A stretch of DNA of 64,000 nucleotides, taken from positions 806,001-870,000 of the forward strand of contig NZ_CP042912.1 in NCBI RefSeq assembly GCF_008087665.1. The letters run 5' to 3'. The DNA comes from Mariniblastus fucicola (GTDB taxonomy: Bacteria; Planctomycetota; Planctomycetia; Pirellulales; Pirellulaceae). Both the position numbers and the translations under genes were made by a program. Below, piece after piece: positions 1-64,000 of this stretch. Every line of letters starts with the position of its first letter. Position 1 is the stretch's first letter. The notes beneath the pieces are model-generated. The model was given only the letters and a program-made list of their open reading frames with translations. It was not told the origin of the DNA and did not search any database.

Positions 1-2080
1 AAAGCAGCTCGCCTTTTTCGTTGTAAATCAGCGCCTCCGTCGTCACCCAGCCCATTCCCTGAATGAAGCCTCCGGTAATCTGCCCCATGTCGATTCCCGG
101 GTTGATTGATTTCCCAATGTCCATCAATAAGTCGACTCGTGGAACTCTCAAGTCGCCTGTGAAGCGATCAATTTTCACTTCGGCAACTGCGGCTCCCTGA
201 GTAAAGTACAGAAACGGATTTCCCTTTCCCGTTTCGCGATTGAAATCCACGCCTGGCGTTTTGTAAAAACCTCTCGCGCCCAAATCAATTCGCTCACGTC
301 GGGCTCGATCAGCAAGTTCCGCAAACGCAATGCCGCTTTCGGGCTGCCGCGAATCCGACACGACACCGCCGCGAAAAACAATGTGTGTCGGCGACGGAAT
401 CAAGCCAGCGTCGGGATTGGCGAAAAACTCAGCCGCGAACCGGTTCATGCGATCCCGAATTTTCAGGCAGGCGTTGATTGCCGCGGCACCATTAAGATCT
501 GTTCCCGCAGACGCGGCAGTCGGCGAGGTGTTATTGTTCTTTTCGGTAGAAGTCGGCATCACGATCACGTTCTGCCACGCGATGCCAAACTCGTCGGCGA
601 CCAACTGGCGAATTTTCGTGTTCAGCCCCTGCCCCATTTCGGTTCCGCCGGTGGAAACCTGAATCGTGCCGTCGGTATAGACGTTTACCAACGCGTTCGC
701 CTGGTTGAGGAACTTCGACGTGAACGAAATCCCGAACTTGACCGGAGTCATCGCCAACCCGCGAAGCGACACCCGATCCGCAGCATTGCTTTCCGCAATC
801 CGCGCGACCCGATTTCGATAGTCTGACGATTCTTCCAGCGTTCGAATCAGCTCCGGAAGATGGTTGCCCGTGAACAGTTGACCGTAGTGAGTTACGTTTC
901 GATCGGTCGTGCCGTACAGATTTCGCTTCCGCACATCGAAGGAGTCAATTTTCAGAAACTCGGCAACTCGTTGGACCACGTTCTCTGTCGCCGCAACGCC
1001 CTGCGGCCCGCCAAACCCGCGAAATGCCGTATTGGGAGGCAAGTTCGTGCGACAGACCTGTCCGTTGACTTCGAGATGCTCAATAAAGTAAGCGCTATCC
1101 GCGTGCAGCAGCGTTCGCTCCATCACGGAAGTCGAAAGGTCGGCGGTCGCGCCACCGTCGGAGTAGAAATCGATCTTCAGGCCGACCAACGTTCCATCGG
1201 GCTCGAAGCCAACTCGCCAACGGCACAGGTAGGGATGTCGCTTGCCAGTGACACACATGTCAGTGTCCTTGTCGTACACGATCCGGGCCGCACGACCGGT
1301 TCGCGACGCCACCAGCGCGACCATGATCGCCGGAATCGCGGCCTGGGTTTCTTTGCCTCCAAAGGCGCCGCCCATGCGTTTGCAAGTGCAAACAACCTGA
1401 TGCATTGAAAGGCCAAGCACTTCAGCGACGACTGCCTGAATCTCCGTCGTGTTTTGCGTGGAAGAGTGGACGACCAATTGGCCCTGCTCGCCGGGGAACG
1501 CCAGCGCCGCCTGCGACTCAAGATAAAACTGCTCCTGGCCTTTGATGTGGAATTCGCCTTCAAGCTGGTGCGCAGCCGTCGGGATGGCAGTGTCGGGATC
1601 GCCGCGTTTGATTTGACGTTGAGGGCCGATGAAATGCTTGCCAGCGACCGCAGCTTCGATATCGAGCACGGGTTCTTCGGCAGCGAATTCGATTTGAATC
1701 AGAGATTTCGCAGCCGAGAGTGCTTCGCGGGTCTCCGCAGCAACAACGACGACCGGTTGCCCGACATACAAAACGCGATCGTTGGAGAGAAATGGCTCAT
1801 CGCAGATAATCGGGCCAAAAATGTTGTGCTGGCCGACATCCGCGTGCGTGAAGACAGCGACCACGCCATTTTGCTTTTCTGCAGCCTCAGTTTTCACCGA
1901 CAGAATTCGGCCGTTGGCGATTGGGCTGCCTACGAAACCGACGAAAAGCTCGTCCTCGCGACGCGGCAAGTCGTCGATGAAGGGTGCCGTACCGGTGACG
2001 TGGCCGATGGCTGAATCGTGGGGGATCGTGCGTCCAACCGAAGGGCCCGTCGTGGGCTTTGCGGAATGCATTTCGTTCAT
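1..2080 (-). CDS. xdhB: Xanthine dehydrogenase, molybdopterin-binding subunit (3' end cut by window edge)
   Basis: Large subunit of xanthine dehydrogenase, which oxidises hypoxanthine to xanthine and urate at a molybdenum cofactor. The reading frame is open from the ATG at 2080 to the left edge, about 693 codons, so roughly the last 80-100 residues are missing. Visible family motifs are HDSAIGHVTGTAPFIDD near the N-terminus, KRMGGAFGGKE, NTAFRGFGGPQG (about 1003-1050, carrying the conserved active-site Arg) and GGTEMGQGLNTK. The usual GxGE catalytic segment would lie beyond the window. The start ATG overlaps the xdhA stop (ATGA, 2077-2080), which implies translational coupling and one transcript. 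The family is certain; choosing xanthine over another purine or aldehyde rests on the uricase and allantoin genes on the other strand. Confidence 0.93.
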   Translation of the reverse strand, partial: MNEMHSAKPTTGPSVGRTIPHDSAIGHVTGTAPFIDDLPRREDELFVGFVGSPIANGRILSVKTEAAEKQNGVVAVFTHADVGQHNIFGPIICDEPFLSNDRVLYVGQPVVVVAAETREALSAAKSLIQIEFAAEEPVLDIEAAVAGKHFIGPQRQIKRGDPDTAIPTAAHQLEGEFHIKGQEQFYLESQAALAFPGEQGQLVVHSSTQNTTEIQAVVAEVLGLSMHQVVCTCKRMGGAFGGKETQAAIPAIMVALVASRTGRAARIVYDKDTDMCVTGKRHPYLCRWRVGFEPDGTLVGLKIDFYSDGGATADLSTSVMERTLLHADSAYFIEHLEVNGQVCRTNLPPNTAFRGFGGPQGVAATENVVQRVAEFLKIDSFDVRKRNLYGTTDRNVTHYGQLFTGNHLPELIRTLEESSDYRNRVARIAESNAADRVSLRGLAMTPVKFGISFTSKFLNQANALVNVYTDGTIQVSTGGTEMGQGLNTKIRQLVADEFGIAWQNVIVMPTSTEKNNNTSPTAASAGTDLNGAAAINACLKIRDRMNRFAAEFFANPDAGLIPSPTHIVFRGGVVSDSRQPESGIAFAELADRARRERIDLGARGFYKTPGVDFNRETGKGNPFLYFTQGAAVAEVKIDRFTGDLRVPRVDLLMDIGKSINPGIDMGQITGGFIQGMGWVTTEALIYNEKGELL

Positions 2081-3534
2081 GCCAGTGCCTCCTGCTGCGA
2101 CTGGTGGAAGAACTTGAGCAGGATGTTCCGCGTCAGCTGCAGGCGGAAGTCCTTGCTTCCGCGGACATCCGAGATGGGAGTGATTTCACTGACGGCGATG
2201 TCTCCCGCCTGTTGCATGGTCGATTCGGAAAAAGTCTGACCACGAAAGAATTCTTCTGTCTTGCGTAGCCGCAGGACGACAGGTCCAACGGCGCCGAGCG
2301 CGATGCCGGCTTCCGCGATTTGGTTCCCATCAAAATCCATCCAGATCGCACCAGTGAAAGTCGAGATGTCCATGTCCAGTCGACGTGAAACTTTGTAGAG
2401 CTCCAGCTTTCGATTCGGCGGCAGCAACGGGATCCGAATTTTGGTCAGCAGCTCTCCGGGTTGAAGGTCGAACTGTTTGTAGTCCTGGTAAAAATCGTTG
2501 ATGTTGACCTGACGCGTGCCATCGGAGCCCGTCAGTTCCAGAATCGCATCGCACACAAACAGGAAAGGCAACGAGTCCGCGATGGGCGAGGCGTTAATGA
2601 TGTTGCCGCCGATCGTTCCCACGTTGCGGATTTGTGGCGAGCCAAAAATGCTGATGATTTTTTTGAATGAATCAAAGCGACCTTCGCAGACCGTTTCGAT
2701 TTCGCTCCAGGTGGTGTTTGCGCCGGCGACGATTTCGTTTTCTTCGATACTCACTCGCGAAAGTTCAGCGATCCGATTCAGGTTCAACCATCGCGTGGCC
2801 TCACATCGGCCTTTGTTGAACTGGACGCCAACATCTGTCGCGCCGGCAACGATTTTTGCGTCCGGGTGCGCGGCCAGAAACTCAGTTGCGTCCGCAAGAC
2901 AGGTCGGACTGAACACGCTTTGTCCATCGGCTGAATCGAGCTTGATCGAGTCGCTGGACTTCGACGTGATGGATTCCGCCATCGCAGTTTCGTCAAAACG
3001 CGCGGCCAGTTTCTCACATCCAACTTTCGATGCCGCAAGGCCCGCAGCCACGATCGGTGCATAGCCTGTACAGCGGCAAAGGTTGCCCGAGAGCCCGCGT
3101 CGCCATTCGTCTTCGGTGGGCGAGTTTTCATTCTCAAGCAAGCCTGCCATGGCGACAACGAAACCCGGAGTGCAAAATCCGCATTGCGATCCATGACAGT
3201 CAATCATGGACTGCTGCACTGGATGGAGCTGGTCGTTTTTCGAATCGCCGATGCCTTCGACGGTCACGATGTGGCAACCATCCAGCTGAAACACAAACCG
3301 GATGCACGAATCGATGACGCGATACTCAAACTGGTTTGCCGAATTCTGCGACGACGATTGAGGAAGTCGCCCGGACAGGACCGAGCATGATCCACAGTCG
3401 CCTTCGCTGCAAACGATCTTGGTGCCGCATTTGCCCAAGCGAAGACGCAGGAAGTCTGACAGCGTCAGGAAAGCATCGGTTCCCGACACCTGGTGTTCGG
3501 TGCCGTTGACAAAAAGTAGGATATGGTCTCGCAT
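2077..3534 (-). CDS. xdhA: Xanthine dehydrogenase, FeS/FAD subunit
   Basis: Small subunit (485 aa) that carries electrons from the molybdenum site to NAD+. Residues 1-80 form a plant-type 2Fe-2S ferredoxin domain with Cys42, Cys47, Cys50 and probably Cys77. Residues about 100-170 form the second 2Fe-2S domain, with C118-x2-C121 and C153-x-C155 in NLCRCTG. From about residue 205 a CO-dehydrogenase-type FAD domain follows, with KIVAGATDVGVQ and GTIGGNIINASPIADS as flavin-binding motifs, then the C-terminal flavoprotein domain. Length and domain order fit bacterial XdhA rather than the fused eukaryotic enzyme. It is transcribed divergently from the allantoate amidohydrolase gene, so 3535-3667 must hold promoters for both directions. 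Confidence 0.95.
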   Translation of the reverse strand: MRDHILLFVNGTEHQVSGTDAFLTLSDFLRLRLGKCGTKIVCSEGDCGSCSVLSGRLPQSSSQNSANQFEYRVIDSCIRFVFQLDGCHIVTVEGIGDSKNDQLHPVQQSMIDCHGSQCGFCTPGFVVAMAGLLENENSPTEDEWRRGLSGNLCRCTGYAPIVAAGLAASKVGCEKLAARFDETAMAESITSKSSDSIKLDSADGQSVFSPTCLADATEFLAAHPDAKIVAGATDVGVQFNKGRCEATRWLNLNRIAELSRVSIEENEIVAGANTTWSEIETVCEGRFDSFKKIISIFGSPQIRNVGTIGGNIINASPIADSLPFLFVCDAILELTGSDGTRQVNINDFYQDYKQFDLQPGELLTKIRIPLLPPNRKLELYKVSRRLDMDISTFTGAIWMDFDGNQIAEAGIALGAVGPVVLRLRKTEEFFRGQTFSESTMQQAGDIAVSEITPISDVRGSKDFRLQLTRNILLKFFHQSQQEALA

Positions 3535-3667
3535 CGGGATACCGCTTTAACAGGAAGGCAGTCTCCAATATAAACGATTGCGCTGTTCTGGGCAGTTCAA
3601 CCTGGAAGACCGTTGGCGAGTTGCCAGAAAAACCAACGTCGTGCCCGCAAGATGGAAAGCCGTTCCT

Positions 3668-4957
3668 TTGTCCAAGAGCAATTCTGTTTCCAAAAAGATC
3701 GACGCGGAGTTGCTGCAAACAGTCGCCGATCGCGTTGCGGATCGATGTGACACTCTGGCGTCTTTTTCTGATACGCCCAACTCGCTCACACGAACTTTTT
3801 GCAGCGATGCGATGAAAGCAACGCATGCTCAGATTCGAAAATGGATGCAAGCGTCGTCGATCGAGAGCCGGCTTGACGCTTTTGGAAACCTGATCGGACG
3901 GCACTCCGGCGCGCTCAACGGTTCGCAGCAAGCCGACGTGTTCATGATCGGCTCGCACCTCGACACTGTCGTCAACGCGGGACGATTCGACGGACCGATG
4001 GGAGTCATGTTGGGGCTGGGAGTTGCGGAGCTGATTCGCGAATCCGATATCGCCCTGCCCTTTGACATCGACGTCGTCGGTTTTTCGGAAGAGGAAGGAG
4101 TCCGTTTCGGTTTTCCATTCATCGGTTCGCTGGGGATTTCGGGCCAGTTCGATCCTGGCGATCTGGATCGTGTCGATGTCAAAGGCGTTACGATGCGACA
4201 GGCTCTGGCTGATTTCGGTTGCGATCCGGACAAGTTCGAAGCGGATAGCTATCGATCCGGTTCGCGCGGAAAAGTCATTGGCTTTATGGAAGCGCACCTT
4301 GAGCAAGCGACTCGGCTGGAGCAATCGAACTCGCCGGTCGGAATCGTTACAAGTATCGCAGGTCAGACTCGAGGAACGATTGTCATCGAAGGCGTCGCTG
4401 GACACGCCGGAACGGTGCCTCATGATCAACGTCGGGACGCGCTTGCTGGAGCCGCCAAGCTGATACTGGATATTGAAAAGCTGGGACAGGAAACGCCCGG
4501 ACTGTACGCGACCGTTGGAGCCATCACGGCCAAACCCAGCCTTTCAAATGTCATCTGTGGCCATGTAGAGCTAATGCTGGATCTGCGACATGAGCTGGAT
4601 GAGGTTCGCCTGAAGTCGTTGAAAACAATCGATTTGATGATCCGCGAACTGAGCGCGACTCGGGATCTGGCGGCGCGTATCCATCGAGCTGACCATTCGC
4701 CCGCGGTGCCGATGGACGGTGCGTTGACTCGCAGTCTCGAGACCTCAGCAGGCGGCGCACAGAGCAGCGTGGAAATGATGGTCAGCGGAGCCGGGCACGA
4801 TGCGATGGTGATGGCGAAGCTGGCTCCATCGTGTATGTTGTTTGTCCGATGTCGCGACGGCGTCAGCCATCATCCGGACGAGTTCGTGGCTCCGGAGGAC
4901 ATCCGCGTGGCCCTTGAAGTCATGACGAACGCGTTGATTCAAATCTCCGAAACTTAA
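3668..4957 (+). CDS. allC: Allantoate amidohydrolase (M20/carbamoylase family)
   Basis: Hydrolyses allantoate to ureidoglycine, CO2 and ammonia. It belongs to the Zn-dependent hydantoinase/carbamoylase branch of M20. Metal-site motifs are all present: GSHLDTV (His, Asp), GRFDGPMGV, SEEEGVRFG (bridging Glu), MEAHLEQ (His) and GAGHDAM near the C-terminus (His). The frame is open from an ATG at 3578, but that start leaves only 43 bp to divergent xdhA and adds 30 residues without family character. The TTG at 3668 (SKSNSVSKKID...) has GGAAAG upstream and leaves 133 bp for a promoter, so I prefer it. N-carbamoyl amino acid hydrolase is the alternative function; the neighbouring ureidoglycine aminohydrolase and uricase favour allantoate. 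Confidence 0.85.
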   Translation: MSKSNSVSKKIDAELLQTVADRVADRCDTLASFSDTPNSLTRTFCSDAMKATHAQIRKWMQASSIESRLDAFGNLIGRHSGALNGSQQADVFMIGSHLDTVVNAGRFDGPMGVMLGLGVAELIRESDIALPFDIDVVGFSEEEGVRFGFPFIGSLGISGQFDPGDLDRVDVKGVTMRQALADFGCDPDKFEADSYRSGSRGKVIGFMEAHLEQATRLEQSNSPVGIVTSIAGQTRGTIVIEGVAGHAGTVPHDQRRDALAGAAKLILDIEKLGQETPGLYATVGAITAKPSLSNVICGHVELMLDLRHELDEVRLKSLKTIDLMIRELSATRDLAARIHRADHSPAVPMDGALTRSLETSAGGAQSSVEMMVSGAGHDAMVMAKLAPSCMLFVRCRDGVSHHPDEFVAPEDIRVALEVMTNALIQISET

Positions 4958-4977
4958 ACCTCGCCTTCTGGAATCCC

Positions 4978-5724
4978 ATGAACATTTTTGGTCAAACCCG
5001 CAGCCATCTGTGTGGCGAATACGCGTTGATCACTCCCGATACGCATGTCGTTTCGCCGCTGTTGGGTTGGGAGAAAGCAACGGCTGTATTCCACATTACG
5101 CCCGAAATCGGCGCCCGCTTCGTGCAGTACACCGCCACCGTCGAACCGGGAGGGAAAAGTGGCTTGACAGGTGAAATGGTCCAGCGGTTTATATATGTGC
5201 AGTCGGGAAGCGGAACTTTGCAAGTCGGATCCGACGCCCACGAACTGAAGCCGGGTTCGTTCGCTTTCCTGCCTGCCGACACGGACCACCAATTCGAAAG
5301 CAAGGACTCATCCACGCTGGTTGTTTTCGAAAAAGCCTACCAAACGCATCCAGACTACGGAGCTCCAGAGCCGGTCGTTGGGCATCGCGATGATGTTCCG
5401 GGAGAGCCGTTCATGGGAGACCCGGACGCACGACTGCAAACGCTGTTGCCGATTGAGCCGGAATTCGACATGGCCGTGAACATTTTCACCTACCAGTCAG
5501 GCGCGACGTTGCCTCAGGTTGAAATCCATACCATGGAACACGGTTTGTTGATGCTCGAAGGTCAGGGCGTATATCGGCTGTCGCGAGACTACCATCCAGT
5601 CGGCGCCGGCGACGTGATCTGGATGGCTTCGTATTGCCCGCAGTGGTTCGTCGCCATGGGCAAAACACCGGCCAGCTATATTTACTACAAAGACATCCAC
5701 CGCGACCGCCTGTCAGAAAAATAG
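4978..5724 (+). CDS. allE: (S)-ureidoglycine aminohydrolase (bicupin)
   Basis: Converts (S)-ureidoglycine, the allantoate amidohydrolase product, to (S)-ureidoglycolate and ammonia. The 248-aa protein holds two cupin barrels: an N-terminal one around IYVQSGSGTLQVG and a C-terminal one starting at QVEIHTMEHGLLMLEGQG. The C-terminal Glu, His, His and the later Gln of CPQWF match the E-H-H-Q manganese set known for plant and bacterial ureidoglycine aminohydrolases. It begins 20 bp after the amidohydrolase stop, so the two consecutive enzymes are probably co-transcribed. Length matches the family. No signal peptide is visible, so it should be cytoplasmic. Confidence 0.9.
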   Translation: MNIFGQTRSHLCGEYALITPDTHVVSPLLGWEKATAVFHITPEIGARFVQYTATVEPGGKSGLTGEMVQRFIYVQSGSGTLQVGSDAHELKPGSFAFLPADTDHQFESKDSSTLVVFEKAYQTHPDYGAPEPVVGHRDDVPGEPFMGDPDARLQTLLPIEPEFDMAVNIFTYQSGATLPQVEIHTMEHGLLMLEGQGVYRLSRDYHPVGAGDVIWMASYCPQWFVAMGKTPASYIYYKDIHRDRLSEK

Positions 5725-5782
5725 TTGTCGATTCCGCACATCGAACCAACGAAGCTTTGATCCTACCCAAGCGAGAAATTTC

Positions 5783-6631
5783 ATGAGCATCAAAATTACG
5801 GAACAGTCCTACGGCAAAGCCCGGGTTTGTCTCTCGTACATCAAGCGAAACGAAAACCGACATGACTTTGTGCAGCTGACAGCGAACGTTGCACTCGCCG
5901 GAGACTTCAATGTGGCCTATTCCGCCGGCGACAACAGCCCGGTGATTCCGACGGATACGATGAAGAACACAGTCTATGCGATCGCTCGCAAGCAAGGCGT
6001 CGACAGCATCGAAGCTTTTGCGCGGAACCTCGCCAGCCATTTCTACGATTCGTTCGAGCACGTTTCGACCGCGACCATTTCGATCGAGGAAAGCCTCTGG
6101 AATCGGATAGAGATTGACTCCAACAAGCACGACCATGCCTTCGTCGGTGGAGGAAGCGAGCAGAATACTTGCACCGCAACGGCGTCCGCAGAAGGAGTTC
6201 AGTTGTCTTCCGGGCTCAAGGGGCTGCAAGTTCTCAAGACCACACAGTCAGGTTTCGAAGGCTTTCTCCAGGACGATTTTACAACGCTCAAACCGACCGA
6301 TGATCGGATCTTCGCGACCACGATCACTGCCGATTGGACGTGTCAAAAACCCGAAGGTGACTGGTCGAAGACTCGAACGAAAATCCGACAGATGTTGCTT
6401 GATGTTTTCGCAACCCAGTACAGCCCTTCGGTGCAAAAGACGTTGTACGAAATGGCCGATGCGGTTCTGGCGGCCTGCCCGGAAATCGGCCAGATCTCAT
6501 TGAACATGCCCAATCAACATCATCTGTTGGCGGATATTGAAAAGCTGAGCTTGCAGAACGAGAACGATATTTTCGTGCCTACGCCGGAGCCGTTTGGAGT
6601 CATCTCGGCCACGATTTCCCGGGAAGTCTGA
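5783..6631 (+). CDS. Urate oxidase (uricase)
   Basis: Cofactor-free uricase that oxidises urate to 5-hydroxyisourate. The 282-aa protein shows both halves of the tunnelling fold: GKARVCLSYIKR with the conserved Lys at the start, PTDTMKNTVYAIARK carrying the catalytic Thr, and FYDSFEHVSTATISIEE. The second half includes the conserved NQHHLLADIEKL near the C-terminus. Unlike Bacillus PucL it carries no fused OHCU decarboxylase; in this window that domain sits on the next gene instead. The stop TGA is followed two bases later by the GTG of the allantoinase fusion, so translation is probably coupled. The product needs HIU hydrolase (or spontaneous decay) before the decarboxylase; no HIU hydrolase gene is seen here. 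Confidence 0.94.
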   Translation: MSIKITEQSYGKARVCLSYIKRNENRHDFVQLTANVALAGDFNVAYSAGDNSPVIPTDTMKNTVYAIARKQGVDSIEAFARNLASHFYDSFEHVSTATISIEESLWNRIEIDSNKHDHAFVGGGSEQNTCTATASAEGVQLSSGLKGLQVLKTTQSGFEGFLQDDFTTLKPTDDRIFATTITADWTCQKPEGDWSKTRTKIRQMLLDVFATQYSPSVQKTLYEMADAVLAACPEIGQISLNMPNQHHLLADIEKLSLQNENDIFVPTPEPFGVISATISREV

Positions 6632-6633
6632 TC

Positions 6634-8493
6634 GTGGACGTTCAGAATCCGATTGCGATCAAAAGTTCGCGGGTGGTGACTCCCGAGGGCGAAATCTCTG
6701 CCGTGGTGCTGATTGAGAACGGTCAAATTCGCCAAGTTCTCGCGTCTGAACTTGCGGCTGAAACAACGATCGATGTGCCCGTCGTCGACTTTGGCGATCT
6801 GATCGTTTCCCCGGGTCTGATCGATTCGCATGTCCACATCAACGATCCCGGAACGGACTGGGAGGGCTTTGAGACAGCAACCGCTGCCGCTGCGGCCGGC
6901 GGAATCACAACGCTGATCGACATGCCGCTGAACAGCCTTCCCGTGACCACGACAGCAGATTTCTTGGATGCCAAACGTGATGCCGCGAAAGGAAGATGCC
7001 ACGTTGATGTCGGTTTTTACGGTGGTTTGATTCCGGGCAATGCCGATCAGTTGCCGTTGTTGATCGAGTCAGGTGTCTTCGGAATCAAAGCTTTTCTGTG
7101 CGATTCGGGCCTGGATGAATTTCCTGCTGCGGGCGAAACCGAATTGCGTGCTGCTTTGGTGGCGCTCAAGTCGACTGGCGTCCCGTTGCTGGCTCACGCC
7201 GAGATCGCAACGACGTCACCGCAGAACTTCGACCGTCGCTACGCTGACTACGCTCAGTCACGTCCGCCCGAGTTTGAACTGGCTGCGATCAGGCTTCTGA
7301 TCGATCTTTGTCGTGAGTTTCAAACGCCTGTGCACATCGTTCATCTGGCCACCGCGCTGGGCTTGCCGCTTGTCGCTGCGGCAAAGGAACAGGGCTTGCC
7401 ACTGACTGTCGAAACCTGTCCGCACTATCTCTTTTTCTCTGCGGATGACATCGTCGACGGCGACACGCGTTACAAATGTGCGCCGCCGATTCGGAGTCTC
7501 GCAAACCGCGATGCACTTCGCGAAGCAGTCGCCAGCGGTTTGATTGACACGGTTGGGTCGGATCATTCGCCCTGCCCTCCCGAACTCAAACGGCTCGACG
7601 AAGGAGACTTTTCGCAAGCCTGGGGCGGAATCGCGGGCTTGCAGTTGACGCTTCCCGTGATTTGGTCGGTAGGGAGAGAGAATCGTTGGACGCCATCGAT
7701 GTTGGCGAATCGATTGTCGTCGAAGCCCGCCGAAGTTTTTGGGCTCTCAAACAAAGGACAGATTGCAGTTGGCTTCGATGCCGACCTCGTTGTGTGGGAC
7801 CCGAACCAGCGTTTTACAGTCGAAGCGAAATCACTGCGGCATCGCCACAAGGTATCGCCCTACGACGGAGTCTCGTTGACCGGTGCGGTGCGATGCACCT
7901 TCTTGCGTGGGCAGTGCGTTTTCGATTCGCAGGTCGAGGAGGCAGAAACGCAATGTGGTCAATTGTTGCAGCGAAGTGCGAAGCCCCGTCGGATCGCGCA
8001 GAAACTGAACTCGCTGGATGACGCTGCGAAATTTTCCGTCTTGGAAACGTGCTGTGCCTCGAAAGCCTGGATCAAAAACATGTTGGCGTGTGAAGGCTTT
8101 CGGGACGACGAAGATGTTTTCGCTCAAGCCCGATCTGCTGCCGAATCGCTGACCGAAGGTGATTGGCTGGAAGCGTTTGTGGCTCATCCGCGGATCGGAA
8201 ACGTTGACAGTTTGCGAAAAAAGTACGCCAACACCAAACAGGTTGCCAGCGGCGAACAGGCAGGCGTTTCCGGGGCGGACGATGCGACATTGAATCGGCT
8301 GGCAGAAGGCAACGACGAGTATTTTGAAAAGTTCGGGTTTATCTTTATCGTCTGCGCAACAGGAAAATCGGCGGCTCAGATGCTGGAGCTTCTGCAGCAG
8401 CGGTTGGGCAATGATCGCCAGACTGAACTGCGGATTGCGGCTGAGGAGCAGTTGAAAATCACGATCATTCGGTTGAAGAAACTGGTGGCCTGA
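6634..8493 (+). CDS. allB-uraD: Allantoinase fused to OHCU decarboxylase
   Basis: A 619-aa bifunctional protein starting with GTG. Residues about 1-445 are an allantoinase of the amidohydrolase superfamily: DSHVHINDPG (HxH metal motif), GIKAFLCDSG (carboxylated Lys), LLAHAE, IVHLATALG and VGSDHSPCPPE supply the remaining ligands. Residues about 450-619 are a complete OHCU decarboxylase, with HPRIGN (catalytic His), ASGEQAGVSG (Glu and Gln) and FGFIFIVCATGKSA. The fused protein therefore has the activities that make (S)-allantoin from OHCU and then open its ring to allantoate: consecutive steps in one polypeptide. There is no stop or frame change between the domains, so this is not an artefact of adjacent genes. 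Each domain is certain; the advantage of the fusion is inference. Confidence 0.92.
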   Translation: MDVQNPIAIKSSRVVTPEGEISAVVLIENGQIRQVLASELAAETTIDVPVVDFGDLIVSPGLIDSHVHINDPGTDWEGFETATAAAAAGGITTLIDMPLNSLPVTTTADFLDAKRDAAKGRCHVDVGFYGGLIPGNADQLPLLIESGVFGIKAFLCDSGLDEFPAAGETELRAALVALKSTGVPLLAHAEIATTSPQNFDRRYADYAQSRPPEFELAAIRLLIDLCREFQTPVHIVHLATALGLPLVAAAKEQGLPLTVETCPHYLFFSADDIVDGDTRYKCAPPIRSLANRDALREAVASGLIDTVGSDHSPCPPELKRLDEGDFSQAWGGIAGLQLTLPVIWSVGRENRWTPSMLANRLSSKPAEVFGLSNKGQIAVGFDADLVVWDPNQRFTVEAKSLRHRHKVSPYDGVSLTGAVRCTFLRGQCVFDSQVEEAETQCGQLLQRSAKPRRIAQKLNSLDDAAKFSVLETCCASKAWIKNMLACEGFRDDEDVFAQARSAAESLTEGDWLEAFVAHPRIGNVDSLRKKYANTKQVASGEQAGVSGADDATLNRLAEGNDEYFEKFGFIFIVCATGKSAAQMLELLQQRLGNDRQTELRIAAEEQLKITIIRLKKLVA

Positions 8494-8578
8494 GCGTTTT
8501 CCGACTCATGGGAGAGCATGACTTTGGGATAGAATTGGCGAAATGGAATCGAAACGCACGGACTTATTTGAAGAAGAT

Positions 8579-9562
8579 ATGGAAAACGTAATTTACCTCG
8601 ACGACGACGCTGACCTTGGCGTTCTGAAGAACAAGAAAGTTGCCATCATCGGATACGGCATTCAAGGCCGACCTCAGGCATTGTGCATGCGAGACAGTGG
8701 ACTGGATCTGATCATCGGCATTGGCGATCCGTCACGGTCTTCGTGGGCTGCCGCAAAGGAAGACGGCTTCGATCCGGTGACGATCGATGAAGCAACTGCT
8801 GCGGCCGATCTGGTTTACATCCTGCTGGCCGACCCGCCGCAACCAGAGATCTACTACCAATCCATTCACGACAATCTCAAACCAAACTGCACGCTTGCAT
8901 TTTGCCATGGATTCAATGTGCTCTATGGAGCGATCAAGCCGCCAGAAAACGTTAACGTCGTGCTGTTCGTTCCCAATGGCCCCGGTCATACAGTGCGGCA
9001 GAAGTACCTGGATGGCTCTGGAATCTACGGAGCCATTTCGGTTGAACAGGATGTTACGGGGAACGCTCTGGATATGGTTCTGGCTCTCGCCAAGTCCGTT
9101 GGTAGTTTGCGGGTCGGCAGTGTTGGCGTGACGTTTCAGCAGGAAACCGAAGGCGATAATTTTGAAGAGCAGGTTCTGTACGGCGGCGTGATTCACTTGA
9201 TGAAGGCCACGTTCGAGACCATGGTCGCCGGCGGCTATCCTCCGCACTTTGCGTACGCGAAAGCGATTCGCTCGCTGAGGACAGTTGTCGATGTGATGGA
9301 CAGCATCGGCATTGAGGAATACATTTCGCGTCGCAGCAGTCGGACTTGTGAGTTCGCGGTTCGAATGAGCGGGCCGCGCGTGATCGATCGTGATGAGATT
9401 CAAAACATCTTTGATGAAACAGAACGCGGTGAGTTTGCCGCGAACTGGATGCAGGAGTGGGCTTTGGGGATGCCGCGTTTGCATCGTATGCGTCGCACAG
9501 GTGCGGATTCTGAGATGGAGAAAACCGGTGTCGAGTGGCGTGAGAAGTTTGGCGAAGGGTAG
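8579..9562 (+). CDS. Ketol-acid reductoisomerase-like protein with altered active site
   Basis: Homologous along its whole length to class I ketol-acid reductoisomerase (KARI): GYGIQGRPQAL (Rossmann loop, residues 25-35), LAFCHGFN (His110), PNGPGHTVR, ETEGDNFEEQ (Asp193, Glu197 of the metal site) and SRTCEFAVRMSGPRVI near the end. Three otherwise conserved catalytic positions differ. The Lys of PKGPG is Asn133, and the two Glu of the AYFECLHEL helix that complete the two-magnesium site are Lys228 and Ser232. A normal isoleucine/valine KARI is therefore unlikely. NAD(P)-dependent activity on another 2-oxo or 2-hydroxy acid is possible, and the purine operon suggests a ureidoglycolate-related substrate (inference). 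The ATG at 8579 matches the family N-terminus and follows GAAGAAG; an upstream in-frame ATG lies at 8543. Confidence 0.8.
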   Translation: MENVIYLDDDADLGVLKNKKVAIIGYGIQGRPQALCMRDSGLDLIIGIGDPSRSSWAAAKEDGFDPVTIDEATAAADLVYILLADPPQPEIYYQSIHDNLKPNCTLAFCHGFNVLYGAIKPPENVNVVLFVPNGPGHTVRQKYLDGSGIYGAISVEQDVTGNALDMVLALAKSVGSLRVGSVGVTFQQETEGDNFEEQVLYGGVIHLMKATFETMVAGGYPPHFAYAKAIRSLRTVVDVMDSIGIEEYISRRSSRTCEFAVRMSGPRVIDRDEIQNIFDETERGEFAANWMQEWALGMPRLHRMRRTGADSEMEKTGVEWREKFGEG

Positions 9563-9577
9563 GCGTTTCCGAGCACC

Positions 9578-9647
9578 TTGAGCCGGGTTGAGATCGCTTG
9601 AGCTGGGTTGAGATCGCTTGAGCTGCGTTGAGCGGGCTTGAGTTCCG
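9578..9647. repeat. Decanucleotide-phased TTGAG repeat
   Basis: Seven TTGAG pentamers occur exactly every ten bases, and the first three 20-base units are nearly identical (TTGAGCYGGGTTGAGATCGC, drifting in the third). The array fills part of the 202-bp gap between the KARI-like gene and the M20 hydrolase gene. Ten-base spacing puts each copy on the same DNA face, as an operator array would, but slipped-strand duplication would look the same. Confidence 0.8.
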
Positions 9648-9764
9648 CACGCGTGTGCATGATTGCCCCAGCGTATCGAGCCGCGTGATCGTGTTTACGC
9701 AATCGCGAGGTGCGAAGGTGTAGTTTTTTGTTTGGTTCCATTGAGTTGAGTCACAGGTTCCGCT

Positions 9765-10970
9765 TTGATCCCTCCCGAAAATTTCCGCGCTGCGATCGAG
9801 CAGCAATCTGATTCGCTGATCGATTTCACCAGCAAGATCGTTGCCACGCCTAGCCTTTCTGGTGAAGAAGGCGACGTCGCTGCGCTGGTTGTCACGGAAA
9901 TGAAGCGGCTCGACTACGACGAAGTTTGGACTGACGAAGTTGGCAACATCGTTGGAAAGATTTCGGGCGGCAATGGCCCTTCGGTGATGCTCAATGGCCA
10001 TATGGATGTCGTTGATCCTGGCCCGAAAGAGGGTTGGCTGTTTCCGGCATTCAGTGGCGAAGTCGTCGGCGACGAACTTTGGGGTCGCGGTTCGGTAGAC
10101 ATGAAAGGCCCTGTCGCAGCGATGATCCATGGCGGATCTCTGTTCAAGAAACTGGGCGCCCGGCCTCCAGGCGACATTCTGATGACCGTCGCAGTGATGG
10201 AGGAAATCGGTGGCTTGGGGAGTCAGTTTCTTGCCACCCATACCACTGCCGACATCGCGATCGTTGGCGAACCTTCTCGAAATGAGCTTCGGCTCGGGCA
10301 TCGCGGAAGGATCGAACTGCAAGTCAGATTTTTCGGTCGGTCTGCCCATGCCAGTGCCCCTCAACTCGGCATCAACCCTCACTACGCGGCCGCGGAGTTT
10401 CTGCAGAAACTTGAAGGTCTGTCGCTGCAAAGCGATCCGGTTCTTGGTGAGGCGACGATTGCTCCGACGCTGTATTTGACTGACCAGCAAAGCGCCAACG
10501 TGATTCCGTCGGAAGCCACGGTCTATCTTGACTGGCGCAACGTACCCTCAGAATCCAGGCAACACGCAGTCGCTCTGATCGAGTCATTGATCGGTGATCT
10601 GTCAGGCGCTGGCCACGAATCGGCAGAAGTCAAAGTTACCGAGCAGCCGAGGCTGACCTATACGGGCGTGAGTCGCGATTTCGCATCGGTTTTTCCACCG
10701 TTCGCGACGTCCGAATCGAGCACGATTGCAAAGGCCGCGTTCGACAAGATCGAAGCCTGTACTGGAAAGCCGGCGAGTCCTGACGTGTGGCAGTTTGCCA
10801 CCGATGGAGGACATCTGGCTTTGGCCGGAATGCAGTGCGTCGGATTTGGTCCTGGAGATGACCGCTTGGCGCACACGAACCAGGAGCGAATCTCCATCAC
10901 CGAACTCAAGACGGCTGCCGCAACCTACGCTCCGCTGGCTCTGGCGTTAGCCAAAGCAGTCGAAAACTAG
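9765..10970 (+). CDS. ygeY: M20 family hydrolase, YgeY type
   Basis: Zinc-dependent amidohydrolase or deacylase of the M20 family, closest by eye to the YgeY group. Metal-binding motifs are GHMDVVDPG, GRGSVDMKGP, MEEIGGLGS, VGEPSRNELRLGHRGR and, near the C-terminus, GPGDDRLAHTNQE. The dimerisation (lid) domain sits around SAHASAPQLGINPHYAAAEFL. The start is a TTG at 9765 with ACAGG seven bases upstream. In Escherichia coli ygeY lies beside carbamoyltransferase and hydantoinase genes linked to purine use, so its position at the end of this purine cluster fits a ureide-hydrolysing job. Its substrate is unknown. Alternatives are an ArgE/DapE-like deacylase, but the closing GPGDDRLAHT motif favours YgeY. 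Confidence 0.78.
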   Translation: MIPPENFRAAIEQQSDSLIDFTSKIVATPSLSGEEGDVAALVVTEMKRLDYDEVWTDEVGNIVGKISGGNGPSVMLNGHMDVVDPGPKEGWLFPAFSGEVVGDELWGRGSVDMKGPVAAMIHGGSLFKKLGARPPGDILMTVAVMEEIGGLGSQFLATHTTADIAIVGEPSRNELRLGHRGRIELQVRFFGRSAHASAPQLGINPHYAAAEFLQKLEGLSLQSDPVLGEATIAPTLYLTDQQSANVIPSEATVYLDWRNVPSESRQHAVALIESLIGDLSGAGHESAEVKVTEQPRLTYTGVSRDFASVFPPFATSESSTIAKAAFDKIEACTGKPASPDVWQFATDGGHLALAGMQCVGFGPGDDRLAHTNQERISITELKTAAATYAPLALALAKAVEN

Positions 10971-11084
10971 GCCACGGATTTACAGGTTTCAGTCCCCGGA
11001 AATGTTCTGTTGGCCAAGTGCAATTTCAAAAGACCTGGCCTCAGATGAACATGGAATCGCTCCGGTTCGAACAGCCATCTGTGG

Positions 11085-12140
11085 CTACTCTTTGCGATCG
11101 AACTTTCCGTTCCAGCCCGCGTCAAAGCGAAACTTTAGAGCCGAAACGTTGCCATCGTCGTCGGTGTCGAAACTGATCGGACCGGCAGTTTCTTTGGCGC
11201 CGTACGTGTCATCGCTGTAGGCAACCAACTCAAGATCCTGATTCAGAGTGTGCAACCACAGTTTGCCATCTTTCAGTTTCACTTCGTGGTTGCGATCGTA
11301 TTTGCCAACGAATTTTTTAATTTCTTCTTCGGTGAACTCTCGTGACTCCGGATAGGTGCCGGCCGTAGCCGCGGTATCGAGTTTACGAACCCAGATGTTG
11401 CGGAAGCGAACCGGATTGCCGTGGTCCTGGAAACCAATAACGCCTTCAGTGAGCCCCGGATTCATTTGTTTGTGATGCACCCAGGAAGTTGGACCGAGTG
11501 CTTCGGTCGCGTGTTGAACGACGACACCATTGTGCAGGACCGTGATGATCGCTGGCGAAACCTGCTTCTGATTTTCGTCGAAGCGGGGCATGTGATAGAC
11601 GATGTCGTACGATTGCCACTGGCCAGGACCACGGCTGGCGTTAACCAGAGGAGGATACTGCCCGTAAATGGAAGCCGCGCCGCCGTCGGCGTAAGTTTCA
11701 TTTTCGAAGCTGTCGAGCACTTGAATCTCGAAACCGCCAGGCAGGAATACACCGCTGTTTCCGCGGCCCTGCCCGTTGCCTTTGACAGTCGTCGGGGACG
11801 CCCATTCGATGTGAATTTGACAATCGCCAAACTTTTCTTTCGTGTACACGAAACCGGCGCCTGCAACGGACTCCATGACTCCATCTTTCACGACCCACTT
11901 GGGTTCTTTGCCGTTGGGTCCGTCGAAGTTGGAAAGATCTTCGCCACCAAAAATAACGACTGCGTCCGAGGGAACGGAGGCCGGCAGCGTGGCTTCACCC
12001 GGATCGACTACTTTGGGTTGCGGGCGATTTTTGTCGTGAGCCTTCCAGCCTGTGGGTTGTTGCGCGTCGAGCGAGCTCGAAAGAAACGAGCTCGCGGTCG
12101 CTACCAATAGACAGATAGAAAAGGTGTTTTTTGTGTTCAA
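11085..12140 (-). CDS. Secreted DUF1080 (3-keto-disaccharide hydrolase-like) protein
   Basis: Secreted protein of the DUF1080 family, a concanavalin-like fold expanded in planctomycetes and linked to carbohydrate turnover; some relatives hydrolyse 3-keto-glycosides. A signal peptide (NTKNTFSICLLVATASSFLSSSLDAQ) is followed by a typical core: FGGEDLSNFDGPNGKEPKWVV, then FGDCQIHIEWASP, GNSGVFLPGGFEIQVLDS and the closing FRNIWVRKL. About 80 extra C-terminal residues (from EFTEEEIKKFVGKYDRN) resemble a small beta domain. I choose the TTG at 12140 because the longer ATG frame from 12182 starts inside a TATAAT box and would put 14 residues before the signal peptide. It is convergent with the YgeY gene. 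The substrate cannot be told from sequence. Confidence 0.85.
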   Translation of the reverse strand: MNTKNTFSICLLVATASSFLSSSLDAQQPTGWKAHDKNRPQPKVVDPGEATLPASVPSDAVVIFGGEDLSNFDGPNGKEPKWVVKDGVMESVAGAGFVYTKEKFGDCQIHIEWASPTTVKGNGQGRGNSGVFLPGGFEIQVLDSFENETYADGGAASIYGQYPPLVNASRGPGQWQSYDIVYHMPRFDENQKQVSPAIITVLHNGVVVQHATEALGPTSWVHHKQMNPGLTEGVIGFQDHGNPVRFRNIWVRKLDTAATAGTYPESREFTEEEIKKFVGKYDRNHEVKLKDGKLWLHTLNQDLELVAYSDDTYGAKETAGPISFDTDDDGNVSALKFRFDAGWNGKFDRKE

Positions 12141-12180
12141 GGTCTTATCCCAATTCAGGTGGCAAATGCAAAGAGCTCGC

Positions 12181-12210
12181 ATTATAAACCAGCCGAACGT
12201 GGGATGGAAC
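12181..12210 (-). promoter_or_regulatory. Predicted sigma-70 promoter of the DUF1080 gene
   Basis: Read on the minus strand, a perfect TATAAT at 12186-12181 is preceded 18 bases upstream by GTTCCA (12210-12205), a weak match to TTGACA. Initiation about seven bases further on would fall just past the ATG at 12182 and leave the TTG at 12140 as the usable start. The -10 is convincing; the -35 is not. Confidence 0.4.
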
Positions 12211-12212
12211 GA

Positions 12213-15095
12213 TTACACAAATTCCAATGCGTCTCGATAGTTCTGGCGGAACGGGAGTAGGTCGAAAATGTCGATTTCGCCGTCCACGTTGAAGTCAAAA
12301 CCTTCGTTGAATCCGGTGTCACCCGCCGAAGTGTTCCAGGCCTGCCGCAGTTGCAGCAGGTCAAACACGTCGGAATCTCTATCGCCATCGATGTCACCGA
12401 AGAACCGGAAGAAGTTGTCGGATTCGTTGTCACCAAAGACCAGATTGCCTCCAGCATCGCCATCACCGTCTCCATCAACAGCAACGCCTGCGGCCGATGT
12501 GATCTCATCGCCAACAATCGTCAGTTGATAGTTTCCATCGACAAGCGAGCCCGAAGTTTCCGTGAATTCGCCGGAGAAAGCCAGCGTCACGACCGAGTAG
12601 CCGCTGCTGTTGTCGACCGAGGAAGTTACTTCCACGTCGCCACCGTCGGGACCACGTTTCACCAATTCGAATGCGTTGGCGCCGAAGTCCAGCACTTCAT
12701 CAAAAGTGATCACGGCGTCCGTGAGCATCGAACGTTCGACTTCCGCAGCGTTGAGCGAGATCGTCGGCGCCGTCGGCGGTTCGGCGACTTCGAAGATAGC
12801 CAGACCAGCAACGACCACGTCTTGCGTCGCTCCGATCGGATCGACGTTGATCGAAATAGTACCATTTGCGTCCGATGTCACAACAATCGCAAATTCCGCA
12901 AGGGTCGAGGAACTGCTCCCGACCTGGTCGTTAACGAACAGTTCTCCTTGATCGAACCGTTGCTCGAAAGTAATCGGGCTGCCTTCCCCTTGAATGGAAA
13001 CCGTCTGCTGGATCGAATCGTAGAAGCCTTCGGCGGCCATTACGTAGACTTCATAGTCCGTGCTTGGGCTCAAGTCAGAATAGACAAACTCAATTGGATC
13101 GGCACCGGTATAGATCTGACCGTCAATGTTGGCAATGGAATTGGCATGCTGGGGAATGGTGCTGGCGATCAGATTGACTTCGTAACCAGTCGATGCACCG
13201 ATGATCTGAAGGTCGACTTGCGAAGCTCCGCCCTGTTCGTTGTTGAGGTCCTGAAACGTTCCTGTGCCCCCGGAAAGGCTCAGCCAATTCAGCGGTGCAT
13301 TGGCGGCATCATCAAAGTCGACGCCGATCAGGCCAACTGGACCGATCTCGTTGATCGTTGCGGAGTCCGTGCGGTCGACTGTGTTTCCGTCTCCGTCATC
13401 CACATCGACGTAGGTGATGGAAATTTCATCGCCCTCTTCAACCTGCAAGATGCCATCATTCTGTGAAGCACTGCCCTGGGCGGTATCAATAGAAGTCGGG
13501 TAAACTCCGACCGAACTGGCAGAAATCGTCAATGTCTCGCTGTCGCCGGACGTCGTAGTAATCACAACGGAAACGTCTCCGACCGCATTGCCATCGCGAA
13601 CCGTCGCAACCGCGGAATCACCGACGAAATATCCGTCCTGATCAAAGCTGACTGATCCCGCGCCGTCGCCGACGAAAGTTCCACCTGCGGACTCGATCTG
13701 CGATCTGTAAACTGCAGTGCCCGTCCACCACGAGATGTCTCCGTAAACGCTTGTACTTGTCGTGCCGCCAGAAAGCACGCCCGCGATCACCCACTCACCG
13801 CCGACGTCAACCAGAACCGGGCCACCGCTATCTCCGGGTGCCGTGGTGGCTTCGAAAGTCAGCGGCGTTGAGTTGCTTCCACCAATCGTGTTGTTTCCGG
13901 CAGAGCCGCTGTCGAAATCCGTCGAGATGATGTTCGAGCCCGACGAAGACGATGGCGAACCAAACGCGTCGATCACATTCTCGCCACCCCAACGTGTTCC
14001 GTCCGCGGTGAATCCGTGCCCAGAACTGCCGACACCGTTGTAACCATAGCCAACTGTCACTGCTGTCATGCCGACCAAATCGCTAGTCGCATCGATAAAC
14101 CGCATTGGGGTCGCGATTGATGTAGGAACGTCAGTGGTCAAAGTCAGGATCGAAACGTCGCCTCCATCGAGCAGTGCTGAGTTCGCGTTGCCACCCGCTG
14201 GTTGTGACGCGGAAGCAACGGTGAACGTCGCGTCCGGATTGTTGCTGTTGTCGCCAAAACTGATCGTGTCGCCGCTGCCGATGCCGCAGTGACGCGCGGA
14301 GATAACCGTATTGGATGAAATCAGCGTCCCGGTACAGCCCACGGAAATTGAGACCACCGAATCGAAGGGCTCCGCGTATGTGCGAGACCCCGACGCGCCG
14401 ATCGCATCATTGATCACGATACGTGCAAAGACACCGGTTTCAGATATCGGTGCATTTAAAAGTTCAGAAACCGCTGAACCTGTGACTTCGCGATTGAAAA
14501 TCGAGCCGTCGAAAACGCTAATCCATGTTTCGTGTTCGCCAAAAACTTCCCCGTCGGTGTCGAACACGGTAGTTTCGACCAGCCACGATAGTCTCGCTTT
14601 GTTGCCGGCGTAGTACCAGGCCATCGAAGCCGATGACTCAACCGAAGCAGCTTTGCCGAGATCCTGCGAGCCGATCCGCGTCGCAAGGTTCTCGTTGATC
14701 ATGCTGCCATCAGTCGCGTAACCACGAATGTTTTGTCTGGCTTGATCGTTGACGTTCGTGATTTGCCCATCAGCATCCTGGACGACCGTTATCCAGGAAT
14801 CGTAAACTGCCAGCCCGTTCCAGGACTGTTGGAACACTGTCGTTGTGCCAAGGTCGTTCGACTCGCTGGCGACTTCGATCAGCTGATTCAGTCCTTTCTG
14901 TGCCCACGCGACGTCATCGCGAGAGGCCAGTTGTTCGAGAACCGAAGGAGCCTTAGACGGCACTGCCGTTGCCTTCGCAAACCCAGCCAGGTCCGCGGCC
15001 AGCATTTTTCTTTCTTCGAACCGCTGATAGTCGAGTCCACGTTTCGTTTGTCTGTTCTTCTTCGAAAGCTTTTTGCCAATACGGTTGAGTGCCAT
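12213..15095 (-). CDS. Secreted trypsin-like protease with C-terminal dockerin-like domain
   Basis: About 960 aa. The basic N-terminus ending in DYQRFEERKMLAAD is the planctomycete export-type signature found on large extracellular proteins. A chymotrypsin-fold domain follows, with the triad visible as SARHC (His), GGDVSILTL (Asp) and TTAPGDSGGPVLV (Ser), and with GCTGTLISSNTVIS before the His. The middle is beta-rich, containing repeat-like stretches such as DEISITYVDVDDGDGN. The last 60 residues carry two calcium-loop motifs, FGDIDGDRDSDVFDLLQLR and DFNVDGEIDIFDLLPFR, which form a dockerin-like pair. The frame opens 28 codons earlier at 15179, but the ATG at 15095 (MALNRIGKKLSKKNRQ) gives the usual start. 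Substrate unknown. Confidence 0.88.
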   Translation of the reverse strand: MALNRIGKKLSKKNRQTKRGLDYQRFEERKMLAADLAGFAKATAVPSKAPSVLEQLASRDDVAWAQKGLNQLIEVASESNDLGTTTVFQQSWNGLAVYDSWITVVQDADGQITNVNDQARQNIRGYATDGSMINENLATRIGSQDLGKAASVESSASMAWYYAGNKARLSWLVETTVFDTDGEVFGEHETWISVFDGSIFNREVTGSAVSELLNAPISETGVFARIVINDAIGASGSRTYAEPFDSVVSISVGCTGTLISSNTVISARHCGIGSGDTISFGDNSNNPDATFTVASASQPAGGNANSALLDGGDVSILTLTTDVPTSIATPMRFIDATSDLVGMTAVTVGYGYNGVGSSGHGFTADGTRWGGENVIDAFGSPSSSSGSNIISTDFDSGSAGNNTIGGSNSTPLTFEATTAPGDSGGPVLVDVGGEWVIAGVLSGGTTSTSVYGDISWWTGTAVYRSQIESAGGTFVGDGAGSVSFDQDGYFVGDSAVATVRDGNAVGDVSVVITTTSGDSETLTISASSVGVYPTSIDTAQGSASQNDGILQVEEGDEISITYVDVDDGDGNTVDRTDSATINEIGPVGLIGVDFDDAANAPLNWLSLSGGTGTFQDLNNEQGGASQVDLQIIGASTGYEVNLIASTIPQHANSIANIDGQIYTGADPIEFVYSDLSPSTDYEVYVMAAEGFYDSIQQTVSIQGEGSPITFEQRFDQGELFVNDQVGSSSSTLAEFAIVVTSDANGTISINVDPIGATQDVVVAGLAIFEVAEPPTAPTISLNAAEVERSMLTDAVITFDEVLDFGANAFELVKRGPDGGDVEVTSSVDNSSGYSVVTLAFSGEFTETSGSLVDGNYQLTIVGDEITSAAGVAVDGDGDGDAGGNLVFGDNESDNFFRFFGDIDGDRDSDVFDLLQLRQAWNTSAGDTGFNEGFDFNVDGEIDIFDLLPFRQNYRDALEFV

Positions 15096-15262
15096 GAATT
15101 GTCTCAGGGAGGAAAGAGAAGATGGGTTTTCGTTTAGAAGCCGAAGCCTGCCGCAAGCCGCTGTTAGTGGGGCGGGCACTAATCTTATTTGCGAATACTC
15201 ATTTTTTCAATGCAAGCGCTTGGCGGCAGACTTCTAATACGATGAACCTCGCGACGGTCCAC

Positions 15263-16312
15263 TTACTTTTTCAGGATTTTGGGATCGGGATAGCTGCTGG
15301 CAGATTTCCCAAGTTCAAAGTCCTCGACACGTAGATTTCGTTTGACGAAATAGTCGCTTTTGGGGAATCCGTAAAACGATGGTGCGAACGGATCAACAAA
15401 CTCCACATTTGCCTTTTCCGGAACGTCCAGTCCGGCCAAGTGAAACGTTGCGTTGACGATCATTCGACGCAAATCCTCGCCGCGGAAATCGACTGCTGCC
15501 CCTCCGGTAGTCGCAAAACACTTGCCCTGAGCCTTTCCAGACGGCGAGTCGTAGTCTTTCAGCCACGCGAATGGCATCATCGGATCGTTCAATTTGCCAG
15601 CCACCAATTGTGACGCTGGATCAAGTGTCTCAGTGACGCCACCACGCATCAAAATTGTCGCAGCTTCCTGATCAAGTGCTGCGATACCGTAAATGTCAGA
15701 CGTCGTGAAAACGTCCTGCACTGAATTCAGGATTGGATGTTGAGCGTTCTTTTCGACGATAAATCCTCGCCCTCCCTGGACTTTGTGTTGGCCATGATGT
15801 GAAAGCCAATTTTCGCCAATGACTTTTTTTCCAAAATTCGCCCAATCGTATCCGCCATAGTCGCCGGTTTTGAAGGCATGCGTCGCGGTGCGGAAAGCGA
15901 TCAATGGCTTTCCGGCTTCGAGGAAATCGTAAATATGCTTGATTTGATCGTCGGGCAAAATTCGCCATCGCGTACACAGGATCATCACATCAGCAGTCGC
16001 CAGATTCTCCAGGCCCGGAGTGTTGCCAAGCTCGAAAGGATCGATGCATCCGGTTTCCTTGTTGATTGAAAACAGAACGGTGCATTTAAATCCATGATGT
16101 TGGCTGAGTATCTTGGCCAGCATCGGACAGGACTCTTCGCCTCGGTATTCTTCGTCTCCGGAAACGAAAACGACGTGCTTGCCGTTGGCGTCTCCCGCAG
16201 GCTCAAAAACCAGCCAGGGGTCTCCGCCGTTCGCCGGCGAAACGTGAACAGCAGCATAGGAAAACAAAGCAGACAGCACTGCAGTAGCGACGTGTTTTTT
16301 GAAAAAGCTCAT
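15263..16312 (-). CDS. Secreted ThuA-like domain protein
   Basis: 349-aa protein with a signal peptide (FFKKHVATAVLSALFSYAAVHVSPANG) and a ThuA domain, the class I glutamine-amidotransferase-like fold often attached to sugar metabolism in planctomycetes. Family features are KHVVFVSGDEEYRGEE, LPMLAKILSQHHGF-type spacing (here ESCPMLAKILSQHHGF), DVMILCTRWRILPDDQ, GKPLIAFRTATHAF, GEDLRRMIVNATFHLAG and the C-terminal FYGFPKSDYF. The Cys of related amidotransferases is not in an obvious nucleophile-elbow context, so catalytic activity is unclear. It lies between the secreted protease and a divergent radical SAM gene. The periplasmic or extracellular location is inferred from the signal peptide. 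Confidence 0.85.
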   Translation of the reverse strand: MSFFKKHVATAVLSALFSYAAVHVSPANGGDPWLVFEPAGDANGKHVVFVSGDEEYRGEESCPMLAKILSQHHGFKCTVLFSINKETGCIDPFELGNTPGLENLATADVMILCTRWRILPDDQIKHIYDFLEAGKPLIAFRTATHAFKTGDYGGYDWANFGKKVIGENWLSHHGQHKVQGGRGFIVEKNAQHPILNSVQDVFTTSDIYGIAALDQEAATILMRGGVTETLDPASQLVAGKLNDPMMPFAWLKDYDSPSGKAQGKCFATTGGAAVDFRGEDLRRMIVNATFHLAGLDVPEKANVEFVDPFAPSFYGFPKSDYFVKRNLRVEDFELGKSASSYPDPKILKK

Positions 16313-16472
16313 GGCACCTGAGTCGTTGATGAATGGCGGACGCTTTGATTATAGGCGAAACATCCCGTCCGTTTAACGGATTGCCAGAAAGCAGTGTCGA
16401 CTTTCGGCAGCTCAGCCTGAGGTCAGGTTCTCGCGGCATAAATTTCAATTCTGCCGTATCATTGACGTTGCC

Positions 16473-17597
16473 ATGTCCCACGAAAAACCAAATCAGAAAA
16501 TCGCCGGTCGAGGCTCCAGTCTTCGGATTGTGAGCCGGTTCGAATCGGTTTCCCGCGTTGACGACGAAGAAGTTATCGATGATCCAGAGTACATGGAATC
16601 GCTCGGCGCGAAAGTAAACACGGAATACTTCGAAGACAGCTCCAGTTCCGTCGTCAGCGAAAACAGCAGTCCTGACATTCCGTTTCGCTACAGTCTGAAT
16701 CCCTATCGAGGTTGCTCGCACGGTTGCAGCTACTGCTACGCCAGGCCGACGCACGAGTACCTCGGGTTTGGCCCTGGCCTCGATTTTGAGTCGCGGATCG
16801 TGATCAAACCCAATGCCGCCCAGCTTTTTCGAAACTGGTTGGTCGAGGGGCATCGGAAAGGACGCGAGGTTGATCCCGTTATGATGTCCGGTGTAACGGA
16901 CTGTTATCAGACCTGTGAAAAGCAGTTTGAGTTGACCCGACAGTGCCTTGAGGTAGCTCGGGACTTTCGCTATCCGGTAAGTTTGATCACAAAGAACGCT
17001 TTGATTCGCCGCGATCTGGATCTGATCGAGGAGTTGGCCTCGATGAATCTGGTTTCTGTCGCGATAAGTGTGACTTCGCTCGACCAGTCGCTGACTCGAA
17101 TCATGGAACCACGCACCAGTGCTCCAGCCGCCAGGCTTGATGCGATTCGACAGATCGCCGCGACAGGTTGCCCGGTCATGGTGATGGTGGCGCCGATCAT
17201 TCCCGGCATCAATGAGCAGGAAATTCCAGGCGTACTCAAGGCGGCCGCCGAGGCAGGTGCGACGCGAGCCGGCTATGTTTCGCTTCGCTTGCCGCTGACG
17301 GTTGAGCCCGTCTTTCTCGATTGGTTGCTGCAGCATTTCCCTGATCGCAAGGAGAAGGTGGTCGAACGGATTCGCACGATGCGAGACGGGAAAATGAACA
17401 GCTCTGCTTTCGGCGAACGGATGACGGGGAATGGAGTTTGGGCCGACCAAACTCGCCAGCTAATGACGACATTCTGCAAACGATATGGGCTCGATTGCGG
17501 CGTCAGCTACGGAAAACCGACTGAAAGACCAACGCTGCGAACGGATCTGTTTCGCGTCGTCGAATCGGACGGACGCGTTCAACGGGAACTTTTTTAG
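16473..17597 (+). CDS. PA0069-type radical SAM protein
   Basis: 374-aa radical SAM enzyme of the PA0069/Rv2578c type, related to spore-photoproduct-lyase-like proteins. The 4Fe-4S binding triad is in NPYRGCSHGCSYCYARPTHE (Cys-x3-Cys-x2-Cys), followed by EYLGFGPGLDFESRI, then SGVTDCYQTCEKQFELTRQCL and PVSLITKNALI, which shape the TIM-barrel. The reaction is not established for this family; a DNA- or nucleotide-related repair role has been suggested only by similarity. The ATG at 16473 gives the normal length. It diverges from the ThuA gene with a 160-bp shared upstream region. Confidence 0.9.
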   Translation: MSHEKPNQKIAGRGSSLRIVSRFESVSRVDDEEVIDDPEYMESLGAKVNTEYFEDSSSSVVSENSSPDIPFRYSLNPYRGCSHGCSYCYARPTHEYLGFGPGLDFESRIVIKPNAAQLFRNWLVEGHRKGREVDPVMMSGVTDCYQTCEKQFELTRQCLEVARDFRYPVSLITKNALIRRDLDLIEELASMNLVSVAISVTSLDQSLTRIMEPRTSAPAARLDAIRQIAATGCPVMVMVAPIIPGINEQEIPGVLKAAAEAGATRAGYVSLRLPLTVEPVFLDWLLQHFPDRKEKVVERIRTMRDGKMNSSAFGERMTGNGVWADQTRQLMTTFCKRYGLDCGVSYGKPTERPTLRTDLFRVVESDGRVQRELF

Positions 17598-17669
17598 ATG
17601 AACGATTGTTGTGAAATGCCGTACCAAAAATACGCATTCATTTGCCAGAACAACTAAAGAGGGATCGGT

Positions 17670-18365
17670 TTGTCTCAGCTTGCCGTCACAGCACGTGAAC
17701 CTTCGAGTCGCCTCAAGGCGATGAAACGGATCGCGTTTTGGTTGTTGGTGATGCTGTTTGTGAAAGTGCTCGGGTCAATCGTTTTCGAGTATCGAAATTA
17801 TTTTCCGGCCAACTTCGAGTCCAATTTTCTGGTTGGTCGAGAAGCGTTCTTTTCCGGAAGTTATCGGGTGGCGTTCTATACGCACATCTTGTGTGGTCCG
17901 ATCTCCTTGCTGGTCGCCGCGTTCTTGATATTCAGTGGTTCGCGGAAAGCACTGAGCCATTGGCACCGGAGACTTGGCAAATTGCTTGCCAGTCTCGTGT
18001 TGCTCGTTTTGTTGCCGAGCGGATTGGTGATGGCGACGCGAGCGTTGACCGGCCCGGTCGCCGGTGCAGCATTTTTTGTCCAGACTTTCGCCACCGCTCT
18101 GTGTGTTGGCTTTGCTTCATGGTACGCCAGTCGCCGACGTTTCAACCAGCACCGAGCGTGGGCAACTCGTACCTTTATCCTGCTTTGCTCGCCGCTGCTT
18201 CTACGATTGATCACGGGAGCCACGGTTGCTTTTGAATTGGAAAGCAGCTGGACGTACCGATTTGCGGCTTGGGGAAGCTGGTTGATCCCGTTGGCAGTGT
18301 ATGAGTGCAGAAACTCTATTCTTCGGCGATCAATCGCCAGGTCTATCAAAGGGACATTGTCATGA
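17670..18365 (+). CDS. DUF2306 multi-pass membrane protein
   Basis: 231-aa integral membrane protein with about six hydrophobic segments, including IAFWLLVMLFVKVLGSIVF, ILCGPISLLVAAFLIFSG and LLASLVLLVLLPSGLVMATR. Family markers are the conserved histidines in AFYTHILCGPIS and LSHWHRRLGKL and the later FNQHRAWATRTFIL, which suit a haem- or quinone-binding DUF2306 bundle; no function is proven. The start is TTG at 17670 after GAGGGAT. Its stop overlaps the ATG of the next gene (ATGA, 18362-18365), so the two proteins are probably made together. Confidence 0.82.
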   Translation: MSQLAVTAREPSSRLKAMKRIAFWLLVMLFVKVLGSIVFEYRNYFPANFESNFLVGREAFFSGSYRVAFYTHILCGPISLLVAAFLIFSGSRKALSHWHRRLGKLLASLVLLVLLPSGLVMATRALTGPVAGAAFFVQTFATALCVGFASWYASRRRFNQHRAWATRTFILLCSPLLLRLITGATVAFELESSWTYRFAAWGSWLIPLAVYECRNSILRRSIARSIKGTLS

Positions 18366-19429
18366 TTCAAAGTCAGAAACGACATCGCGTTGCTTTCACG
18401 ATCGTTGAGCTGTTGGTGGTGATCGCAATCATCGCCATCCTGCTCGCCATGTTGCTTCCAGTGATGCGGACTGGTGTTCCCGAAGCGGCGAGGCGTACCC
18501 AGTGCATGAACAATCTGCGAATGATTGCCTTGGCGAATTTGAACTACGAATCGGCTCAGATGCAGTTTCCTGCGGGAACCGGGATTGAGTCGCTGCAAGA
18601 CGTCGGAAGCAGCGGAAAGCTCAGTGGGCTGGTCGCGATTTTGCCGTTCATCGAGCAGAACGAATTGTATGAGCAAATCACCAAGCCAAGTACGATCGGC
18701 GGCAACACCTATCCAGCTTGCCCGCCACTTTACGACGATGGTGTGCCGCACTGGAAAGTTCGTGTTCCCGAGTTTTATTGCCCCAGCGTCGTGGTCGACG
18801 ATAATCGACACCTGCCGTCTCACTACGGTCTATGCATCGGCGACAGAGCCCGGAATATTGCTTCGTCAGATTCGAAACGGGGCGCGTTCAACGGGGCAAT
18901 GCAGATTGACTTCGATGACGTCTCGGACGGGTCGAGCAATACAATCATGGCGGGGGAAATCGGAAAGCACTCTGGTAGCATGGCCGAACAACCTTTCGCG
19001 ATCAATCAACCGTCATCCATTTTGGAGAATCCAACCGAGTGTTTGACACTGATTGAGGACAATGGAGACCGTTGGAGTTTCAGTCCTGATATTCAGCTTG
19101 GTCAGATCGGACGCGGATCGCATTGGGCTGACGGCCGCGCCGGGGTGGCTTTGTTCAACACGATTCTTCGACCCAACAGCCCCAGCGCAGCAGTCAACGG
19201 TAGCGTCGGAGTCGACGGAATTTACTCAGCCAGCGGTCCTCATCCTGGTGGCGTGAGCGTCGCTTTTCTTGATGGTTCAACCCACTTTATCGATTCGGAA
19301 ATCGATGCCGGTAACTCGTCGGCTCCAACACCAACCGCACCGCAAATGGCAATGAACGCGCCGAGCCCGTACGGAGTCTGGGGATCTCTCGGCACAATCA
19401 ACGGCGGTGAAGTGGTCGGTGAATATTAG
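18362..19429 (+). CDS. DUF1559 protein with pseudopilin-type N-terminus
   Basis: 355-aa member of the DUF1559 family, heavily expanded in planctomycetes. The N-terminus has a type IV prepilin-like signal: basic residues, then FTIVELLVVIAIIAILLAMLLP as the hydrophobic helix with the conserved Glu at position +5. The residue before the cleaved Phe is Ala instead of the usual Gly. Further family markers are RRTQCMNNLRMIALANLNYE, the DVSDGSSNTIMAGE motif and, near the C-terminus, GPHPGGVSVAFLDGSTHFI. The ATG at 18362 follows AAAGGGAC and overlaps the upstream stop by four bases; an in-frame ATG-type start at 18305 would only add residues read from the upstream gene. Probably anchored in the inner membrane with the bulk outside. 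Confidence 0.93.
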   Translation: MIQSQKRHRVAFTIVELLVVIAIIAILLAMLLPVMRTGVPEAARRTQCMNNLRMIALANLNYESAQMQFPAGTGIESLQDVGSSGKLSGLVAILPFIEQNELYEQITKPSTIGGNTYPACPPLYDDGVPHWKVRVPEFYCPSVVVDDNRHLPSHYGLCIGDRARNIASSDSKRGAFNGAMQIDFDDVSDGSSNTIMAGEIGKHSGSMAEQPFAINQPSSILENPTECLTLIEDNGDRWSFSPDIQLGQIGRGSHWADGRAGVALFNTILRPNSPSAAVNGSVGVDGIYSASGPHPGGVSVAFLDGSTHFIDSEIDAGNSSAPTPTAPQMAMNAPSPYGVWGSLGTINGGEVVGEY

Positions 19430-19479
19430 ACAAGTTTCAACGCCAGAGTTTGCTGCAACCGTATCAATATCGGTGCGGT

Positions 19480-20001
19480 CTACTGCCCCAATCGCTTTTG
19501 CATGATCTCGAAATGGTACGTGACGTGGCCGCCCATTAGAAACGGGATCGCTCGCGCGGAAAGTACTCTGCCCGATGCAGTGCCGGAACGTGAAAGCTGT
19601 TCGTCACCCAAACGCCGCAACATCAGAGAATTCGATCTTCGTAGGGTCGCGAATTCCTCGATCAGGTCGCTCATGGCCACACCTTCGTAATCGAGTCCGG
19701 CGACATAGGAGTTCTGTTCGAAGTCCGGATTTGGCGTCGGGTCGCCAACAGCAATCTGTAGCAACCGCGTCGCAAAAATTCGCTCGGTGTCGATCAAATG
19801 GCCGACGACCTGCTTGAGAGTCCACGTATACGGATCATGGAGCTTGGAGTCTTCACCCTCGGGAAGGCTGCCCAGCAACGACTCCAGTTGAGCTGGCTGG
19901 CCATCGAACTCCGTCCAGAAATCATCCGGCGTGAACTTGCCAATGTAAGTTTCGAAGTACTCAAAATACTCGGTCGGTTCCGGACGCGTGATGCTATTCA
20001 T
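19480..20001 (-). CDS. DinB-fold protein
   Basis: About 173 aa with the four-helix DinB/YfiT fold of metal-dependent thiol S-transferases. Ligand-type histidines sit in KQVVGHLIDTER and, near the C-terminus, FLMGGHVTYHFEIM, matching the usual three-His arrangement. The partner thiol in planctomycetes is not known. The ATG at 20001 (NSITRPEPTEYFEYFE) is preferred to one eight codons upstream (20025); neither has a strong ribosome site. It converges with the DUF1559 gene and diverges from cstA. Confidence 0.82.
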   Translation of the reverse strand: MNSITRPEPTEYFEYFETYIGKFTPDDFWTEFDGQPAQLESLLGSLPEGEDSKLHDPYTWTLKQVVGHLIDTERIFATRLLQIAVGDPTPNPDFEQNSYVAGLDYEGVAMSDLIEEFATLRRSNSLMLRRLGDEQLSRSGTASGRVLSARAIPFLMGGHVTYHFEIMQKRLGQ

Positions 20002-20106
20002 GTGTGCTCTTTGGCTCTTCAACAATCTGTTTGAGTCCGAGTATACCGCAATGCCGAAGACAGTTGCTACAATGGCTCAACCACCATTTTCCAGCGGATC
20101 GAAGTT

Positions 20107-21990
20107 ATGGGCACGTTTCTAATCGCCGTCGGCAGTTTTGTCGGGTTTCTTGTCGCGTACCATACTTACGGACGTTGGCTGTCGCGAAAAGTGTTCGCGC
20201 TCGACCCCAACGCAATCGTTCCCAGTTGCGAGCTCGAAGACGGCGTTGATTACGTGCCGTCAAAAAAGTCCATCGTCTTCGGTCACCACTTCACCAGCAT
20301 CGCCGGAACAGGCCCGATCGTGGGACCGGCGATCGCTGTGTTCTGGGGTTGGCTCCCGGCGCTGTTGTGGGTCATCTTCGGAAGCATCTTTATCGGTGCC
20401 GTTCATGACTTCGGCGCACTGGTAGTTAGCCTGAGGAATCGAGGCCAAACGGTGGGTGAAATTGCCGGGCGATTGATCTCGCCGAGAGCAAAACTTCTGT
20501 TTCTGTTGGTGCTGTTCTTCGCACTCACGATCGTGCTGGCGATTTTTGGCCTGGTCATCGCGGCGATCTTTAAGCTGTATCCCGAATCCGTGTTGCCGGT
20601 CTGGATTTCACTTCCCATCGCGGTGTTTATCGGTTGGCGAATCCGAAAAGGATCTGGCAGCATTTTGCCGATCGCAATGTTGGGACTGCTGGCGATCTAC
20701 GCCAGTGTTTGGTTCGGTGCCTACATCATGCCAATCTCGTTAGACAAAATTGTTGGGGCCGACAAATGGCTTGGCGAGTGGAATTCGACGCTAGTTTGGA
20801 CTTTGGTCCTGTTCATCTACTGTGGCATTGCTTCGGTATTGCCCGTTTCCGTTTTGCTTCAACCTCGCGACTATATCAACAGTTTGCAGCTGTACGTCGC
20901 GTTGGTTTTGCTAATGATTGGACTGGGGATCGCAACGCTTTCCGGGCAGGCCGATCTGTTCACGTCCACACCCGCATACACCGGTGACGAGCTGCCCAGG
21001 AATCCGCCACCGATCGCTCCGTTTTTGTTTATCACGATCGCATGCGGAGCCGTGAGCGGATTTCACTGCCTGGTTAGCAGCGGTACCAGTAGCAAACAGG
21101 TGGCGAACGAAACCGATGCTCAGGCGATCGGCTATGGCAGCATGTTGCTCGAAGGAGCCCTTGCCGTGATGGTGATTCTGGCTTGCTGTGCTGGCGTCGG
21201 AATGGGCAAGTTTGATCGCGTGACAGTGGGCGATGGCGTTTTTGCTCCTAGCGAATATGTCGCCGCGGTTGGAGCCAACGAAGTCGCATTGACCGGAAAG
21301 GATGCGTGGCGCGCGAAGTATCAAACGGCTGGCGATTGGAATGATTTTAACCTCGGCGCGAAAGTTGGCGCGTTCGTCGAAGGCGGCGGTAACTTTATTT
21401 CTGCCGTGGGCATTCCGTTGAAGCTGGGTATCGCGATCGTTGCCGTTTTGGTGGCCTGTTTTGCAGCCACGACTTTGGATTCTGCCACGCGTTTGCAACG
21501 CTACGTCGTGCAGGAGCTTGGCCAAACGCTCCATGTCAAACCGCTGACCAATCGCTACGTCGCCACGATTTTCGCGTTGGTGCTGGGATTCTGGATTGCG
21601 TGGCAGCCGGGAGCGGGGGGAGTCCGCGGAACGGGCGGCCTGATGTTGTGGCCTCTGTTTGGGGCGACGAATCAGCTGCTGGCCGGGTTGGCTCTGATGG
21701 TGACGACTTTCTACCTGTGGCGCCGCAACAAGCCGGTTTGGTTTGTGGTGCTTCCGATGGTGTTGATGTTGATCTTGCCATTCTGGGCGTTGATCTGGCA
21801 GTTGAAATACACGTTTAACTTCGAGGACAAGCTAATGCTGTCCGTCGTCGCGATCATCACCTTGGGGTTGCAGGTTTGGATGGTAATCGAAGCGATGATC
21901 GCATGGCCCAAAGCCAAAGGCGTGCTGGAGGAGAAGCTTCCGCCGCTGGAAAAGGACAGTTTCAGTGCTGCTGACGGGCGTAGCTGTTGA
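20107..21990 (+). CDS. cstA: CstA-family peptide/pyruvate transporter
   Basis: 627-aa carbon starvation protein A family permease with at least 14 hydrophobic segments. Diagnostic motifs are the N-terminal VAYHTYGRWLSRKVFALDP, then KKSIVFGHHFTSIAGTGPIVGPAIA, WVIFGSIFIGAVHDF, FHCLVSSGTSSKQ and, late, DSATRLQRYVVQE. In enterobacteria CstA imports peptides or pyruvate; the substrate here is not determined. The protein is shorter than enterobacterial CstA (about 700 aa) because it lacks part of the C-terminal region, which is common outside that group. It is a single-gene unit between the DinB and VF530 genes. Confidence 0.93.
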   Translation: MGTFLIAVGSFVGFLVAYHTYGRWLSRKVFALDPNAIVPSCELEDGVDYVPSKKSIVFGHHFTSIAGTGPIVGPAIAVFWGWLPALLWVIFGSIFIGAVHDFGALVVSLRNRGQTVGEIAGRLISPRAKLLFLLVLFFALTIVLAIFGLVIAAIFKLYPESVLPVWISLPIAVFIGWRIRKGSGSILPIAMLGLLAIYASVWFGAYIMPISLDKIVGADKWLGEWNSTLVWTLVLFIYCGIASVLPVSVLLQPRDYINSLQLYVALVLLMIGLGIATLSGQADLFTSTPAYTGDELPRNPPPIAPFLFITIACGAVSGFHCLVSSGTSSKQVANETDAQAIGYGSMLLEGALAVMVILACCAGVGMGKFDRVTVGDGVFAPSEYVAAVGANEVALTGKDAWRAKYQTAGDWNDFNLGAKVGAFVEGGGNFISAVGIPLKLGIAIVAVLVACFAATTLDSATRLQRYVVQELGQTLHVKPLTNRYVATIFALVLGFWIAWQPGAGGVRGTGGLMLWPLFGATNQLLAGLALMVTTFYLWRRNKPVWFVVLPMVLMLILPFWALIWQLKYTFNFEDKLMLSVVAIITLGLQVWMVIEAMIAWPKAKGVLEEKLPPLEKDSFSAADGRSC

Positions 21991-22142
21991 TCGATCCAAT
22001 CGCATGGAGAGGCTTGTTGTGTAGAAAATGGAACTCGCTGGGACCGTAGCTCCATGGTGATCTTGATCCTGTCCACTCACGCAGCGGTCGAGTAAACTTT
22101 GCATCAGCCAACGCTCTTCAACTATATCGTTTGACCACCTCT

Positions 22143-22508
22143 ATGGACAACCAGGCCAACAATCCACTTCACGGCGTCAAGCTTGCCGACATGGTCGAGC
22201 ATCTGGTGGAGACTTATGGCTGGGAGGAATTGGGTGCGAAGATCAACATCAACTGCTTCAACAGCAATCCATCGATCAAATCAAGTTTAAAGTTTCTGCG
22301 CCGGACGCCGTGGGCCCGTGAGAAAGTTGAGCGACTGTATTTGCGCTCGATTGGAAAACGTATGCCGATGAAAAAACGTGTCGTCGAGCCAACGCAGAGC
22401 AATTCAGGCGATGTTGGAAAAAGTGAAGACACCAATAAATCCGCCGGTGAACCGCCAGCGGTTTCTCCCTGGGACGCCGCCAAGAAAGTTCGCGACTCAC
22501 GCGGTTGA
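22143..22508 (+). CDS. VF530-type (DUF2132) DNA-binding protein
   Basis: About 121 aa. The N-terminal 75 residues fit the VF530/DUF2132 fold: [40 protein letters not shown] and [20 protein letters not shown]. The family binds DNA in the one structure known, but its cellular role is unclear. The remaining C-terminal tail is polar and looks disordered ([19 protein letters not shown]). A TTG four codons upstream (22131) is an alternative start. The gene stands alone. Confidence 0.85.
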
Positions 22509-22659
22509 GGCTCTTGCGCTGGCCAGGGAAAGACGAGCGTGGTGCTGATGCGGTAGAAATCAGCAAGCCAACTGCTTCTCGGTCTCTTCGCGAAAATGAT
22601 CAACGCTGCGAACCTTGGCTTGGGCGTTCATCGTTGACGTGGGTTCGTGTGGAATGTTT

Positions 22660-22722
22660 GTAGTGCCGCCTAAAGGCGGAATGGTGGGGCTGCGCGTGAC
22701 TTCCGCCTAAAAACAACACTAC
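22660..22722. repeat. Small palindromic intergenic element
   Basis: The 252-bp gap between the VF530 gene and asnS contains an imperfect inverted repeat with arms of about 22 bases: GTAGTGCCGCCTAAAGGCGG at the left and TTCCGCCTAAAAACAACACT at the right. The left arm itself holds a CCGCCTAAAGGCGG hairpin. This is the shape of a REP- or MITE-like element; only one copy was noticed in the window. Confidence 0.55.
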
Positions 22723-22760
22723 GAACTTACGTGCCGATCTTCCCACTTGTCGCTCACGAA

Positions 22761-24161
22761 TTAAAAATCGGCGTTGCCGGGCGTCCGAGGGAACGGGATC
22801 ACGTCGCGGATGTTGCTCATCGAGGTTGCAAACTGGACGGCTCGTTCGAGCCCCAATCCAAAACCGGCGTGAGGAACCGTGCCATATTTGCGAAGGTCGG
22901 TGTACCACCAATACTCTTCGATATCGAGTTCCTGTTCCTTCATCCGGCCTTCGAGCACATCCAAACGATGCTCACGCTGACTGCCGCCGATAATTTCGCC
23001 GACGCCGGGAACCAGAACGTCCATCGCCCGAACTGTTTTCTCATCGTCGTTGCAGTACATGTAGAACGGTTTGATCGATCGCGGATAATCGAACAGGATG
23101 ACTGGCTTCTTGAAATGTTGTTCCGTCAGAAAGCGTTCGTGCTCGCTCTGCAAATCCGTGCCCCAGTCAACGGGATACTCAAACTTCTGTCCGCAGTTTT
23201 CCAGAATCTCCACGGCTTCGGTGTACGGCAAGCGAACGAACTCGCTGCCGATAATCGATTCAAGATTCGAAATCAAAGCCTTGTCCGGATCGATGCGATC
23301 GTTGAAAAACTGCATGTCGTCGCCACAGTTCTTGAGCGCGTCGGCAAACATGCGCTTCAAAAACGCTTCCGCCAGATCCATGTTGTCCGTCAGCTCGTTA
23401 AAGGCAACTTCCGGCTCGACCATCCAGAACTCGGCAAGGTGCCGCGAGGTGTTTGAGTTTTCGGCACGGAACGTGGGGCCAAATGTGTAGACCTTGCCCA
23501 GCGAACAGGCGTAAGTCTCGGCTTCCAGTTGTCCGCTGACAGTCAGGAAGGATGGCTTGTCGAAGAAGTCGAACTTGTAGTTCAGTTTCTCGATTTGTTG
23601 TTTGGCGATGTGTTCCATGTCCATCGTCGTGACCTGAAACATTTCGCCTGCGCCTTCGCAGTCACTCGCAGTGATGACCGGAGTGTTGACGTACAGGAAG
23701 CCGTCTTCCTGAAAGAACTGATGGATGGAGTTCGTAATGCTGTTGCGTACGCGAGCGACGGCGCCGAATGTGTTGGTTCGCGGGCGAAGATGAGCCCACT
23801 CGCGGAGCTTTTCCATCGAGTGGCGTTTCTTCTGCAACGGGTAAGTTTCCGGATCGGCCCAGCCGTGGATGACGATTTCGGAAGCCAGGATCTCTGTCGC
23901 CTGACCTTTGCCACCGGACTCCTTGATTTCACCGACGGCCGTAATGCTGCAGCCGGCTGTCAGACGTTTGATATCGTCCTCGTAGTTTGCCAATTCGCCC
24001 GGAGCGATGATCTGAATGTTTCCCTGGCAGGAGCCATCGTTGATTTCGATGAAGCTGAAACCGGCTTTCGAGTCACGACGAGTTCGCACCCAACCGCTGA
24101 CTTTGGCGGTGTTGCCGATCGATGATTCCAGACGGGCGGCTTTGACGGAAGTTCTATTCAT
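22761..24161 (-). CDS. asnS: Asparaginyl-tRNA synthetase
   Basis: Class IIb aminoacyl-tRNA synthetase, about 466 aa. The N-terminal OB-fold anticodon domain shows [23 protein letters not shown], and the catalytic core shows class II motif 1 ([22 protein letters not shown]), motif 2 ([22 protein letters not shown]) and motif 3 ([21 protein letters not shown]). Motif 2 and its FRAE(N) element identify Asn rather than Asp specificity. The ATG at 24161 leaves about 22 residues before the OB fold, as in E. coli AsnS; in-frame ATGs at 24188 and 24200 are alternatives. It follows the glycosyltransferase gene by 60 bp on the same strand. Confidence 0.95.
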
Positions 24162-24221
24162 GGGAGTCTTGTTTTGATTCAGGGTCATCACCGTCCCCAA
24201 AGGAGGGTGGCGTCACGTTTG

Positions 24222-25349
24222 TTATTTCACCAACGCGAGGATCTTGTCGGCGTACTCGCCAATCGGATCTTCAGGATAGCGTTCGCGGATATGTTGTCGA
24301 GCCAGCTGTCCGATCTGTTGCCAGTGTTCCCGCTTTTGCCACGCCCGTTCCAGAGCCTCGTCGAACAGCCCAACGGTTGCGCCTTCGGCGATGAAGCCGG
24401 AAACGTTGTCGTCCATCAGTTCCGCGTTTCGGCCGAGATTGGTCGTAATTGCGAAACGCCCACAGAGCATAGCTTCGGTCACGACCAGCGGAGCGCCTTC
24501 ATAACGAGACGGCAACATCAAGGCATGGTTCGCGGCCCAGATGTCTTTGACGTCTTTGACATAGCCACCGAACTTCAGTTTATCATGCAAGCCATGCATT
24601 TCGATCAGCGATTCCAGTTGGCCTTTGTTGCCCTGGTCATGACCGTAAAATGTGACCTCAATCGGACGCTTCTTCCATTTGTCTTGCTTCATCACGTCGA
24701 CAATGATGTCCTGACCTTTGGACTGAAAGTGAACTCGGCCCACGCACGCGACGCGAAATTTTTGCTGACCGTTCTGCTCCGGCCACGGAACGTCAGAGTT
24801 GTAGTCGACGTTGAAGGGGTTTGAGACGATCTCTGCATTCTCATCCAGTCGCAGAGCGATGTTGTTTTCCAGTTTGTGTCGGTTCTCGTCGGACACGAAC
24901 AGGACTTTGTCCGCGTTGCTGTACCAGCGGCGATAATTGTCCAGACGATCGGCCGGGATGAAGAAAAACGAGCTGGCGCACTGAAGGTTGATCGCGTAAG
25001 GAACCTTGTTGCGGATGCAGGCGTCCGCGATTTCGATTTGGTCGGGATGATAGCCCAGTGTGATCAGCACCGCGTCGGGGCGATGTGTCGTGATCCAGGA
25101 CTCTGCCGTTTCAGCCGGGCCGAAACGACTGACCATCGCTTTGATTTTTGACTTTGGCTTATTTCGCAACCATAGATGAGCCCCGTGCTTTTCCAGATCC
25201 TCCAGCTGAAACGCTTTGTACGGCCACCACTTGAAACTCACACAGACCTCATGGTCCATCCGCTGTAGCTGCTTCGCGGCTTTGTACCAGAGGACTTCGC
25301 TGCCTCCCCAGGGCATGCCACTCATACAGGAATAGAATCCGAACTTCAC
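24222..25349 (-). CDS. GT4-type glycosyltransferase
   Basis: About 375-aa GT-B glycosyltransferase of family 4 type. The N-terminal half begins KFGFYSCMSGMPWGGSEVLWY, the usual acceptor-side loop; the C-terminal donor half has FRVACVGRVHFQSKGQDIIVD, then GGYVKDVKDIWAANHALMLPSRYEGAPLVVTEAMLCG, whose E-x7-E signature binds the nucleotide sugar. The GTG at 25349 has AAGAG upstream and avoids overlap with the sulfotransferase gene; a longer frame opens at 25430 and would overlap it by 47 bases. It is probably part of an unidentified glycan pathway with the two genes upstream. Sugar and acceptor are unknown. Confidence 0.85.
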   Translation of the reverse strand: MKFGFYSCMSGMPWGGSEVLWYKAAKQLQRMDHEVCVSFKWWPYKAFQLEDLEKHGAHLWLRNKPKSKIKAMVSRFGPAETAESWITTHRPDAVLITLGYHPDQIEIADACIRNKVPYAINLQCASSFFFIPADRLDNYRRWYSNADKVLFVSDENRHKLENNIALRLDENAEIVSNPFNVDYNSDVPWPEQNGQQKFRVACVGRVHFQSKGQDIIVDVMKQDKWKKRPIEVTFYGHDQGNKGQLESLIEMHGLHDKLKFGGYVKDVKDIWAANHALMLPSRYEGAPLVVTEAMLCGRFAITTNLGRNAELMDDNVSGFIAEGATVGLFDEALERAWQKREHWQQIGQLARQHIRERYPEDPIGEYADKILALVK

Positions 25350-25383
25350 TGGTAACTCTTGATCTTGGAATTGAAAGACTGGT

Positions 25384-26181
25384 TCAGGCGACGCCGTACG
25401 AAGGAGAGCCGTTGTCCCGCGACGATTCATCGGCAGACTGTTCAGCGTCGACGATCGACTGCCGCAGCTGTTCCGGCATCACGTTGGGATCGCGATACCG
25501 CTCCAACGCAAACTGGTAAACGCGATGGAGCAGCGGATAGTCGTGATAAAACTGCACACGAAGGGACTCAGGCACAGTCTCATCGTAGGTGGAAACATTG
25601 AATTTCGGAAGCTGAGTCTGCGGCTTGCCCAGCACCAGGCCCAGATTGTCGATCGAAGTCTGTAAATCCTCGAAGATACCGATATACACGAACTGGTCAT
25701 TCAGCTTTTGCTCGTAGTTTGCCAGCGTGATGTCCTGCGGCAGGTGATTGAACAGCCAATACGGATATGTCCGCACGTAGCTTTCGACATTGGGAAACTG
25801 GTCCCTCAAGTCCACGGGCTCGCCGCGAAACCAGAACTGCCCCCGAGCACTGCGACCTTTGGCGAAAAAGTACATCGACACGACCAGGTCGAACGGGTCT
25901 CGCAGGATCGTGAAGTACTGATCGATCTCAGGGTAATAGTACGGCAAACCGTAGCCGCGACCGTGATCAAAATGGCCGTGCACGCATTTGACGTTCTTCA
26001 GCCAACAGCCGCGATCGTCTTTCGTTTCCACGCGTGGCAAAACGATGTCGCGAGTTTCGTCCTGGTTGAGCTTGTGATATCGCTTGCCAAACCAGTCGCG
26101 CAACAGCCTGACGACACTGGTCCCGGCACACTTTGGGATGTGCGTATAGAGGATGGGTTTTTCAGGATCGTAGGGACGCAA
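25384..26181 (-). CDS. Sulfotransferase-family protein
   Basis: 265-aa PAPS-dependent sulfotransferase-like protein. The 5'-phosphosulfate loop is ILYTHIPKCAGTSVVRLL near the N-terminus, and the 3'-phosphate site is FTILRDPFDLVVSMYFF around residue 95. A catalytic-type His lies in KCVHGHFDHG. The C-terminal tail (SADESSRDNGSPSYG) is low complexity. It sits between two glycosyltransferase-like genes, suggesting sulfation of an exported or cell-surface glycan, which suits a marine planctomycete; the acceptor is inference. No signal peptide, so cytoplasmic. Confidence 0.8.
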   Translation of the reverse strand: MRPYDPEKPILYTHIPKCAGTSVVRLLRDWFGKRYHKLNQDETRDIVLPRVETKDDRGCWLKNVKCVHGHFDHGRGYGLPYYYPEIDQYFTILRDPFDLVVSMYFFAKGRSARGQFWFRGEPVDLRDQFPNVESYVRTYPYWLFNHLPQDITLANYEQKLNDQFVYIGIFEDLQTSIDNLGLVLGKPQTQLPKFNVSTYDETVPESLRVQFYHDYPLLHRVYQFALERYRDPNVMPEQLRQSIVDAEQSADESSRDNGSPSYGVA

Positions 26182-26251
26182 GTCAGATTCCTTCGGCGTT
26201 TCGAATCAGACGATTTTAGCGGAAGTTCGCGTAGGATCGTAGCGACATTTT

Positions 26252-27592
26252 CTACTCCTCGGAGTCATCCATTTTCTTGCGTTTCGGGTCAGGCTTGATG
26301 CCCAGCCGTTTTCGGATCGCGTGAACTCGGGCCTTCATGCGATTCGCTCGCAAACGGGCTCCGTCGAGCGCCGTGATCAAATGCTCAATCAGCTCGTTCT
26401 TCTCAACCAGTTCGGCAGGCATCGTGTCCAGACGCTTGATCGCCGCGACCAGCTCGACTTGCATTCGCTGCACGTCCTGCTCCTTGAAAACAGGATTGTC
26501 CTGATAGAGTTTCGAAAGGCTGAAAGTGTGCGGCACTCTGGAGAAACCTCGCCGTGGATCGGCGATGATTCGATGCGGAAACTTGATTGGTTCATTCTCC
26601 GCGCGAGCCGTTTTGCCGCATTCGATCATCGTCTGCAGCAGTTCCACCATCCTGTCGGTCGCAGGACCTTCGCACTCGAGTTGATCGTGCAGCGTCGCGT
26701 CCTGAAACAGCATCTTGTGGCCGGGCGGATCGGCAAGTTCTCGCAGTGTCCAGTTGAAATGGATCGGAGCGTTGATGGTCCATGCCGCGGGAACGTAGTG
26801 CGGTCGATTGTGAAAGTCCAGCACCGCGGTCGGTCGTTTTTTCAGCACACTTTCCAGATATAGTGTCGACGGCGTCGTGATGACTGCGTCGACTTCATCG
26901 ATGACATCGGACAGCGGTTTGCGTTGTGGAGCCTCCCAGTCGTCCGACGGAATTTCGCTTTCCGGCAAACCGATCGCCCGTTCCAGACCGTCGGTCAGCC
27001 GCCAAGTGACTTGGCAATCACGGCCGTTAACTTTCGGGTTCTTGTCCAGTCGTTCGCGGATGTGAGTCAACGATTGGATGACCGTTTCGCGTTGCTCGTC
27101 GTTGAATGCAGGAGTGTTGGCAGTCGCGATCAGCAAGCGAAACGGGCCTTCGGTTTGAACCGCAGGAACGCTTTCGAGGTCGACTGAATCGAGGCGCGGC
27201 AGACCCACGAACTCGCATTTGCCAACATTGCCCCAGGATTCGACCACGCGAACCTGGCCACGGCCGATGCAGGCCAGTTTATGGCCGCACAGTGGTTGAA
27301 AGATCGACGCGTCAGGAAGGTCCGGGTGCTCCCAAGTGTTTCGATATTCCAGAATGCCGTCGGCGAGAATCAGGACGGGCACAGTTCCGCGTTCGTGAAT
27401 TTCGCGTAGCTTCGAAAGTTCCTCGTGGCGATAGTGCATGTGCGTCACGACGATGCCGGCATCGGGAGGAAGCTCCCAGGTGTGCAGGTTCTCTTTGACG
27501 ATCGTGCACGGCAAAGGGCAGCGATCCATCCAGGAAGTATACAGAGCGCTTTTGGCAGCAAAGCGGCACAGGATGTAGGCGCGGAGGGTCAA
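26252..27592 (-). CDS. Uncharacterised glycosyltransferase-like protein
   Basis: 446 aa, not assigned to a named family. The core has Rossmann-like segments (DAGIVVTHMHYRHEELSKL, VPVLILADGILEYRNTW, PFRLLIATANTPAFND) and a DVIDEVDAVITTPSTLYLESVLK stretch like the donor-side TTPST motif of CDP-glycerol or capsule-type GT-B enzymes, followed by RPTAVLDFHNRPHYVPAAW. The C-terminal 80 residues are strongly helical and basic, a probable coiled coil ending KRLGIKPDPKRKKMDD. The gene precedes the sulfotransferase by 70 bp on the same strand, so a role in the same surface-glycan pathway is likely but unproven. Confidence 0.6.
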   Translation of the reverse strand: MTLRAYILCRFAAKSALYTSWMDRCPLPCTIVKENLHTWELPPDAGIVVTHMHYRHEELSKLREIHERGTVPVLILADGILEYRNTWEHPDLPDASIFQPLCGHKLACIGRGQVRVVESWGNVGKCEFVGLPRLDSVDLESVPAVQTEGPFRLLIATANTPAFNDEQRETVIQSLTHIRERLDKNPKVNGRDCQVTWRLTDGLERAIGLPESEIPSDDWEAPQRKPLSDVIDEVDAVITTPSTLYLESVLKKRPTAVLDFHNRPHYVPAAWTINAPIHFNWTLRELADPPGHKMLFQDATLHDQLECEGPATDRMVELLQTMIECGKTARAENEPIKFPHRIIADPRRGFSRVPHTFSLSKLYQDNPVFKEQDVQRMQVELVAAIKRLDTMPAELVEKNELIEHLITALDGARLRANRMKARVHAIRKRLGIKPDPKRKKMDDSEE

Positions 27593-27685
27593 GAGTTACC
27601 GTGTGAAGTGTTCAATGTGAAGTTTCAGTATCAGTTGCTGAAGGTTCAGCATTCGCAATCGATTGTACCCGTTATACAACAACGC

Positions 27686-27731
27686 CGTTATCCATAGCGG
27701 CGCTATCCATTTGCGTCGCTATCCATATCGG
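27686..27731. repeat. Short tandem repeat abutting the ribD stop
   Basis: Three copies of a 15-16-base unit (CGYTATCCATWKSSG) lie end to end at 27686, 27701 and 27717, with ATCCAT recurring at 27690, 27705 and 27721. The third copy runs directly into the ribD stop codon at 27734, so the array lies in the ribD 3' untranslated region. Confidence 0.7.
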
Positions 27732-27733
27732 CG

Positions 27734-28861
27734 CTACCGGCGATGTACGAGGTACACATCGTCGCCGACCCGCTGGGCCGTTTGCAGCTTCAATTCGGTT
27801 CCATCCGCAATACGATTTCGGTCCAGTCCCATGACTGGCGTCACTGAGTCAAATCCACCCAAAAGTTTTGGAGCGATAAAGGAATGGATTTCGTCAATTT
27901 CCCCAAGATCGTTTAAAACGCCAAGCAGTTTCCCGCCGCCTTCGACCATCAGATTGGTCACACCGCGGGACGCGAGGTGCATGAGCAGTTCAATCATTCG
28001 TTCGTGGTGACTAAGCGACTCTCCGATCCAGACTTCGACGCCATGCTCAACGTATCGCGCCACCTGTTTGGCGTCATGTTGCGGACCTACCGCGATCAGC
28101 GTCGGGACTTCGTTGGCAGTTTGAACCAGGTTCGAAACCACGGCTGACGTTGCCTGGGAATCGAATACGATTCGTAGTGGAATTCGAGCTTCGAACCCCA
28201 ATTCCTGATCCGTGCCCGGCAATCGAACGGTAAGCGTCGGGTTATCTGCCCGCGCGGTTCCTGACCCAACCATGATCGCATCAACGCGGGCTCGCAAACA
28301 ATGGACGAGGTGTCGAGACTGACTGTTGGAGATCCATTCGCTATCCCCCGACGCGGTCGCTATCTTGCCGTCGACCGTCATGGCCCATTTCGCGATCACC
28401 CACGGTTTGTCTTTCTGCACGACCTTCAAATACGGAGCCAATACTTCGCGTGCCGACTGTTCCAGCACGCCGACGCTCACATCGATGCCAGCGGCTTTGA
28501 GTTTGTCGATTCCGCTGCCGGAAACGTTCGGGTTTGGATCCGCAACAGCGACGACGACGCGAGAAACGCCTGCTTGAATCAGGGCGTCGGCACAGGGGCC
28601 TGTCTTGCCGGTGTGTGAGCAGGGCTCGAGAGAAACGTAAGCCGTGCTGCCTTTGGTCGATTCGGAAGCATTTTGAATCGCGTTGACTTCCGCGTGCGCT
28701 TCGCCGAACTTTTCGTGCCAGCCTTGGCCGATGCACTTTCCGTTTTTGACCAGCACACAGCCGACCATCGGGTTAGGCTCGACGGAGCCAAGTCCCTGGC
28801 GGGCCAGATCGATGGCGAGTTGCATCCAGGTTTCGTCGCGAAGGTTTGCGTGTTCTGGCAT
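27734..28861 (-). CDS. ribD: Bifunctional riboflavin deaminase/reductase
   Basis: About 375-aa bifunctional enzyme of riboflavin synthesis: the N-terminal cytidine-deaminase-like domain removes ammonia from the 2,5-diaminopyrimidine, and the C-terminal domain reduces the ribosyl side chain with NADPH. Zinc site: HAEVNAIQ (His, Glu) and EPCSHTGKTGPCADAL (two Cys). Reductase motifs include KWAMTVDGKIAT, SRHLVHCLRARVDAIMVG and NLMVEGGGKLLG. The ATG at 28861 (PEHANLRDETW) gives the usual length; a TTG four codons earlier is possible. Immediately upstream is the terminator of the Cys/Pro-rich gene, so ribD must have its own promoter. Confidence 0.95.
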   Translation of the reverse strand: MPEHANLRDETWMQLAIDLARQGLGSVEPNPMVGCVLVKNGKCIGQGWHEKFGEAHAEVNAIQNASESTKGSTAYVSLEPCSHTGKTGPCADALIQAGVSRVVVAVADPNPNVSGSGIDKLKAAGIDVSVGVLEQSAREVLAPYLKVVQKDKPWVIAKWAMTVDGKIATASGDSEWISNSQSRHLVHCLRARVDAIMVGSGTARADNPTLTVRLPGTDQELGFEARIPLRIVFDSQATSAVVSNLVQTANEVPTLIAVGPQHDAKQVARYVEHGVEVWIGESLSHHERMIELLMHLASRGVTNLMVEGGGKLLGVLNDLGEIDEIHSFIAPKLLGGFDSVTPVMGLDRNRIADGTELKLQTAQRVGDDVYLVHRR

Positions 28862-28875
28862 TGGATGGACCAAAT

Positions 28876-28908
28876 AAAAAAGGCGGAAGCAAAATTGCTC
28901 CCGCCTTT
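28876..28908 (-). terminator. Rho-independent terminator after the Cys/Pro-rich gene
   Basis: Read on the minus strand, the stem AAGGCGG (28907-28901) pairs with CCGCCTT (28886-28880), an inner AGCAA/TTGCT element extends it, and it is followed by a run of six T. It lies 55 bp after the stop of the Cys/Pro-rich gene and just upstream of ribD on the same strand, so it separates their transcripts. Confidence 0.85.
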
Positions 28909-28962
28909 ATCAGTATGTTCCGCAATGCGAATTTTCGCAAACGCGACCAGAGTCAAACGACT

Positions 28963-29547
28963 CTAGCGGCAAGTTGAACGGCTGCGAAGTTTCGCAAGCA
29001 ATCCACCGCCACAACGCTTCTTACGTTGGCACAGCTTTGGGCGTGGAGCACAAGCTGGCTTGCAAGATGGTGCTGGAGCTGGGCAGCATGTTGGTGCTGG
29101 AGCTGGGCAGCATGTTGGTGCTGGAGCTGGGCAGCATGTTGGTGCTGGAGCGGGGCATGCTGGAGCACAAACAGGTGCCGGAGCGTAAACAACAGGTGCT
29201 GGAGCACAAACTGGTGCTGGCGGTGGGCAAACAGGAGCCGGAGCCGGGCAGCAAACTGGTGCTGGCGGTGGGCAAACTGGAGCTGGAGCCGGGCAGCATG
29301 TTGGTGCTGGAGCTGGAGCACAAACTGGAGCCGGTGCAGGACAGCAAGTTGGTGCTGGAGCTGGGCAGCACTTTGGAGTTGGAGCGCAAGCTTTGCGAGC
29401 ACGAAGCTTCGAAAGCAGACCGCAGCTTGGCTTCTTGCAGCAGCTGTTAAAAGTGGCTGCGTTAGAAGATTCCAAAGAGCTGAAAGTTGTAAGTGAAAAA
29501 GCGATTGCAAACGAAAGTGTTGCAATCCATCCCAGATTTCGATTCAT
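28963..29547 (-). CDS. Secreted Cys/Pro/Ala-rich repeat protein
   Basis: 194 aa with a signal peptide (GWIATLSFAIAFSLTTFSSL, then ESSNAA). The mature protein is mostly a Cys-Pro-Ala repeat built on eight-residue units such as CCPAPAPT and CAPAPAPV, with roughly 40 cysteines. Striking is its symmetry: CGLLSKLRARKAC before the repeats and GGGLLAKLRSRSTC at the C-terminus are near copies bracketing the array. Cys-rich proteins have been reported in planctomycete cell walls, so an oxidised, cross-linked envelope role is plausible but inferred. The gene is a single unit with its own strong terminator. Repeat-driven length variation between strains is expected. A short linker-like VVYAPAPVC interrupts the array. 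Confidence 0.85.
   Translation of the reverse strand: MNRNLGWIATLSFAIAFSLTTFSSLESSNAATFNSCCKKPSCGLLSKLRARKACAPTPKCCPAPAPTCCPAPAPVCAPAPAPTCCPAPAPVCPPPAPVCCPAPAPVCPPPAPVCAPAPVVYAPAPVCAPACPAPAPTCCPAPAPTCCPAPAPTCCPAPAPSCKPACAPRPKLCQRKKRCGGGLLAKLRSRSTCR
29071..29142. repeat. Three perfect 24-bp tandem repeats inside the Cys/Pro-rich gene
   Basis: The unit starting TGCTGGAGCTGGGCAGCATG is repeated three times without a mismatch at 29071, 29095 and 29119 and continues with decay to about 29365. Each unit encodes eight residues (TCCPAPAP read on the minus strand), so copy changes keep the frame. Confidence 0.95.
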
Positions 29548-29764
29548 GGGTCATGTCCTCGAAGGTGAAACAGGTTGTAAAGCAGGTAATTAAGGTTGTT
29601 GAGGCTATGCTATCTGAACCAGGTGTCAACCATTATCTGACGGGTAATGCGGGAAATTTCTGGCAATCCAGAACAATTCCCTTCTTCCGCGCCGAACTGA
29701 CACAGTTTTGCGAGGTTTGGACGGCAAATATCGCCTCAAAAACGGCCTCCAGCAGGTTCGCCGT

Positions 29765-30127
29765 TTAGCTGAACCAGCCAGATTTCTTGAGCTTGGCGAC
29801 GGCATCGCTCTCATCGGTGTCGATGTCGAAGACCTTTTGCAGGTTCATCAGCGTGAACACTTTCATCACGTTCTCGTTGATGTTGCAAAGCCGCAGTTTG
29901 AGTTCCTCTTCCTTGCACCGAGTCGAAAAGTGAATCAGTTTTCCGATCATTGCGGACGACATAAAGCTGACGTTCTCAAAGTTCACAACGATCTTTTCAT
30001 TCTCGTTCTTAACCAACTCCAGCAGTTCTTCGCCCAGTCCTGCGATGCGGGCTTCGTCGATGATGCTGACGTCCTGGAAGTAAACCACCAAAATGTCGCC
30101 GTCTTTGCGTGTCAGAAGAGTTGCCAT
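29765..30127 (-). CDS. STAS-domain protein (anti-sigma-factor-antagonist type)
   Basis: 120-aa single STAS domain. Hallmarks are GDILVVYFQDVSIIDEARIAG, then KIVVNFENVSFMSSAMIGKLI with the phosphorylatable Ser of the SpoIIAA-like loop, and KLRLCNINENVMKVFTLMNL. In partner-switching systems such proteins are phosphorylated by a serine kinase anti-sigma factor and released by a phosphatase. No kinase or phosphatase partner is adjacent, so the target is unknown. It is a monocistronic unit by spacing. Confidence 0.88.
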   Translation of the reverse strand: MATLLTRKDGDILVVYFQDVSIIDEARIAGLGEELLELVKNENEKIVVNFENVSFMSSAMIGKLIHFSTRCKEEELKLRLCNINENVMKVFTLMNLQKVFDIDTDESDAVAKLKKSGWFS

Positions 30128-30369
30128 AACCGTTTTCCGGGATGAGTGAACGGGTAACTATCCCCGTGAATGTCCAGTGTGTTGCCGCGATCTGTATCGT
30201 TACAAACTGCCACTGCCAATTCGACGTGATAGGATAGAATACGCTTTCGCGACAGCCCATTGTACGTCTGGCGCAGGCGACTGTAAACCAAAAGCAACGA
30301 TTCGGAAAAACCATGCGTATCAAGATCGGGGGACGTGACCCCAGATTTAAACACATTGGCGGAAGGGAC

Positions 30370-30918
30370 ATGAACGGCATCGACCGCATGTTTCAGCTGT
30401 TCGTGAGCCTGCAGATTCTGTTTGGCTCCCGCCGTGGATTTTCCGTTTTGCTGCCTTTGCTGATTCTTGGTGCGATCGTGGCCGGAGGTTGGTTTGCTTT
30501 CAACGCCTGGAGCTCGCCACAACGGCAACTCGAAAGGGCTCACGCGGATTGGGACTCGGGAGTATCGACTCGTCAGATTTCAGCGATTGTGAAGTACAAA
30601 GAACTGTTGCAGAAAGACAATCCGCTTGAACCCGGAATGCGATGGCTGCAAAACGACCGGGATACGCTCTATCGTCGCATCGTCGAGCATCAGGTGCTCT
30701 ACGAAAAAGACGACCGTGGAGCTCGCGAATGGATCATCTATGCGTGGGACGAAGGCATCCGCGATTTAAGGTTTGCCGACGGCGAAGTCAATGACTTTTG
30801 GAAAACGGCAACGGATTCACTGCGTGGAGAAAGGACCCGGCAACGCGAATCGTCCAGTCCGCCTGACTTGATCGACGACCCTCGACTCAACGGAATCCCT
30901 TCGCCCGTGGGAAGCTGA
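30370..30918 (+). CDS. Single-pass membrane protein of unknown function
   Basis: About 182 aa with one clear transmembrane segment (SVLLPLLILGAIVAGGWFAF) after a short basic N-terminus, then a polar domain with helical repeats and conserved-looking tryptophans (MRWLQNDRDTLYRR, AREWIIYAWDEG). I cannot assign a family. The ATG at 30370 follows GGAAGGGAC, a good ribosome site; the frame opens 19 codons earlier at 30313. Its stop is two bases before the GTG of the SenB-type gene, so the two are likely translated together. Confidence 0.7.
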   Translation: MNGIDRMFQLFVSLQILFGSRRGFSVLLPLLILGAIVAGGWFAFNAWSSPQRQLERAHADWDSGVSTRQISAIVKYKELLQKDNPLEPGMRWLQNDRDTLYRRIVEHQVLYEKDDRGAREWIIYAWDEGIRDLRFADGEVNDFWKTATDSLRGERTRQRESSSPPDLIDDPRLNGIPSPVGS

Positions 30919-30920
30919 TC

Positions 30921-31898
30921 GTGCGAGTCGCGATTTTCTCGGCGGCGACTCGTGAAACGCGTTCCGGCAATTGGGTGACCGCTGATCGATGGCGAAAACT
31001 GCTCACCTCCGCCGGGCATCGGGTGTCGATCATTCACGATTACCGGGACGTCGTCGACTGCGCCGCCGATGTGTTGATCGGATTGCATGCTCGTCGGAGC
31101 GCGCGGGCGCTGACGCGATTTAAAACGCTGCACCCGGATCGGTCCACGATCGTTGTGCTTACCGGAACGGACATCTATCGCGATTTGCTGCCAAGCCGTA
31201 AGCGTCGGTTTCCCTCCGCGATTGCAGCGCTCGATGGCTGTTGCCAAATCATAATGTTGCAGCCGCTGATGGCGACGCGACTAAAACGAGGCTGGCGATC
31301 GAAATCTTCGGTCGTGATGATGGACGCCGCGAAGGTAGCGATTCCTGCGAAGCGGAAAGTCGGCAAGATGCTCAAGGCTTGTGTTGTGGGTCATTTGCGA
31401 CACGAAAAAGATCCTCTGCGAGCCGCGATGGCGGTGCGGAAGCTGCCGTCGAAAGTCTCCGTTGAGGTGACGCATGCCGGAGGCGCGCTTTCGGATTCCT
31501 TCCAAGCCCGAGCCGATCGTGAGTCTGCTTTGAATTTAAACTGGCATTGGCTGGGAAGCATTCCCTACGGCAAAGTCCAGCGACTGATGCGTTCCAGCGA
31601 CTTGTTGATAAACAGCTCCAGAGCCGAAGGTGCACCGAACGTTCTGTTTGAAGCCATCGGTTCACGATTGCCAATTCTTGCTTCGAAAATTGATGGCCAC
31701 GTCGGCATCCTGGGGGCTGACTATCCTGGCTTTTTTCGCGTCGGAGATACGAAAGGCTTGCAGGAACAGTTGGTTCGCTGTGCGACAGACGAATCGTTCT
31801 ATCGGTCGCTAGTTGCTTCGATGGAGTCGCTGGCGAAGAAGTATCGCGAGGGGAGCGAATTAAAAGCCCTGCAAGCGGTGGTCAAATGTTGCCGATAG
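30921..31898 (+). CDS. senB: SenB-type (TIGR04348) glycosyltransferase
   Basis: 325-aa GT-B enzyme that matches the TIGR04348 family, which includes SenB, the selenosugar synthase of selenoneine biosynthesis. Family markers are SGNWVTADRWRKLLTSAGHRV, DVLIGLHARRSARAL, VVLTGTDIYRDLL, CVVGHLRHEKDPLRAAMAVRKL and, in the donor half, SSRAEGAPNVLFEAIGSRLPILASKIDGHVGILG. SenB uses selenophosphate and a UDP-sugar. The usual partners SenA and SelD are not in this window, so selenoneine production cannot be claimed. The start is GTG at 30921. Homology is strong; the substrate may differ. Confidence 0.72.
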   Translation: MRVAIFSAATRETRSGNWVTADRWRKLLTSAGHRVSIIHDYRDVVDCAADVLIGLHARRSARALTRFKTLHPDRSTIVVLTGTDIYRDLLPSRKRRFPSAIAALDGCCQIIMLQPLMATRLKRGWRSKSSVVMMDAAKVAIPAKRKVGKMLKACVVGHLRHEKDPLRAAMAVRKLPSKVSVEVTHAGGALSDSFQARADRESALNLNWHWLGSIPYGKVQRLMRSSDLLINSSRAEGAPNVLFEAIGSRLPILASKIDGHVGILGADYPGFFRVGDTKGLQEQLVRCATDESFYRSLVASMESLAKKYREGSELKALQAVVKCCR

Positions 31899-31960
31899 CG
31901 TGACGTTAATTTGGCGTGATGCTGCTGAAGGTTGGTCGAAACTTTTCGTCGCCGCGTGCG

Positions 31961-32878
31961 CTACCCTGCCCCGCGAGCTCTCGGATGTGCTTTTTCGTAA
32001 GCCTGTTTCAGCCCAGCGGTGCTAACGTGCGTATAGATCTGCGTCGTCACCAGCGATTTGTGGCCCAGCAATTCCTGGACGCTGCGAATGTCGGCGCCGC
32101 CATTGAGTAAATGCGTCGCGAAGCTGTGCCTCAGCGTGTGCGGAGAAGTCCTCAAATCCAGACCGGTTTGCTTGAGGTACTTTTCCAGCATGCGTCCGAT
32201 GCTGCGTGTCGTTAGTCTCTTGCCGAACTTGTTCAGGAACACGGCGCCCGCTTTGACGTTTTCCGAATCGTGCGGCGTTCGCCTCGACAGCCAGCGCTGC
32301 AGCGCCTTCACGGCATAACTACCGAGCGGCGCGAGCCTTTCTTTCTTGCCTTTACCGCGAACGCGAACCAGACCGTCTTCCAGGTCCAGATCGTTGAGGT
32401 TGATTCCCACAAGCTCGCTAACACGCAGTCCTGCTGAGTACAGCGTCTCCAGAATCGCGGCATCGCGCAATCCCATTGCGGCCGTTTTCTTCGGCGCCGC
32501 CAGCAGTCGTCCAATTTCTTCGTTGGTCAGAAAGTGCGGCAGTTTTCTTTGCTTGCGCGGGTTTCGCAATGGCTTGGCCGGATTGGAATCGGCGAGGCCC
32601 TCTCGCTGTGCGAACTTGAAGAAGCTGCGAAGTGACGCGAGTCGACGAGAGATCGATGTCGGAGCGTATCCGGCCTCATGCAACGCGGCGACGTATCCGC
32701 GCAGGTCCAGTGGAGAGATATTGCCCGGGTCTGGCGAACGCCCAACGGTTTCCAAAAAGTATCCGTTCAGGATCGTCAGGTCTTCGCGATACGACTTGAT
32801 GGTCAGCTCGGAAGCATTCCGCTCGTTTTTCAGGTATCGCAAAAAGCGCGCGATCGCTGACTCAAAATCGGCTGGCAT
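31961..32878 (-). CDS. xerC: Tyrosine recombinase XerC/XerD
   Basis: 305-aa tyrosine recombinase that resolves chromosome dimers at dif. An N-terminal core-binding domain (residues 1-90) precedes the catalytic domain with all six key residues: Arg in SAGLRVSELV, Lys in RGKGKKERLAPLG, His and Arg in TSPHTLRHSFATHLL, His in ELLGHKSLVTTQ and the nucleophile in QIYTHV. Length and lack of extra domains fit a housekeeping Xer rather than a mobile integrase, and no att-like repeats flank it. It follows a 111-aa hypothetical gene by 21 bp. XerC versus XerD is not separable by eye. Confidence 0.92.
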   Translation of the reverse strand: MPADFESAIARFLRYLKNERNASELTIKSYREDLTILNGYFLETVGRSPDPGNISPLDLRGYVAALHEAGYAPTSISRRLASLRSFFKFAQREGLADSNPAKPLRNPRKQRKLPHFLTNEEIGRLLAAPKKTAAMGLRDAAILETLYSAGLRVSELVGINLNDLDLEDGLVRVRGKGKKERLAPLGSYAVKALQRWLSRRTPHDSENVKAGAVFLNKFGKRLTTRSIGRMLEKYLKQTGLDLRTSPHTLRHSFATHLLNGGADIRSVQELLGHKSLVTTQIYTHVSTAGLKQAYEKAHPRARGAG

Positions 32879-32899
32879 GGTGCAGTTCCAGCAAGGAGC

Positions 32900-33235
32900 C
32901 TAAAAGTCGTCGCTGGAAAACAGGTCTTCCGAAATAGCGCTTCGTGAATCAAGAATGTTGGTTGGAGAGTCCTCGGCGCGAGCCGCGTTACGAACCTTCT
33001 GGCTCAAAACCGCAGCGTCGTACCAGGAAAAGCTGAGCTCGGGGTTGGACGCGTACCGCCCCAGCGTTCGCAGTGTCTGACTTTTCTGCTGGTCATTAAA
33101 AAGAAAGATGTATCTCTCTTCACCCTTCACCAGCGCTACTACGTTGATATCTTTCGACACTTGAAGAAATTCCTCTGGGCGATTGGCTGCACGGATATGC
33201 AATGGACACGTGATGCCTCTGGTTTCGGCATTCAA
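32900..33235 (-). CDS. Small hypothetical protein upstream of xerC
   Basis: 111 aa, no recognised family. The central part alternates hydrophobic residues (INVVALVKGEERYIFLFNDQQ) and looks like a beta-rich small domain; the C-terminus is acidic (SRSAISEDLFSSDDF). It precedes xerC by 21 bp on the same strand, so the two are probably one transcript. The overlapping open frame on the plus strand is poorer in composition, which supports this one. Confidence 0.65.
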   Translation of the reverse strand: MNAETRGITCPLHIRAANRPEEFLQVSKDINVVALVKGEERYIFLFNDQQKSQTLRTLGRYASNPELSFSWYDAAVLSQKVRNAARAEDSPTNILDSRSAISEDLFSSDDF

Positions 33236-33402
33236 CGTTCACGCCAACAGCGGGAATGGACCAGGAAATTTGTAATCAGGAATTCGAGAAATCAATTCCG
33301 GAATCAACGCTACGGGTCACACAATCGGAACCTCTTCCAAGTCGCGCGTGTGTATCCTCGGTCGTGTAATCCAAGCAATCGTCAGAGTCGAAAAACGAAA
33401 AA

Positions 33403-33425
33403 AGCGTGATGCAAAACATCACGCT
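33403..33425 (-). terminator. Rho-independent terminator
   Basis: A perfect nine-base stem, AGCGTGATG paired with CATCACGCT around a five-base loop, is followed on the minus strand by a run of seven T. It ends the transcript of the HTH-type gene (and of any small ORF at 33434-33577). Confidence 0.88.
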
Positions 33426-33433
33426 CAATCATT

Positions 33434-33577
33434 TTAAATGGGTACACCTGCGGCAGCACTCTTGAAGTTGTCAGCGAGGGATCGTGGACGCATAGATCGA
33501 GGATCGTTTGCCCTGGCATGGAAGGTCATCGAGATCTCTTGAAGGCGATAATCGATGACTTCCTGGCTCGCTGTCAC
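33434..33577 (-). CDS. Possible small protein, 47 aa
   Basis: A GTG at 33577 opens a 47-residue frame that starts 17 bp after the HTH-type gene stop and ends 9 bp before the terminator stem. The protein would be TASQEVIDYRLQEISMTFH, then a basic middle and a tail ending SLADNFKSAAAGVPI. Its neat fit between stop and terminator supports it; the absence of a clear ribosome site and of any recognised family does not. Confidence 0.35.
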   Translation of the reverse strand: MTASQEVIDYRLQEISMTFHARANDPRSMRPRSLADNFKSAAAGVPI

Positions 33578-33593
33578 AATCTGTGACTTGCCG

Positions 33594-34748
33594 TTACGTT
33601 CGCTTTTCAAGTCGACGGGCGATCGCCTCTTCCGGAATTCGAGTGACTTCTGCCGTCGCGACCAAGTCGGTTCGTAGAATGTCAGTTTCTTTTTTGCCGG
33701 CGGGCATCGTGAACTCCACAATGAAAGCGCCAATCTGCATGCCCTGATTCGCGTAAATCGGTGGCCAGAAATCTTCGGCTCGGGTTGCCAACGCTCGAGC
33801 CAGCAAGCGGGTTGCCTTGCCCGAGAATCCGCCCATCACCATTTCCAGTCGCCCTTGAGACTCACGGTGCAGATAGAAAACAAATGCGACCTCTTCTTTG
33901 GCTTTGCCAGATCCGCAACGAACCCATTTTCCCTTGGCGTCTTCGTAGTAAAGTCCTGCCTTGAGATCCTTGTCGTTTTTGCTCAAGTTCAATCCCGCCA
34001 TGCAGGAGGCAGGGTGTGGATCGTTGTCGCGATAACGCAGGAAGAAAGGCAGCGAGCGGTCTTGAGGACTCTCAACGCTGTCTTCAGATTCGAACGCATC
34101 ACAGTTGAACGATCGAGCCAAAATGATTTCAACGACCGGGTTGCTTTTTGTGCTGCCGATGCCGACCAGTGCCTTGTCACCTTTGGAATCAGAGAATCGA
34201 TCGTGGACCTGGTTGGCACGACGAACCACCTCCGCCTCGTCAGCTTGCCCGGGGCTCCAAACAAGCGACTGTTTAAGATGTTCCGGTTGGGGCAGCTCTT
34301 CCGCGGCCAATGCTGTGGCCGCGTCTGCTGGCTTGCGCAGTTTTGCTGTTCCACCAAGCGTTGTAACTCCATTGAGAAGCTCTCCCAACAAAACGGAGTC
34401 GGAAGCGGCGACGAACGAGACTTCGCTTTCTGGAGCATCATCTTTTCGGACGCCAACGCACATCTCCAAACGCTTCCGTCTGGCCAGCAGTTCCCAGAAG
34501 TTTTCAGGCTCGACAGCGAACAGTGCGCCCGGAAGTTGATCCGGTGTCGCATGACCGTGTTCAATCAAGAAATCGCAAAGGCGGGAAAGCGCTTTAAGGG
34601 GGATGTATTTGACTTCGTTCTTGAGAAGCGCGGCGACTTGGTGACGATCAAGCCCCGTGTACTCCACAATGGCTTTGATTGTTCCCGGACGTTTGCGTGG
34701 ATCCGGTACGTGACCAAGCAATTCTGCAAGTCTGAAACTGTATTGCAT
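33594..34748 (-). CDS. Hypothetical protein with N-terminal HTH
   Basis: 384 aa. The first 65 residues look like a Cro/XRE-type helix-turn-helix: ETWIKAIV is replaced here by PGTIKAIVEYTGLDRHQVAALLKNE, in which TGLDRHQVAALL gives the turn and recognition helices, followed by YIPLKALSRLCDFLIEHG. The remaining 300 residues match no family I know; they include VGVRKDDAPESEVSFVAASDS and a late FWPPIYANQGMQIGAFIVEF. An effector-sensing regulator is a reasonable guess. The ATG at 34748 follows GGAATAGAA. The gene has its own terminator at 33403. Confidence 0.68.
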   Translation of the reverse strand: MQYSFRLAELLGHVPDPRKRPGTIKAIVEYTGLDRHQVAALLKNEVKYIPLKALSRLCDFLIEHGHATPDQLPGALFAVEPENFWELLARRKRLEMCVGVRKDDAPESEVSFVAASDSVLLGELLNGVTTLGGTAKLRKPADAATALAAEELPQPEHLKQSLVWSPGQADEAEVVRRANQVHDRFSDSKGDKALVGIGSTKSNPVVEIILARSFNCDAFESEDSVESPQDRSLPFFLRYRDNDPHPASCMAGLNLSKNDKDLKAGLYYEDAKGKWVRCGSGKAKEEVAFVFYLHRESQGRLEMVMGGFSGKATRLLARALATRAEDFWPPIYANQGMQIGAFIVEFTMPAGKKETDILRTDLVATAEVTRIPEEAIARRLEKRT

Positions 34749-35119
34749 TTCTATTCCAACAAAATGAATCTTGCAGTGAGTCTCGAAAGCTTCTCACCAA
34801 TGACATTAGTGTGACATTGCCGTCCCTAAATATCAATAAATAAGATTTTCCCGTTAAGTGGGGATTTTTGAAGATAGCGGTCTGTTTTTTGGGGTAATTG
34901 GATCCGGTGCATGCCCCAGATGGTGCCGTCTTTCGCTTTAGTGGCCCTGAGAGGGCCTTTGTGACCAGCTAAAGTATTCAAAAGTTTTTGCAAGGTTATC
35001 CCTTCTGCAGTCGGACTTTAGCGAATTTGCTACGAAATCGCAGAATGACCTAGAGCCAATATTTTCGATTTGCTACCGTCCCGGCGCGTTTCAAATTGAT
35101 GGATCTCATGGAGCAACCA
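34749..35119. other. Divergent intergenic region with a structured stem-loop
   Basis: The 371 bp between the HTH-type gene (leftwards) and the SPOR-like gene (rightwards) must hold both promoters. A nested hairpin lies at 34936-34974: outer arms CTTTAG and CTAAAG, inner arms GGCCCT and AGGGCC around GAG. It could be a terminator-like or regulatory leader structure; no known riboswitch core was recognised and no gene is visible. Confidence 0.4.
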
Positions 35120-36361
35120 ATGAAAGTCCGAAACTGCTCAGTCGTCGCTGTTGTCATGTTGGCGATCGCGTTTACGAGCATGCAAGGCGCTACGGCGCAG
35201 CTACCCCGATTGCCATTTGGACAATCCAAGAACTCCGCAAAGTCCCTGGAGCTGACGGAAAAGGCTGGCCCATGGCTGATCATGTGCTATTCGTTCTCGG
35301 GAGACGGTGGCCGCCAGGAGGCTCAGCGACTCGCCGCTGAATTGCGCGAGTACAAACTGGAAGCCTATACCTACACACATCATTTCGATCTCTCCGGAAA
35401 GATCGCCGGCAAGCAGTTGCCGATGGCGACTTATGTTCGCGACGCGGCCGGAAAAGAAGTCATGGGCGCTGATGGCAAACCGATCCTCAAGTCGCAGCGA
35501 TTGGTTCCAACGAGCACGCGTATCGACGAAACAGCCGTACTCGTCGGTAGCTTTCCGTCGGTTGAAGATGAGCAGGCGCAGAAGCTTCTGGCTCAGATCA
35601 AAACACTGGCTCCGAAGTCGCTCGCGGCCTCTGACCCTGATGCGCTCGCCAATGACGATTCGCTCGCCGGAGGCAAACTTCGTTTCTACCGCGAAAGCGT
35701 AAACCGTGCTCTCGCGAAATCAGGAGCCGCAGTTCAGGGAAACACTCTACGAAACGCTTTCTTACTGCCAAACCCTTTGCTGCCCGAAGAGTATTTTACC
35801 GCTCGCAGCATCGACAAATTCGTCATCGATTTGAACCGTAAAGTACGAAAGTACAGCTTGCTGGATTGCCCGGGCAAGTACAGTGTTCGTGTCGCAACGT
35901 TCCGTGGAAAAACGACAATCAGCCCATCCAAAATTAAAGAGCAGATGGATGATTTGAATTGGCGGAAGCGAAACGGTCAAAGGATCGAAAGTGAGCTGGC
36001 ATTGTGTGCTCACAAGGCTAACGTTCTGACCAAGGCTCTTCGTTCTGAGGGCATCGAAGCGTGGGAATTCCACGACCGCGAAGAGAGCTATGTCTGTATC
36101 GGAAGCTTTGACTGGCTCAAGCGAACTGATGCGATGGGCACAGAGTCGCAGAACCCGGAAATCCGCGAGACGATTTTGAAGTACCGCGGCGAAGTTCGAT
36201 ATCGTCAAGGCCAACCGGTCGCTGTCGGAGTTCCGGTTCCCAAAGCTTTGCAGAACCTGAAGGACGAACAGGCGATTGCCTACGACATTCAGCCCCTGCC
36301 AGTGATCGTGCCCAAGGCGCCTGAATCTCGACGGGCTGGCCTGTTTTCAAAGTGGCGTTAA
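35120..36361 (+). CDS. Secreted protein with SPOR-like repeats
   Basis: About 413 aa with a signal peptide (KVRNCSVVAVVMLAIAFTS, cleaved near GATAQ). The mature protein seems to have two SPOR-like units: one around PWLIMCYSFSGDGGRQEAQ with the second strand KLEAYTYTHHF, and one around KYSVRVATFRGKTTISP followed by EGIEAWEFHDREESYVCIGSF. SPOR domains bind septal peptidoglycan, but planctomycete versions are unstudied, so cell-wall binding is inference. The ATG at 35120 follows GGAG by six bases; upstream ATGs from 35096 lack this. A terminator follows at 36454. Confidence 0.7.
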   Translation: MKVRNCSVVAVVMLAIAFTSMQGATAQLPRLPFGQSKNSAKSLELTEKAGPWLIMCYSFSGDGGRQEAQRLAAELREYKLEAYTYTHHFDLSGKIAGKQLPMATYVRDAAGKEVMGADGKPILKSQRLVPTSTRIDETAVLVGSFPSVEDEQAQKLLAQIKTLAPKSLAASDPDALANDDSLAGGKLRFYRESVNRALAKSGAAVQGNTLRNAFLLPNPLLPEEYFTARSIDKFVIDLNRKVRKYSLLDCPGKYSVRVATFRGKTTISPSKIKEQMDDLNWRKRNGQRIESELALCAHKANVLTKALRSEGIEAWEFHDREESYVCIGSFDWLKRTDAMGTESQNPEIRETILKYRGEVRYRQGQPVAVGVPVPKALQNLKDEQAIAYDIQPLPVIVPKAPESRRAGLFSKWR

Positions 36362-36949
36362 CGTCAAACGCAATCGCATGAACTGCTGACGGCTCATCCG
36401 GTAATCACCTTCGTTGGAAACGCAACGAGTGCTGTAAATAGCTGAAACGCATGAAGCCTCGATTCACTTCGGGGCTTTTTTTATGTGCGTTGCCAACCGT
36501 TGTCGGACCGCAAGCCAAGTGCCGGATCCGATTTGCAAATCAATCGTTTGGCCCGAAAAGTCAGATTGCCGAAACGCTGACCCCCTCAGTTTAGCCATGA
36601 GGTTCTCCCTCTCTTCGAGGCCGGCGACAGCGATTTATACGGCTGGTCGTTAACCCTTTTCTATCCGGCTGGCAGTACTTCTATGCTGCGTTCTCGGTCG
36701 CAATCCGTCGCTATAGCCGTAACAAAGTCGCGCGCCTGTGCTGTTGGTGTTGCTCGCGATCAACATGCTTTTTAATCAAGTGTCCAGTAGCTTCGTTGCA
36801 AAGCTGCGTTTGTTCGCGATACAGCGCGTATCGTTTTCCTCGTTTTTGCGTCAAGCGCCTGTCGAGTGATCGCGACAACCTATTTTTGATTTGCCGCCGC
36901 TCGAACTTGACCGGTCGCGTTGTATCACCCGTATCGTTCACTCAGTGTC
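36362..36949. other. Intergenic region upstream of the signalling operon
   Basis: The 588 bp contain the terminator of the SPOR-like gene (36454-36483) and then nothing I can assign. A 76-codon frame on the minus strand (36711-36941) is rich in Arg, Gln and His, has no ribosome site and is rejected. The operon promoter must lie in its right half. Confidence 0.55.
36454..36483 (+). terminator. Rho-independent terminator
   Basis: AGCCTCG (36455-36461) pairs with CGGGGCT (36470-36476) through an eight-base loop, one T-G pair included, followed by seven T. It is 93 bp after the SPOR-like gene stop. Confidence 0.85.
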
Positions 36950-37558
36950 ATGTTCCCAAAGAAGATATTTAAGAATTTGCTGCTCACCGGTTTGCTCACG
37001 GTTAGCTTGGCTGGATTCGCAGTCCTGGTTGACTACTCAAGCCGCCCCGGGCCAGTCGCGCCCACGCCCCGACAATTTCCAGCACAAGCGTTCCCTGACA
37101 GGGAAAAGGGAACGCCAACGATCGTCGTCGCCTACCATCCGAAATGCCCCTGCACATTTGCAACCGTGCGTTGCCTCGAAAGACTGAGGACCGAGTTCCG
37201 CTGCAAGCCCAACTTGATCGCCTACGCCTATCGACCAGAGTCCGCTCCGGATTCGTGGATCGAGTCATCGTCGACCGCGATCCTTCGCAAGTTCGAAGGC
37301 ACCGTAATCGATCCGGATGCAGAGGCGTCTGTCAGCCGTCAATTCGGCGCCCGCGTTTCCGGCCACGTTTTCGTCTATGACGGCAACGACAAATTGGTGT
37401 TCAGTGGAGGAATCACCCCAGGGCGTGGGCACGAAGGATACTGCGAGGCGTCATTGCAGTTCGTCCGTTCCGTCAATGGAGCCACCACCGAATCGACCCA
37501 GTGGCCAATCTTCGGTTGTGAAATCAATCGTGTGGCGGAGGAGAGCGACCATGAATGA
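36950..37558 (+). CDS. Membrane-anchored thioredoxin-fold protein (RedB-like)
   Basis: About 202 aa with an N-terminal membrane anchor (NLLLTGLLTVSLAGFAVLVD) and a periplasmic thioredoxin-like domain. The active-site region is YHPKCPCTFATVRCLERL: Cys-Pro-Cys instead of the usual CxxC, with another Cys nearby, and a following DPDAEASVSRQFGARVSGHV where thioredoxins keep the cis-Pro loop. I recall this as the pattern of proteins called RedB, without proof of function. The ATG at 36950 is chosen; a TTG at 36920 is possible. Its last eight bases overlap the histidine kinase start, so it probably senses or conveys redox state to that kinase (inference). Confidence 0.62.
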   Translation: MFPKKIFKNLLLTGLLTVSLAGFAVLVDYSSRPGPVAPTPRQFPAQAFPDREKGTPTIVVAYHPKCPCTFATVRCLERLRTEFRCKPNLIAYAYRPESAPDSWIESSSTAILRKFEGTVIDPDAEASVSRQFGARVSGHVFVYDGNDKLVFSGGITPGRGHEGYCEASLQFVRSVNGATTESTQWPIFGCEINRVAEESDHE

Positions 37559-39935
37559 GTCAGTAAGTTTCCAAGTCAAGGCAGACGAACTGTTTCAGAA
37601 TCGCTACGAGAACGAGTGCATCTGGGTGCACAAGTTCATGGCCTGGATCATGTTCGGTCAGTGGGTTCTGGGAGTAATGCTTGCCATCTTCTGGTCGCCG
37701 TACACCTGGATCGGCGAACAGCAGGATGTTCATTTGCATGTATGGTCGGCCATCCTCCTGGGAGGCTGGTTGTCCGCAATCGCCATTGGGTGGATTCAGT
37801 TCTTCCCGCGCGAAGCCAGCACACGACATGTCGTGGCTATCGTTCTCGCGCTCTGGTCAGCACTGCTAATTCATCTTTCCGGAGGCCGGATCGAAACACA
37901 CTTTCACGTTTTCATTTCGTTGGCCATCCTCGGTCTTTACCGCGACTGGAAAATTTTGCTGACCGCGACATTCGTGATCGCGGCCGACCACTTTATCCGT
38001 GGAGTCTTTTATCCTGCGTCTGTGTTTGGCGTTTTCACCGATAGTTCGTATCGATGGGTCGAACATAGCGCATGGGTTCTGGTGGAAGTCGCCTTTCTGG
38101 CGCCGGGTTGTTATCGACTGCGAAATGAAGTTCGAGAGCTTTGCGTGCGGCAGTGTGAAATTGAGGAGGCAAAGCAGAATGTTGATCGTCAGGTTGAACT
38201 CCGAACTCGTGAGCTGAGCATCGCGAACGAGAGGCTGAAGGAGGCCACGGCTGAGGCAGAGAAGTTAGCCATGGTCGCGAAATACACGGACAACGGAGTG
38301 CTTATCACTGACGAAAACCGCTCCATCGAATGGGTAAACTCCGGGTTTACGCGAATCTTCGGCTATTCCGCGGAGGAAGCGATTGGAAAGCGTCCATCCG
38401 AGTTTCTGCACGGTCCAGAAACGGATCAGAAGGACATTGCCCGAATTGAGAAAGCCCTCAACAACCGATTGCCAATCAATACCGAAACGCTGCGGCATCG
38501 AAAAAACGGCGACCCATTTTGGTTGTCATTGGAAATTCGGCCGATGTGGGATAAAGACAAAGAACTTGTCCGATTCCTGGCCATCCAGAGTGATGTTACG
38601 AAACGCAAGTCGATGGAGTTGACGTTGGCTGACGCGGAAGCGCGTTTGCGATCCATCATCAATAATGTGCCTGGCGCTTTTTATCGCAAAGAGATCTGTG
38701 ATCAGGCGACGGAGAGAACATCGTTTTTCAGCAACTTCATCGAGAACCTCACCGGATATTCTGCCGAAGAGTTTTCGAAAGAAAGTGGCTATTGTCATCG
38801 CGACTTTGTTCATCCGGACGATGCCGAGTTGCTGGCTCAAAAAGTCGAACATGCGATCCAGGACCAGTCGACGTTCCATCATGAGTATCGCATCATTGCA
38901 AAAGACCAAACGATTCGTTGGGTTTCTGAAAAGGGGCAATGTCATGTGGTTCACAACGGCAATACGCCCCAAACGATCATCGATGGCATGCTGTTCGATA
39001 TTACAGCGCGTATTGAAGCAGAGCTGGAGAATCAAAAACTGCACGCTGATCTCCTCGATGCTTCCCGCCAGGCTGGCATGGCTGAGATTGCCACCGGCGT
39101 ACTGCACAACGTCGGCAACATTCTCAATAGCGTCAACGTCTCAGCGTCTGTGATTCAGAAGCAGTTCTCGAACAGTGCGTTGAGAAATTTGGAGAAAGTC
39201 GACGGACTGATTGCGGAACACGAATCAGAGTTTGACGAGTTCGTTCGCGACGACAAACGTGGGCAACAGGTGCCGGCTTACATTCACAGGGTCACCGGTG
39301 CGCTATGCGACGAACGAGCCAAAATGGACGAGGAGTTCGATGATCTGGTCAAAAATATTGATCACATCAAACGAATTGTCGGAGTGCAGCAGTCGATGGC
39401 GAAGTCATCAAGGTTAATCCAGGAAGTCGATGCTGCGGAACTAATTCGCGACGCGGTCTCGGCTAACAGGAGTTCGCTCACCAGGCACGATGTGCGTCTG
39501 CAAACGACGATCGATGCCAGTGTCACCAAGTTTCAGTCGGACAAGCATCGAATTCTGCAGGTCCTGATCAACCTGATCAAAAACGCAAAAGACTCACTAA
39601 AAGAGCAGGCACCCGCAGACCCGGTCGTTTCGATTGATGTCGACGCCGACAATGCCTGCATCCGTTTTCGTGTAACTGACAACGGTACCGGAATTGAACG
39701 TGCGGACCTTGCAAAGATATTTCAGCATGGGTTCACGACCAAGGCATCCGGGCATGGCTACGGATTGCACAGCAGCGCCAATGCAGCGACAGAAATGGGT
39801 GGAAAGCTTTCTGTCCAAAGTGACGGCCCGGGCCGCGGCGCTACTTTTGAACTCAGCCTTCCCTTCCAAACTGAGTCGCGACCGGCGACCAGATCAAGCA
39901 GTATCTCACCATCCCAAACAGCCACAGTACTATGA
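37551..39935 (+). CDS. Membrane sensor histidine kinase with PAS domains
   Basis: 794 aa. Residues 1-190 form about five membrane helices containing GGRIETHFHVFISLAILGLY and DHFIRGVFYPASVFGVF, a His-rich sensor module seen in kinases, methyl-accepting proteins and GGDEF proteins. A coiled coil (about 195-240), two PAS domains (NRSIEWVNSGFTRIFGYS; TSFFSNFIENLTGYSAEE) and the kinase core follow. The H-box is GVLHNVGNILNSV, a His followed by Asn rather than Glu, and the ATPase has LINLIKNAKDS and the DNGTGIERADLAKIF G-box. The ATG at 37551 after GGAGGAGAG overlaps the previous stop by eight bases. It probably phosphorylates one of the three downstream REC proteins. Confidence 0.88.
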   Translation: MNESVSFQVKADELFQNRYENECIWVHKFMAWIMFGQWVLGVMLAIFWSPYTWIGEQQDVHLHVWSAILLGGWLSAIAIGWIQFFPREASTRHVVAIVLALWSALLIHLSGGRIETHFHVFISLAILGLYRDWKILLTATFVIAADHFIRGVFYPASVFGVFTDSSYRWVEHSAWVLVEVAFLAPGCYRLRNEVRELCVRQCEIEEAKQNVDRQVELRTRELSIANERLKEATAEAEKLAMVAKYTDNGVLITDENRSIEWVNSGFTRIFGYSAEEAIGKRPSEFLHGPETDQKDIARIEKALNNRLPINTETLRHRKNGDPFWLSLEIRPMWDKDKELVRFLAIQSDVTKRKSMELTLADAEARLRSIINNVPGAFYRKEICDQATERTSFFSNFIENLTGYSAEEFSKESGYCHRDFVHPDDAELLAQKVEHAIQDQSTFHHEYRIIAKDQTIRWVSEKGQCHVVHNGNTPQTIIDGMLFDITARIEAELENQKLHADLLDASRQAGMAEIATGVLHNVGNILNSVNVSASVIQKQFSNSALRNLEKVDGLIAEHESEFDEFVRDDKRGQQVPAYIHRVTGALCDERAKMDEEFDDLVKNIDHIKRIVGVQQSMAKSSRLIQEVDAAELIRDAVSANRSSLTRHDVRLQTTIDASVTKFQSDKHRILQVLINLIKNAKDSLKEQAPADPVVSIDVDADNACIRFRVTDNGTGIERADLAKIFQHGFTTKASGHGYGLHSSANAATEMGGKLSVQSDGPGRGATFELSLPFQTESRPATRSSSISPSQTATVL

Positions 39936-41752
39936 ATACAAAACCAGGAATAGACATCCGACAGATTCTGGTCGTTGACGACAACGAAGCCATTCACAGA
40001 GATTTCGACAAGATTCTCTCTGTTGAGGAAAGTTCGAACAGCTCGCTCGCGCTGGACGAACTGGATGCGATGCTTTTTGGAGATGAGGAATCAGCTCGGC
40101 CTCGAAGACATGCCGAATTTGAGTTGTCGCACGCAACGCAGGGACAGCAAGCGTTGGGTGTTTTGCAGGAACAGATGGAATCTGGGATCCGGTTCGGGGC
40201 TGCGTTTGTCGATATGCGAATGCCACCCGGATGGAACGGCGTCGAGACAATCGAGCAGTTGTGGAAAGTTGACCCGGATCTTCAGGTCGTTATTTGCAGT
40301 GCGTTCTCCGATCATAGTTGGGAGGAAATTATCGAGCGGCTCGGTTGCACCGATCAACTGTTGGTCCTGAAGAAACCGTTTGAAGAGATTGAGGTCGTGC
40401 AGATTGCCACGTCTCTGTGTGAGAAGCGTCGTTTGCTCGAACTTTCTCGAGCAACGATGACGGAACTGGAAATCAAAGTTGGAGAACAGGCGGCCGAACT
40501 CGAAGCCGCGCAGGAAGATGCGGAAACTCTGATCCAGTCGATCTCCAGTCTTTTGATCGGATTGAATGGGAAGGGCTGTGTTACCCGATGGAATCACGTT
40601 GCCACCGAAGTTTTGGGAATTGAAGAAAGCGACGCCATGGGAACGCGGTTTGTCGATTTGGATATTGAATGGTCCAAACCCGAAAAAGTTCGCGGGGTCG
40701 TTTGTAGCAAGTCGTCTCAGTGTCGGCGACGCGAAGAAGTCCAGTTTACTGATGCGGATGGGCAAACTAAAACGATCGATATGCACGTCTGTTCAATTGT
40801 CAACGATCCGACATCGCAGTCACGTCTGATTATTGCCAACGACATAACGCGACAGAAATTTCTCAAGTCGCAACTGGATCAGTCGCAGAGGCTTGAGTCC
40901 GTTGGGCAGCTGGCTGCCGGTGTGGCTCACGAGATCAACACGCCGATGCAGTACATCGGCGATAACGTACGCTACGTGGCAAAGTCCATCGAGCGAATGC
41001 AGACGCTGCTGGACGTTCTGCCTGACTTCGTCGACGACACCGTTTCAGATGAGCAAATGCTTCTTCTGCGACAGACGCTTCGGGAACAAACTGAATCGCG
41101 GAAAGTCAAATCATCACTGCAGCAGATTCCCGAAGCGCTCTCGGATTCCATCGAGGGCGTCGAGTCGGTTGCCCGGATAGTCGCTGCAATGAAAGAGCTT
41201 TCGCACCCGGGCGGCAATGAAATGTCTCACGTTTCACTGACTCATATTCTCGAATCGACCATCACCGTGGCCCGCAATGAGTGGAAGTACGTTGCCGATG
41301 TCGAGACGGATTTTTGCGATTCACTTCCTGAGATCCCGGCGTTCGCCAGCGAATTGAATCAGGCATTTATGAACATGATCATCAATTCGGCTCATGCCAT
41401 CGGGGAACAAATCGAAGAAGGGAGAACTTCGAAAGGGAAGATCAGGATCGTGACGCGTGTCGAAGGCAAATTCGCGTTTGTCTCCATTGAAGACACTGGC
41501 GGTGGAATTCCGGAGAAGGTTCGCGAACGCATTTTTGAACCGTTTTTTACAACCAAGGATGTTGGCAAAGGGACAGGCCAGGGGCTCGCGATCGCTCATT
41601 CCGTGATTGTCAGTAAGCACTCGGGCAGTTTGAGTTTTGACGTCGAAGATGGTGTTGGAACAACGTTCAACGTCCGACTGCCACTTGAGTTGCCGGCTAA
41701 ATCGAAGAAGCCAGAGTCTGATATGAAATCTTCTGTGGAGGAGGTGATATGA
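39932..41752 (+). CDS. Hybrid histidine kinase, REC-PAS-HisKA-HATPase
   Basis: 606 aa. An N-terminal receiver ([10 protein letters not shown]; phosphoacceptor Asp in [14 protein letters not shown], Lys in VLKKPF) is followed by a coiled coil, a PAS domain ([20 protein letters not shown]), a canonical HisKA box ([13 protein letters not shown]) and an ATPase with [11 protein letters not shown] and [15 protein letters not shown]. There is no membrane segment, so it is cytoplasmic and presumably receives phosphate from the upstream membrane kinase through its receiver, then acts on the downstream REC proteins. It starts within the upstream stop (ATGA), so the genes are translationally coupled. 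Confidence 0.9.
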
Positions 41753-42930
41753 GAGTTCTACTGGTCGACGATGATGCTCAGGTCTTGCGAGGCGTCACGC
41801 GAATTATGGAGTGCGAATCGGATGGCTGGGCCATTGAGTCTGCTTTGTCCGGGATCGAGGCGCTGCAGATACTGGACTCGGGCGGTTACAACGTTCTCGT
41901 TTCCGATATGCGGATGCCTGGAATGGACGGCGCGGAACTTTTGCAGCAGGTGCAGGACCGGCATCCAAACGTGCTGCGTGTCGTGTTGTCGGGCGAAGCG
42001 AGCCGGGAAACCGTAATGCGGGTGATTCACCCGATGCATCAGTATCTTTCGAAACCGTGCGACCCAGGAAAGCTGATCGATGTCATTCGAAAGGCAGAGA
42101 TTTATCAGGAGACAATACACTCGACGGAAGTTTTGGATGCGCTAGGCAAAGCGAATTGCCTTCCTTCATTGTCAGACATTGTCATCGAGATCGACTCGGT
42201 TCTGGAATCCAAGCACTGTGATTCTGAAATGCTCGGAAAGTTGGTTTTAAAGGATCCAACCCTGTCCGCAAAAATTCTTCAGCTGGCTAACTCGGCGATT
42301 TTTGGATTGAAGCAGCCCGTTATCGATATCGAGCAAGCCATGTCAGTCGTCGGCGTCGACATGGTTCGTGCGATCGCGATGTCGTCGAGCCTGTTCAAGT
42401 TCTCTGGCTCGTCGGTGAATACGTTGCCACAGCAACTATTCAAGCACAGTATTGAAGTCGCCGGGATCTGTCGCCAGCTTGCTCGCTGGGAGCGGGCCGA
42501 TTCTGTTACGTCAAAGACTGTATTCTCCGGAGGTCTGCTGCACGACGTTGGCAAAATTCTCTTGCTCAATGCGTTCGAAGAAGAATACACACAATTGATG
42601 CAATCGGCATCGAAAGGTGCCCAGTCGTTGATCGAACTGGAAACGAGTAAGTTTGCTGCGACACATGCCGGTGTAGGAGCGTATCTACTCGACATGTGGG
42701 GGTTGCCATCATCGCTGGTGGAAACCGTTGCCGCCCATCACAGCCCCGCCATTTGTGCGAGATCTTCTCTCGCCTGTCAAATTGTGTTTGGTGCTAACTG
42801 GATCGCGTCCGGAGCGGACGAAGCCGTTCTTCGATCCTGTCAAACTGAGAACTGTGATGACTTTGCAGCCAAGCTAAAGAGTTGGAATCAAAAGTGCGTG
42901 GAAGAACGAAAAGGAGATCTCGATGAGTAG
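41749..42930 (+). CDS. Response regulator with HDOD output domain
   Basis: 393 aa. Residues 1-125 are a receiver with the acidic pair VDDD, phosphoacceptor Asp in VLVSDMRMPGMDGAELL and conserved Lys in YLSKPCDP. The rest is an HDOD domain (LPSLSDIVIEIDSVL, DPTLSAKILQLANSAIFG, FSGGLLHDVGKILL), a non-catalytic HD relative that commonly coordinates signalling proteins; here one HD pair (LLHDVGK) is kept, so residual metal binding is possible. It starts inside the upstream stop (ATGA, 41749-41752). Confidence 0.9.
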   Translation: MRVLLVDDDAQVLRGVTRIMECESDGWAIESALSGIEALQILDSGGYNVLVSDMRMPGMDGAELLQQVQDRHPNVLRVVLSGEASRETVMRVIHPMHQYLSKPCDPGKLIDVIRKAEIYQETIHSTEVLDALGKANCLPSLSDIVIEIDSVLESKHCDSEMLGKLVLKDPTLSAKILQLANSAIFGLKQPVIDIEQAMSVVGVDMVRAIAMSSSLFKFSGSSVNTLPQQLFKHSIEVAGICRQLARWERADSVTSKTVFSGGLLHDVGKILLLNAFEEEYTQLMQSASKGAQSLIELETSKFAATHAGVGAYLLDMWGLPSSLVETVAAHHSPAICARSSLACQIVFGANWIASGADEAVLRSCQTENCDDFAAKLKSWNQKCVEERKGDLDE

Positions 42931-44062
42931 TCGCCGAATACTCTTCGTTGATGACGACGAAAAGGTCCTCAAAGGGATCACTCGTCAACAAGCCGACGAT
43001 TTTGATATTACAACCGCGTTGGGGCCGATCGAAGCGTTGGCCGTGATCGAACGTGATGGTCCATTTGCAGTCGTCGTTTCCGACATGCGAATGCCGGAGA
43101 TGAATGGAGTGCAGCTTCTCAAGCGGGTTCGCGAGTCTTCTCCAGATACAGTCCGGATGATCCTGACAGGATACGCGGAGCTCAACAGCACCATCGAAGC
43201 TGTCAATGAAGGACACATTTTCCGGTTCCTCGCCAAGCCATGTGACCAGGATGTGATGGCGTCTGCTCTCAAGGCGGGCTTGCGTCAATACGAGTTGATC
43301 GCTGCTGAACATGAATTGGTCGAAGGCACTCTGCACGGAAGTGTAAAAGTCCTTGCCGACATTCTGTCGCTCGTGAATCCTCTGGCGTTTGGACAGTCGA
43401 CTCGGGTTCGCGCAGTCGTCGATGGAATTCTCAAGCGGGTCCCAATTGAAAATCAGTGGCAACTGGAAGTCGCAGCAATGCTGTCTTCGCTTGGCTGCGT
43501 CACGCTGCCAACTGATTTGCTCGAAAAGAAACTTTCTGGAGAAGTGTTGACGCGCGAGGAGCAGGTCAGATACGAAAATCATCCGCATTTGACCAGCGAG
43601 CTGATTCAGAAGATTCCAAGAATGGACGAAGTCTCAGCGATTATTTCTGGCGAGACGCTTGAAGGGAGTATGTCGCCAATGTTGAAGCGAAAGTATGAGA
43701 TCCTTCGGATAGCAATCGCTTTCGATTTCCATGAGCTCAGGTATGAGAGTTCGTTGCACGCCCTCGAACCGTTCAAAAAATGGGCGAATGAGCGGTTTGA
43801 GCAATCACTGGTTGACGCACTTGCTGAGTTTGTCAAAGAAGAACGCAATGTTCAAATTCTCGAAGTCGAATTGGGTGAACTTCGGGAAGGGATGGTCATC
43901 GCGGCAGACATTCACAACGCCGGCGGAACGTTGCTGATGAGCAAGGGGCAGAAGATCACCGCTTCGGCACTTCGTTTGCTGGAGAACATCAAGCGAGACC
44001 AGTTGGTCAATGACACCGTCAAGATTGTCAGCCACGTCTCGGCGTGCGAAGCGATCTGCTAG
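42923..44062 (+). CDS. Response regulator with degenerate HD-GYP domain
   Basis: 379 aa. An N-terminal receiver is intact (VDDDE; Asp in VVVSDMRMPEMNGV; Lys in FLAKPCDQ), as in RpfG-type regulators. The HD-GYP-like domain keeps the scaffold (LEKKLSGEVLTREEQVRYENHP) but not the catalytic set: the position of LHDIGK reads LSSLGC, the early His of the GHS-x-RV motif is Ser in GQSTRVR, and no GYP motif is found. A cyclic-di-GMP phosphodiesterase is thus unlikely; a binding or scaffold role is more probable. It follows GGAG and overlaps the previous stop by eight bases. Confidence 0.85.
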   Translation: MSSRRILFVDDDEKVLKGITRQQADDFDITTALGPIEALAVIERDGPFAVVVSDMRMPEMNGVQLLKRVRESSPDTVRMILTGYAELNSTIEAVNEGHIFRFLAKPCDQDVMASALKAGLRQYELIAAEHELVEGTLHGSVKVLADILSLVNPLAFGQSTRVRAVVDGILKRVPIENQWQLEVAAMLSSLGCVTLPTDLLEKKLSGEVLTREEQVRYENHPHLTSELIQKIPRMDEVSAIISGETLEGSMSPMLKRKYEILRIAIAFDFHELRYESSLHALEPFKKWANERFEQSLVDALAEFVKEERNVQILEVELGELREGMVIAADIHNAGGTLLMSKGQKITASALRLLENIKRDQLVNDTVKIVSHVSACEAIC

Positions 44063-44165
44063 AGGCAAATTCAAACTGATCTCGAATGCTCATAGTGCTG
44101 CCTTCAAGGAAGATTTTCCTCTCGTCAAGTGGAGACTGGTGCTGAGAACGGGGTTTGTCGTCCGC

Positions 44166-45104
44166 CTAGACGCTTCCACGCATGAGCGCATCGTTTTCGA
44201 ACACGTTGATCGCTTGGGCCATCTCATCCATCGATTGGAACCGGTCGGCAGGTTCTTTTTCGATTGCCTTGAGGCAGATTTTCTCGATCGTGGCCGGGAT
44301 AAAACGATGAGCCGCCGCCTTTCGTGGCTCGGTTGGATCGGTGTTGATGATGTTGTTGAACGTGTCCTGAATCGTCGGGCCGCGAAACGGTTCACGCTGA
44401 GTCATCATTTCGTACAGGACGATTCCCATACTGAAAACGTCGGTTCGTTCGTCGACGGGCTTGTGACCCAAAATCTGTTCGGGTGACATGTACAAGGGCG
44501 TTCCTCCGCGATCGACGCCTCGCTCTTCGTCGCCTTCATTGGGCATGCCCCAGACTTTGGCCGCGCCCCAATCGATCAATGTGACTTCGCCAAACATTCC
44601 GACGATGATGTTTTCCGGTTTGATGTCGCGATGAATAACGCCTCGAGTGTGCGCGTAGCTCAACGCATCACAAACCTGACGAAAGATGTTTAGCAGTCGC
44701 GTCAGGTTGAAGTGCTGCTCGATCGCGGTGTCACGGTTGTAGAGTCCGACGATGATTTCGAAAAGCGTTTGGCCTTCGATCTTTTTCATCGCAAAGTACC
44801 AATCGCCTTCATCGTCCTTGCCGATTTCGTACATCGGAACGGTCGCCGGGTGTTGCAGTTGCGCCGTGATTCGCGCTTCACGCAACAGTCGTGACAGTTC
44901 CTTCTCGTAGTTCGGAACGTCCTTCTTCAGCTTTTTAAGCACAACGGGCCGGCCGAGATTAAGGTCCTTGCAGACCAGCAGATCCGCTTTTCCACCGCTG
45001 CCCAAAGGTTGAAAGTGATGATATTTGCGAAAGCCGTTCGAAAAATCCTCTGGCGGATTCCCCGAGACATCCGCGGAGAAAATCATGGAAAGATTGTTGG
45101 TCAT
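44166..45104 (-). CDS. Serine/threonine protein kinase
   Basis: 312-aa single-domain, Hanks-type kinase without membrane or sensor region. Motifs: glycine loop LGSGGKADLLV, lysine in PVVLKKLKKD, catalytic loop HRDIKPENIIVG, DWG instead of DFG for the metal-binding motif (LIDWGAAKVWG), activation segment GGTPLYMSPEQI and the later RTDVFSMGIVLYEMMT. DWG variants are usually active. It lies 18 bp after rsmG and is probably on the cdsA-rsmG transcript. The substrate is unknown. Confidence 0.92.
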   Translation of the reverse strand: MTNNLSMIFSADVSGNPPEDFSNGFRKYHHFQPLGSGGKADLLVCKDLNLGRPVVLKKLKKDVPNYEKELSRLLREARITAQLQHPATVPMYEIGKDDEGDWYFAMKKIEGQTLFEIIVGLYNRDTAIEQHFNLTRLLNIFRQVCDALSYAHTRGVIHRDIKPENIIVGMFGEVTLIDWGAAKVWGMPNEGDEERGVDRGGTPLYMSPEQILGHKPVDERTDVFSMGIVLYEMMTQREPFRGPTIQDTFNNIINTDPTEPRKAAAHRFIPATIEKICLKAIEKEPADRFQSMDEMAQAINVFENDALMRGSV

Positions 45105-45122
45105 GATGGCTTGCTCGTGGAA

Positions 45123-45770
45123 CTACCGTTTGCGGTACCCTTTAGCGCTGAGCTGAAGAATGAGGCTGTTCCAGTCGGCACCCGGCGAAGAGTACTCGGC
45201 GACAACTTCAATGTCGATCTTCTTCAACAGCCCTTTTTCAGCAGCTTCGTTTTTCTCATTCTTCCAGTTCGGGCCCTTGATGGCCAGCACTTTTCCAGCC
45301 GAACTCCAAACACCGTCCAGCCACGTGCAGATTTTGTACAGCGGTCCAACCGCGCGGACTGTCGTGAAGTCGTAGCTGAAATCTTCCAGCAGTTTTTCTG
45401 CTCGTGAATTGCAAATCTCCGCATCCAGCGAAATCTCTTTGGCGATAGCCTCAAGTGCGACCGCCTTCTTGCCAACCGATTCGCTGAGCGTCACTTCCAG
45501 ATCCGGGCGGAGGATTGCCAGAACCATGCCGGGAACGCCTCCTCCAGATCCCATGTCCAGAACAGCTCGACCGGCTGGAATCAGTCGCGATACCTGAATG
45601 GTGTCGACGAGGTCGCGCGATACGAACTTTTCATAAGTCGTGTGCCGCGTCAGATTCACGGTCTCGTTGGCTTTCCAGAGCGCGTCACAGTACGCAGAAA
45701 GCTTGTTGCAGATTCCGTCTTCAGGAACGGGCAACTCAAGTGCTTCGATGGTTTCTTTTAGGCTGGACAT
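45123..45770 (-). CDS. rsmG: 16S rRNA (guanine-527-N7)-methyltransferase
   Basis: 215-aa SAM-dependent methyltransferase that modifies G527 in the 530 loop of 16S rRNA. Family motifs are ANETVNLTRHTTYEKFVSRDL (RsmG N-terminal NLT and RH), the SAM loop AVLDMGSGGGVPGM, TLSESVGKKAVAL and the C-terminal FTTVRAVGPL. Length equals the usual 200-215 aa. Its start is eight bases after the cdsA stop, and the kinase gene follows, so the three form one operon. Confidence 0.93.
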   Translation of the reverse strand: MSSLKETIEALELPVPEDGICNKLSAYCDALWKANETVNLTRHTTYEKFVSRDLVDTIQVSRLIPAGRAVLDMGSGGGVPGMVLAILRPDLEVTLSESVGKKAVALEAIAKEISLDAEICNSRAEKLLEDFSYDFTTVRAVGPLYKICTWLDGVWSSAGKVLAIKGPNWKNEKNEAAEKGLLKKIDIEVVAEYSSPGADWNSLILQLSAKGYRKR

Positions 45771-45778
45771 TGCGACGG

Positions 45779-46795
45779 CTAACTAAGAAAGTAACGGATC
45801 AGATGAAAATAAATGGGTGCTGCAAAGCAAATCGAATCAATCCGGTCAAGGATCCCGACATGCCCCTGCACCAGAGAACCGTAGTCCTTTACGCCACGGT
45901 CTCGTTTGATCGCCGACATCGTCATGCTGCCGGACGATGCCATAACACTGATCACCAGCGCCATCAACGCGGCTCCGTACCACGTGAACGGTGTGATCGG
46001 TAACAGGTGCAAGACGATACCCAACAGCGCGCTGCAAATTGCGGCGCCGATCAGGCCTTCCCAGGTCTTGGTCTCGTTGACGGTTTCCGCAATCAGGTGT
46101 TTGCCGAAAAGCCGATCCCAGGCGAAATGCAACGCGTCGCTGACTTGCACGATGATCATGAAAAACAGCAACAGTCCCGCAGGCTGTCCATGCCACGGCA
46201 ACATCTTTTTCGATGAAGGATTCCACTCGAGGAGGTTCAGGTTCAACAGCGCCGCCGCATGGCTCAAAGCGTAGACGCAAATCAACAACCCGAACTGAAT
46301 CTTGGCCGTCCGTTCAAGGAACCTTTCCCGATCGCCCGTGAATGCAATTCTGGCGGGAATGAACAGCGACGCATAAACCGGGATGACGATCGTAAACAGA
46401 TCGTACATGTCCAACGCGACCAAAACATACTGCATCGGTGTAAAGCCAAGGAACACCCAGAACAGCGTCCGATGATCGCCGCGTCGTGTTGGCGTCATCG
46501 TGATGAACTCACGCAGCGCCCAAAACGAAAGCAGCCCGAACAGAACGACGGTCGGAATCGGTCCCAGCAGCAACGCAACAGCCAGCAGAGCACAGATCAT
46601 GAACCAGAAGTAAAGTCTCTGGTTAAACTTTCCCACGATCGCAGCATCAAATTTTGATTCGGGCTGCCGCTTGAGATACTGGCCGGCCAGCATCAACAGG
46701 CCGAGCACACCCAGAACAACAGCGATCAGGATCCCGGCTGCGGCATCGAGAAGGCTGGATGAGAAGTACTCAAAGAGTTTGGAGACGTATTCCAT
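45779..46795 (-). CDS. cdsA: Phosphatidate cytidylyltransferase
   Basis: 338-aa membrane enzyme that makes CDP-diacylglycerol from phosphatidate and CTP at the inner membrane. About eight transmembrane helices are visible, and the C-terminal signature reads SAIKRDRGVKDYGSLVQGHVG continuing ILDRIDS, the diagnostic K-R-D, K-D and H-G-D-R-D pattern in which this protein has HVGILDR. The N-terminus has a single extra helix (AAGILIAVVLGVLGLLMLAG). It heads the cdsA-rsmG-kinase operon. Confidence 0.92.
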   Translation of the reverse strand: MEYVSKLFEYFSSSLLDAAAGILIAVVLGVLGLLMLAGQYLKRQPESKFDAAIVGKFNQRLYFWFMICALLAVALLLGPIPTVVLFGLLSFWALREFITMTPTRRGDHRTLFWVFLGFTPMQYVLVALDMYDLFTIVIPVYASLFIPARIAFTGDRERFLERTAKIQFGLLICVYALSHAAALLNLNLLEWNPSSKKMLPWHGQPAGLLLFFMIIVQVSDALHFAWDRLFGKHLIAETVNETKTWEGLIGAAICSALLGIVLHLLPITPFTWYGAALMALVISVMASSGSMTMSAIKRDRGVKDYGSLVQGHVGILDRIDSICFAAPIYFHLIRYFLS

Positions 46796-46937
46796 ACAGT
46801 GGCCTCATGCGGCGTCTGCCGCCAGGCAATGATCAATTTAATTTTGATGATGGTGGTTACAAGATTCTAGCAGTATGCCAAATCCCAACAACCAATTCGA
46901 CGAAGACATCACGCGAAAAACTCGACGCTGCCAGCAA

Positions 46938-46966
46938 ACAAAAAAACCCTGCTCCAGGAGCAGGGT
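46938..46966 (-). terminator. Rho-independent terminator after the glutamine synthetase gene
   Basis: ACCCTGCTC and GAGCAGGGT form a perfect nine-base stem with a three-base loop; on the minus strand the run of six to seven T follows. It lies 40 bp after the glutamine synthetase stop. Confidence 0.9.
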
Positions 46967-47005
46967 CAGCAACATGGTGTAAATCTAGGTGTCTGTCTCT
47001 GTAAC

Positions 47006-48013
47006 TTAAGCGCTTTTAACCGTTTTGATAATCTCGGCTGCAACGCGGTAAGGATCCGCGTTCGACGCTGGACGACGATCTTCCAACCAGCCCTTCCAAC
47101 CGTTGGTAACGGTTGCGACAGGGATACGAATCGAAGCACCACGATCCGAAACGCCATAGCTGAACTGATCGATCGACTGAGTCTCGTGCTTGCCGGTCAA
47201 ACGCTGATCGTTGTCAGCACCGTAAACCGCGATGTGCTCTTTGACGCGAGGCTCGAACGCCTGGCAAATCTTGTCGTACGAGTCCTTTTCGCCACATTCG
47301 CGAAGCGTTGTGTTTGAAAAGTTCGCGTGCATTCCGGAACCGTTCCAGTCCATTTCGCCGAATGGTTTTGGATGCCAGTTGATGGCCATGCCGTACTGTT
47401 CGCCACAACGCTCAAGCAGGTAGCGAGCCAACCACGTTTGGTCGCCAGCTTCTTTGGCTCCCTTGGCAAACACCTGGAATTCCCATTGGCCAGCAGCGAC
47501 TTCTGCGTTGATGCCTTCTACGTTCAACCCAGCTTCGAGGCAAACGTCGAGGTGCTCTTCGATGACCTGACGGCCATGAGCGTTCTTTGCTCCAACCGAG
47601 CAGTAGTACGGGCCTTGCGGGCCAGGGTAACCGCCAACCGGAAAACCGGGTGGCTTGTCTGTTTCGATGTCCCAGAGGAAATACTCTTGCTCGAAACCGA
47701 ACCAGAAATCGTTATCGTCGTCGTCAATTGTCGCGCGACCGTTGGAGACGTGAGGTGTTCCGTCGGCGTTGAGAACTTCGCACATGACCAGGAAAGCGTT
47801 GTGACGCTGAGGGTCAGGAATGATGGAAACTGGTTCAAGAAGACAGTCCGAAGAGTTGCCTTCTGCCTGTTCAGTTGAGCTGCCGTCGAAGCACCATTGC
47901 GGGCAGTCTTCAAGCTTGCCGCCAAAGTCAGAAACGACTTTGGTCTTGCTGCGTAGAGATTGGGTTGGCTGATAACCATCAAGCCAGATGTACTCCAGTT
48001 TTGACTTACTCAT
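47006..48013 (-). CDS. glnII: Type II glutamine synthetase
   Basis: 335-aa GSII, the short eukaryote-like form, which makes glutamine from glutamate and ammonia with ATP. Visible are the beta-grasp start (LEYIWLDGYQPTQSLRSKTK), QWCFDGSSTEQAEGNSSD, WFGFEQEYFLWD (the metal-binding Glu), NAEVAAGQWEFQVF, NGSGMHANFSN with the ATP-site His, and DRGASIRIPVATV. It is about 350 aa as in other bacterial GSII and lacks the adenylylation Tyr loop of GSI. With the ammonia-releasing allantoate pathway in the same window it could assimilate purine nitrogen, but the two are 36 kb apart and linkage is not shown. Confidence 0.95.
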   Translation of the reverse strand: MSKSKLEYIWLDGYQPTQSLRSKTKVVSDFGGKLEDCPQWCFDGSSTEQAEGNSSDCLLEPVSIIPDPQRHNAFLVMCEVLNADGTPHVSNGRATIDDDDNDFWFGFEQEYFLWDIETDKPPGFPVGGYPGPQGPYYCSVGAKNAHGRQVIEEHLDVCLEAGLNVEGINAEVAAGQWEFQVFAKGAKEAGDQTWLARYLLERCGEQYGMAINWHPKPFGEMDWNGSGMHANFSNTTLRECGEKDSYDKICQAFEPRVKEHIAVYGADNDQRLTGKHETQSIDQFSYGVSDRGASIRIPVATVTNGWKGWLEDRRPASNADPYRVAAEIIKTVKSA

Positions 48014-48384
48014 CTTATAAAGCTACTCCACAAAATAGGGCGCGGTGGCCGCCGCAAATACAAATACTGCCGGTGGTGTGTGGTTGTATGGTGGTTGGCA
48101 GTTTCTCCGCCTGAGCGGGCGATGATAGCAATCTGAAGGGGGATTATCCAGACTTTGAGTCCGTCATGAGTGCAATTTTGGGAGTTTCGTTTACCCCAAG
48201 TGCAAGACCGTTCGGGCTGGAAAATTTAGCGCCCACTTACCGCGCCGTAATCGCGATTAAGGTCTAAGTGGCAGTTTTGCTACCATGCAAGTCGCGTCCG
48301 GCTTTCGATAGTCAAACACGAATCTGATTACCTTGGATTGAGACAGCCCGGCTGCGATTCAATGACCTGTACCAGGAGTCAACC
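48014..48384. other. Divergent intergenic region with an inverted repeat
   Basis: 371 bp between glutamine synthetase (leftwards) and the Gfo/Idh/MocA gene (rightwards). A perfect seven-base inverted repeat CCACTTA/TAAGTGG (48233-48239 and 48265-48271) encloses a CGCG-CGCG core; it may be a stem-loop or operator. No gene is seen. No sigma-54 (GG-N10-GC) element upstream of glutamine synthetase was recognised by eye. Confidence 0.4.
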
Positions 48385-49773
48385 ATGACGATCAATCGAC
48401 GAAAGTTTATCAAAGCTGGGGCGGTTTCAGCGGCCACATTCACAATCGTTCCCAGGCACGTGCTGGGCGGAGCAGGTTTCACGGCACCGAGCGACAGGGT
48501 TAATGTTGCCTTGATCGGGGCTGGCGGACGCGGGTTCAAAAACGCAAAAGAGCTGATGAAAGTCGACGGAGTTACGATCACCGACATCGTTGATCCGGCC
48601 GAACATTGGAACCTTGAAGACTTTTATTACAAGGGCGTCGCTGGCCGGCTGCCGGTTGCTGATGCAGTCGACAAGCACTACTCCAGCGAGAAACAGGTTC
48701 ACAAATGCCGCCTCCATTCTGACTATCGAAAATTCTTCGACGGCGGCAATGATGTGGATGCAGTTCTTTGCGCGACGCCGGACCATGCACACGCGTTGGT
48801 TTCTCTGCGAGCGATGAGAGAGGGTAAACATGTCTATTGCGAGAAACCGCTGACTCACAACATCGCTGAAGCACGGCTCGTTGCCAAAGTCGCCAAAGAA
48901 ACCGGAGTCGCAACTCAGTTGGGCAATCAACTTCACTCCAGCGAACAACTGCGGACGATCGTTGAAATGATCAGGGCCGGGGCAATCGGCAATGTGACCG
49001 AAGTTCATGCGTGGGTCCCCGCAACGCGTTGGAATCCAGAACTTGGTGGTCGGCCAACCGAAGCCATGCCAATTCCGAAAGGTCTGGATTGGGATCTATG
49101 GCAAGGTCCGCGGAAGGCTGCGAGTTTTCACTCGGCCATTGCCCCGGTAGGCTGGCGAGATTTCTGGACTTACGGGCTCGGCGCGATGGGCGACTTTGGT
49201 TGCCACGATCTTGATGCAGCCGTTTGGGCACTTGAACTTGGAAAGCCGACCAGTGTTGAAATGCATCCGGCTGGCTACATGGATAACGATATCGTTCCGT
49301 TTGGCGAGCTTGGCTATTTTGATTTTGCAGCCCGTGGCGACAAGCCGCCCGTCAAGATTACGTGGTACAGCGGTGGACCGAAGCCAAAGAAACCGGAAGC
49401 AATGAAAGATGACGAGTTTCCAGGGCGTGGTGTTATGTTTGTTGGCGAAAAGGGAACTTTGGTGAACGCGGCCTACGGAAGCGGTCCGGAGTTGCTCGAG
49501 CCGGAATTGAAGAATTTTCAGCTGCCCGCAGCGACTCTTCCAAAGACAAACGGTCATCATCAGGACTGGATCGATGCTGCTCGCGGCGGTCCGGCCGCAA
49601 GTTCGAACTTCGAAGTCGGTGCCCATCTCACCGAGATTACTTTGCTGGGAGTCGTCGCACTTCGCTTGGGCAAGAAAATTCAATGGGATGACGACAATAT
49701 GAAAGTCACCAACTCAGAAAAAGCCGAACCGATCATCAACGGCGAGTATCGGGCCGGATGGAAGTTGAGCTAG
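48385..49773 (+). CDS. Tat-exported Gfo/Idh/MocA oxidoreductase
   Basis: 462 aa. The N-terminus NRRKFIKAGAVSAATFTIVP is a twin-arginine signal with RRKFIK, so the protein is exported folded with its cofactor. The NAD(P)-binding Rossmann loop is NVALIGAGGRG, and the family catalytic Lys lies in REGKHVYCEKPLTHNI. The C-terminal beta sheet domain contains WYSGGPKPKKPE and HHQDWIDAARGG. Planctomycetes hold dozens of such paralogues, thought to oxidise polysaccharide sugars. Substrate unknown. AGGAG lies seven bases before the ATG. Confidence 0.93.
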   Translation: MTINRRKFIKAGAVSAATFTIVPRHVLGGAGFTAPSDRVNVALIGAGGRGFKNAKELMKVDGVTITDIVDPAEHWNLEDFYYKGVAGRLPVADAVDKHYSSEKQVHKCRLHSDYRKFFDGGNDVDAVLCATPDHAHALVSLRAMREGKHVYCEKPLTHNIAEARLVAKVAKETGVATQLGNQLHSSEQLRTIVEMIRAGAIGNVTEVHAWVPATRWNPELGGRPTEAMPIPKGLDWDLWQGPRKAASFHSAIAPVGWRDFWTYGLGAMGDFGCHDLDAAVWALELGKPTSVEMHPAGYMDNDIVPFGELGYFDFAARGDKPPVKITWYSGGPKPKKPEAMKDDEFPGRGVMFVGEKGTLVNAAYGSGPELLEPELKNFQLPAATLPKTNGHHQDWIDAARGGPAASSNFEVGAHLTEITLLGVVALRLGKKIQWDDDNMKVTNSEKAEPIINGEYRAGWKLS

Positions 49774-50040
49774 TGTGGTCGACGCGGAGGCGAATCGAGG
49801 TCAGCAGCCTTGGTGTCGGGGGCTGGCCATTGAATTGGCAATGCCAAAGCAGTCTGTGACGACCGAACCATAGCCTTTGACTCCTGGAAACGATCAGCTT
49901 CGTTGAAGCGGCGTCCTGCGAAGCGGCGACAGAGGTCATGATGGCGATAAAGCCAACGAACGCCGCAATGCCGAATGTTGATCAAGGGCTTGGGCATCGA
50001 CTCATTGTGTCAGCCTCATTTGAATGCGTTTCAAGGGACT

Positions 50041-51416
50041 CTATTGAAGATTACGCTTCAGCTGCTCGAAGTCGATGCCCTTATAGAGTACGACTCGGTC
50101 AAGCTGGAAGCCATTGGATCGGCCAGCGATCTCCAAGTGATATTTTCCGGGCTTTGGAAACTCAACCGTCATCCACGGCTGATCGCCTTCAAGATCAAGC
50201 TGGCCATTGAGTGCGAATTCATCCTTGCTTCTTCCTACGAATTTATGAAATCCGGTGATCGTTTCCTGTCGAGCAAGTTGCGTCGCGTCCGTAAAGCAGA
50301 TCCACGCGTCATTCGCCTGGTCGCCTGGCACGCCGTCTGGCTGACGCATGTTCCATTTCACGGAGTAGCGTCCTGCCGTTTCTACCTCGAACGTAGCCTT
50401 GATCCGATGCGATGTCACTTTCGCGAAGCTGTTGGGCCCGTCGTAGAGCAGATAGCTGCCACCCGAAGCGGCGTCGCTTTCCGCAAGCTGCCAGCCTGAG
50501 ACCCGCTCCATTGACTCAGCTTCGAGGGTGATCGTGGCCTGTGTCGAGCGGTCGATGATGCCGTCGCCAATAAAGGCTTCGAACTTCTTCGGACTCCCTT
50601 CGTCATCACCAACAAGCAAAAAGAACAGCATGCCGCAGTCTGAAATGTCAGCGACGTTTCTGCTGTGTGCCTTGAGCCTCGAGTACATCCAGCGTACGTC
50701 AGGTTCCGAATGGTCACGCATCCAGTGCCAGACGGAAAAGTTGTTCCCGGAGTGCCACAAGTGGTTCGGGTCTTCTTTGTGATTCTGGTCCCTGATCTTA
50801 GTGTATTTTTCCGGCCCTCGGCGAGCTTCTGGATGTCGTTCCAGGTGTGATGGTGCTCACGTCGACGCTCATTTTCGTTGAAGGCACTGTGCGATACCAA
50901 ATGCACATGAGACAGCGATTCAGTTTCGCCGTTGCGGATGACTTCTTTGACCGCGAGATAGACAAACTCCGACAACCCGGCGTGAATAAAGTACAGCGGA
51001 TCGGTTTCTGTCGACTTGCCCATCTCCTTCGCCAGACTTTCAATGGCCTGTTGCTTCTGTGTCGTGACGTCGAAGAAGACTTCGCGACCGAAGCCCCAGT
51101 GCTTGACCACACCATCGGCACCGATCTTCAGTTGGTTCCTGACGTCTGGTCCTGCCGGTGCGTCGATAAAGTTGTTGTAGGAACAGTGAACCAGTTGCTC
51201 CTGCAGCCCAAGTTTGGCCATGATCGCACAGGATGCAGGAAGAGCGCCCCAATCGTCGGGGTCTCCCGTTGGCCATTTATATTCGTTGTCGGGTGCGCTG
51301 TTACCATCAAAGCTCATCGCGATTCGGTTGTTGCTGTACCCCAGCGATTGAGCTTCACAACAAGTCGTCGGAATGGTGATCGCCAATAGTGCTGCCAGAA
51401 AACTGATCTTCGTCAT
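50041..51416 (-). pseudogene. Secreted nucleoside-hydrolase-like protein with C-terminal sugar-binding module, frameshifted
   Basis: Two minus-strand frames (50415-51416 and 50041-50760) join into one protein if a base is restored in the run GGGCCGG at about 50811-50818. Frame one gives a signal peptide (TKISFLAALLAITIPTTCCE), then SFDGNSAPDNEYKWPTGDPD with the DPDD-like acidic cluster of nucleoside hydrolases, and runs to DIQKLAEG. The other frame continues seamlessly PEKYTKIRDQNHKEDPNHLW and later DCGMLFFLLVGDDEG. It ends with a beta-sandwich module (EAESMERVSGWQLAESDA, SGGSYLLYDGPNSFAKV) resembling CBM6/35. Either a sequencing error or a true inactivating deletion explains it. Slippage is unlikely: the site is GAAAAAT, not a classical heptamer. 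Confidence 0.7.
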
Positions 51417-51630
51417 CGGTGGTTCCGTGTCAGGTTGTTTATGAACTGAGTTCGGTCGAACGCAATTCTAACCTTGTCGGCGCAGCAGAATGTCTTTATG
51501 TGCAGGCTGATTTTCTGGCACATTTCTAGAACCGGTTTCAAATCGTCCGGCACGAATTTTTACAGATTTCACGCTGCCTGTTCGACTGAGAAAGACCTGA
51601 CTAGTTAGCTGCGAATCCCGGAATCTTTCG

Positions 51631-54600
51631 CTATACACGCCGCACTTTATCCAGCTGTTTGTCCAGTCGTTTGCTGGAGACTTTAATCACCGTGCCCAGA
51701 TTCTGCGCGAACAGCGAAACCCGATACTCTTCGATCATCCAGCGAAACTGTATCAGTTCCGGATCGACGATCCCGATGGCTTCGTGCTGTTCCTTGAGCT
51801 CGATGTACCTGGTCCAAAAATGTTCGATCTCGTCAGCCAGCTCGCGATCCTTCTCGGCCGGGAACGAAGTGATTTTCTCGATCCGCCGGGCGATGCCTTC
51901 GAAGTAGCGCGGGTATTCCTTGAGCCACATCCATGCAGTCGTTCCCAGAAACGATTCGGTTGTCAGCGATGAAAGTTGATTCTTGATGTCGTGCTTCGTC
52001 GTCCCGCGCGAAGCCGGGATGTTGCCGAGCGCCAAATCAGTCGCATGAGCCGCAGCGGAAAACTTCGGCAGCCATTTCGCGACCGCCTGAGTCGCGATCG
52101 AAATGCGTTCCACGGATTCGGCGCTGAGTGCCTGAAAGTCGGATTCGGTACGAGGAATTTTTTCACGTTCCACAAACGCGATGCGGACAATTAGGTCACC
52201 CAGTTCGTCACGCAACGATTTGGTGGGGACAAATCGCGAAAGCAATAACGCGTGATGGTCGAACTCTGGCAGCCAGTTGACTTGTGATTTGACCGCTTTG
52301 CGATTGAGCATTCGAAACAATCGGATCAGTCCCCCGCGGGTTTTCGATTCCGCGCTCTCTTTCGAGTCCGTCAAACGCAAGCCGACGCTGTCCTGCTGGT
52401 CGATGATCGCCGGGAATGCAGTCAGCCGCGTTGCGCCGCGTTGGATCGGAACTTCGACCGGCAGGTCTCCCCAAGTCCACTCCTTGAGCCCGTCTTGCGT
52501 CCACGTTTCGTCTTCGACTTCCACAATCGAAGAACTGTGCTCGGCACCCAACTGCTGCCGAAGCTCCGCGACGCTTCGACCCTCGGCAACGACTTCTCCC
52601 TGCTCGTCGACGACCTCTACGTTCACCTTCAGATGCGGTGAAAGCTTTTCCAGCTTGAATTCGCTGGGCGATATCGGCTGTCCCGCCACTTTGCTCAACT
52701 CGCGAGCGACCGCTTCGGTAAACTTGCCTTTGCCAAACTCAATCTCTGCGACAACTGTGTCCGCCGTTTCGGGAGCAGGAACAACCATTCGCCGCGTGGC
52801 TTTGGGAAGACTGCGGATTAGCTCGATGACACGGGACTTCATCAGTCCCGGAATCAGCCAGCCAGTTTGCACATCGTCCAGTTGCCCGATCCCTTCGACC
52901 GGCAAGCGAATCGTGGCTCCATCGTTTTTATCGCCGGGCGAAAACTTGTATTCGATCGGAATCTCCATCGATCCGATTTGTACCTCGTTGGGAAACAGTT
53001 CCTGGGAGTTTCCAAGGTCGGCTCCTGGTAGCAAATCGGATTTCGTCATCCGCAGTTTCTGATCAAGCGAAGGATCAGACTTCAGTTTCTGCAATAGCGA
53101 GCGATTGTCGAAAACGTCTTCCGGAAGATGTTGTTCGTAAAACGCCGGCGTGACGAATGGATCGATCACCAGGTCGCGGTCGCGGGTTTTTGCGGCCTCT
53201 TTTTCCAGCTCTTCGACCAGCCACTGGTTGTGAATGTAAAAGTCCGGCGTTCCCTCGAACTCGTCGCCGCACAGTCCCCGGTCGATGAAGATCGTTCGCG
53301 CCGCTGCCGCATCAATTGGTCCGTAGTGCACCGCGCGACCCGCGACGATCGGCAGCCCGAACAGGCTGACGTGTTCCGACACCATGACGGATTGTTTCTT
53401 CTTGCTCCACCGCGCGTCGGTGTGTCGTTTCTTGATCAGGTGAGGAGCCAGTCGTTCGATCCAGTCTGGCGAAATCGAAGCAACCGTGCGGCCGTATCGT
53501 TTGGTGGTCTCGACGATTTCCGCCGCGATGATCCATTTTGGTTTGGTACCGAACACATCCGAACCCGGCCAGAGATGGAACTTGATTCCGCCCGAGCCAG
53601 TGAACTCATGCTTGTCGCCCAGCATCGCGACTCCCGAAAGCAGCCCGCACATCAGGCTACGATGGATCGCGTTGTAGTCATTCTTGCGATCCCGAATTTT
53701 CAGTCCCTCGCGACCCACCATCGACTTCAGCTGCCGATAGATTTCCTGCCATTGTCGCATCAGAGAAAACGAAATGAAGTTCTGCTCGCAGGCTTTCTTC
53801 AACTTGCTTTTGGAAAGGTCCTCTTTTCGTTCGTGGTACCAATCCCAAATGTTCAGCAGCCCCAAAAAGTCCGATTTTTCGTTGGCGAACTGCTCGTGGG
53901 CCTGATCCGCGGCCTGTTTGCGTTCTACTGGACGAAGTTTGGGGCTCTGGATCTCGAGCGCCGATGCGATGACCAGCACCTCCGCCAAACAGCCTTCTCG
54001 GTCGGCAGAGAAAATCATCTTTCCAATCCGCGGATCGACAGGAAGCCGCGCCAGCTTGCGGCCTTCCCGCGTCAAATGTTTTTTCTCATCGACAGCGCCG
54101 ACTTCAAACAGCGTTTTAAAACCATCGCGCACGTTCTCGACTCGTGGCGGATCAATAAAAGGAAACTCTTCGATGTCACCCAGTCGCAAGTGCAAGGTCT
54201 GAAGAATCACGGATGCCAAATTCGTGCGACGGATTTCTGGCGTGGTAAATTTCTGCCGCGACTCGTAATCGTCTTCCGCATAAAGACGAACCGCCACGCC
54301 GGGCCCGATTCGACCACAGCGCCCCGATCGCTGATTGGCTGACGCTTGGGAAACGGGCTCGATTGGCAAACGTTGAACTTTGCTTTTCGCCGCGTAGTGG
54401 CTGATTCGCGCGGTTCCGGTATCGACCACGCAACTGATTCTCGGAACCGTGATCGAAGATTCCGCAACGTTCGTCGCCAGCACAATCCGCCGTGCGGACT
54501 TCGGTTGAAAGATCTCGTTCTGCTGACCTGTGGATAGTCGCGCGTAGAGCGGGAGAACTTCGATTCGGGAACCGCCAAGTACAGCTTTCAGCTTCCGGCT

Positions 54601-55536
54601 GACGGTGCGGATTTCTGCTTCGGTGGGCAGAAAGACAAGAATGTCTCCGTCCTCTTCCCTGACCAGTTCGCGGCACGTCTGCGCCACGTGATCAGAAACT
54701 TCGATCTGTGAATCGCCGCCGTCCGGTGATGTCGGCGGTTGGTAGCGAATCTCAACCGGATAGGTGCGGCCCTCAACATTGATGATGGGAACCGGTTTGT
54801 CTTTGTCGACGGTGAAATGGTCCGCGAATCGCTGCGTGTTGATCGTTGCCGAAGTGATGATCAGTTTCAGGTCTTTCCGCGTGGCCAGAATTCGTTTCAG
54901 TCCGCCAAGCAAAAAATCGATGTTCAGCGAACGTTCGTGCGCTTCATCGATGATGATCATTTCGTACTGATTCAGGAATCGGTCGGACTGCGTTTCCGCC
55001 AGCAGGATTCCGTCGGTCATCAACTTGATGAAAGTATCATTGCCCGTTTTGTCGTCGAAACGAATCTTGAAGCCGACGTCTTTGCCCAGCGGCGTTCCAA
55101 TCTGCGACGCCAGTCTCGCCGCCACTCCACGGGCCGCAATTCGACGCGGTTGCGTGTGCCCGATCATTCCCCGGATTCCGAGCCCCGCCTGAAGTGCGAT
55201 TAAAGGAAGCTGAGTCGATTTTCCGGATCCAGTTTCGCCGCTAATAACGACGACCTGGTGGTTAAGAATGGCTTCGGTGATTTCTTCAGATCTGGCCGCG
55301 ATCGGAAGCGTTTCATCCAGTTGCGGTTTCGGGAGCAAGCTTTCGCGCTTCGAAAATCGTTCTTTGGAGGCCGCGAAACGTTTGAGGAAGTTCTCCAGCT
55401 TCGCAAGATCGCCCGCGTTGCCAGATTCCGGTTGGTTTTTCAATCGTCGAAAGTTCGAACGCAGCCAGTGCTCATCGGTGAGCATGGTTTGGTCGATCGC
55501 GGATCGAAATTCGGATGGGTTGGGAAGCTGTGTCAT
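51631..55536 (-). CDS. hrpA: ATP-dependent RNA helicase HrpA
   Basis: 1301-aa DEAH-box helicase of the HrpA type, which unwinds RNA and rescues stalled ribosomes. Core motifs in order are ISGETGSGKSTQLP (motif I), HTQPRRIAARG (Ia), IIIDEAHERSLNID (DEAH), TSATINTQRFADHF (III) and NQRSGRCGRIGPG (motif VI). The long C-terminal region, which includes an OB-like stretch (GLPIVAGRAVHYG), is characteristic of HrpA rather than HrpB. The frame opens 42 codons earlier at 55662, but the ATG at 55536 (TQLPNPSEFRSAIDQ) gives a length equal to E. coli HrpA. It is a single-gene unit. Confidence 0.95.
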   Translation of the reverse strand: MTQLPNPSEFRSAIDQTMLTDEHWLRSNFRRLKNQPESGNAGDLAKLENFLKRFAASKERFSKRESLLPKPQLDETLPIAARSEEITEAILNHQVVVISGETGSGKSTQLPLIALQAGLGIRGMIGHTQPRRIAARGVAARLASQIGTPLGKDVGFKIRFDDKTGNDTFIKLMTDGILLAETQSDRFLNQYEMIIIDEAHERSLNIDFLLGGLKRILATRKDLKLIITSATINTQRFADHFTVDKDKPVPIINVEGRTYPVEIRYQPPTSPDGGDSQIEVSDHVAQTCRELVREEDGDILVFLPTEAEIRTVSRKLKAVLGGSRIEVLPLYARLSTGQQNEIFQPKSARRIVLATNVAESSITVPRISCVVDTGTARISHYAAKSKVQRLPIEPVSQASANQRSGRCGRIGPGVAVRLYAEDDYESRQKFTTPEIRRTNLASVILQTLHLRLGDIEEFPFIDPPRVENVRDGFKTLFEVGAVDEKKHLTREGRKLARLPVDPRIGKMIFSADREGCLAEVLVIASALEIQSPKLRPVERKQAADQAHEQFANEKSDFLGLLNIWDWYHERKEDLSKSKLKKACEQNFISFSLMRQWQEIYRQLKSMVGREGLKIRDRKNDYNAIHRSLMCGLLSGVAMLGDKHEFTGSGGIKFHLWPGSDVFGTKPKWIIAAEIVETTKRYGRTVASISPDWIERLAPHLIKKRHTDARWSKKKQSVMVSEHVSLFGLPIVAGRAVHYGPIDAAAARTIFIDRGLCGDEFEGTPDFYIHNQWLVEELEKEAAKTRDRDLVIDPFVTPAFYEQHLPEDVFDNRSLLQKLKSDPSLDQKLRMTKSDLLPGADLGNSQELFPNEVQIGSMEIPIEYKFSPGDKNDGATIRLPVEGIGQLDDVQTGWLIPGLMKSRVIELIRSLPKATRRMVVPAPETADTVVAEIEFGKGKFTEAVARELSKVAGQPISPSEFKLEKLSPHLKVNVEVVDEQGEVVAEGRSVAELRQQLGAEHSSSIVEVEDETWTQDGLKEWTWGDLPVEVPIQRGATRLTAFPAIIDQQDSVGLRLTDSKESAESKTRGGLIRLFRMLNRKAVKSQVNWLPEFDHHALLLSRFVPTKSLRDELGDLIVRIAFVEREKIPRTESDFQALSAESVERISIATQAVAKWLPKFSAAAHATDLALGNIPASRGTTKHDIKNQLSSLTTESFLGTTAWMWLKEYPRYFEGIARRIEKITSFPAEKDRELADEIEHFWTRYIELKEQHEAIGIVDPELIQFRWMIEEYRVSLFAQNLGTVIKVSSKRLDKQLDKVRRV

Positions 55537-55807
55537 CGGCGGAGATTTTAGTTGAACTGCTCTCTGCGACAAACGGTGGGTGCAAAGGTTCGAGGTTTTC
55601 GTGCAGCTTCGTGTCGATAGCGACCACGCGACGCGGTTCGGTGACGCTGGCTCGAGGGTCAAGGCTGGGTTTCGTGGGGATGACGGGCAGTGAGTCCTGG
55701 CTGCGGGTTATAGCGGTTGTGACAACAGGAAACTGGCTCCATCGCGGCTCTGAGCTATGGAGAATATTCAGCAGCGACTAAAATGAGGCCTTCAAACTGA
55801 ACCACTG

Positions 55808-56671
55808 ATGCCTCGAAAGTCTGCTATGAGTATCCGACGTGCTGTGATCACAGCCGCGGCTCCTGATCAAAAATCGCTTCCGCTCCAAAGTCTCGTCGAC
55901 CAACACGGAAATCCGAAAACCGCTCTGGAGCTAATTCTCGACGAATGCGTTGACGCCGGCGCGGAAGAAATCTGCGTCATCGTCTGCCCGGGTGCCGGAG
56001 AGACTTTCACGCGGTCTGCAGGCCAGCATGCCAATCGACTGACCTTCGTCGAACAGGCAAATCCACGAGGCTATGGCGATGCACTTTTTCGCGCCAGGAA
56101 CTTCGTCGGCAACGAGCCGTTTTTGCACTTGGTCAGCGACCATGTTTACATCAGTCACAGCGACCACGGCTGTGCCCGACAGGTTGTCGAACTTGCCAGT
56201 CAGGAGAACTGCGTTGTATCGGCCGTGCAGGAAACTCGCGAAAACATGCTGCCGTTCTTCGGAACGGTTGGTGCGACCCGTAGCGGAAACCGTGACGATG
56301 TCTACGACGTCAATTCGGTCGTCGAAAAGCCAACGCCGACCCGAGCCGAGCAGGACTTGATCGTGGCCGGGCTGCGTTCCAGCCACTACCTCTGTCTTTC
56401 AGGGATGCATGTGTTGACCCCCGGAGTCATGGAGGTGCTGGGGGAACAGATCAATGCAACGGAAGGCTCGATTCAGCTTTCCGACGCCCTGCACGCCGCG
56501 GCGCAGCGCGAACGATATTTGGCGCTGCGGGTAAAGGCGTCTCGCTACAATATCGGCGAAAAGTACGGTTTGCTCAAAAGTCAATTGGCATTGGCGCTCA
56601 ACGGAAAAGACCGTGACGACATTCTCGCAGAGCTGCTTGAGTTAGTGGCGACGACTGGCGGAGGAGCCTGA
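55808..56671 (+). CDS. GalU-like nucleotidyltransferase lacking the GxGTR loop
   Basis: 287 aa, resembling UTP-glucose-1-phosphate uridylyltransferase (GalU). Conserved features are VITAAAPDQKSLPLQSLVDQ at the start, TALELILDECVDAGAEEICVIV, VEQANPRGYGDALFRARNFVG, LHLVSDHVYI (the metal-binding Asp) and the SSHYLCLSGMHVLTP and NIGEKYG stretches. The loop that should read GLGTRFLPATKAIPKEM is AAAPDQKSLPLQSLVDQHGN: the G-x-G-T-R motif and the catalytic-type Lys are gone. It may be a non-catalytic partner or have a changed donor. It is one base from the start of the kinase-pyrophosphorylase gene, so the two proteins are made together. Confidence 0.75.
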   Translation: MPRKSAMSIRRAVITAAAPDQKSLPLQSLVDQHGNPKTALELILDECVDAGAEEICVIVCPGAGETFTRSAGQHANRLTFVEQANPRGYGDALFRARNFVGNEPFLHLVSDHVYISHSDHGCARQVVELASQENCVVSAVQETRENMLPFFGTVGATRSGNRDDVYDVNSVVEKPTPTRAEQDLIVAGLRSSHYLCLSGMHVLTPGVMEVLGEQINATEGSIQLSDALHAAAQRERYLALRVKASRYNIGEKYGLLKSQLALALNGKDRDDILAELLELVATTGGGA

Positions 56672-56672
56672 T

Positions 56673-59600
56673 ATGTCGGTTGCCACAAAGAAAAATTCGC
56701 TGGTCGACATCATCACGTCGACCGAAGATGACGTTCGCAATCAGTCACTGGACGCCGTTTGCGAAGGAGCCACATTGGACGAGTTGTTGCAGCATTGCGA
56801 AGCACTCGATTCGTTCTGGCGGCAAACGGACAATCTGTACCATCGCGTGCGAGCTCTGTTTTTTCTGTTTTCCATCCATCGATTTCAGCTGCCGCCGCAC
56901 TACGGGCCGGACCACAGCGGCAACATTCCCTTCGACGCCTGGCAACATTTGCTCGAGCGGCGATTCACCGAAGCGATTGACGAGCTGTTGGAAGTTCAGC
57001 AAAGCGAAGGACCCTGCGATGGGCTTTCGAGCGCGTTGGCCAGCAGTTATCACGAACTCGGTTTTCAGACATTGGCCGATCAGGTTCGGAAAAGCGTCCG
57101 AACGGTACGTGGCAACCAGTGGATGTTCCGCACCGGGCATCCCGCCGATCATCCGCTTCGCTTTCGCAAGGAATTGCTGCAAAAGGACGAAAGCAACGCA
57201 TCGTATCCGATGCTCAAAGAGACAACCGCGGTGCGAATGGATTTCACGCACAGCGCGTGGAGCGATATTTTCTTTCTCGGAATGGACTTTCCCTCGGGCG
57301 CCAAAGTGATCAATGCTTCGGTGAACCTTGGTGTTATGGGACGTGACAAGCAGCCCCGTCCGCCAATTGAATGCTATCTCCGGGTAATCGATCAGCCTGT
57401 TCTCAAGCTGACCAGCACCGATTTGAAGGCCTCGGCAGAGATCGAGACGATTGCAGAAGTCTTCGATTTTGCAAAAGACTATCTTGGACTGTTGAAGGCG
57501 GCTGTGATCGCTGCCGGAATTGTTCCGCCAGGCATGGAAGGCTGCGGGCAGACGATGGAAAGCCTGCTCGAACGTCTGGTCGGTCCTGGCTTGGGACTGG
57601 AAATCGTGTCCAAGGTCAACGACATTCCAAAGGGATCACGGCTGGCGGTTTCAACCAATTTGCTGGGCTCGCTGATTTCCGTTTGCATGCGTGCGACAGG
57701 CCAGGTGAGTGAACTGACTGGCGGGCTTCAGGAGTCCGATCGGCGTATCATTGCCGCGCGTGCGATTCTTGGAGAATGGATCGGTGGATCGGGTGGTGGA
57801 TGGCAAGACTCGGGCGGAGTTTGGCCAGGAATCAAACTGATTTGCGGAAGCGAGGCCGAGTCTGGCGATCCGGAATTCGGAGTTAGCCGCGGGCGGTTGC
57901 TGCCAAAGCACGAAGTGTTTTCTTCCGAAGAAGTCACGCCAGAGACGCGAAAAGCGCTGCAGGATTCTTTGGTGCTGGTTCATGGCGGGATGGCCCAGAA
58001 CGTCGGACCGATCCTTGAAATGGTGACGGAAAAATATCTTCTTCGCAGCCCTGTCGAATGGGAAGCTCGTAAAGAAGCCATCGAAATTCTTGGTGAAATC
58101 ACTCGCGGGCTCAAAGAGGGCGATATCCGGGCGATCGGGAAAGCCACCAGTCGAAACTTCTTTGGTCCGCTTCAGAAAATAATTCCCTGGTGCACGAATC
58201 TGTTCACCAATTCGTTGGTCGAGCAAAGTGAACAAAAATGGGGCGACCAGTTTTGGGGTTTCTGGATGCTTGGCGGAATGGCAGGCGGCGGGATGGGATT
58301 CATCTTCGATCCGGCAGTCAAAGAAGACGCCAAGCGTTGGTTGCAGACGACGATGATCGAGACTCGCGATCGGATGCAGACTCGACTGCCGTTCGCGATG
58401 ACTCCTGTGGTTTACGATTTTGAAATCAATGACCGTGGCACGTGGAGCGAAATGCTTGCCGGCGACGATGCCAGAATGCCAGGCGAATACTACGCGCTTC
58501 AGGTTCCCGGTTGGTTAAAGCAGGAATCCCACGAACTTCCAGCACTGGCTCGGCGAGAGTTGGAGCAACTCGGCAGTGAATTTCGAAACGAAGGCCAGTC
58601 GGCGACCCTGCAGAAGCTTATTGAAAGCATTCTGCCTGGCCGCAAGTCAACGGGCGTCCGCGAAGATTCACTTGGCGAGCTACTCGAGCGTTTTGGTTTT
58701 GATCGGGAATTACACGAGCAAATTCAAACGGACCTGCAGTCGGGCCGTTTCGGGCTGTCGCAAAATCGATTGCCGTTGAACACGTCGATCAAAGATGTTG
58801 AGTATGAAGACGTTGTTGACGTTCGAGAGTCAATCTCGAGGTTCGCCCGTTCCGCTGGCGAGGCCGCGATCGCAAACGGAGAAGTCGCAGTCGTCACGTT
58901 GGCCGCTGGCGTCGGAAGCCGCTGGACCGAAGGGGCGGGCGTCGTCAAAGGCTTGCATCCTTTCGCACAGCTGTCGGGAAAGCATCGCAGTTTTCTGGAA
59001 GTGCATCTCGCGAAGAGCAATCGAATCTCCAAGCAGTTCGCCAGCCAGGAAAACGCGATTCCGCACATCATCACGACGGGCTACATGACGCATGAGCCCA
59101 TCGCTGAACACTTAAGCCAGGTTTCCAACTACGGATATCCGGGCCAGGTCATCCTGTCTCCGGGGCGCTACGTTGGCTTGCGGACGATTCCGATGGTTCG
59201 CGATTTGCGTTTTGCCTGGCAGGAAATGCCGCAACAGGTGCTCGATCAACAGCAACAAAAAGTTCGCGACAGCGCTCGCGCGGCACTGATTCGTTGGGCT
59301 CGGCAAATGGGTGAAGGCACCGACTATACCGACAATATGCCGATGCAATGTCTGCATCCAGTCGGACACTGGTACGAGATTCCAAACATGCTCCGCAACG
59401 GAACTCTGCATCAGTTGCTGCAGTCACGGCCGAACCTGAAGCACATGATGCTGCACAATATCGACACGCTGGGCGCGAACGTTGATCCTGGATTGCTGGG
59501 CACACACATCGAGCACGGCAACTGTTTGAGTTTTGAAGTGATCGAACGGCGGCTGGACGATCGCGGCGGCGGGCTGGCGAGAGTCAATGGTCGACCTCGG

Positions 59601-60020
59601 TTGGTGGAAGGTTTGGCCATGCCGCGGGAACGCGACGAGTTCAAGCTGACTTACTACAACTCGCTCACGACATGGATTGATATCGACCAGTTGCTCAGCG
59701 TGCTGGGGTTGTCGCGGGAAGAGCTTGGTGATCAAGAGAAAGTTGATCGCTGTGTTCGCGAATTGTCCCAGCAAATGCCGACTTACATCACGCTCAAGGA
59801 TGTGAAGAAGCGTTGGGGGAACGGCCAGGAGGACGTGTTCCCCGTTGCCCAGTTCGAGAAACTGTGGGGCGACATGTCGGCGCTTTCAGATGTTACTAGC
59901 AATTTTTTCGTGATCTCGTTGCAGCGAGGCCAACAGCTCAAAGAGCAGGCTCAGCTTGACGGATGGCTTCGCGACGGCACGGCAGGATTCGTGAATGGCT
60001 TGTGCGAGTGGAGTGACTGA
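56673..60020 (+). CDS. GHMP sugar kinase fused to UDPGP-type nucleotidyltransferase
   Basis: 1115 aa, two apparent modules. From about residue 184 a GHMP kinase begins: AVRMDFTHSAWSDIFFLGMD matches the R-x-D-x3-GGWSD motif of fucokinase and heptose kinase, IPKGSRLAVSTNLLGSLI (about 317) is the ATP loop, here altered from GSGLGTSS, and GGSGGGWQDSGGVWPGIKL (about 370) is the GWQD-GG motif. From about residue 740 a UDPGP pyrophosphorylase follows: TLAAGVGSRWTEGAGVVKGL, then HLAKSNRISKQFA, MLHNIDTLGANVDPGLLG and RLVEGLAMPRERDEF. A protein with both would phosphorylate a sugar and activate it to a nucleotide sugar. The order is opposite to FKGP/Fkp. The altered ATP loop means kinase activity needs testing. 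Confidence 0.78.
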   Translation: MSVATKKNSLVDIITSTEDDVRNQSLDAVCEGATLDELLQHCEALDSFWRQTDNLYHRVRALFFLFSIHRFQLPPHYGPDHSGNIPFDAWQHLLERRFTEAIDELLEVQQSEGPCDGLSSALASSYHELGFQTLADQVRKSVRTVRGNQWMFRTGHPADHPLRFRKELLQKDESNASYPMLKETTAVRMDFTHSAWSDIFFLGMDFPSGAKVINASVNLGVMGRDKQPRPPIECYLRVIDQPVLKLTSTDLKASAEIETIAEVFDFAKDYLGLLKAAVIAAGIVPPGMEGCGQTMESLLERLVGPGLGLEIVSKVNDIPKGSRLAVSTNLLGSLISVCMRATGQVSELTGGLQESDRRIIAARAILGEWIGGSGGGWQDSGGVWPGIKLICGSEAESGDPEFGVSRGRLLPKHEVFSSEEVTPETRKALQDSLVLVHGGMAQNVGPILEMVTEKYLLRSPVEWEARKEAIEILGEITRGLKEGDIRAIGKATSRNFFGPLQKIIPWCTNLFTNSLVEQSEQKWGDQFWGFWMLGGMAGGGMGFIFDPAVKEDAKRWLQTTMIETRDRMQTRLPFAMTPVVYDFEINDRGTWSEMLAGDDARMPGEYYALQVPGWLKQESHELPALARRELEQLGSEFRNEGQSATLQKLIESILPGRKSTGVREDSLGELLERFGFDRELHEQIQTDLQSGRFGLSQNRLPLNTSIKDVEYEDVVDVRESISRFARSAGEAAIANGEVAVVTLAAGVGSRWTEGAGVVKGLHPFAQLSGKHRSFLEVHLAKSNRISKQFASQENAIPHIITTGYMTHEPIAEHLSQVSNYGYPGQVILSPGRYVGLRTIPMVRDLRFAWQEMPQQVLDQQQQKVRDSARAALIRWARQMGEGTDYTDNMPMQCLHPVGHWYEIPNMLRNGTLHQLLQSRPNLKHMMLHNIDTLGANVDPGLLGTHIEHGNCLSFEVIERRLDDRGGGLARVNGRPRLVEGLAMPRERDEFKLTYYNSLTTWIDIDQLLSVLGLSREELGDQEKVDRCVRELSQQMPTYITLKDVKKRWGNGQEDVFPVAQFEKLWGDMSALSDVTSNFFVISLQRGQQLKEQAQLDGWLRDGTAGFVNGLCEWSD

Positions 60021-60329
60021 ATCCGCCAGCGTGTCAGCCTGCCAGCGGAGCGATTTAGTGAACTCAGTCGCGTCGTGCATGGTGTTGAATGTTGTCGCCA
60101 AGCCCTGTTGTCGAACGAAGTATAGTTTGTGCCCTTCGTTCGATTCACGTCGAAACCGGGCTGTTCGATCGCTGTAGCTGATTTTCGGCTGACGCATCGA
60201 GCAATTTTCCGTCGATTGGTTTGGGTGGATATGGGGGTTTGCCCTCATGTGTTGACTTCGTCCGGTGGCCGTTGAGCCAGTGAACTAGCTTTTCAGTGAA
60301 GACAGTTTCACTTTATAAGTTTCGACGTC
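60021..60329. other. Intergenic stretch with a doubtful minus-strand frame
   Basis: The 309 bp between the fusion gene and the FHA-GGDEF gene contain only a minus-strand frame (59886-60248, 120 codons, M19 being the better start: RQPKISYSDRTARFRRESN) that overlaps the fusion gene's 3' end by 135 bases. I cannot exclude a small convergent gene but see no ribosome site or family; the promoter of the FHA-GGDEF gene must lie here. Confidence 0.35.
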
Positions 60330-61244
60330 ATGAAGTTACTCCCGGGAAGTCCGACCTTGGTTTCGAATGCCAGTTGCGTGCCTGTTTCGGATAAAGCAGC
60401 GGAACAGCCGCCAGCGCCGGGTTCGCCGCCAAAAGTACTCCGGATCTCACCCGTCGATTCAGGAAAAGGGCTGAGGTCGATCGATACGGATACATTCGTG
60501 TTTGGCCGTGATGAAAGCTGCGACCTGGTCGTGGCCGAGACCTTGGCATCGCGGCGGCATGCCAAGATCGTTCGTGATGGCGAGAACTGGTTTGTCGTTG
60601 ATCTTGGATCGACCAACGGGACCTTCGTCAACGATGTTCGAGTGGATAGCCAGCAGCTGTATTCCGGCGATTGTCTGCGCGTCGGACGATGGACGTTCAA
60701 ATTTTTTGACGCTGATAATATTGAAGCCCACTACTACGAGTCGGTCTATCGAATGATGACTCAGGATGCGCTGACAGGATCGTGGAATCGGCGGTACCTG
60801 ATGGACGTTCTTGAACGGGAACTTCACCGCCATGCTCGCTCGAAACAACCAGTCGGTTTGTTGATGATCGACTTCGATCACTTCAAATCAATTAACGACA
60901 GGTACGGTCATCTCGTCGGCGACGAAGTTCTTGCTGAGTTTGGTCGACGAGTAAAAGCCGTCACCAGAAACAGTGAAGTGTTCGCTCGTTTTGGTGGCGA
61001 CGAATTCGCAGTCGTTTTGGTGAACACAGATTTCGAATCTGCGTTGAAGGCCACCGAACGGCTTCGCGAAGCAGCGATCGGCGATCCATTTTTTACGTCC
61101 AGCGGAATCCTTGAATGCTCGTTGAGTTGCGGCATCGCTGTTTGCGATGCCGGGAATTCCCTGACGCGAGAAGAGTTGCTGGACGCGGCTGACAAGAACC
61201 TCTTCAAGGCCAAGAACGCCGGTCGCAATCAGGCGATTGGCTAG
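60330..61244 (+). CDS. FHA-GGDEF diguanylate cyclase
   Basis: 304 aa. Residues about 35-130 form an FHA phosphothreonine-binding domain (FVFGRDESCDLVV, TLASRRHAKIV, VVDLGSTNGTFVNDV), and residues about 145-304 a GGDEF domain with DALTGSWNRRYL, LLMIDFDHFKSINDRYGH and the intact active-site RFGGDEFAVV. The usual product-inhibition I-site (RxxD five residues before GGDEF) reads RNSE, so feedback inhibition may be weak. FHA suggests activation by a Ser/Thr kinase; planctomycetes are rich in these, and one lies at 44166-45104. It stands alone. Confidence 0.93.
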   Translation: MKLLPGSPTLVSNASCVPVSDKAAEQPPAPGSPPKVLRISPVDSGKGLRSIDTDTFVFGRDESCDLVVAETLASRRHAKIVRDGENWFVVDLGSTNGTFVNDVRVDSQQLYSGDCLRVGRWTFKFFDADNIEAHYYESVYRMMTQDALTGSWNRRYLMDVLERELHRHARSKQPVGLLMIDFDHFKSINDRYGHLVGDEVLAEFGRRVKAVTRNSEVFARFGGDEFAVVLVNTDFESALKATERLREAAIGDPFFTSSGILECSLSCGIAVCDAGNSLTREELLDAADKNLFKAKNAGRNQAIG

Positions 61245-61278
61245 AGTTCATCTGGGTGACACCCGTTCACAATGGCGA

Positions 61279-61884
61279 CTACGGAATTTCGTTCATTCGT
61301 TTTCGCAGCCGTCTTAGCGTCCGCGATTTAGCCTGATAGACGCTGGCGATACTGATGCCCAATTGCTCCGCGACCATCGAAGCCGGTTTCTCGTCGATTG
61401 TGGTCAGCCAGAAAGCCTGCCACGTTGCGTCGTCGCATTCAGATTTCACCATCTGCAACACTCGTTGTGGCAGTCGCGATTCCAGATTTGCGGCGCTGAT
61501 GCTTTCTTCCCAATTCGCGTATATCGGTGATTCCAGGTCCGCGATTTTCCGCATTGCCGTAGATCCACCTCGTGCGTCAGGTTGTTTTTGCTTTCGCCGA
61601 AACACGTCGCGGATCTGATTGCGAGTGATCGTCGCCAGCCACGAGCGAAAACTGCCGTTGTCTTTTAGCCGTTCAAAGGAAGCGATGCGTCTGGCGATCG
61701 AGATGAAAACATCCTGCACCACATCGGCCGAATCGCAACCCGACAAACCGGCTTGTCGGGACCAGCGATAGATGATCGGCGAAAAAATATCGACCATTCG
61801 TGCCCACGCGTCGGGATGCATCGCCTGAACGCGTACCAACAGCGATGAAGAGATCGAAGGTAGCGATTCAGGTTGCTGGGGCAT
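61279..61884 (-). CDS. ECF-type RNA polymerase sigma factor
   Basis: 201 aa. Region 2 reads CDSADVVQDVFISIARRI, then FRSWLATITRNQIRDVFRR; region 4 reads MVAEQLGISIASVYQAKSRTL, continuing as LRRLRKRM. The loop between the regions contains a Gly/Thr insert (ARGGSTAMRKIADLESPIYANW) as in planctomycete-specific ECF groups. It has no recognisable anti-sigma gene nearby. It follows the PfkB-type kinase gene by 24 bp on the same strand and may be co-transcribed. Confidence 0.9.
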   Translation of the reverse strand: MPQQPESLPSISSSLLVRVQAMHPDAWARMVDIFSPIIYRWSRQAGLSGCDSADVVQDVFISIARRIASFERLKDNGSFRSWLATITRNQIRDVFRRKQKQPDARGGSTAMRKIADLESPIYANWEESISAANLESRLPQRVLQMVKSECDDATWQAFWLTTIDEKPASMVAEQLGISIASVYQAKSRTLRRLRKRMNEIP

Positions 61885-61908
61885 GAAAATCCCGAAAGCC
61901 GATCAGGT

Positions 61909-62907
61909 TCAGGCGATTGCTTCTTGCATCTCTTCGGCGATCGATTCGTCCAGGCGTGGACCAAACTTGGACACAACGCGTGACGCCAGATAGTTGCCCC
62001 AGCGAGCCGATTTTTCTGGCGACAGTCCGTTGGTCAACCCGTACAGCACGCCTCCGGCGAACGCGTCTCCGGCGCCTACCGTATCGACCGCTTTCACCTC
62101 AAAGCCATCGACTTTTGAAATCTGGCCATCGATCACGACATAGCTTCCGTTAGCGCCGTCGGTGATAAAGGAATGATTGCAGATTGCACCGATTTCTTTG
62201 ACGCACTGCTGGAGGTCATCGTTGCCGATAAATTTTCGGGCTTCGTCGGCGTTGCAGAAAATGATATCGCAGTGCTCTCGAACGACGTCTTTAAACTGCT
62301 CGGCAAACAAATCGACAAGGAAAGAATCAGAGAACGTGAACGCTGAAAGGACTCCATTGGCTTTTGCGTGTTTGAAAACTTCCAAGCAGGCTTCCCGCGG
62401 TCCATCAGAACTCCACAAATAGCCTTCGACATAACAGCATTTGGATTGAGCCAGCATGTCGAAATCAACATCGGACTTGCCCAGCGAAGTCGAAACGCCA
62501 AGGTGAGTGCACATCGTTCGTTCGGCATCGGGCGTTGTCAGGATGACGCTTGAACCGGTTGGTTCGTGGCCTGTTTCCGAAGGCGGAACGTAGAACAGAA
62601 TGCCTTCGCTCTCCATGCCTTTTTTGTAATACTCGCCATTGGTATCGTCGGCAACACGACCTGTGTACACCGCTGATCCGCCGCTTTGAGCAATCGCCAC
62701 CATTGTGTTGGCTGCCGATCCGCCGGCGGCGAAAGTCAGCGAGGGATCGTGGATCGCTGTGAGAATGTCGCCCTGCTGCTCGGTCGACATCAGAGCCATG
62801 CTGCCTTTGTTCAACGAAAGGTCATTGATGACGTGATCTTCAACCTGAGCCAAAATGTCTACGATTGCGTTGCCCACACCAAAGACGTCGTACTTTTTAT
62901 CGCTCAC
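61909..62907 (-). CDS. PfkB-family carbohydrate/adenosine kinase
   Basis: 333-aa PfkB-family kinase, resembling adenosine kinase and ribokinase. N-terminal motifs FGVGNAIVDILAQVEDHV and FAAGGSAANTMVAIA with the GG switch, and the C-terminal anion hole and catalytic Asp in VKAVDTVGAGDAFAGGVLYG, are intact. The GTG at 62907 follows AGGAAA and gives a normal length; the frame opens at 63003 but would add 32 residues lacking family character. The substrate is not determinable; adenosine is the closest match by eye. It leads the ECF sigma gene. Confidence 0.88.
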   Translation of the reverse strand: MSDKKYDVFGVGNAIVDILAQVEDHVINDLSLNKGSMALMSTEQQGDILTAIHDPSLTFAAGGSAANTMVAIAQSGGSAVYTGRVADDTNGEYYKKGMESEGILFYVPPSETGHEPTGSSVILTTPDAERTMCTHLGVSTSLGKSDVDFDMLAQSKCCYVEGYLWSSDGPREACLEVFKHAKANGVLSAFTFSDSFLVDLFAEQFKDVVREHCDIIFCNADEARKFIGNDDLQQCVKEIGAICNHSFITDGANGSYVVIDGQISKVDGFEVKAVDTVGAGDAFAGGVLYGLTNGLSPEKSARWGNYLASRVVSKFGPRLDESIAEEMQEAIA

Positions 62908-63099
62908 AATGTTTCCTGTTAGAGTTGCACTTCTTGCAGCGATGTCGCTGCTGGCCGACATTATGGTACAAGGTGAGCTACTGGCAAAGGATGGGAACTC
63001 CAATCACCACTCGAACCCGCGATGCGGCGGATCAAAACCGTTGCCTCGCGGCAGTCTCGGCCTGCTATTTGAGCGTCAAAACTCAGGAACAACAACGTA

Positions 63100-64000
63100 A
63101 TGGAATCGAACGAACCGTCTAAACGCCGTCCACAAAATTGCCCGGAACGTCAACGCATGGAGGACGACCGCCAACGAAAAGCCAACTGGAAACGTTGGGG
63201 GCCGTACCTGGCGGAACGTCAGTGGGGCACGGTCCGCGAGGACTATTCTGAAAACAGTGACTCGTGGCGTTCGTTCACGCACGAAGAAGCAGTCTCTCGC
63301 GCCTATCGTTGGGGCGAAGACGGTTTGCTTGGAATCACCGATCGGCAAGGTCGGCTGAGTTTCGCGCTCGCGCTGTGGAATGGAAAAGATCCGATTTTGA
63401 AAGAGCGTCTGTTTGGGTTGACCGGTCCTGAAGGCAACCACGGCGAGGACGTCAAGGAACACTATTTCTACCTTGATTCGTCACCGACGCATTCTTACAT
63501 GAAGGCGCTGTACAAGTATCCGCAGTGCGAGTTTCCATACCAGCAATTGCGGGAAGAAAACGCCCGGCGTGGCTACGACGATCTGGAGTACGAACTCGAA
63601 GACACTGGTGCGTTCGAAGACGATCGCTACTTTGATGTTACCGCGGAGTATGCCAAGAACGGCCCGAACGACATTCTGATTCGGGTCACGGTTTGCAATC
63701 GCGGACCCGAGACGGCGCCGCTGCACTTGCTGCCAACGCTTTGGTTTCGAAATACATGGTCGTTCGGCAGATCGGGCGAAGGCTATTGGCCCAAACCGAG
63801 ACTGTCAAAGTTGGTGCCCGGACAGATCGAATCCGAACACGCTTCGCTGGGACGATTCCGTTTCTTCGCGGTGGATGATGATCGCAACGAGCCTCTGTTT
63901 CTGTTTACCGATAACGAGACGAACTACCGAAAGTTGTACGGCCAGATCAATGCAGAGCCGTTCGTCAAAGATGCCTTTCATGAACACATTATCGGAGGGC
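63100..64000 (+). CDS. GH63-like (MGH1-type) glucosidase, 3' end cut by window edge
   Basis: The frame from the ATG at 63100 stays open to the right edge (300 codons). The protein shows a well-conserved glucosidase N-terminal region: [72 protein letters not shown] and [19 protein letters not shown]. This is the first part of a GH63-type alpha-glucosidase family, whose catalytic (alpha/alpha)6 barrel lies beyond the window. No signal peptide is visible, so it probably acts in the cytoplasm on short glucans or glucosylated solutes. Confidence 0.88.

Follow-up and report, generated by a model that had tools for sequence, protein, structure and literature searches.

A reversed-order kinase–pyrophosphorylase fusion protein and its GalU-like partner gene in Mariniblastus fucicola

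The window analyzed here, a 64,000-nucleotide stretch of Mariniblastus fucicola DNA (contig NZ_CP042912.1, positions 806,001 to 870,000), encodes a protein of 1115 residues in which a fucokinase-type GHMP kinase domain is followed by a pyrophosphorylase of the UDPGP/UAP type. The gene is a single open reading frame on the forward strand (56673..60020, with the ATG at 56673 and the stop codon at 60020), and the gene directly upstream encodes a GalU-like nucleotidyltransferase with a degraded signature loop. With moderate confidence, we regard the pair as a bifunctional salvage enzyme that would make an NDP-sugar, probably a UDP-sugar, from a fucose-like sugar with the help of a GalU-derived accessory subunit.

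The order of the two domains is the reverse of that in FKP and FKGP, as an earlier note on this DNA had claimed, and several matches place the kinase first and the pyrophosphorylase second. The NCBIfam model of Fkp, NF009948, aligned with its positions 615–954 to residues 186–563 (E = 4.1e-17, 61.2 bits). A phmmer search against PDB chains located Fkp kinase chains at residues 195–413 and UGP at residues 888–1011, and Pfam UDPGP (PF01704) matched residues 892–1011 with 36.6 bits, above its cut-off of 22. The latter cut-off was passed in all seven full-length members scanned (the window protein and six others). A profile of 78 sequences of the fusion recovered the same two groups, and the structural matches described below agree. 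Thus, the kinase domain is assigned to approximately residues 180–600 (57210..58472, forward strand) and the pyrophosphorylase to residues 723–1115, or about 690–1115 (58839..60017, forward strand). Only the kinase part aligned to NF009948, and the fusion protein fails the curated cut-off of that model (61.2 vs. 721 bits); six further family members scored between 66.9 and 82 bits. In the Pfam search, the GDP-fucose pyrophosphorylase model PF07959 was absent from the fusion protein as well as from the entire genome of M. fucicola. GHMP_kinases_N (PF00288) gave no match to the fusion protein at an E value of 1, and a search of the genome with this model returned three places, none of which is the fusion gene. 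None of the seven members scanned matched a Pfam or NCBIfam model of its own kind.

AlphaFold2 prediction of the whole fusion protein from the 78-row alignment resulted in a model with a pLDDT of 86.6 and a pTM of 0.87. Values of pLDDT below 50 were confined to residues 1–4, 656–663, 751–755 (inside the nucleotide loop) and 1047–1052. When the model was searched with Foldseek, the top two matches were the full-length FKP structure 9iit and the kinase part 9iip, followed by UAP, UGP and heptokinase. The TMt values were 0.78 for 9iip, 0.54–0.65 for UAP and UGP, and 0.79 and 0.80 for the WcbL heptokinase structures 4usk and 4usm. The GHMP fold that the earlier note expected at residues 180–620 is in this way supported at about residues 180–600 by profile as well as structure matches, and the predicted model supports placing this region in the GHMP kinase superfamily by fold. 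A helical lead-in to the pyrophosphorylase begins at about residue 604 of the model.

The region preceding the kinase, residues 1–179 (56673..57209, forward strand), is all-helical according to DSSP of the predicted model. The notion that the N-terminal 180 residues match nothing holds insofar as profile searches returned no significant family or PDB relative, the best PDB match having an E value of 0.015. The chains concerned, influenza haemagglutinin HA2 (E = 0.015 and worse with the N-terminal profile), were dismissed as a coiled-coil-like chance resemblance. Weak matches to TPR models in one to three of 26 members concern this part of the protein and serve as a lead only. Correspondence of the 180 residues to the helical linker of Fkp was considered. 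An hhalign alignment to Fkp reached residue 21 or 5 when realigned, albeit with an unchanged score, so that the extension receives no support of its own; with realignment switched off, the alignment starts at residue 180.

PMC11982464 names R592, W599, D601, S719, E751, Q761 and D762 of Fkp, together with D644 as an adenine contact, G717 as a backbone phosphate contact and T602 as an O3 contact. These residues were placed on the fusion protein along the phmmer/PDB alignment. The sugar-binding and catalytic positions R592, W599, D601, E751, Q761 and D762 are identical and correspond to R188, W196, D198, E368, Q378 and D379. In the loop region, S719 and L722 are retained as S327 and L330, and S720 is replaced by T328. 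The adenine pocket keeps D644 (D250) and L722 (L330), with I669 corresponding to L273 and M645 to a leucine. R188, W196 and D198 are found in 78 of 78 aligned sequences, and E368, Q378 and D379 in 77, the remaining row having a gap; D250, L273 and L330 likewise belong to the invariant positions of the family. The predicted catalytic base, D379, is part of a GGGWQD motif (residues 374–379, 57792..57809, forward strand) present in 77 of 78 rows with one gap. Towards the C-terminus of the kinase, the glycine motif GGMAGGGMGF (residues 534–543, 58272..58301, forward strand) is invariant except for residue 537, which is S in 55 and A in 23 rows.

Departures from Fkp concern R323 and A325, which stand in place of G715 and G717, and I199 in place of T602 (78 of 78). 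The glycine-rich motif 2 of the GHMP superfamily, GSGLGTSS in Fkp, is accordingly absent. In its place, all 78 rows carry the altered loop on which the earlier note had remarked, GSRLAVST at residues 321–328, within an equally invariant phosphate-binding stretch, IPKGSRLAVST (residues 318–328, 57624..57656, forward strand). Judged by alignment, the altered loop is a hallmark of the family, as it is invariant among the fusion proteins whereas two FKPs from Planctomycetes keep GSGLGTSS. The earlier note left it at a kinase "specialised or impaired". The invariance of the loop combined with the retention of most catalytic and adenine-pocket residues fits the former better and speaks against the latter, and we think that the kinase is specialized rather than impaired. 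A PPi-dependent kinase, an idea prompted by the loop, is disfavored because the adenine-pocket residues are retained. We infer that the kinase is active and uses ATP, with a phosphate loop that has been reshaped and a fucose-like pocket.

The pyrophosphorylase half features a nucleotide-binding loop, AAGVGSRW...VVKGLHPF, at residues 744–764 (58902..58964, forward strand), in which R750 and K759 are invariant; A744, G746, H899, N929 and D931 are conserved in 78 of 78 rows as well. A profile alignment to UGP (E = 8.4e-15) spans about residues 886–1020. By analogy, UTP is the likely nucleotide, since the solved members of the UDPGP/UAP group that were found are UTP enzymes. Residue 993, where UGP has a lysine, is Ser in 52 and Thr in 19 of the 78 rows, and a lost catalytic lysine with altered pyrophosphorylase catalysis was suspected at this position. 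The catalytic lysine of UGP presumably lies further on, near the invariant K1042/K1045 of the fusion protein (placed by eye), although catalysis may still be altered.

The upstream gene (55808..56671, forward strand) encodes a protein of 287 residues that was identified as GalU-like by Pfam, NCBIfam and Foldseek matches; the earlier note makes no mention of it. Its stop codon (TGA, 56669–56671) is separated from the ATG of the fusion gene by a single base, and a GGAGGAG sequence inside its end (56660..56666, forward strand) resembles a ribosome-binding site and may serve as one. The protein scored 38.6 bits against Pfam NTP_transferase (cut-off 21.2) and 102.8 bits against the GalU model TIGR01099, where it remains below the cut-off of 326.8. 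Its predicted model (pLDDT 93.9) matched GalU and YngB in Foldseek. As for GalU itself, nothing in the M. fucicola genome passes the cut-off of the model; the top match is the degraded GalU-like gene of the module, followed by a 311-residue frame beside an RmlB-like gene and a GlgC-like gene (named by eye).

The GalU-like protein is a near-obligate companion of the fusion protein. In 72 of 78 loci, its gene precedes the fusion gene on the same strand; 69 of these partner genes lie within 400 bases, and the gaps in loci L095, L099 and L040 are longer (469, 527 and 1201 bases). Four of the six remaining loci run out within 88 bases of the fusion gene. In the other two (L097 and L110), the flank is present with no adjoining partner; here, the fusion gene is single-copy and the partner is located on a different contig. 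In one of these two cases, the partner gene has a stop codon inside the match. In a separate search of eight genomes for the partner, all eight contained it. Among 60 related genomes, 25 have a fusion match better than E = 1e-30 (the 43 genomes counted at E = 0.001 include weak matches of about 100–370 residues to other proteins). The partner is present in 25 of these 25 and in none of the other 35, an agreement of 60/60 (Fisher p = 2e-17) in which the genomes are related and do not represent independent events. Within the genus, 22 genomes have both genes and six have neither. In one genome (G009, contig 23, locus L025), a partial partner gene is followed by mere stop-ridden fragments from the latter half of the fusion gene and the end of the contig. 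An apparent deletion runs from the partner into the fusion gene, and both genes of the module look decayed together; an assembly fault may lie behind the broken genes.

In the proposed mechanism, the kinase (residues ~180–600) would use ATP to phosphorylate C1 of a free sugar, for which the residues of the pocket point to L-fucose or another sugar of similar configuration. The pyrophosphorylase (residues ~690–1115) would then react the sugar-1-phosphate with an NTP, of which UTP is the likeliest, to yield an NDP-sugar and PPi. L-Fucose or a like-configured sugar in combination with UTP is our best guess. The GalU-like protein, encoded in the same operon, would probably act as an accessory or regulatory subunit with weakened catalysis and retained binding of sugar-1-phosphate, possibly in a physical complex with the fusion protein.

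Three other readings were weighed against this proposal. The kinase domain might have ceased to phosphorylate and instead serve the pyrophosphorylase as a sensor by binding sugar or sugar-1-phosphate. The exchange of phosphate-loop glycines for R and A, at positions where both Planctomycete FKPs compared keep the canonical motif, would be in line with such a loss; conversely, the base, the metal-contact serine, the sugar-stacking tryptophan and the adenine pocket are kept across several phyla, which is unexpected for a dead site and renders a sensor quite unlikely. A similar judgment applies to the substrate. The kinase half is nearest to Fkp, as would be expected of an ordinary salvage enzyme from L-fucose to GDP-L-fucose that performs the FKP function with different parts. 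We consider this improbable, given that the pyrophosphorylase belongs to the UDPGP/UAP group, whose matched solved members use UTP, and that true FKPs of conventional order coexist with the fusion protein in two genomes (G034, contig 474, L140; G012, contig 226, L141).

The GalU-like protein, for its part, might be an active nucleotidyltransferase of the same pathway rather than an accessory subunit. Its fold is intact in the model, D111, E173 and K174 are invariant in 51 of 51 aligned sequences, and 17 of these retain the second metal Asp and 19 the loop Arg. However, the T position of the GxGTR loop is Q in 47 sequences, the R position holds another residue in 32, and the second metal Asp position is N in 33 (and P in one). 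The roles of these residues (the GxGTR motif, D111 as first metal Asp and the second metal Asp) are assumed here, in part by comparison with YngB. As the pyrophosphorylase site of the fusion protein is itself well conserved, an active GalU-like enzyme seems unlikely, and we retain the bifunctional salvage enzyme with an accessory subunit. A bolder version of that proposal is put forward tentatively, as a possibility with the balance against it: a two-protein enzyme in which the disarmed GalU-derived subunit is required by a convergent kinase–pyrophosphorylase, with a product undescribed in bacterial salvage, e.g. a UDP-activated fucose-like sugar, and with the invariant loop arginine as a new way for a GHMP kinase to hold ATP.

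The neighboring genes at 80 loci include none from a pathway pointing to a sugar. Apart from the partner, no neighbor family occurs in more than eight of the 80 loci, and the largest such family includes a sulfatase. An apparent third conserved neighbor (eight loci, mostly divergent) was rejected as antisense shadow frames over the GalU-like gene, because of their position and because the partner seemed absent in exactly these loci. In the window, the corresponding frame lies at 55931–56386 on the reverse strand, with long antisense frames in the same place in eight other loci, and is probably a by-product of codon use. Further upstream, a DEAH-type, HrpA-like helicase of 1343 residues with DUF3418 is encoded at 51631–55662 (reverse strand). 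Just downstream, at 60330–61244 (forward strand), lies a gene for an FHA-GGDEF protein (diguanylate cyclase), and a similar gene follows the module in locus L031. Replacement of galactokinase by the fusion protein is unsupported, as the two rather co-occur: of the 25 genomes with the fusion, 19 contain GalKase_gal_bdg, against 11 of the 35 that lack the fusion (Fisher p = 0.0014), and within the genus the proportions are 17 of 22 and three of six (p = 0.31).

The family is wide and patchy. Nineteen other full-length relatives share 59–88% identity with the window protein, and 77 aligned loci, some of them the same genes as the 19 full-length rows, share 60–88%. Viewed across these alignments, the conservation is not a matter of chance. 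In a contig scan of one public genome collection, relatives were encoded by at least 585 candidate stretches, of which the best 80 were examined; 77 of these together with the window protein form the 78-row alignment. Among these best 80 of at least 585, seven phyla are represented (Planctomycetota, Verrucomicrobiota, Chloroflexota, Armatimonadota, Acidobacteriota, Lentisphaerota and Kiritimatiellota), and the closest relative is from an uncultured Pirellulaceae (88%), the closest with a genus name being from a Mariniblastus MAG (L039, 79–80%). Within the window's own phylum, 19 of 392 genomes have the fusion (at E 1e-20), as do 26 of 288 genomes in the phylum of the Roseibacillus of locus L085 (at E 1e-30). 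A quick tree of the 78 sequences mostly follows the phyla, with eight changes compared to a possible minimum of six, which argues against wide recent horizontal transfer; patchiness and phylum-wise tree together point to many losses or old transfers. From the different domain family and order, we infer a fusion event separate from that of FKP/FKGP.

On this basis, the family would represent a second solution to the activation of free sugars, with a different pyrophosphorylase and the opposite order. The pairing with the GalU-like protein provides a testable case of a nucleotidyltransferase retained as a partner after decay of its signature. If this reading is true, synthesis would also profit from a new enzyme for NDP-sugar salvage.

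Among the open-access papers listed by full-text searches, as covered by title and abstract, nothing was found on a reversed kinase–pyrophosphorylase arrangement, nor was the gene met in a well-described pathway with known substrate, a finding that would have contradicted the earlier note. Like FKP and FKGP, the fusion protein unites sugar-1-kinase and pyrophosphorylase in a single chain; the kinase halves have the same fold, are 31% identical over 189 columns when compared to a Planctomycete FKP, and have most catalytic residues in common. Still, it falls outside FKP/FKGP: the order is opposite, the pyrophosphorylase is of the UDPGP family with no PF07959, GSRLAVST stands for GSGLGTSS and Ile for T602, and there is a partner gene. 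The C-terminal half shares its fold and its nucleotide-loop, His and Asp motifs with UGP and UAP, although the solved enzymes matched are stand-alone proteins and not fused behind a kinase. WcbL heptokinase resembles the kinase half in its GHMP sugar-kinase fold (TM 0.79–0.80), but is a chain of 345 residues without a pyrophosphorylase. The partner protein has the fold of GalU and B. subtilis YngB, from which it differs in the degraded GxGTR loop and in a score under the GalU model cut-off. According to PMC3938481, zebrafish DrGKUP likewise fuses a GHMP sugar kinase to a nucleotidyltransferase, with a short bacterial-type nucleotidyltransferase at the N-terminus and a glucuronokinase at the C-terminus, whereas here the pyrophosphorylase is C-terminal and UDPGP-type and the GalU-like protein is encoded by a gene of its own. 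In the same text, the authors of that study suggest that the weak pyrophosphorylase of DrGKUP possibly needs an unidentified protein cofactor.
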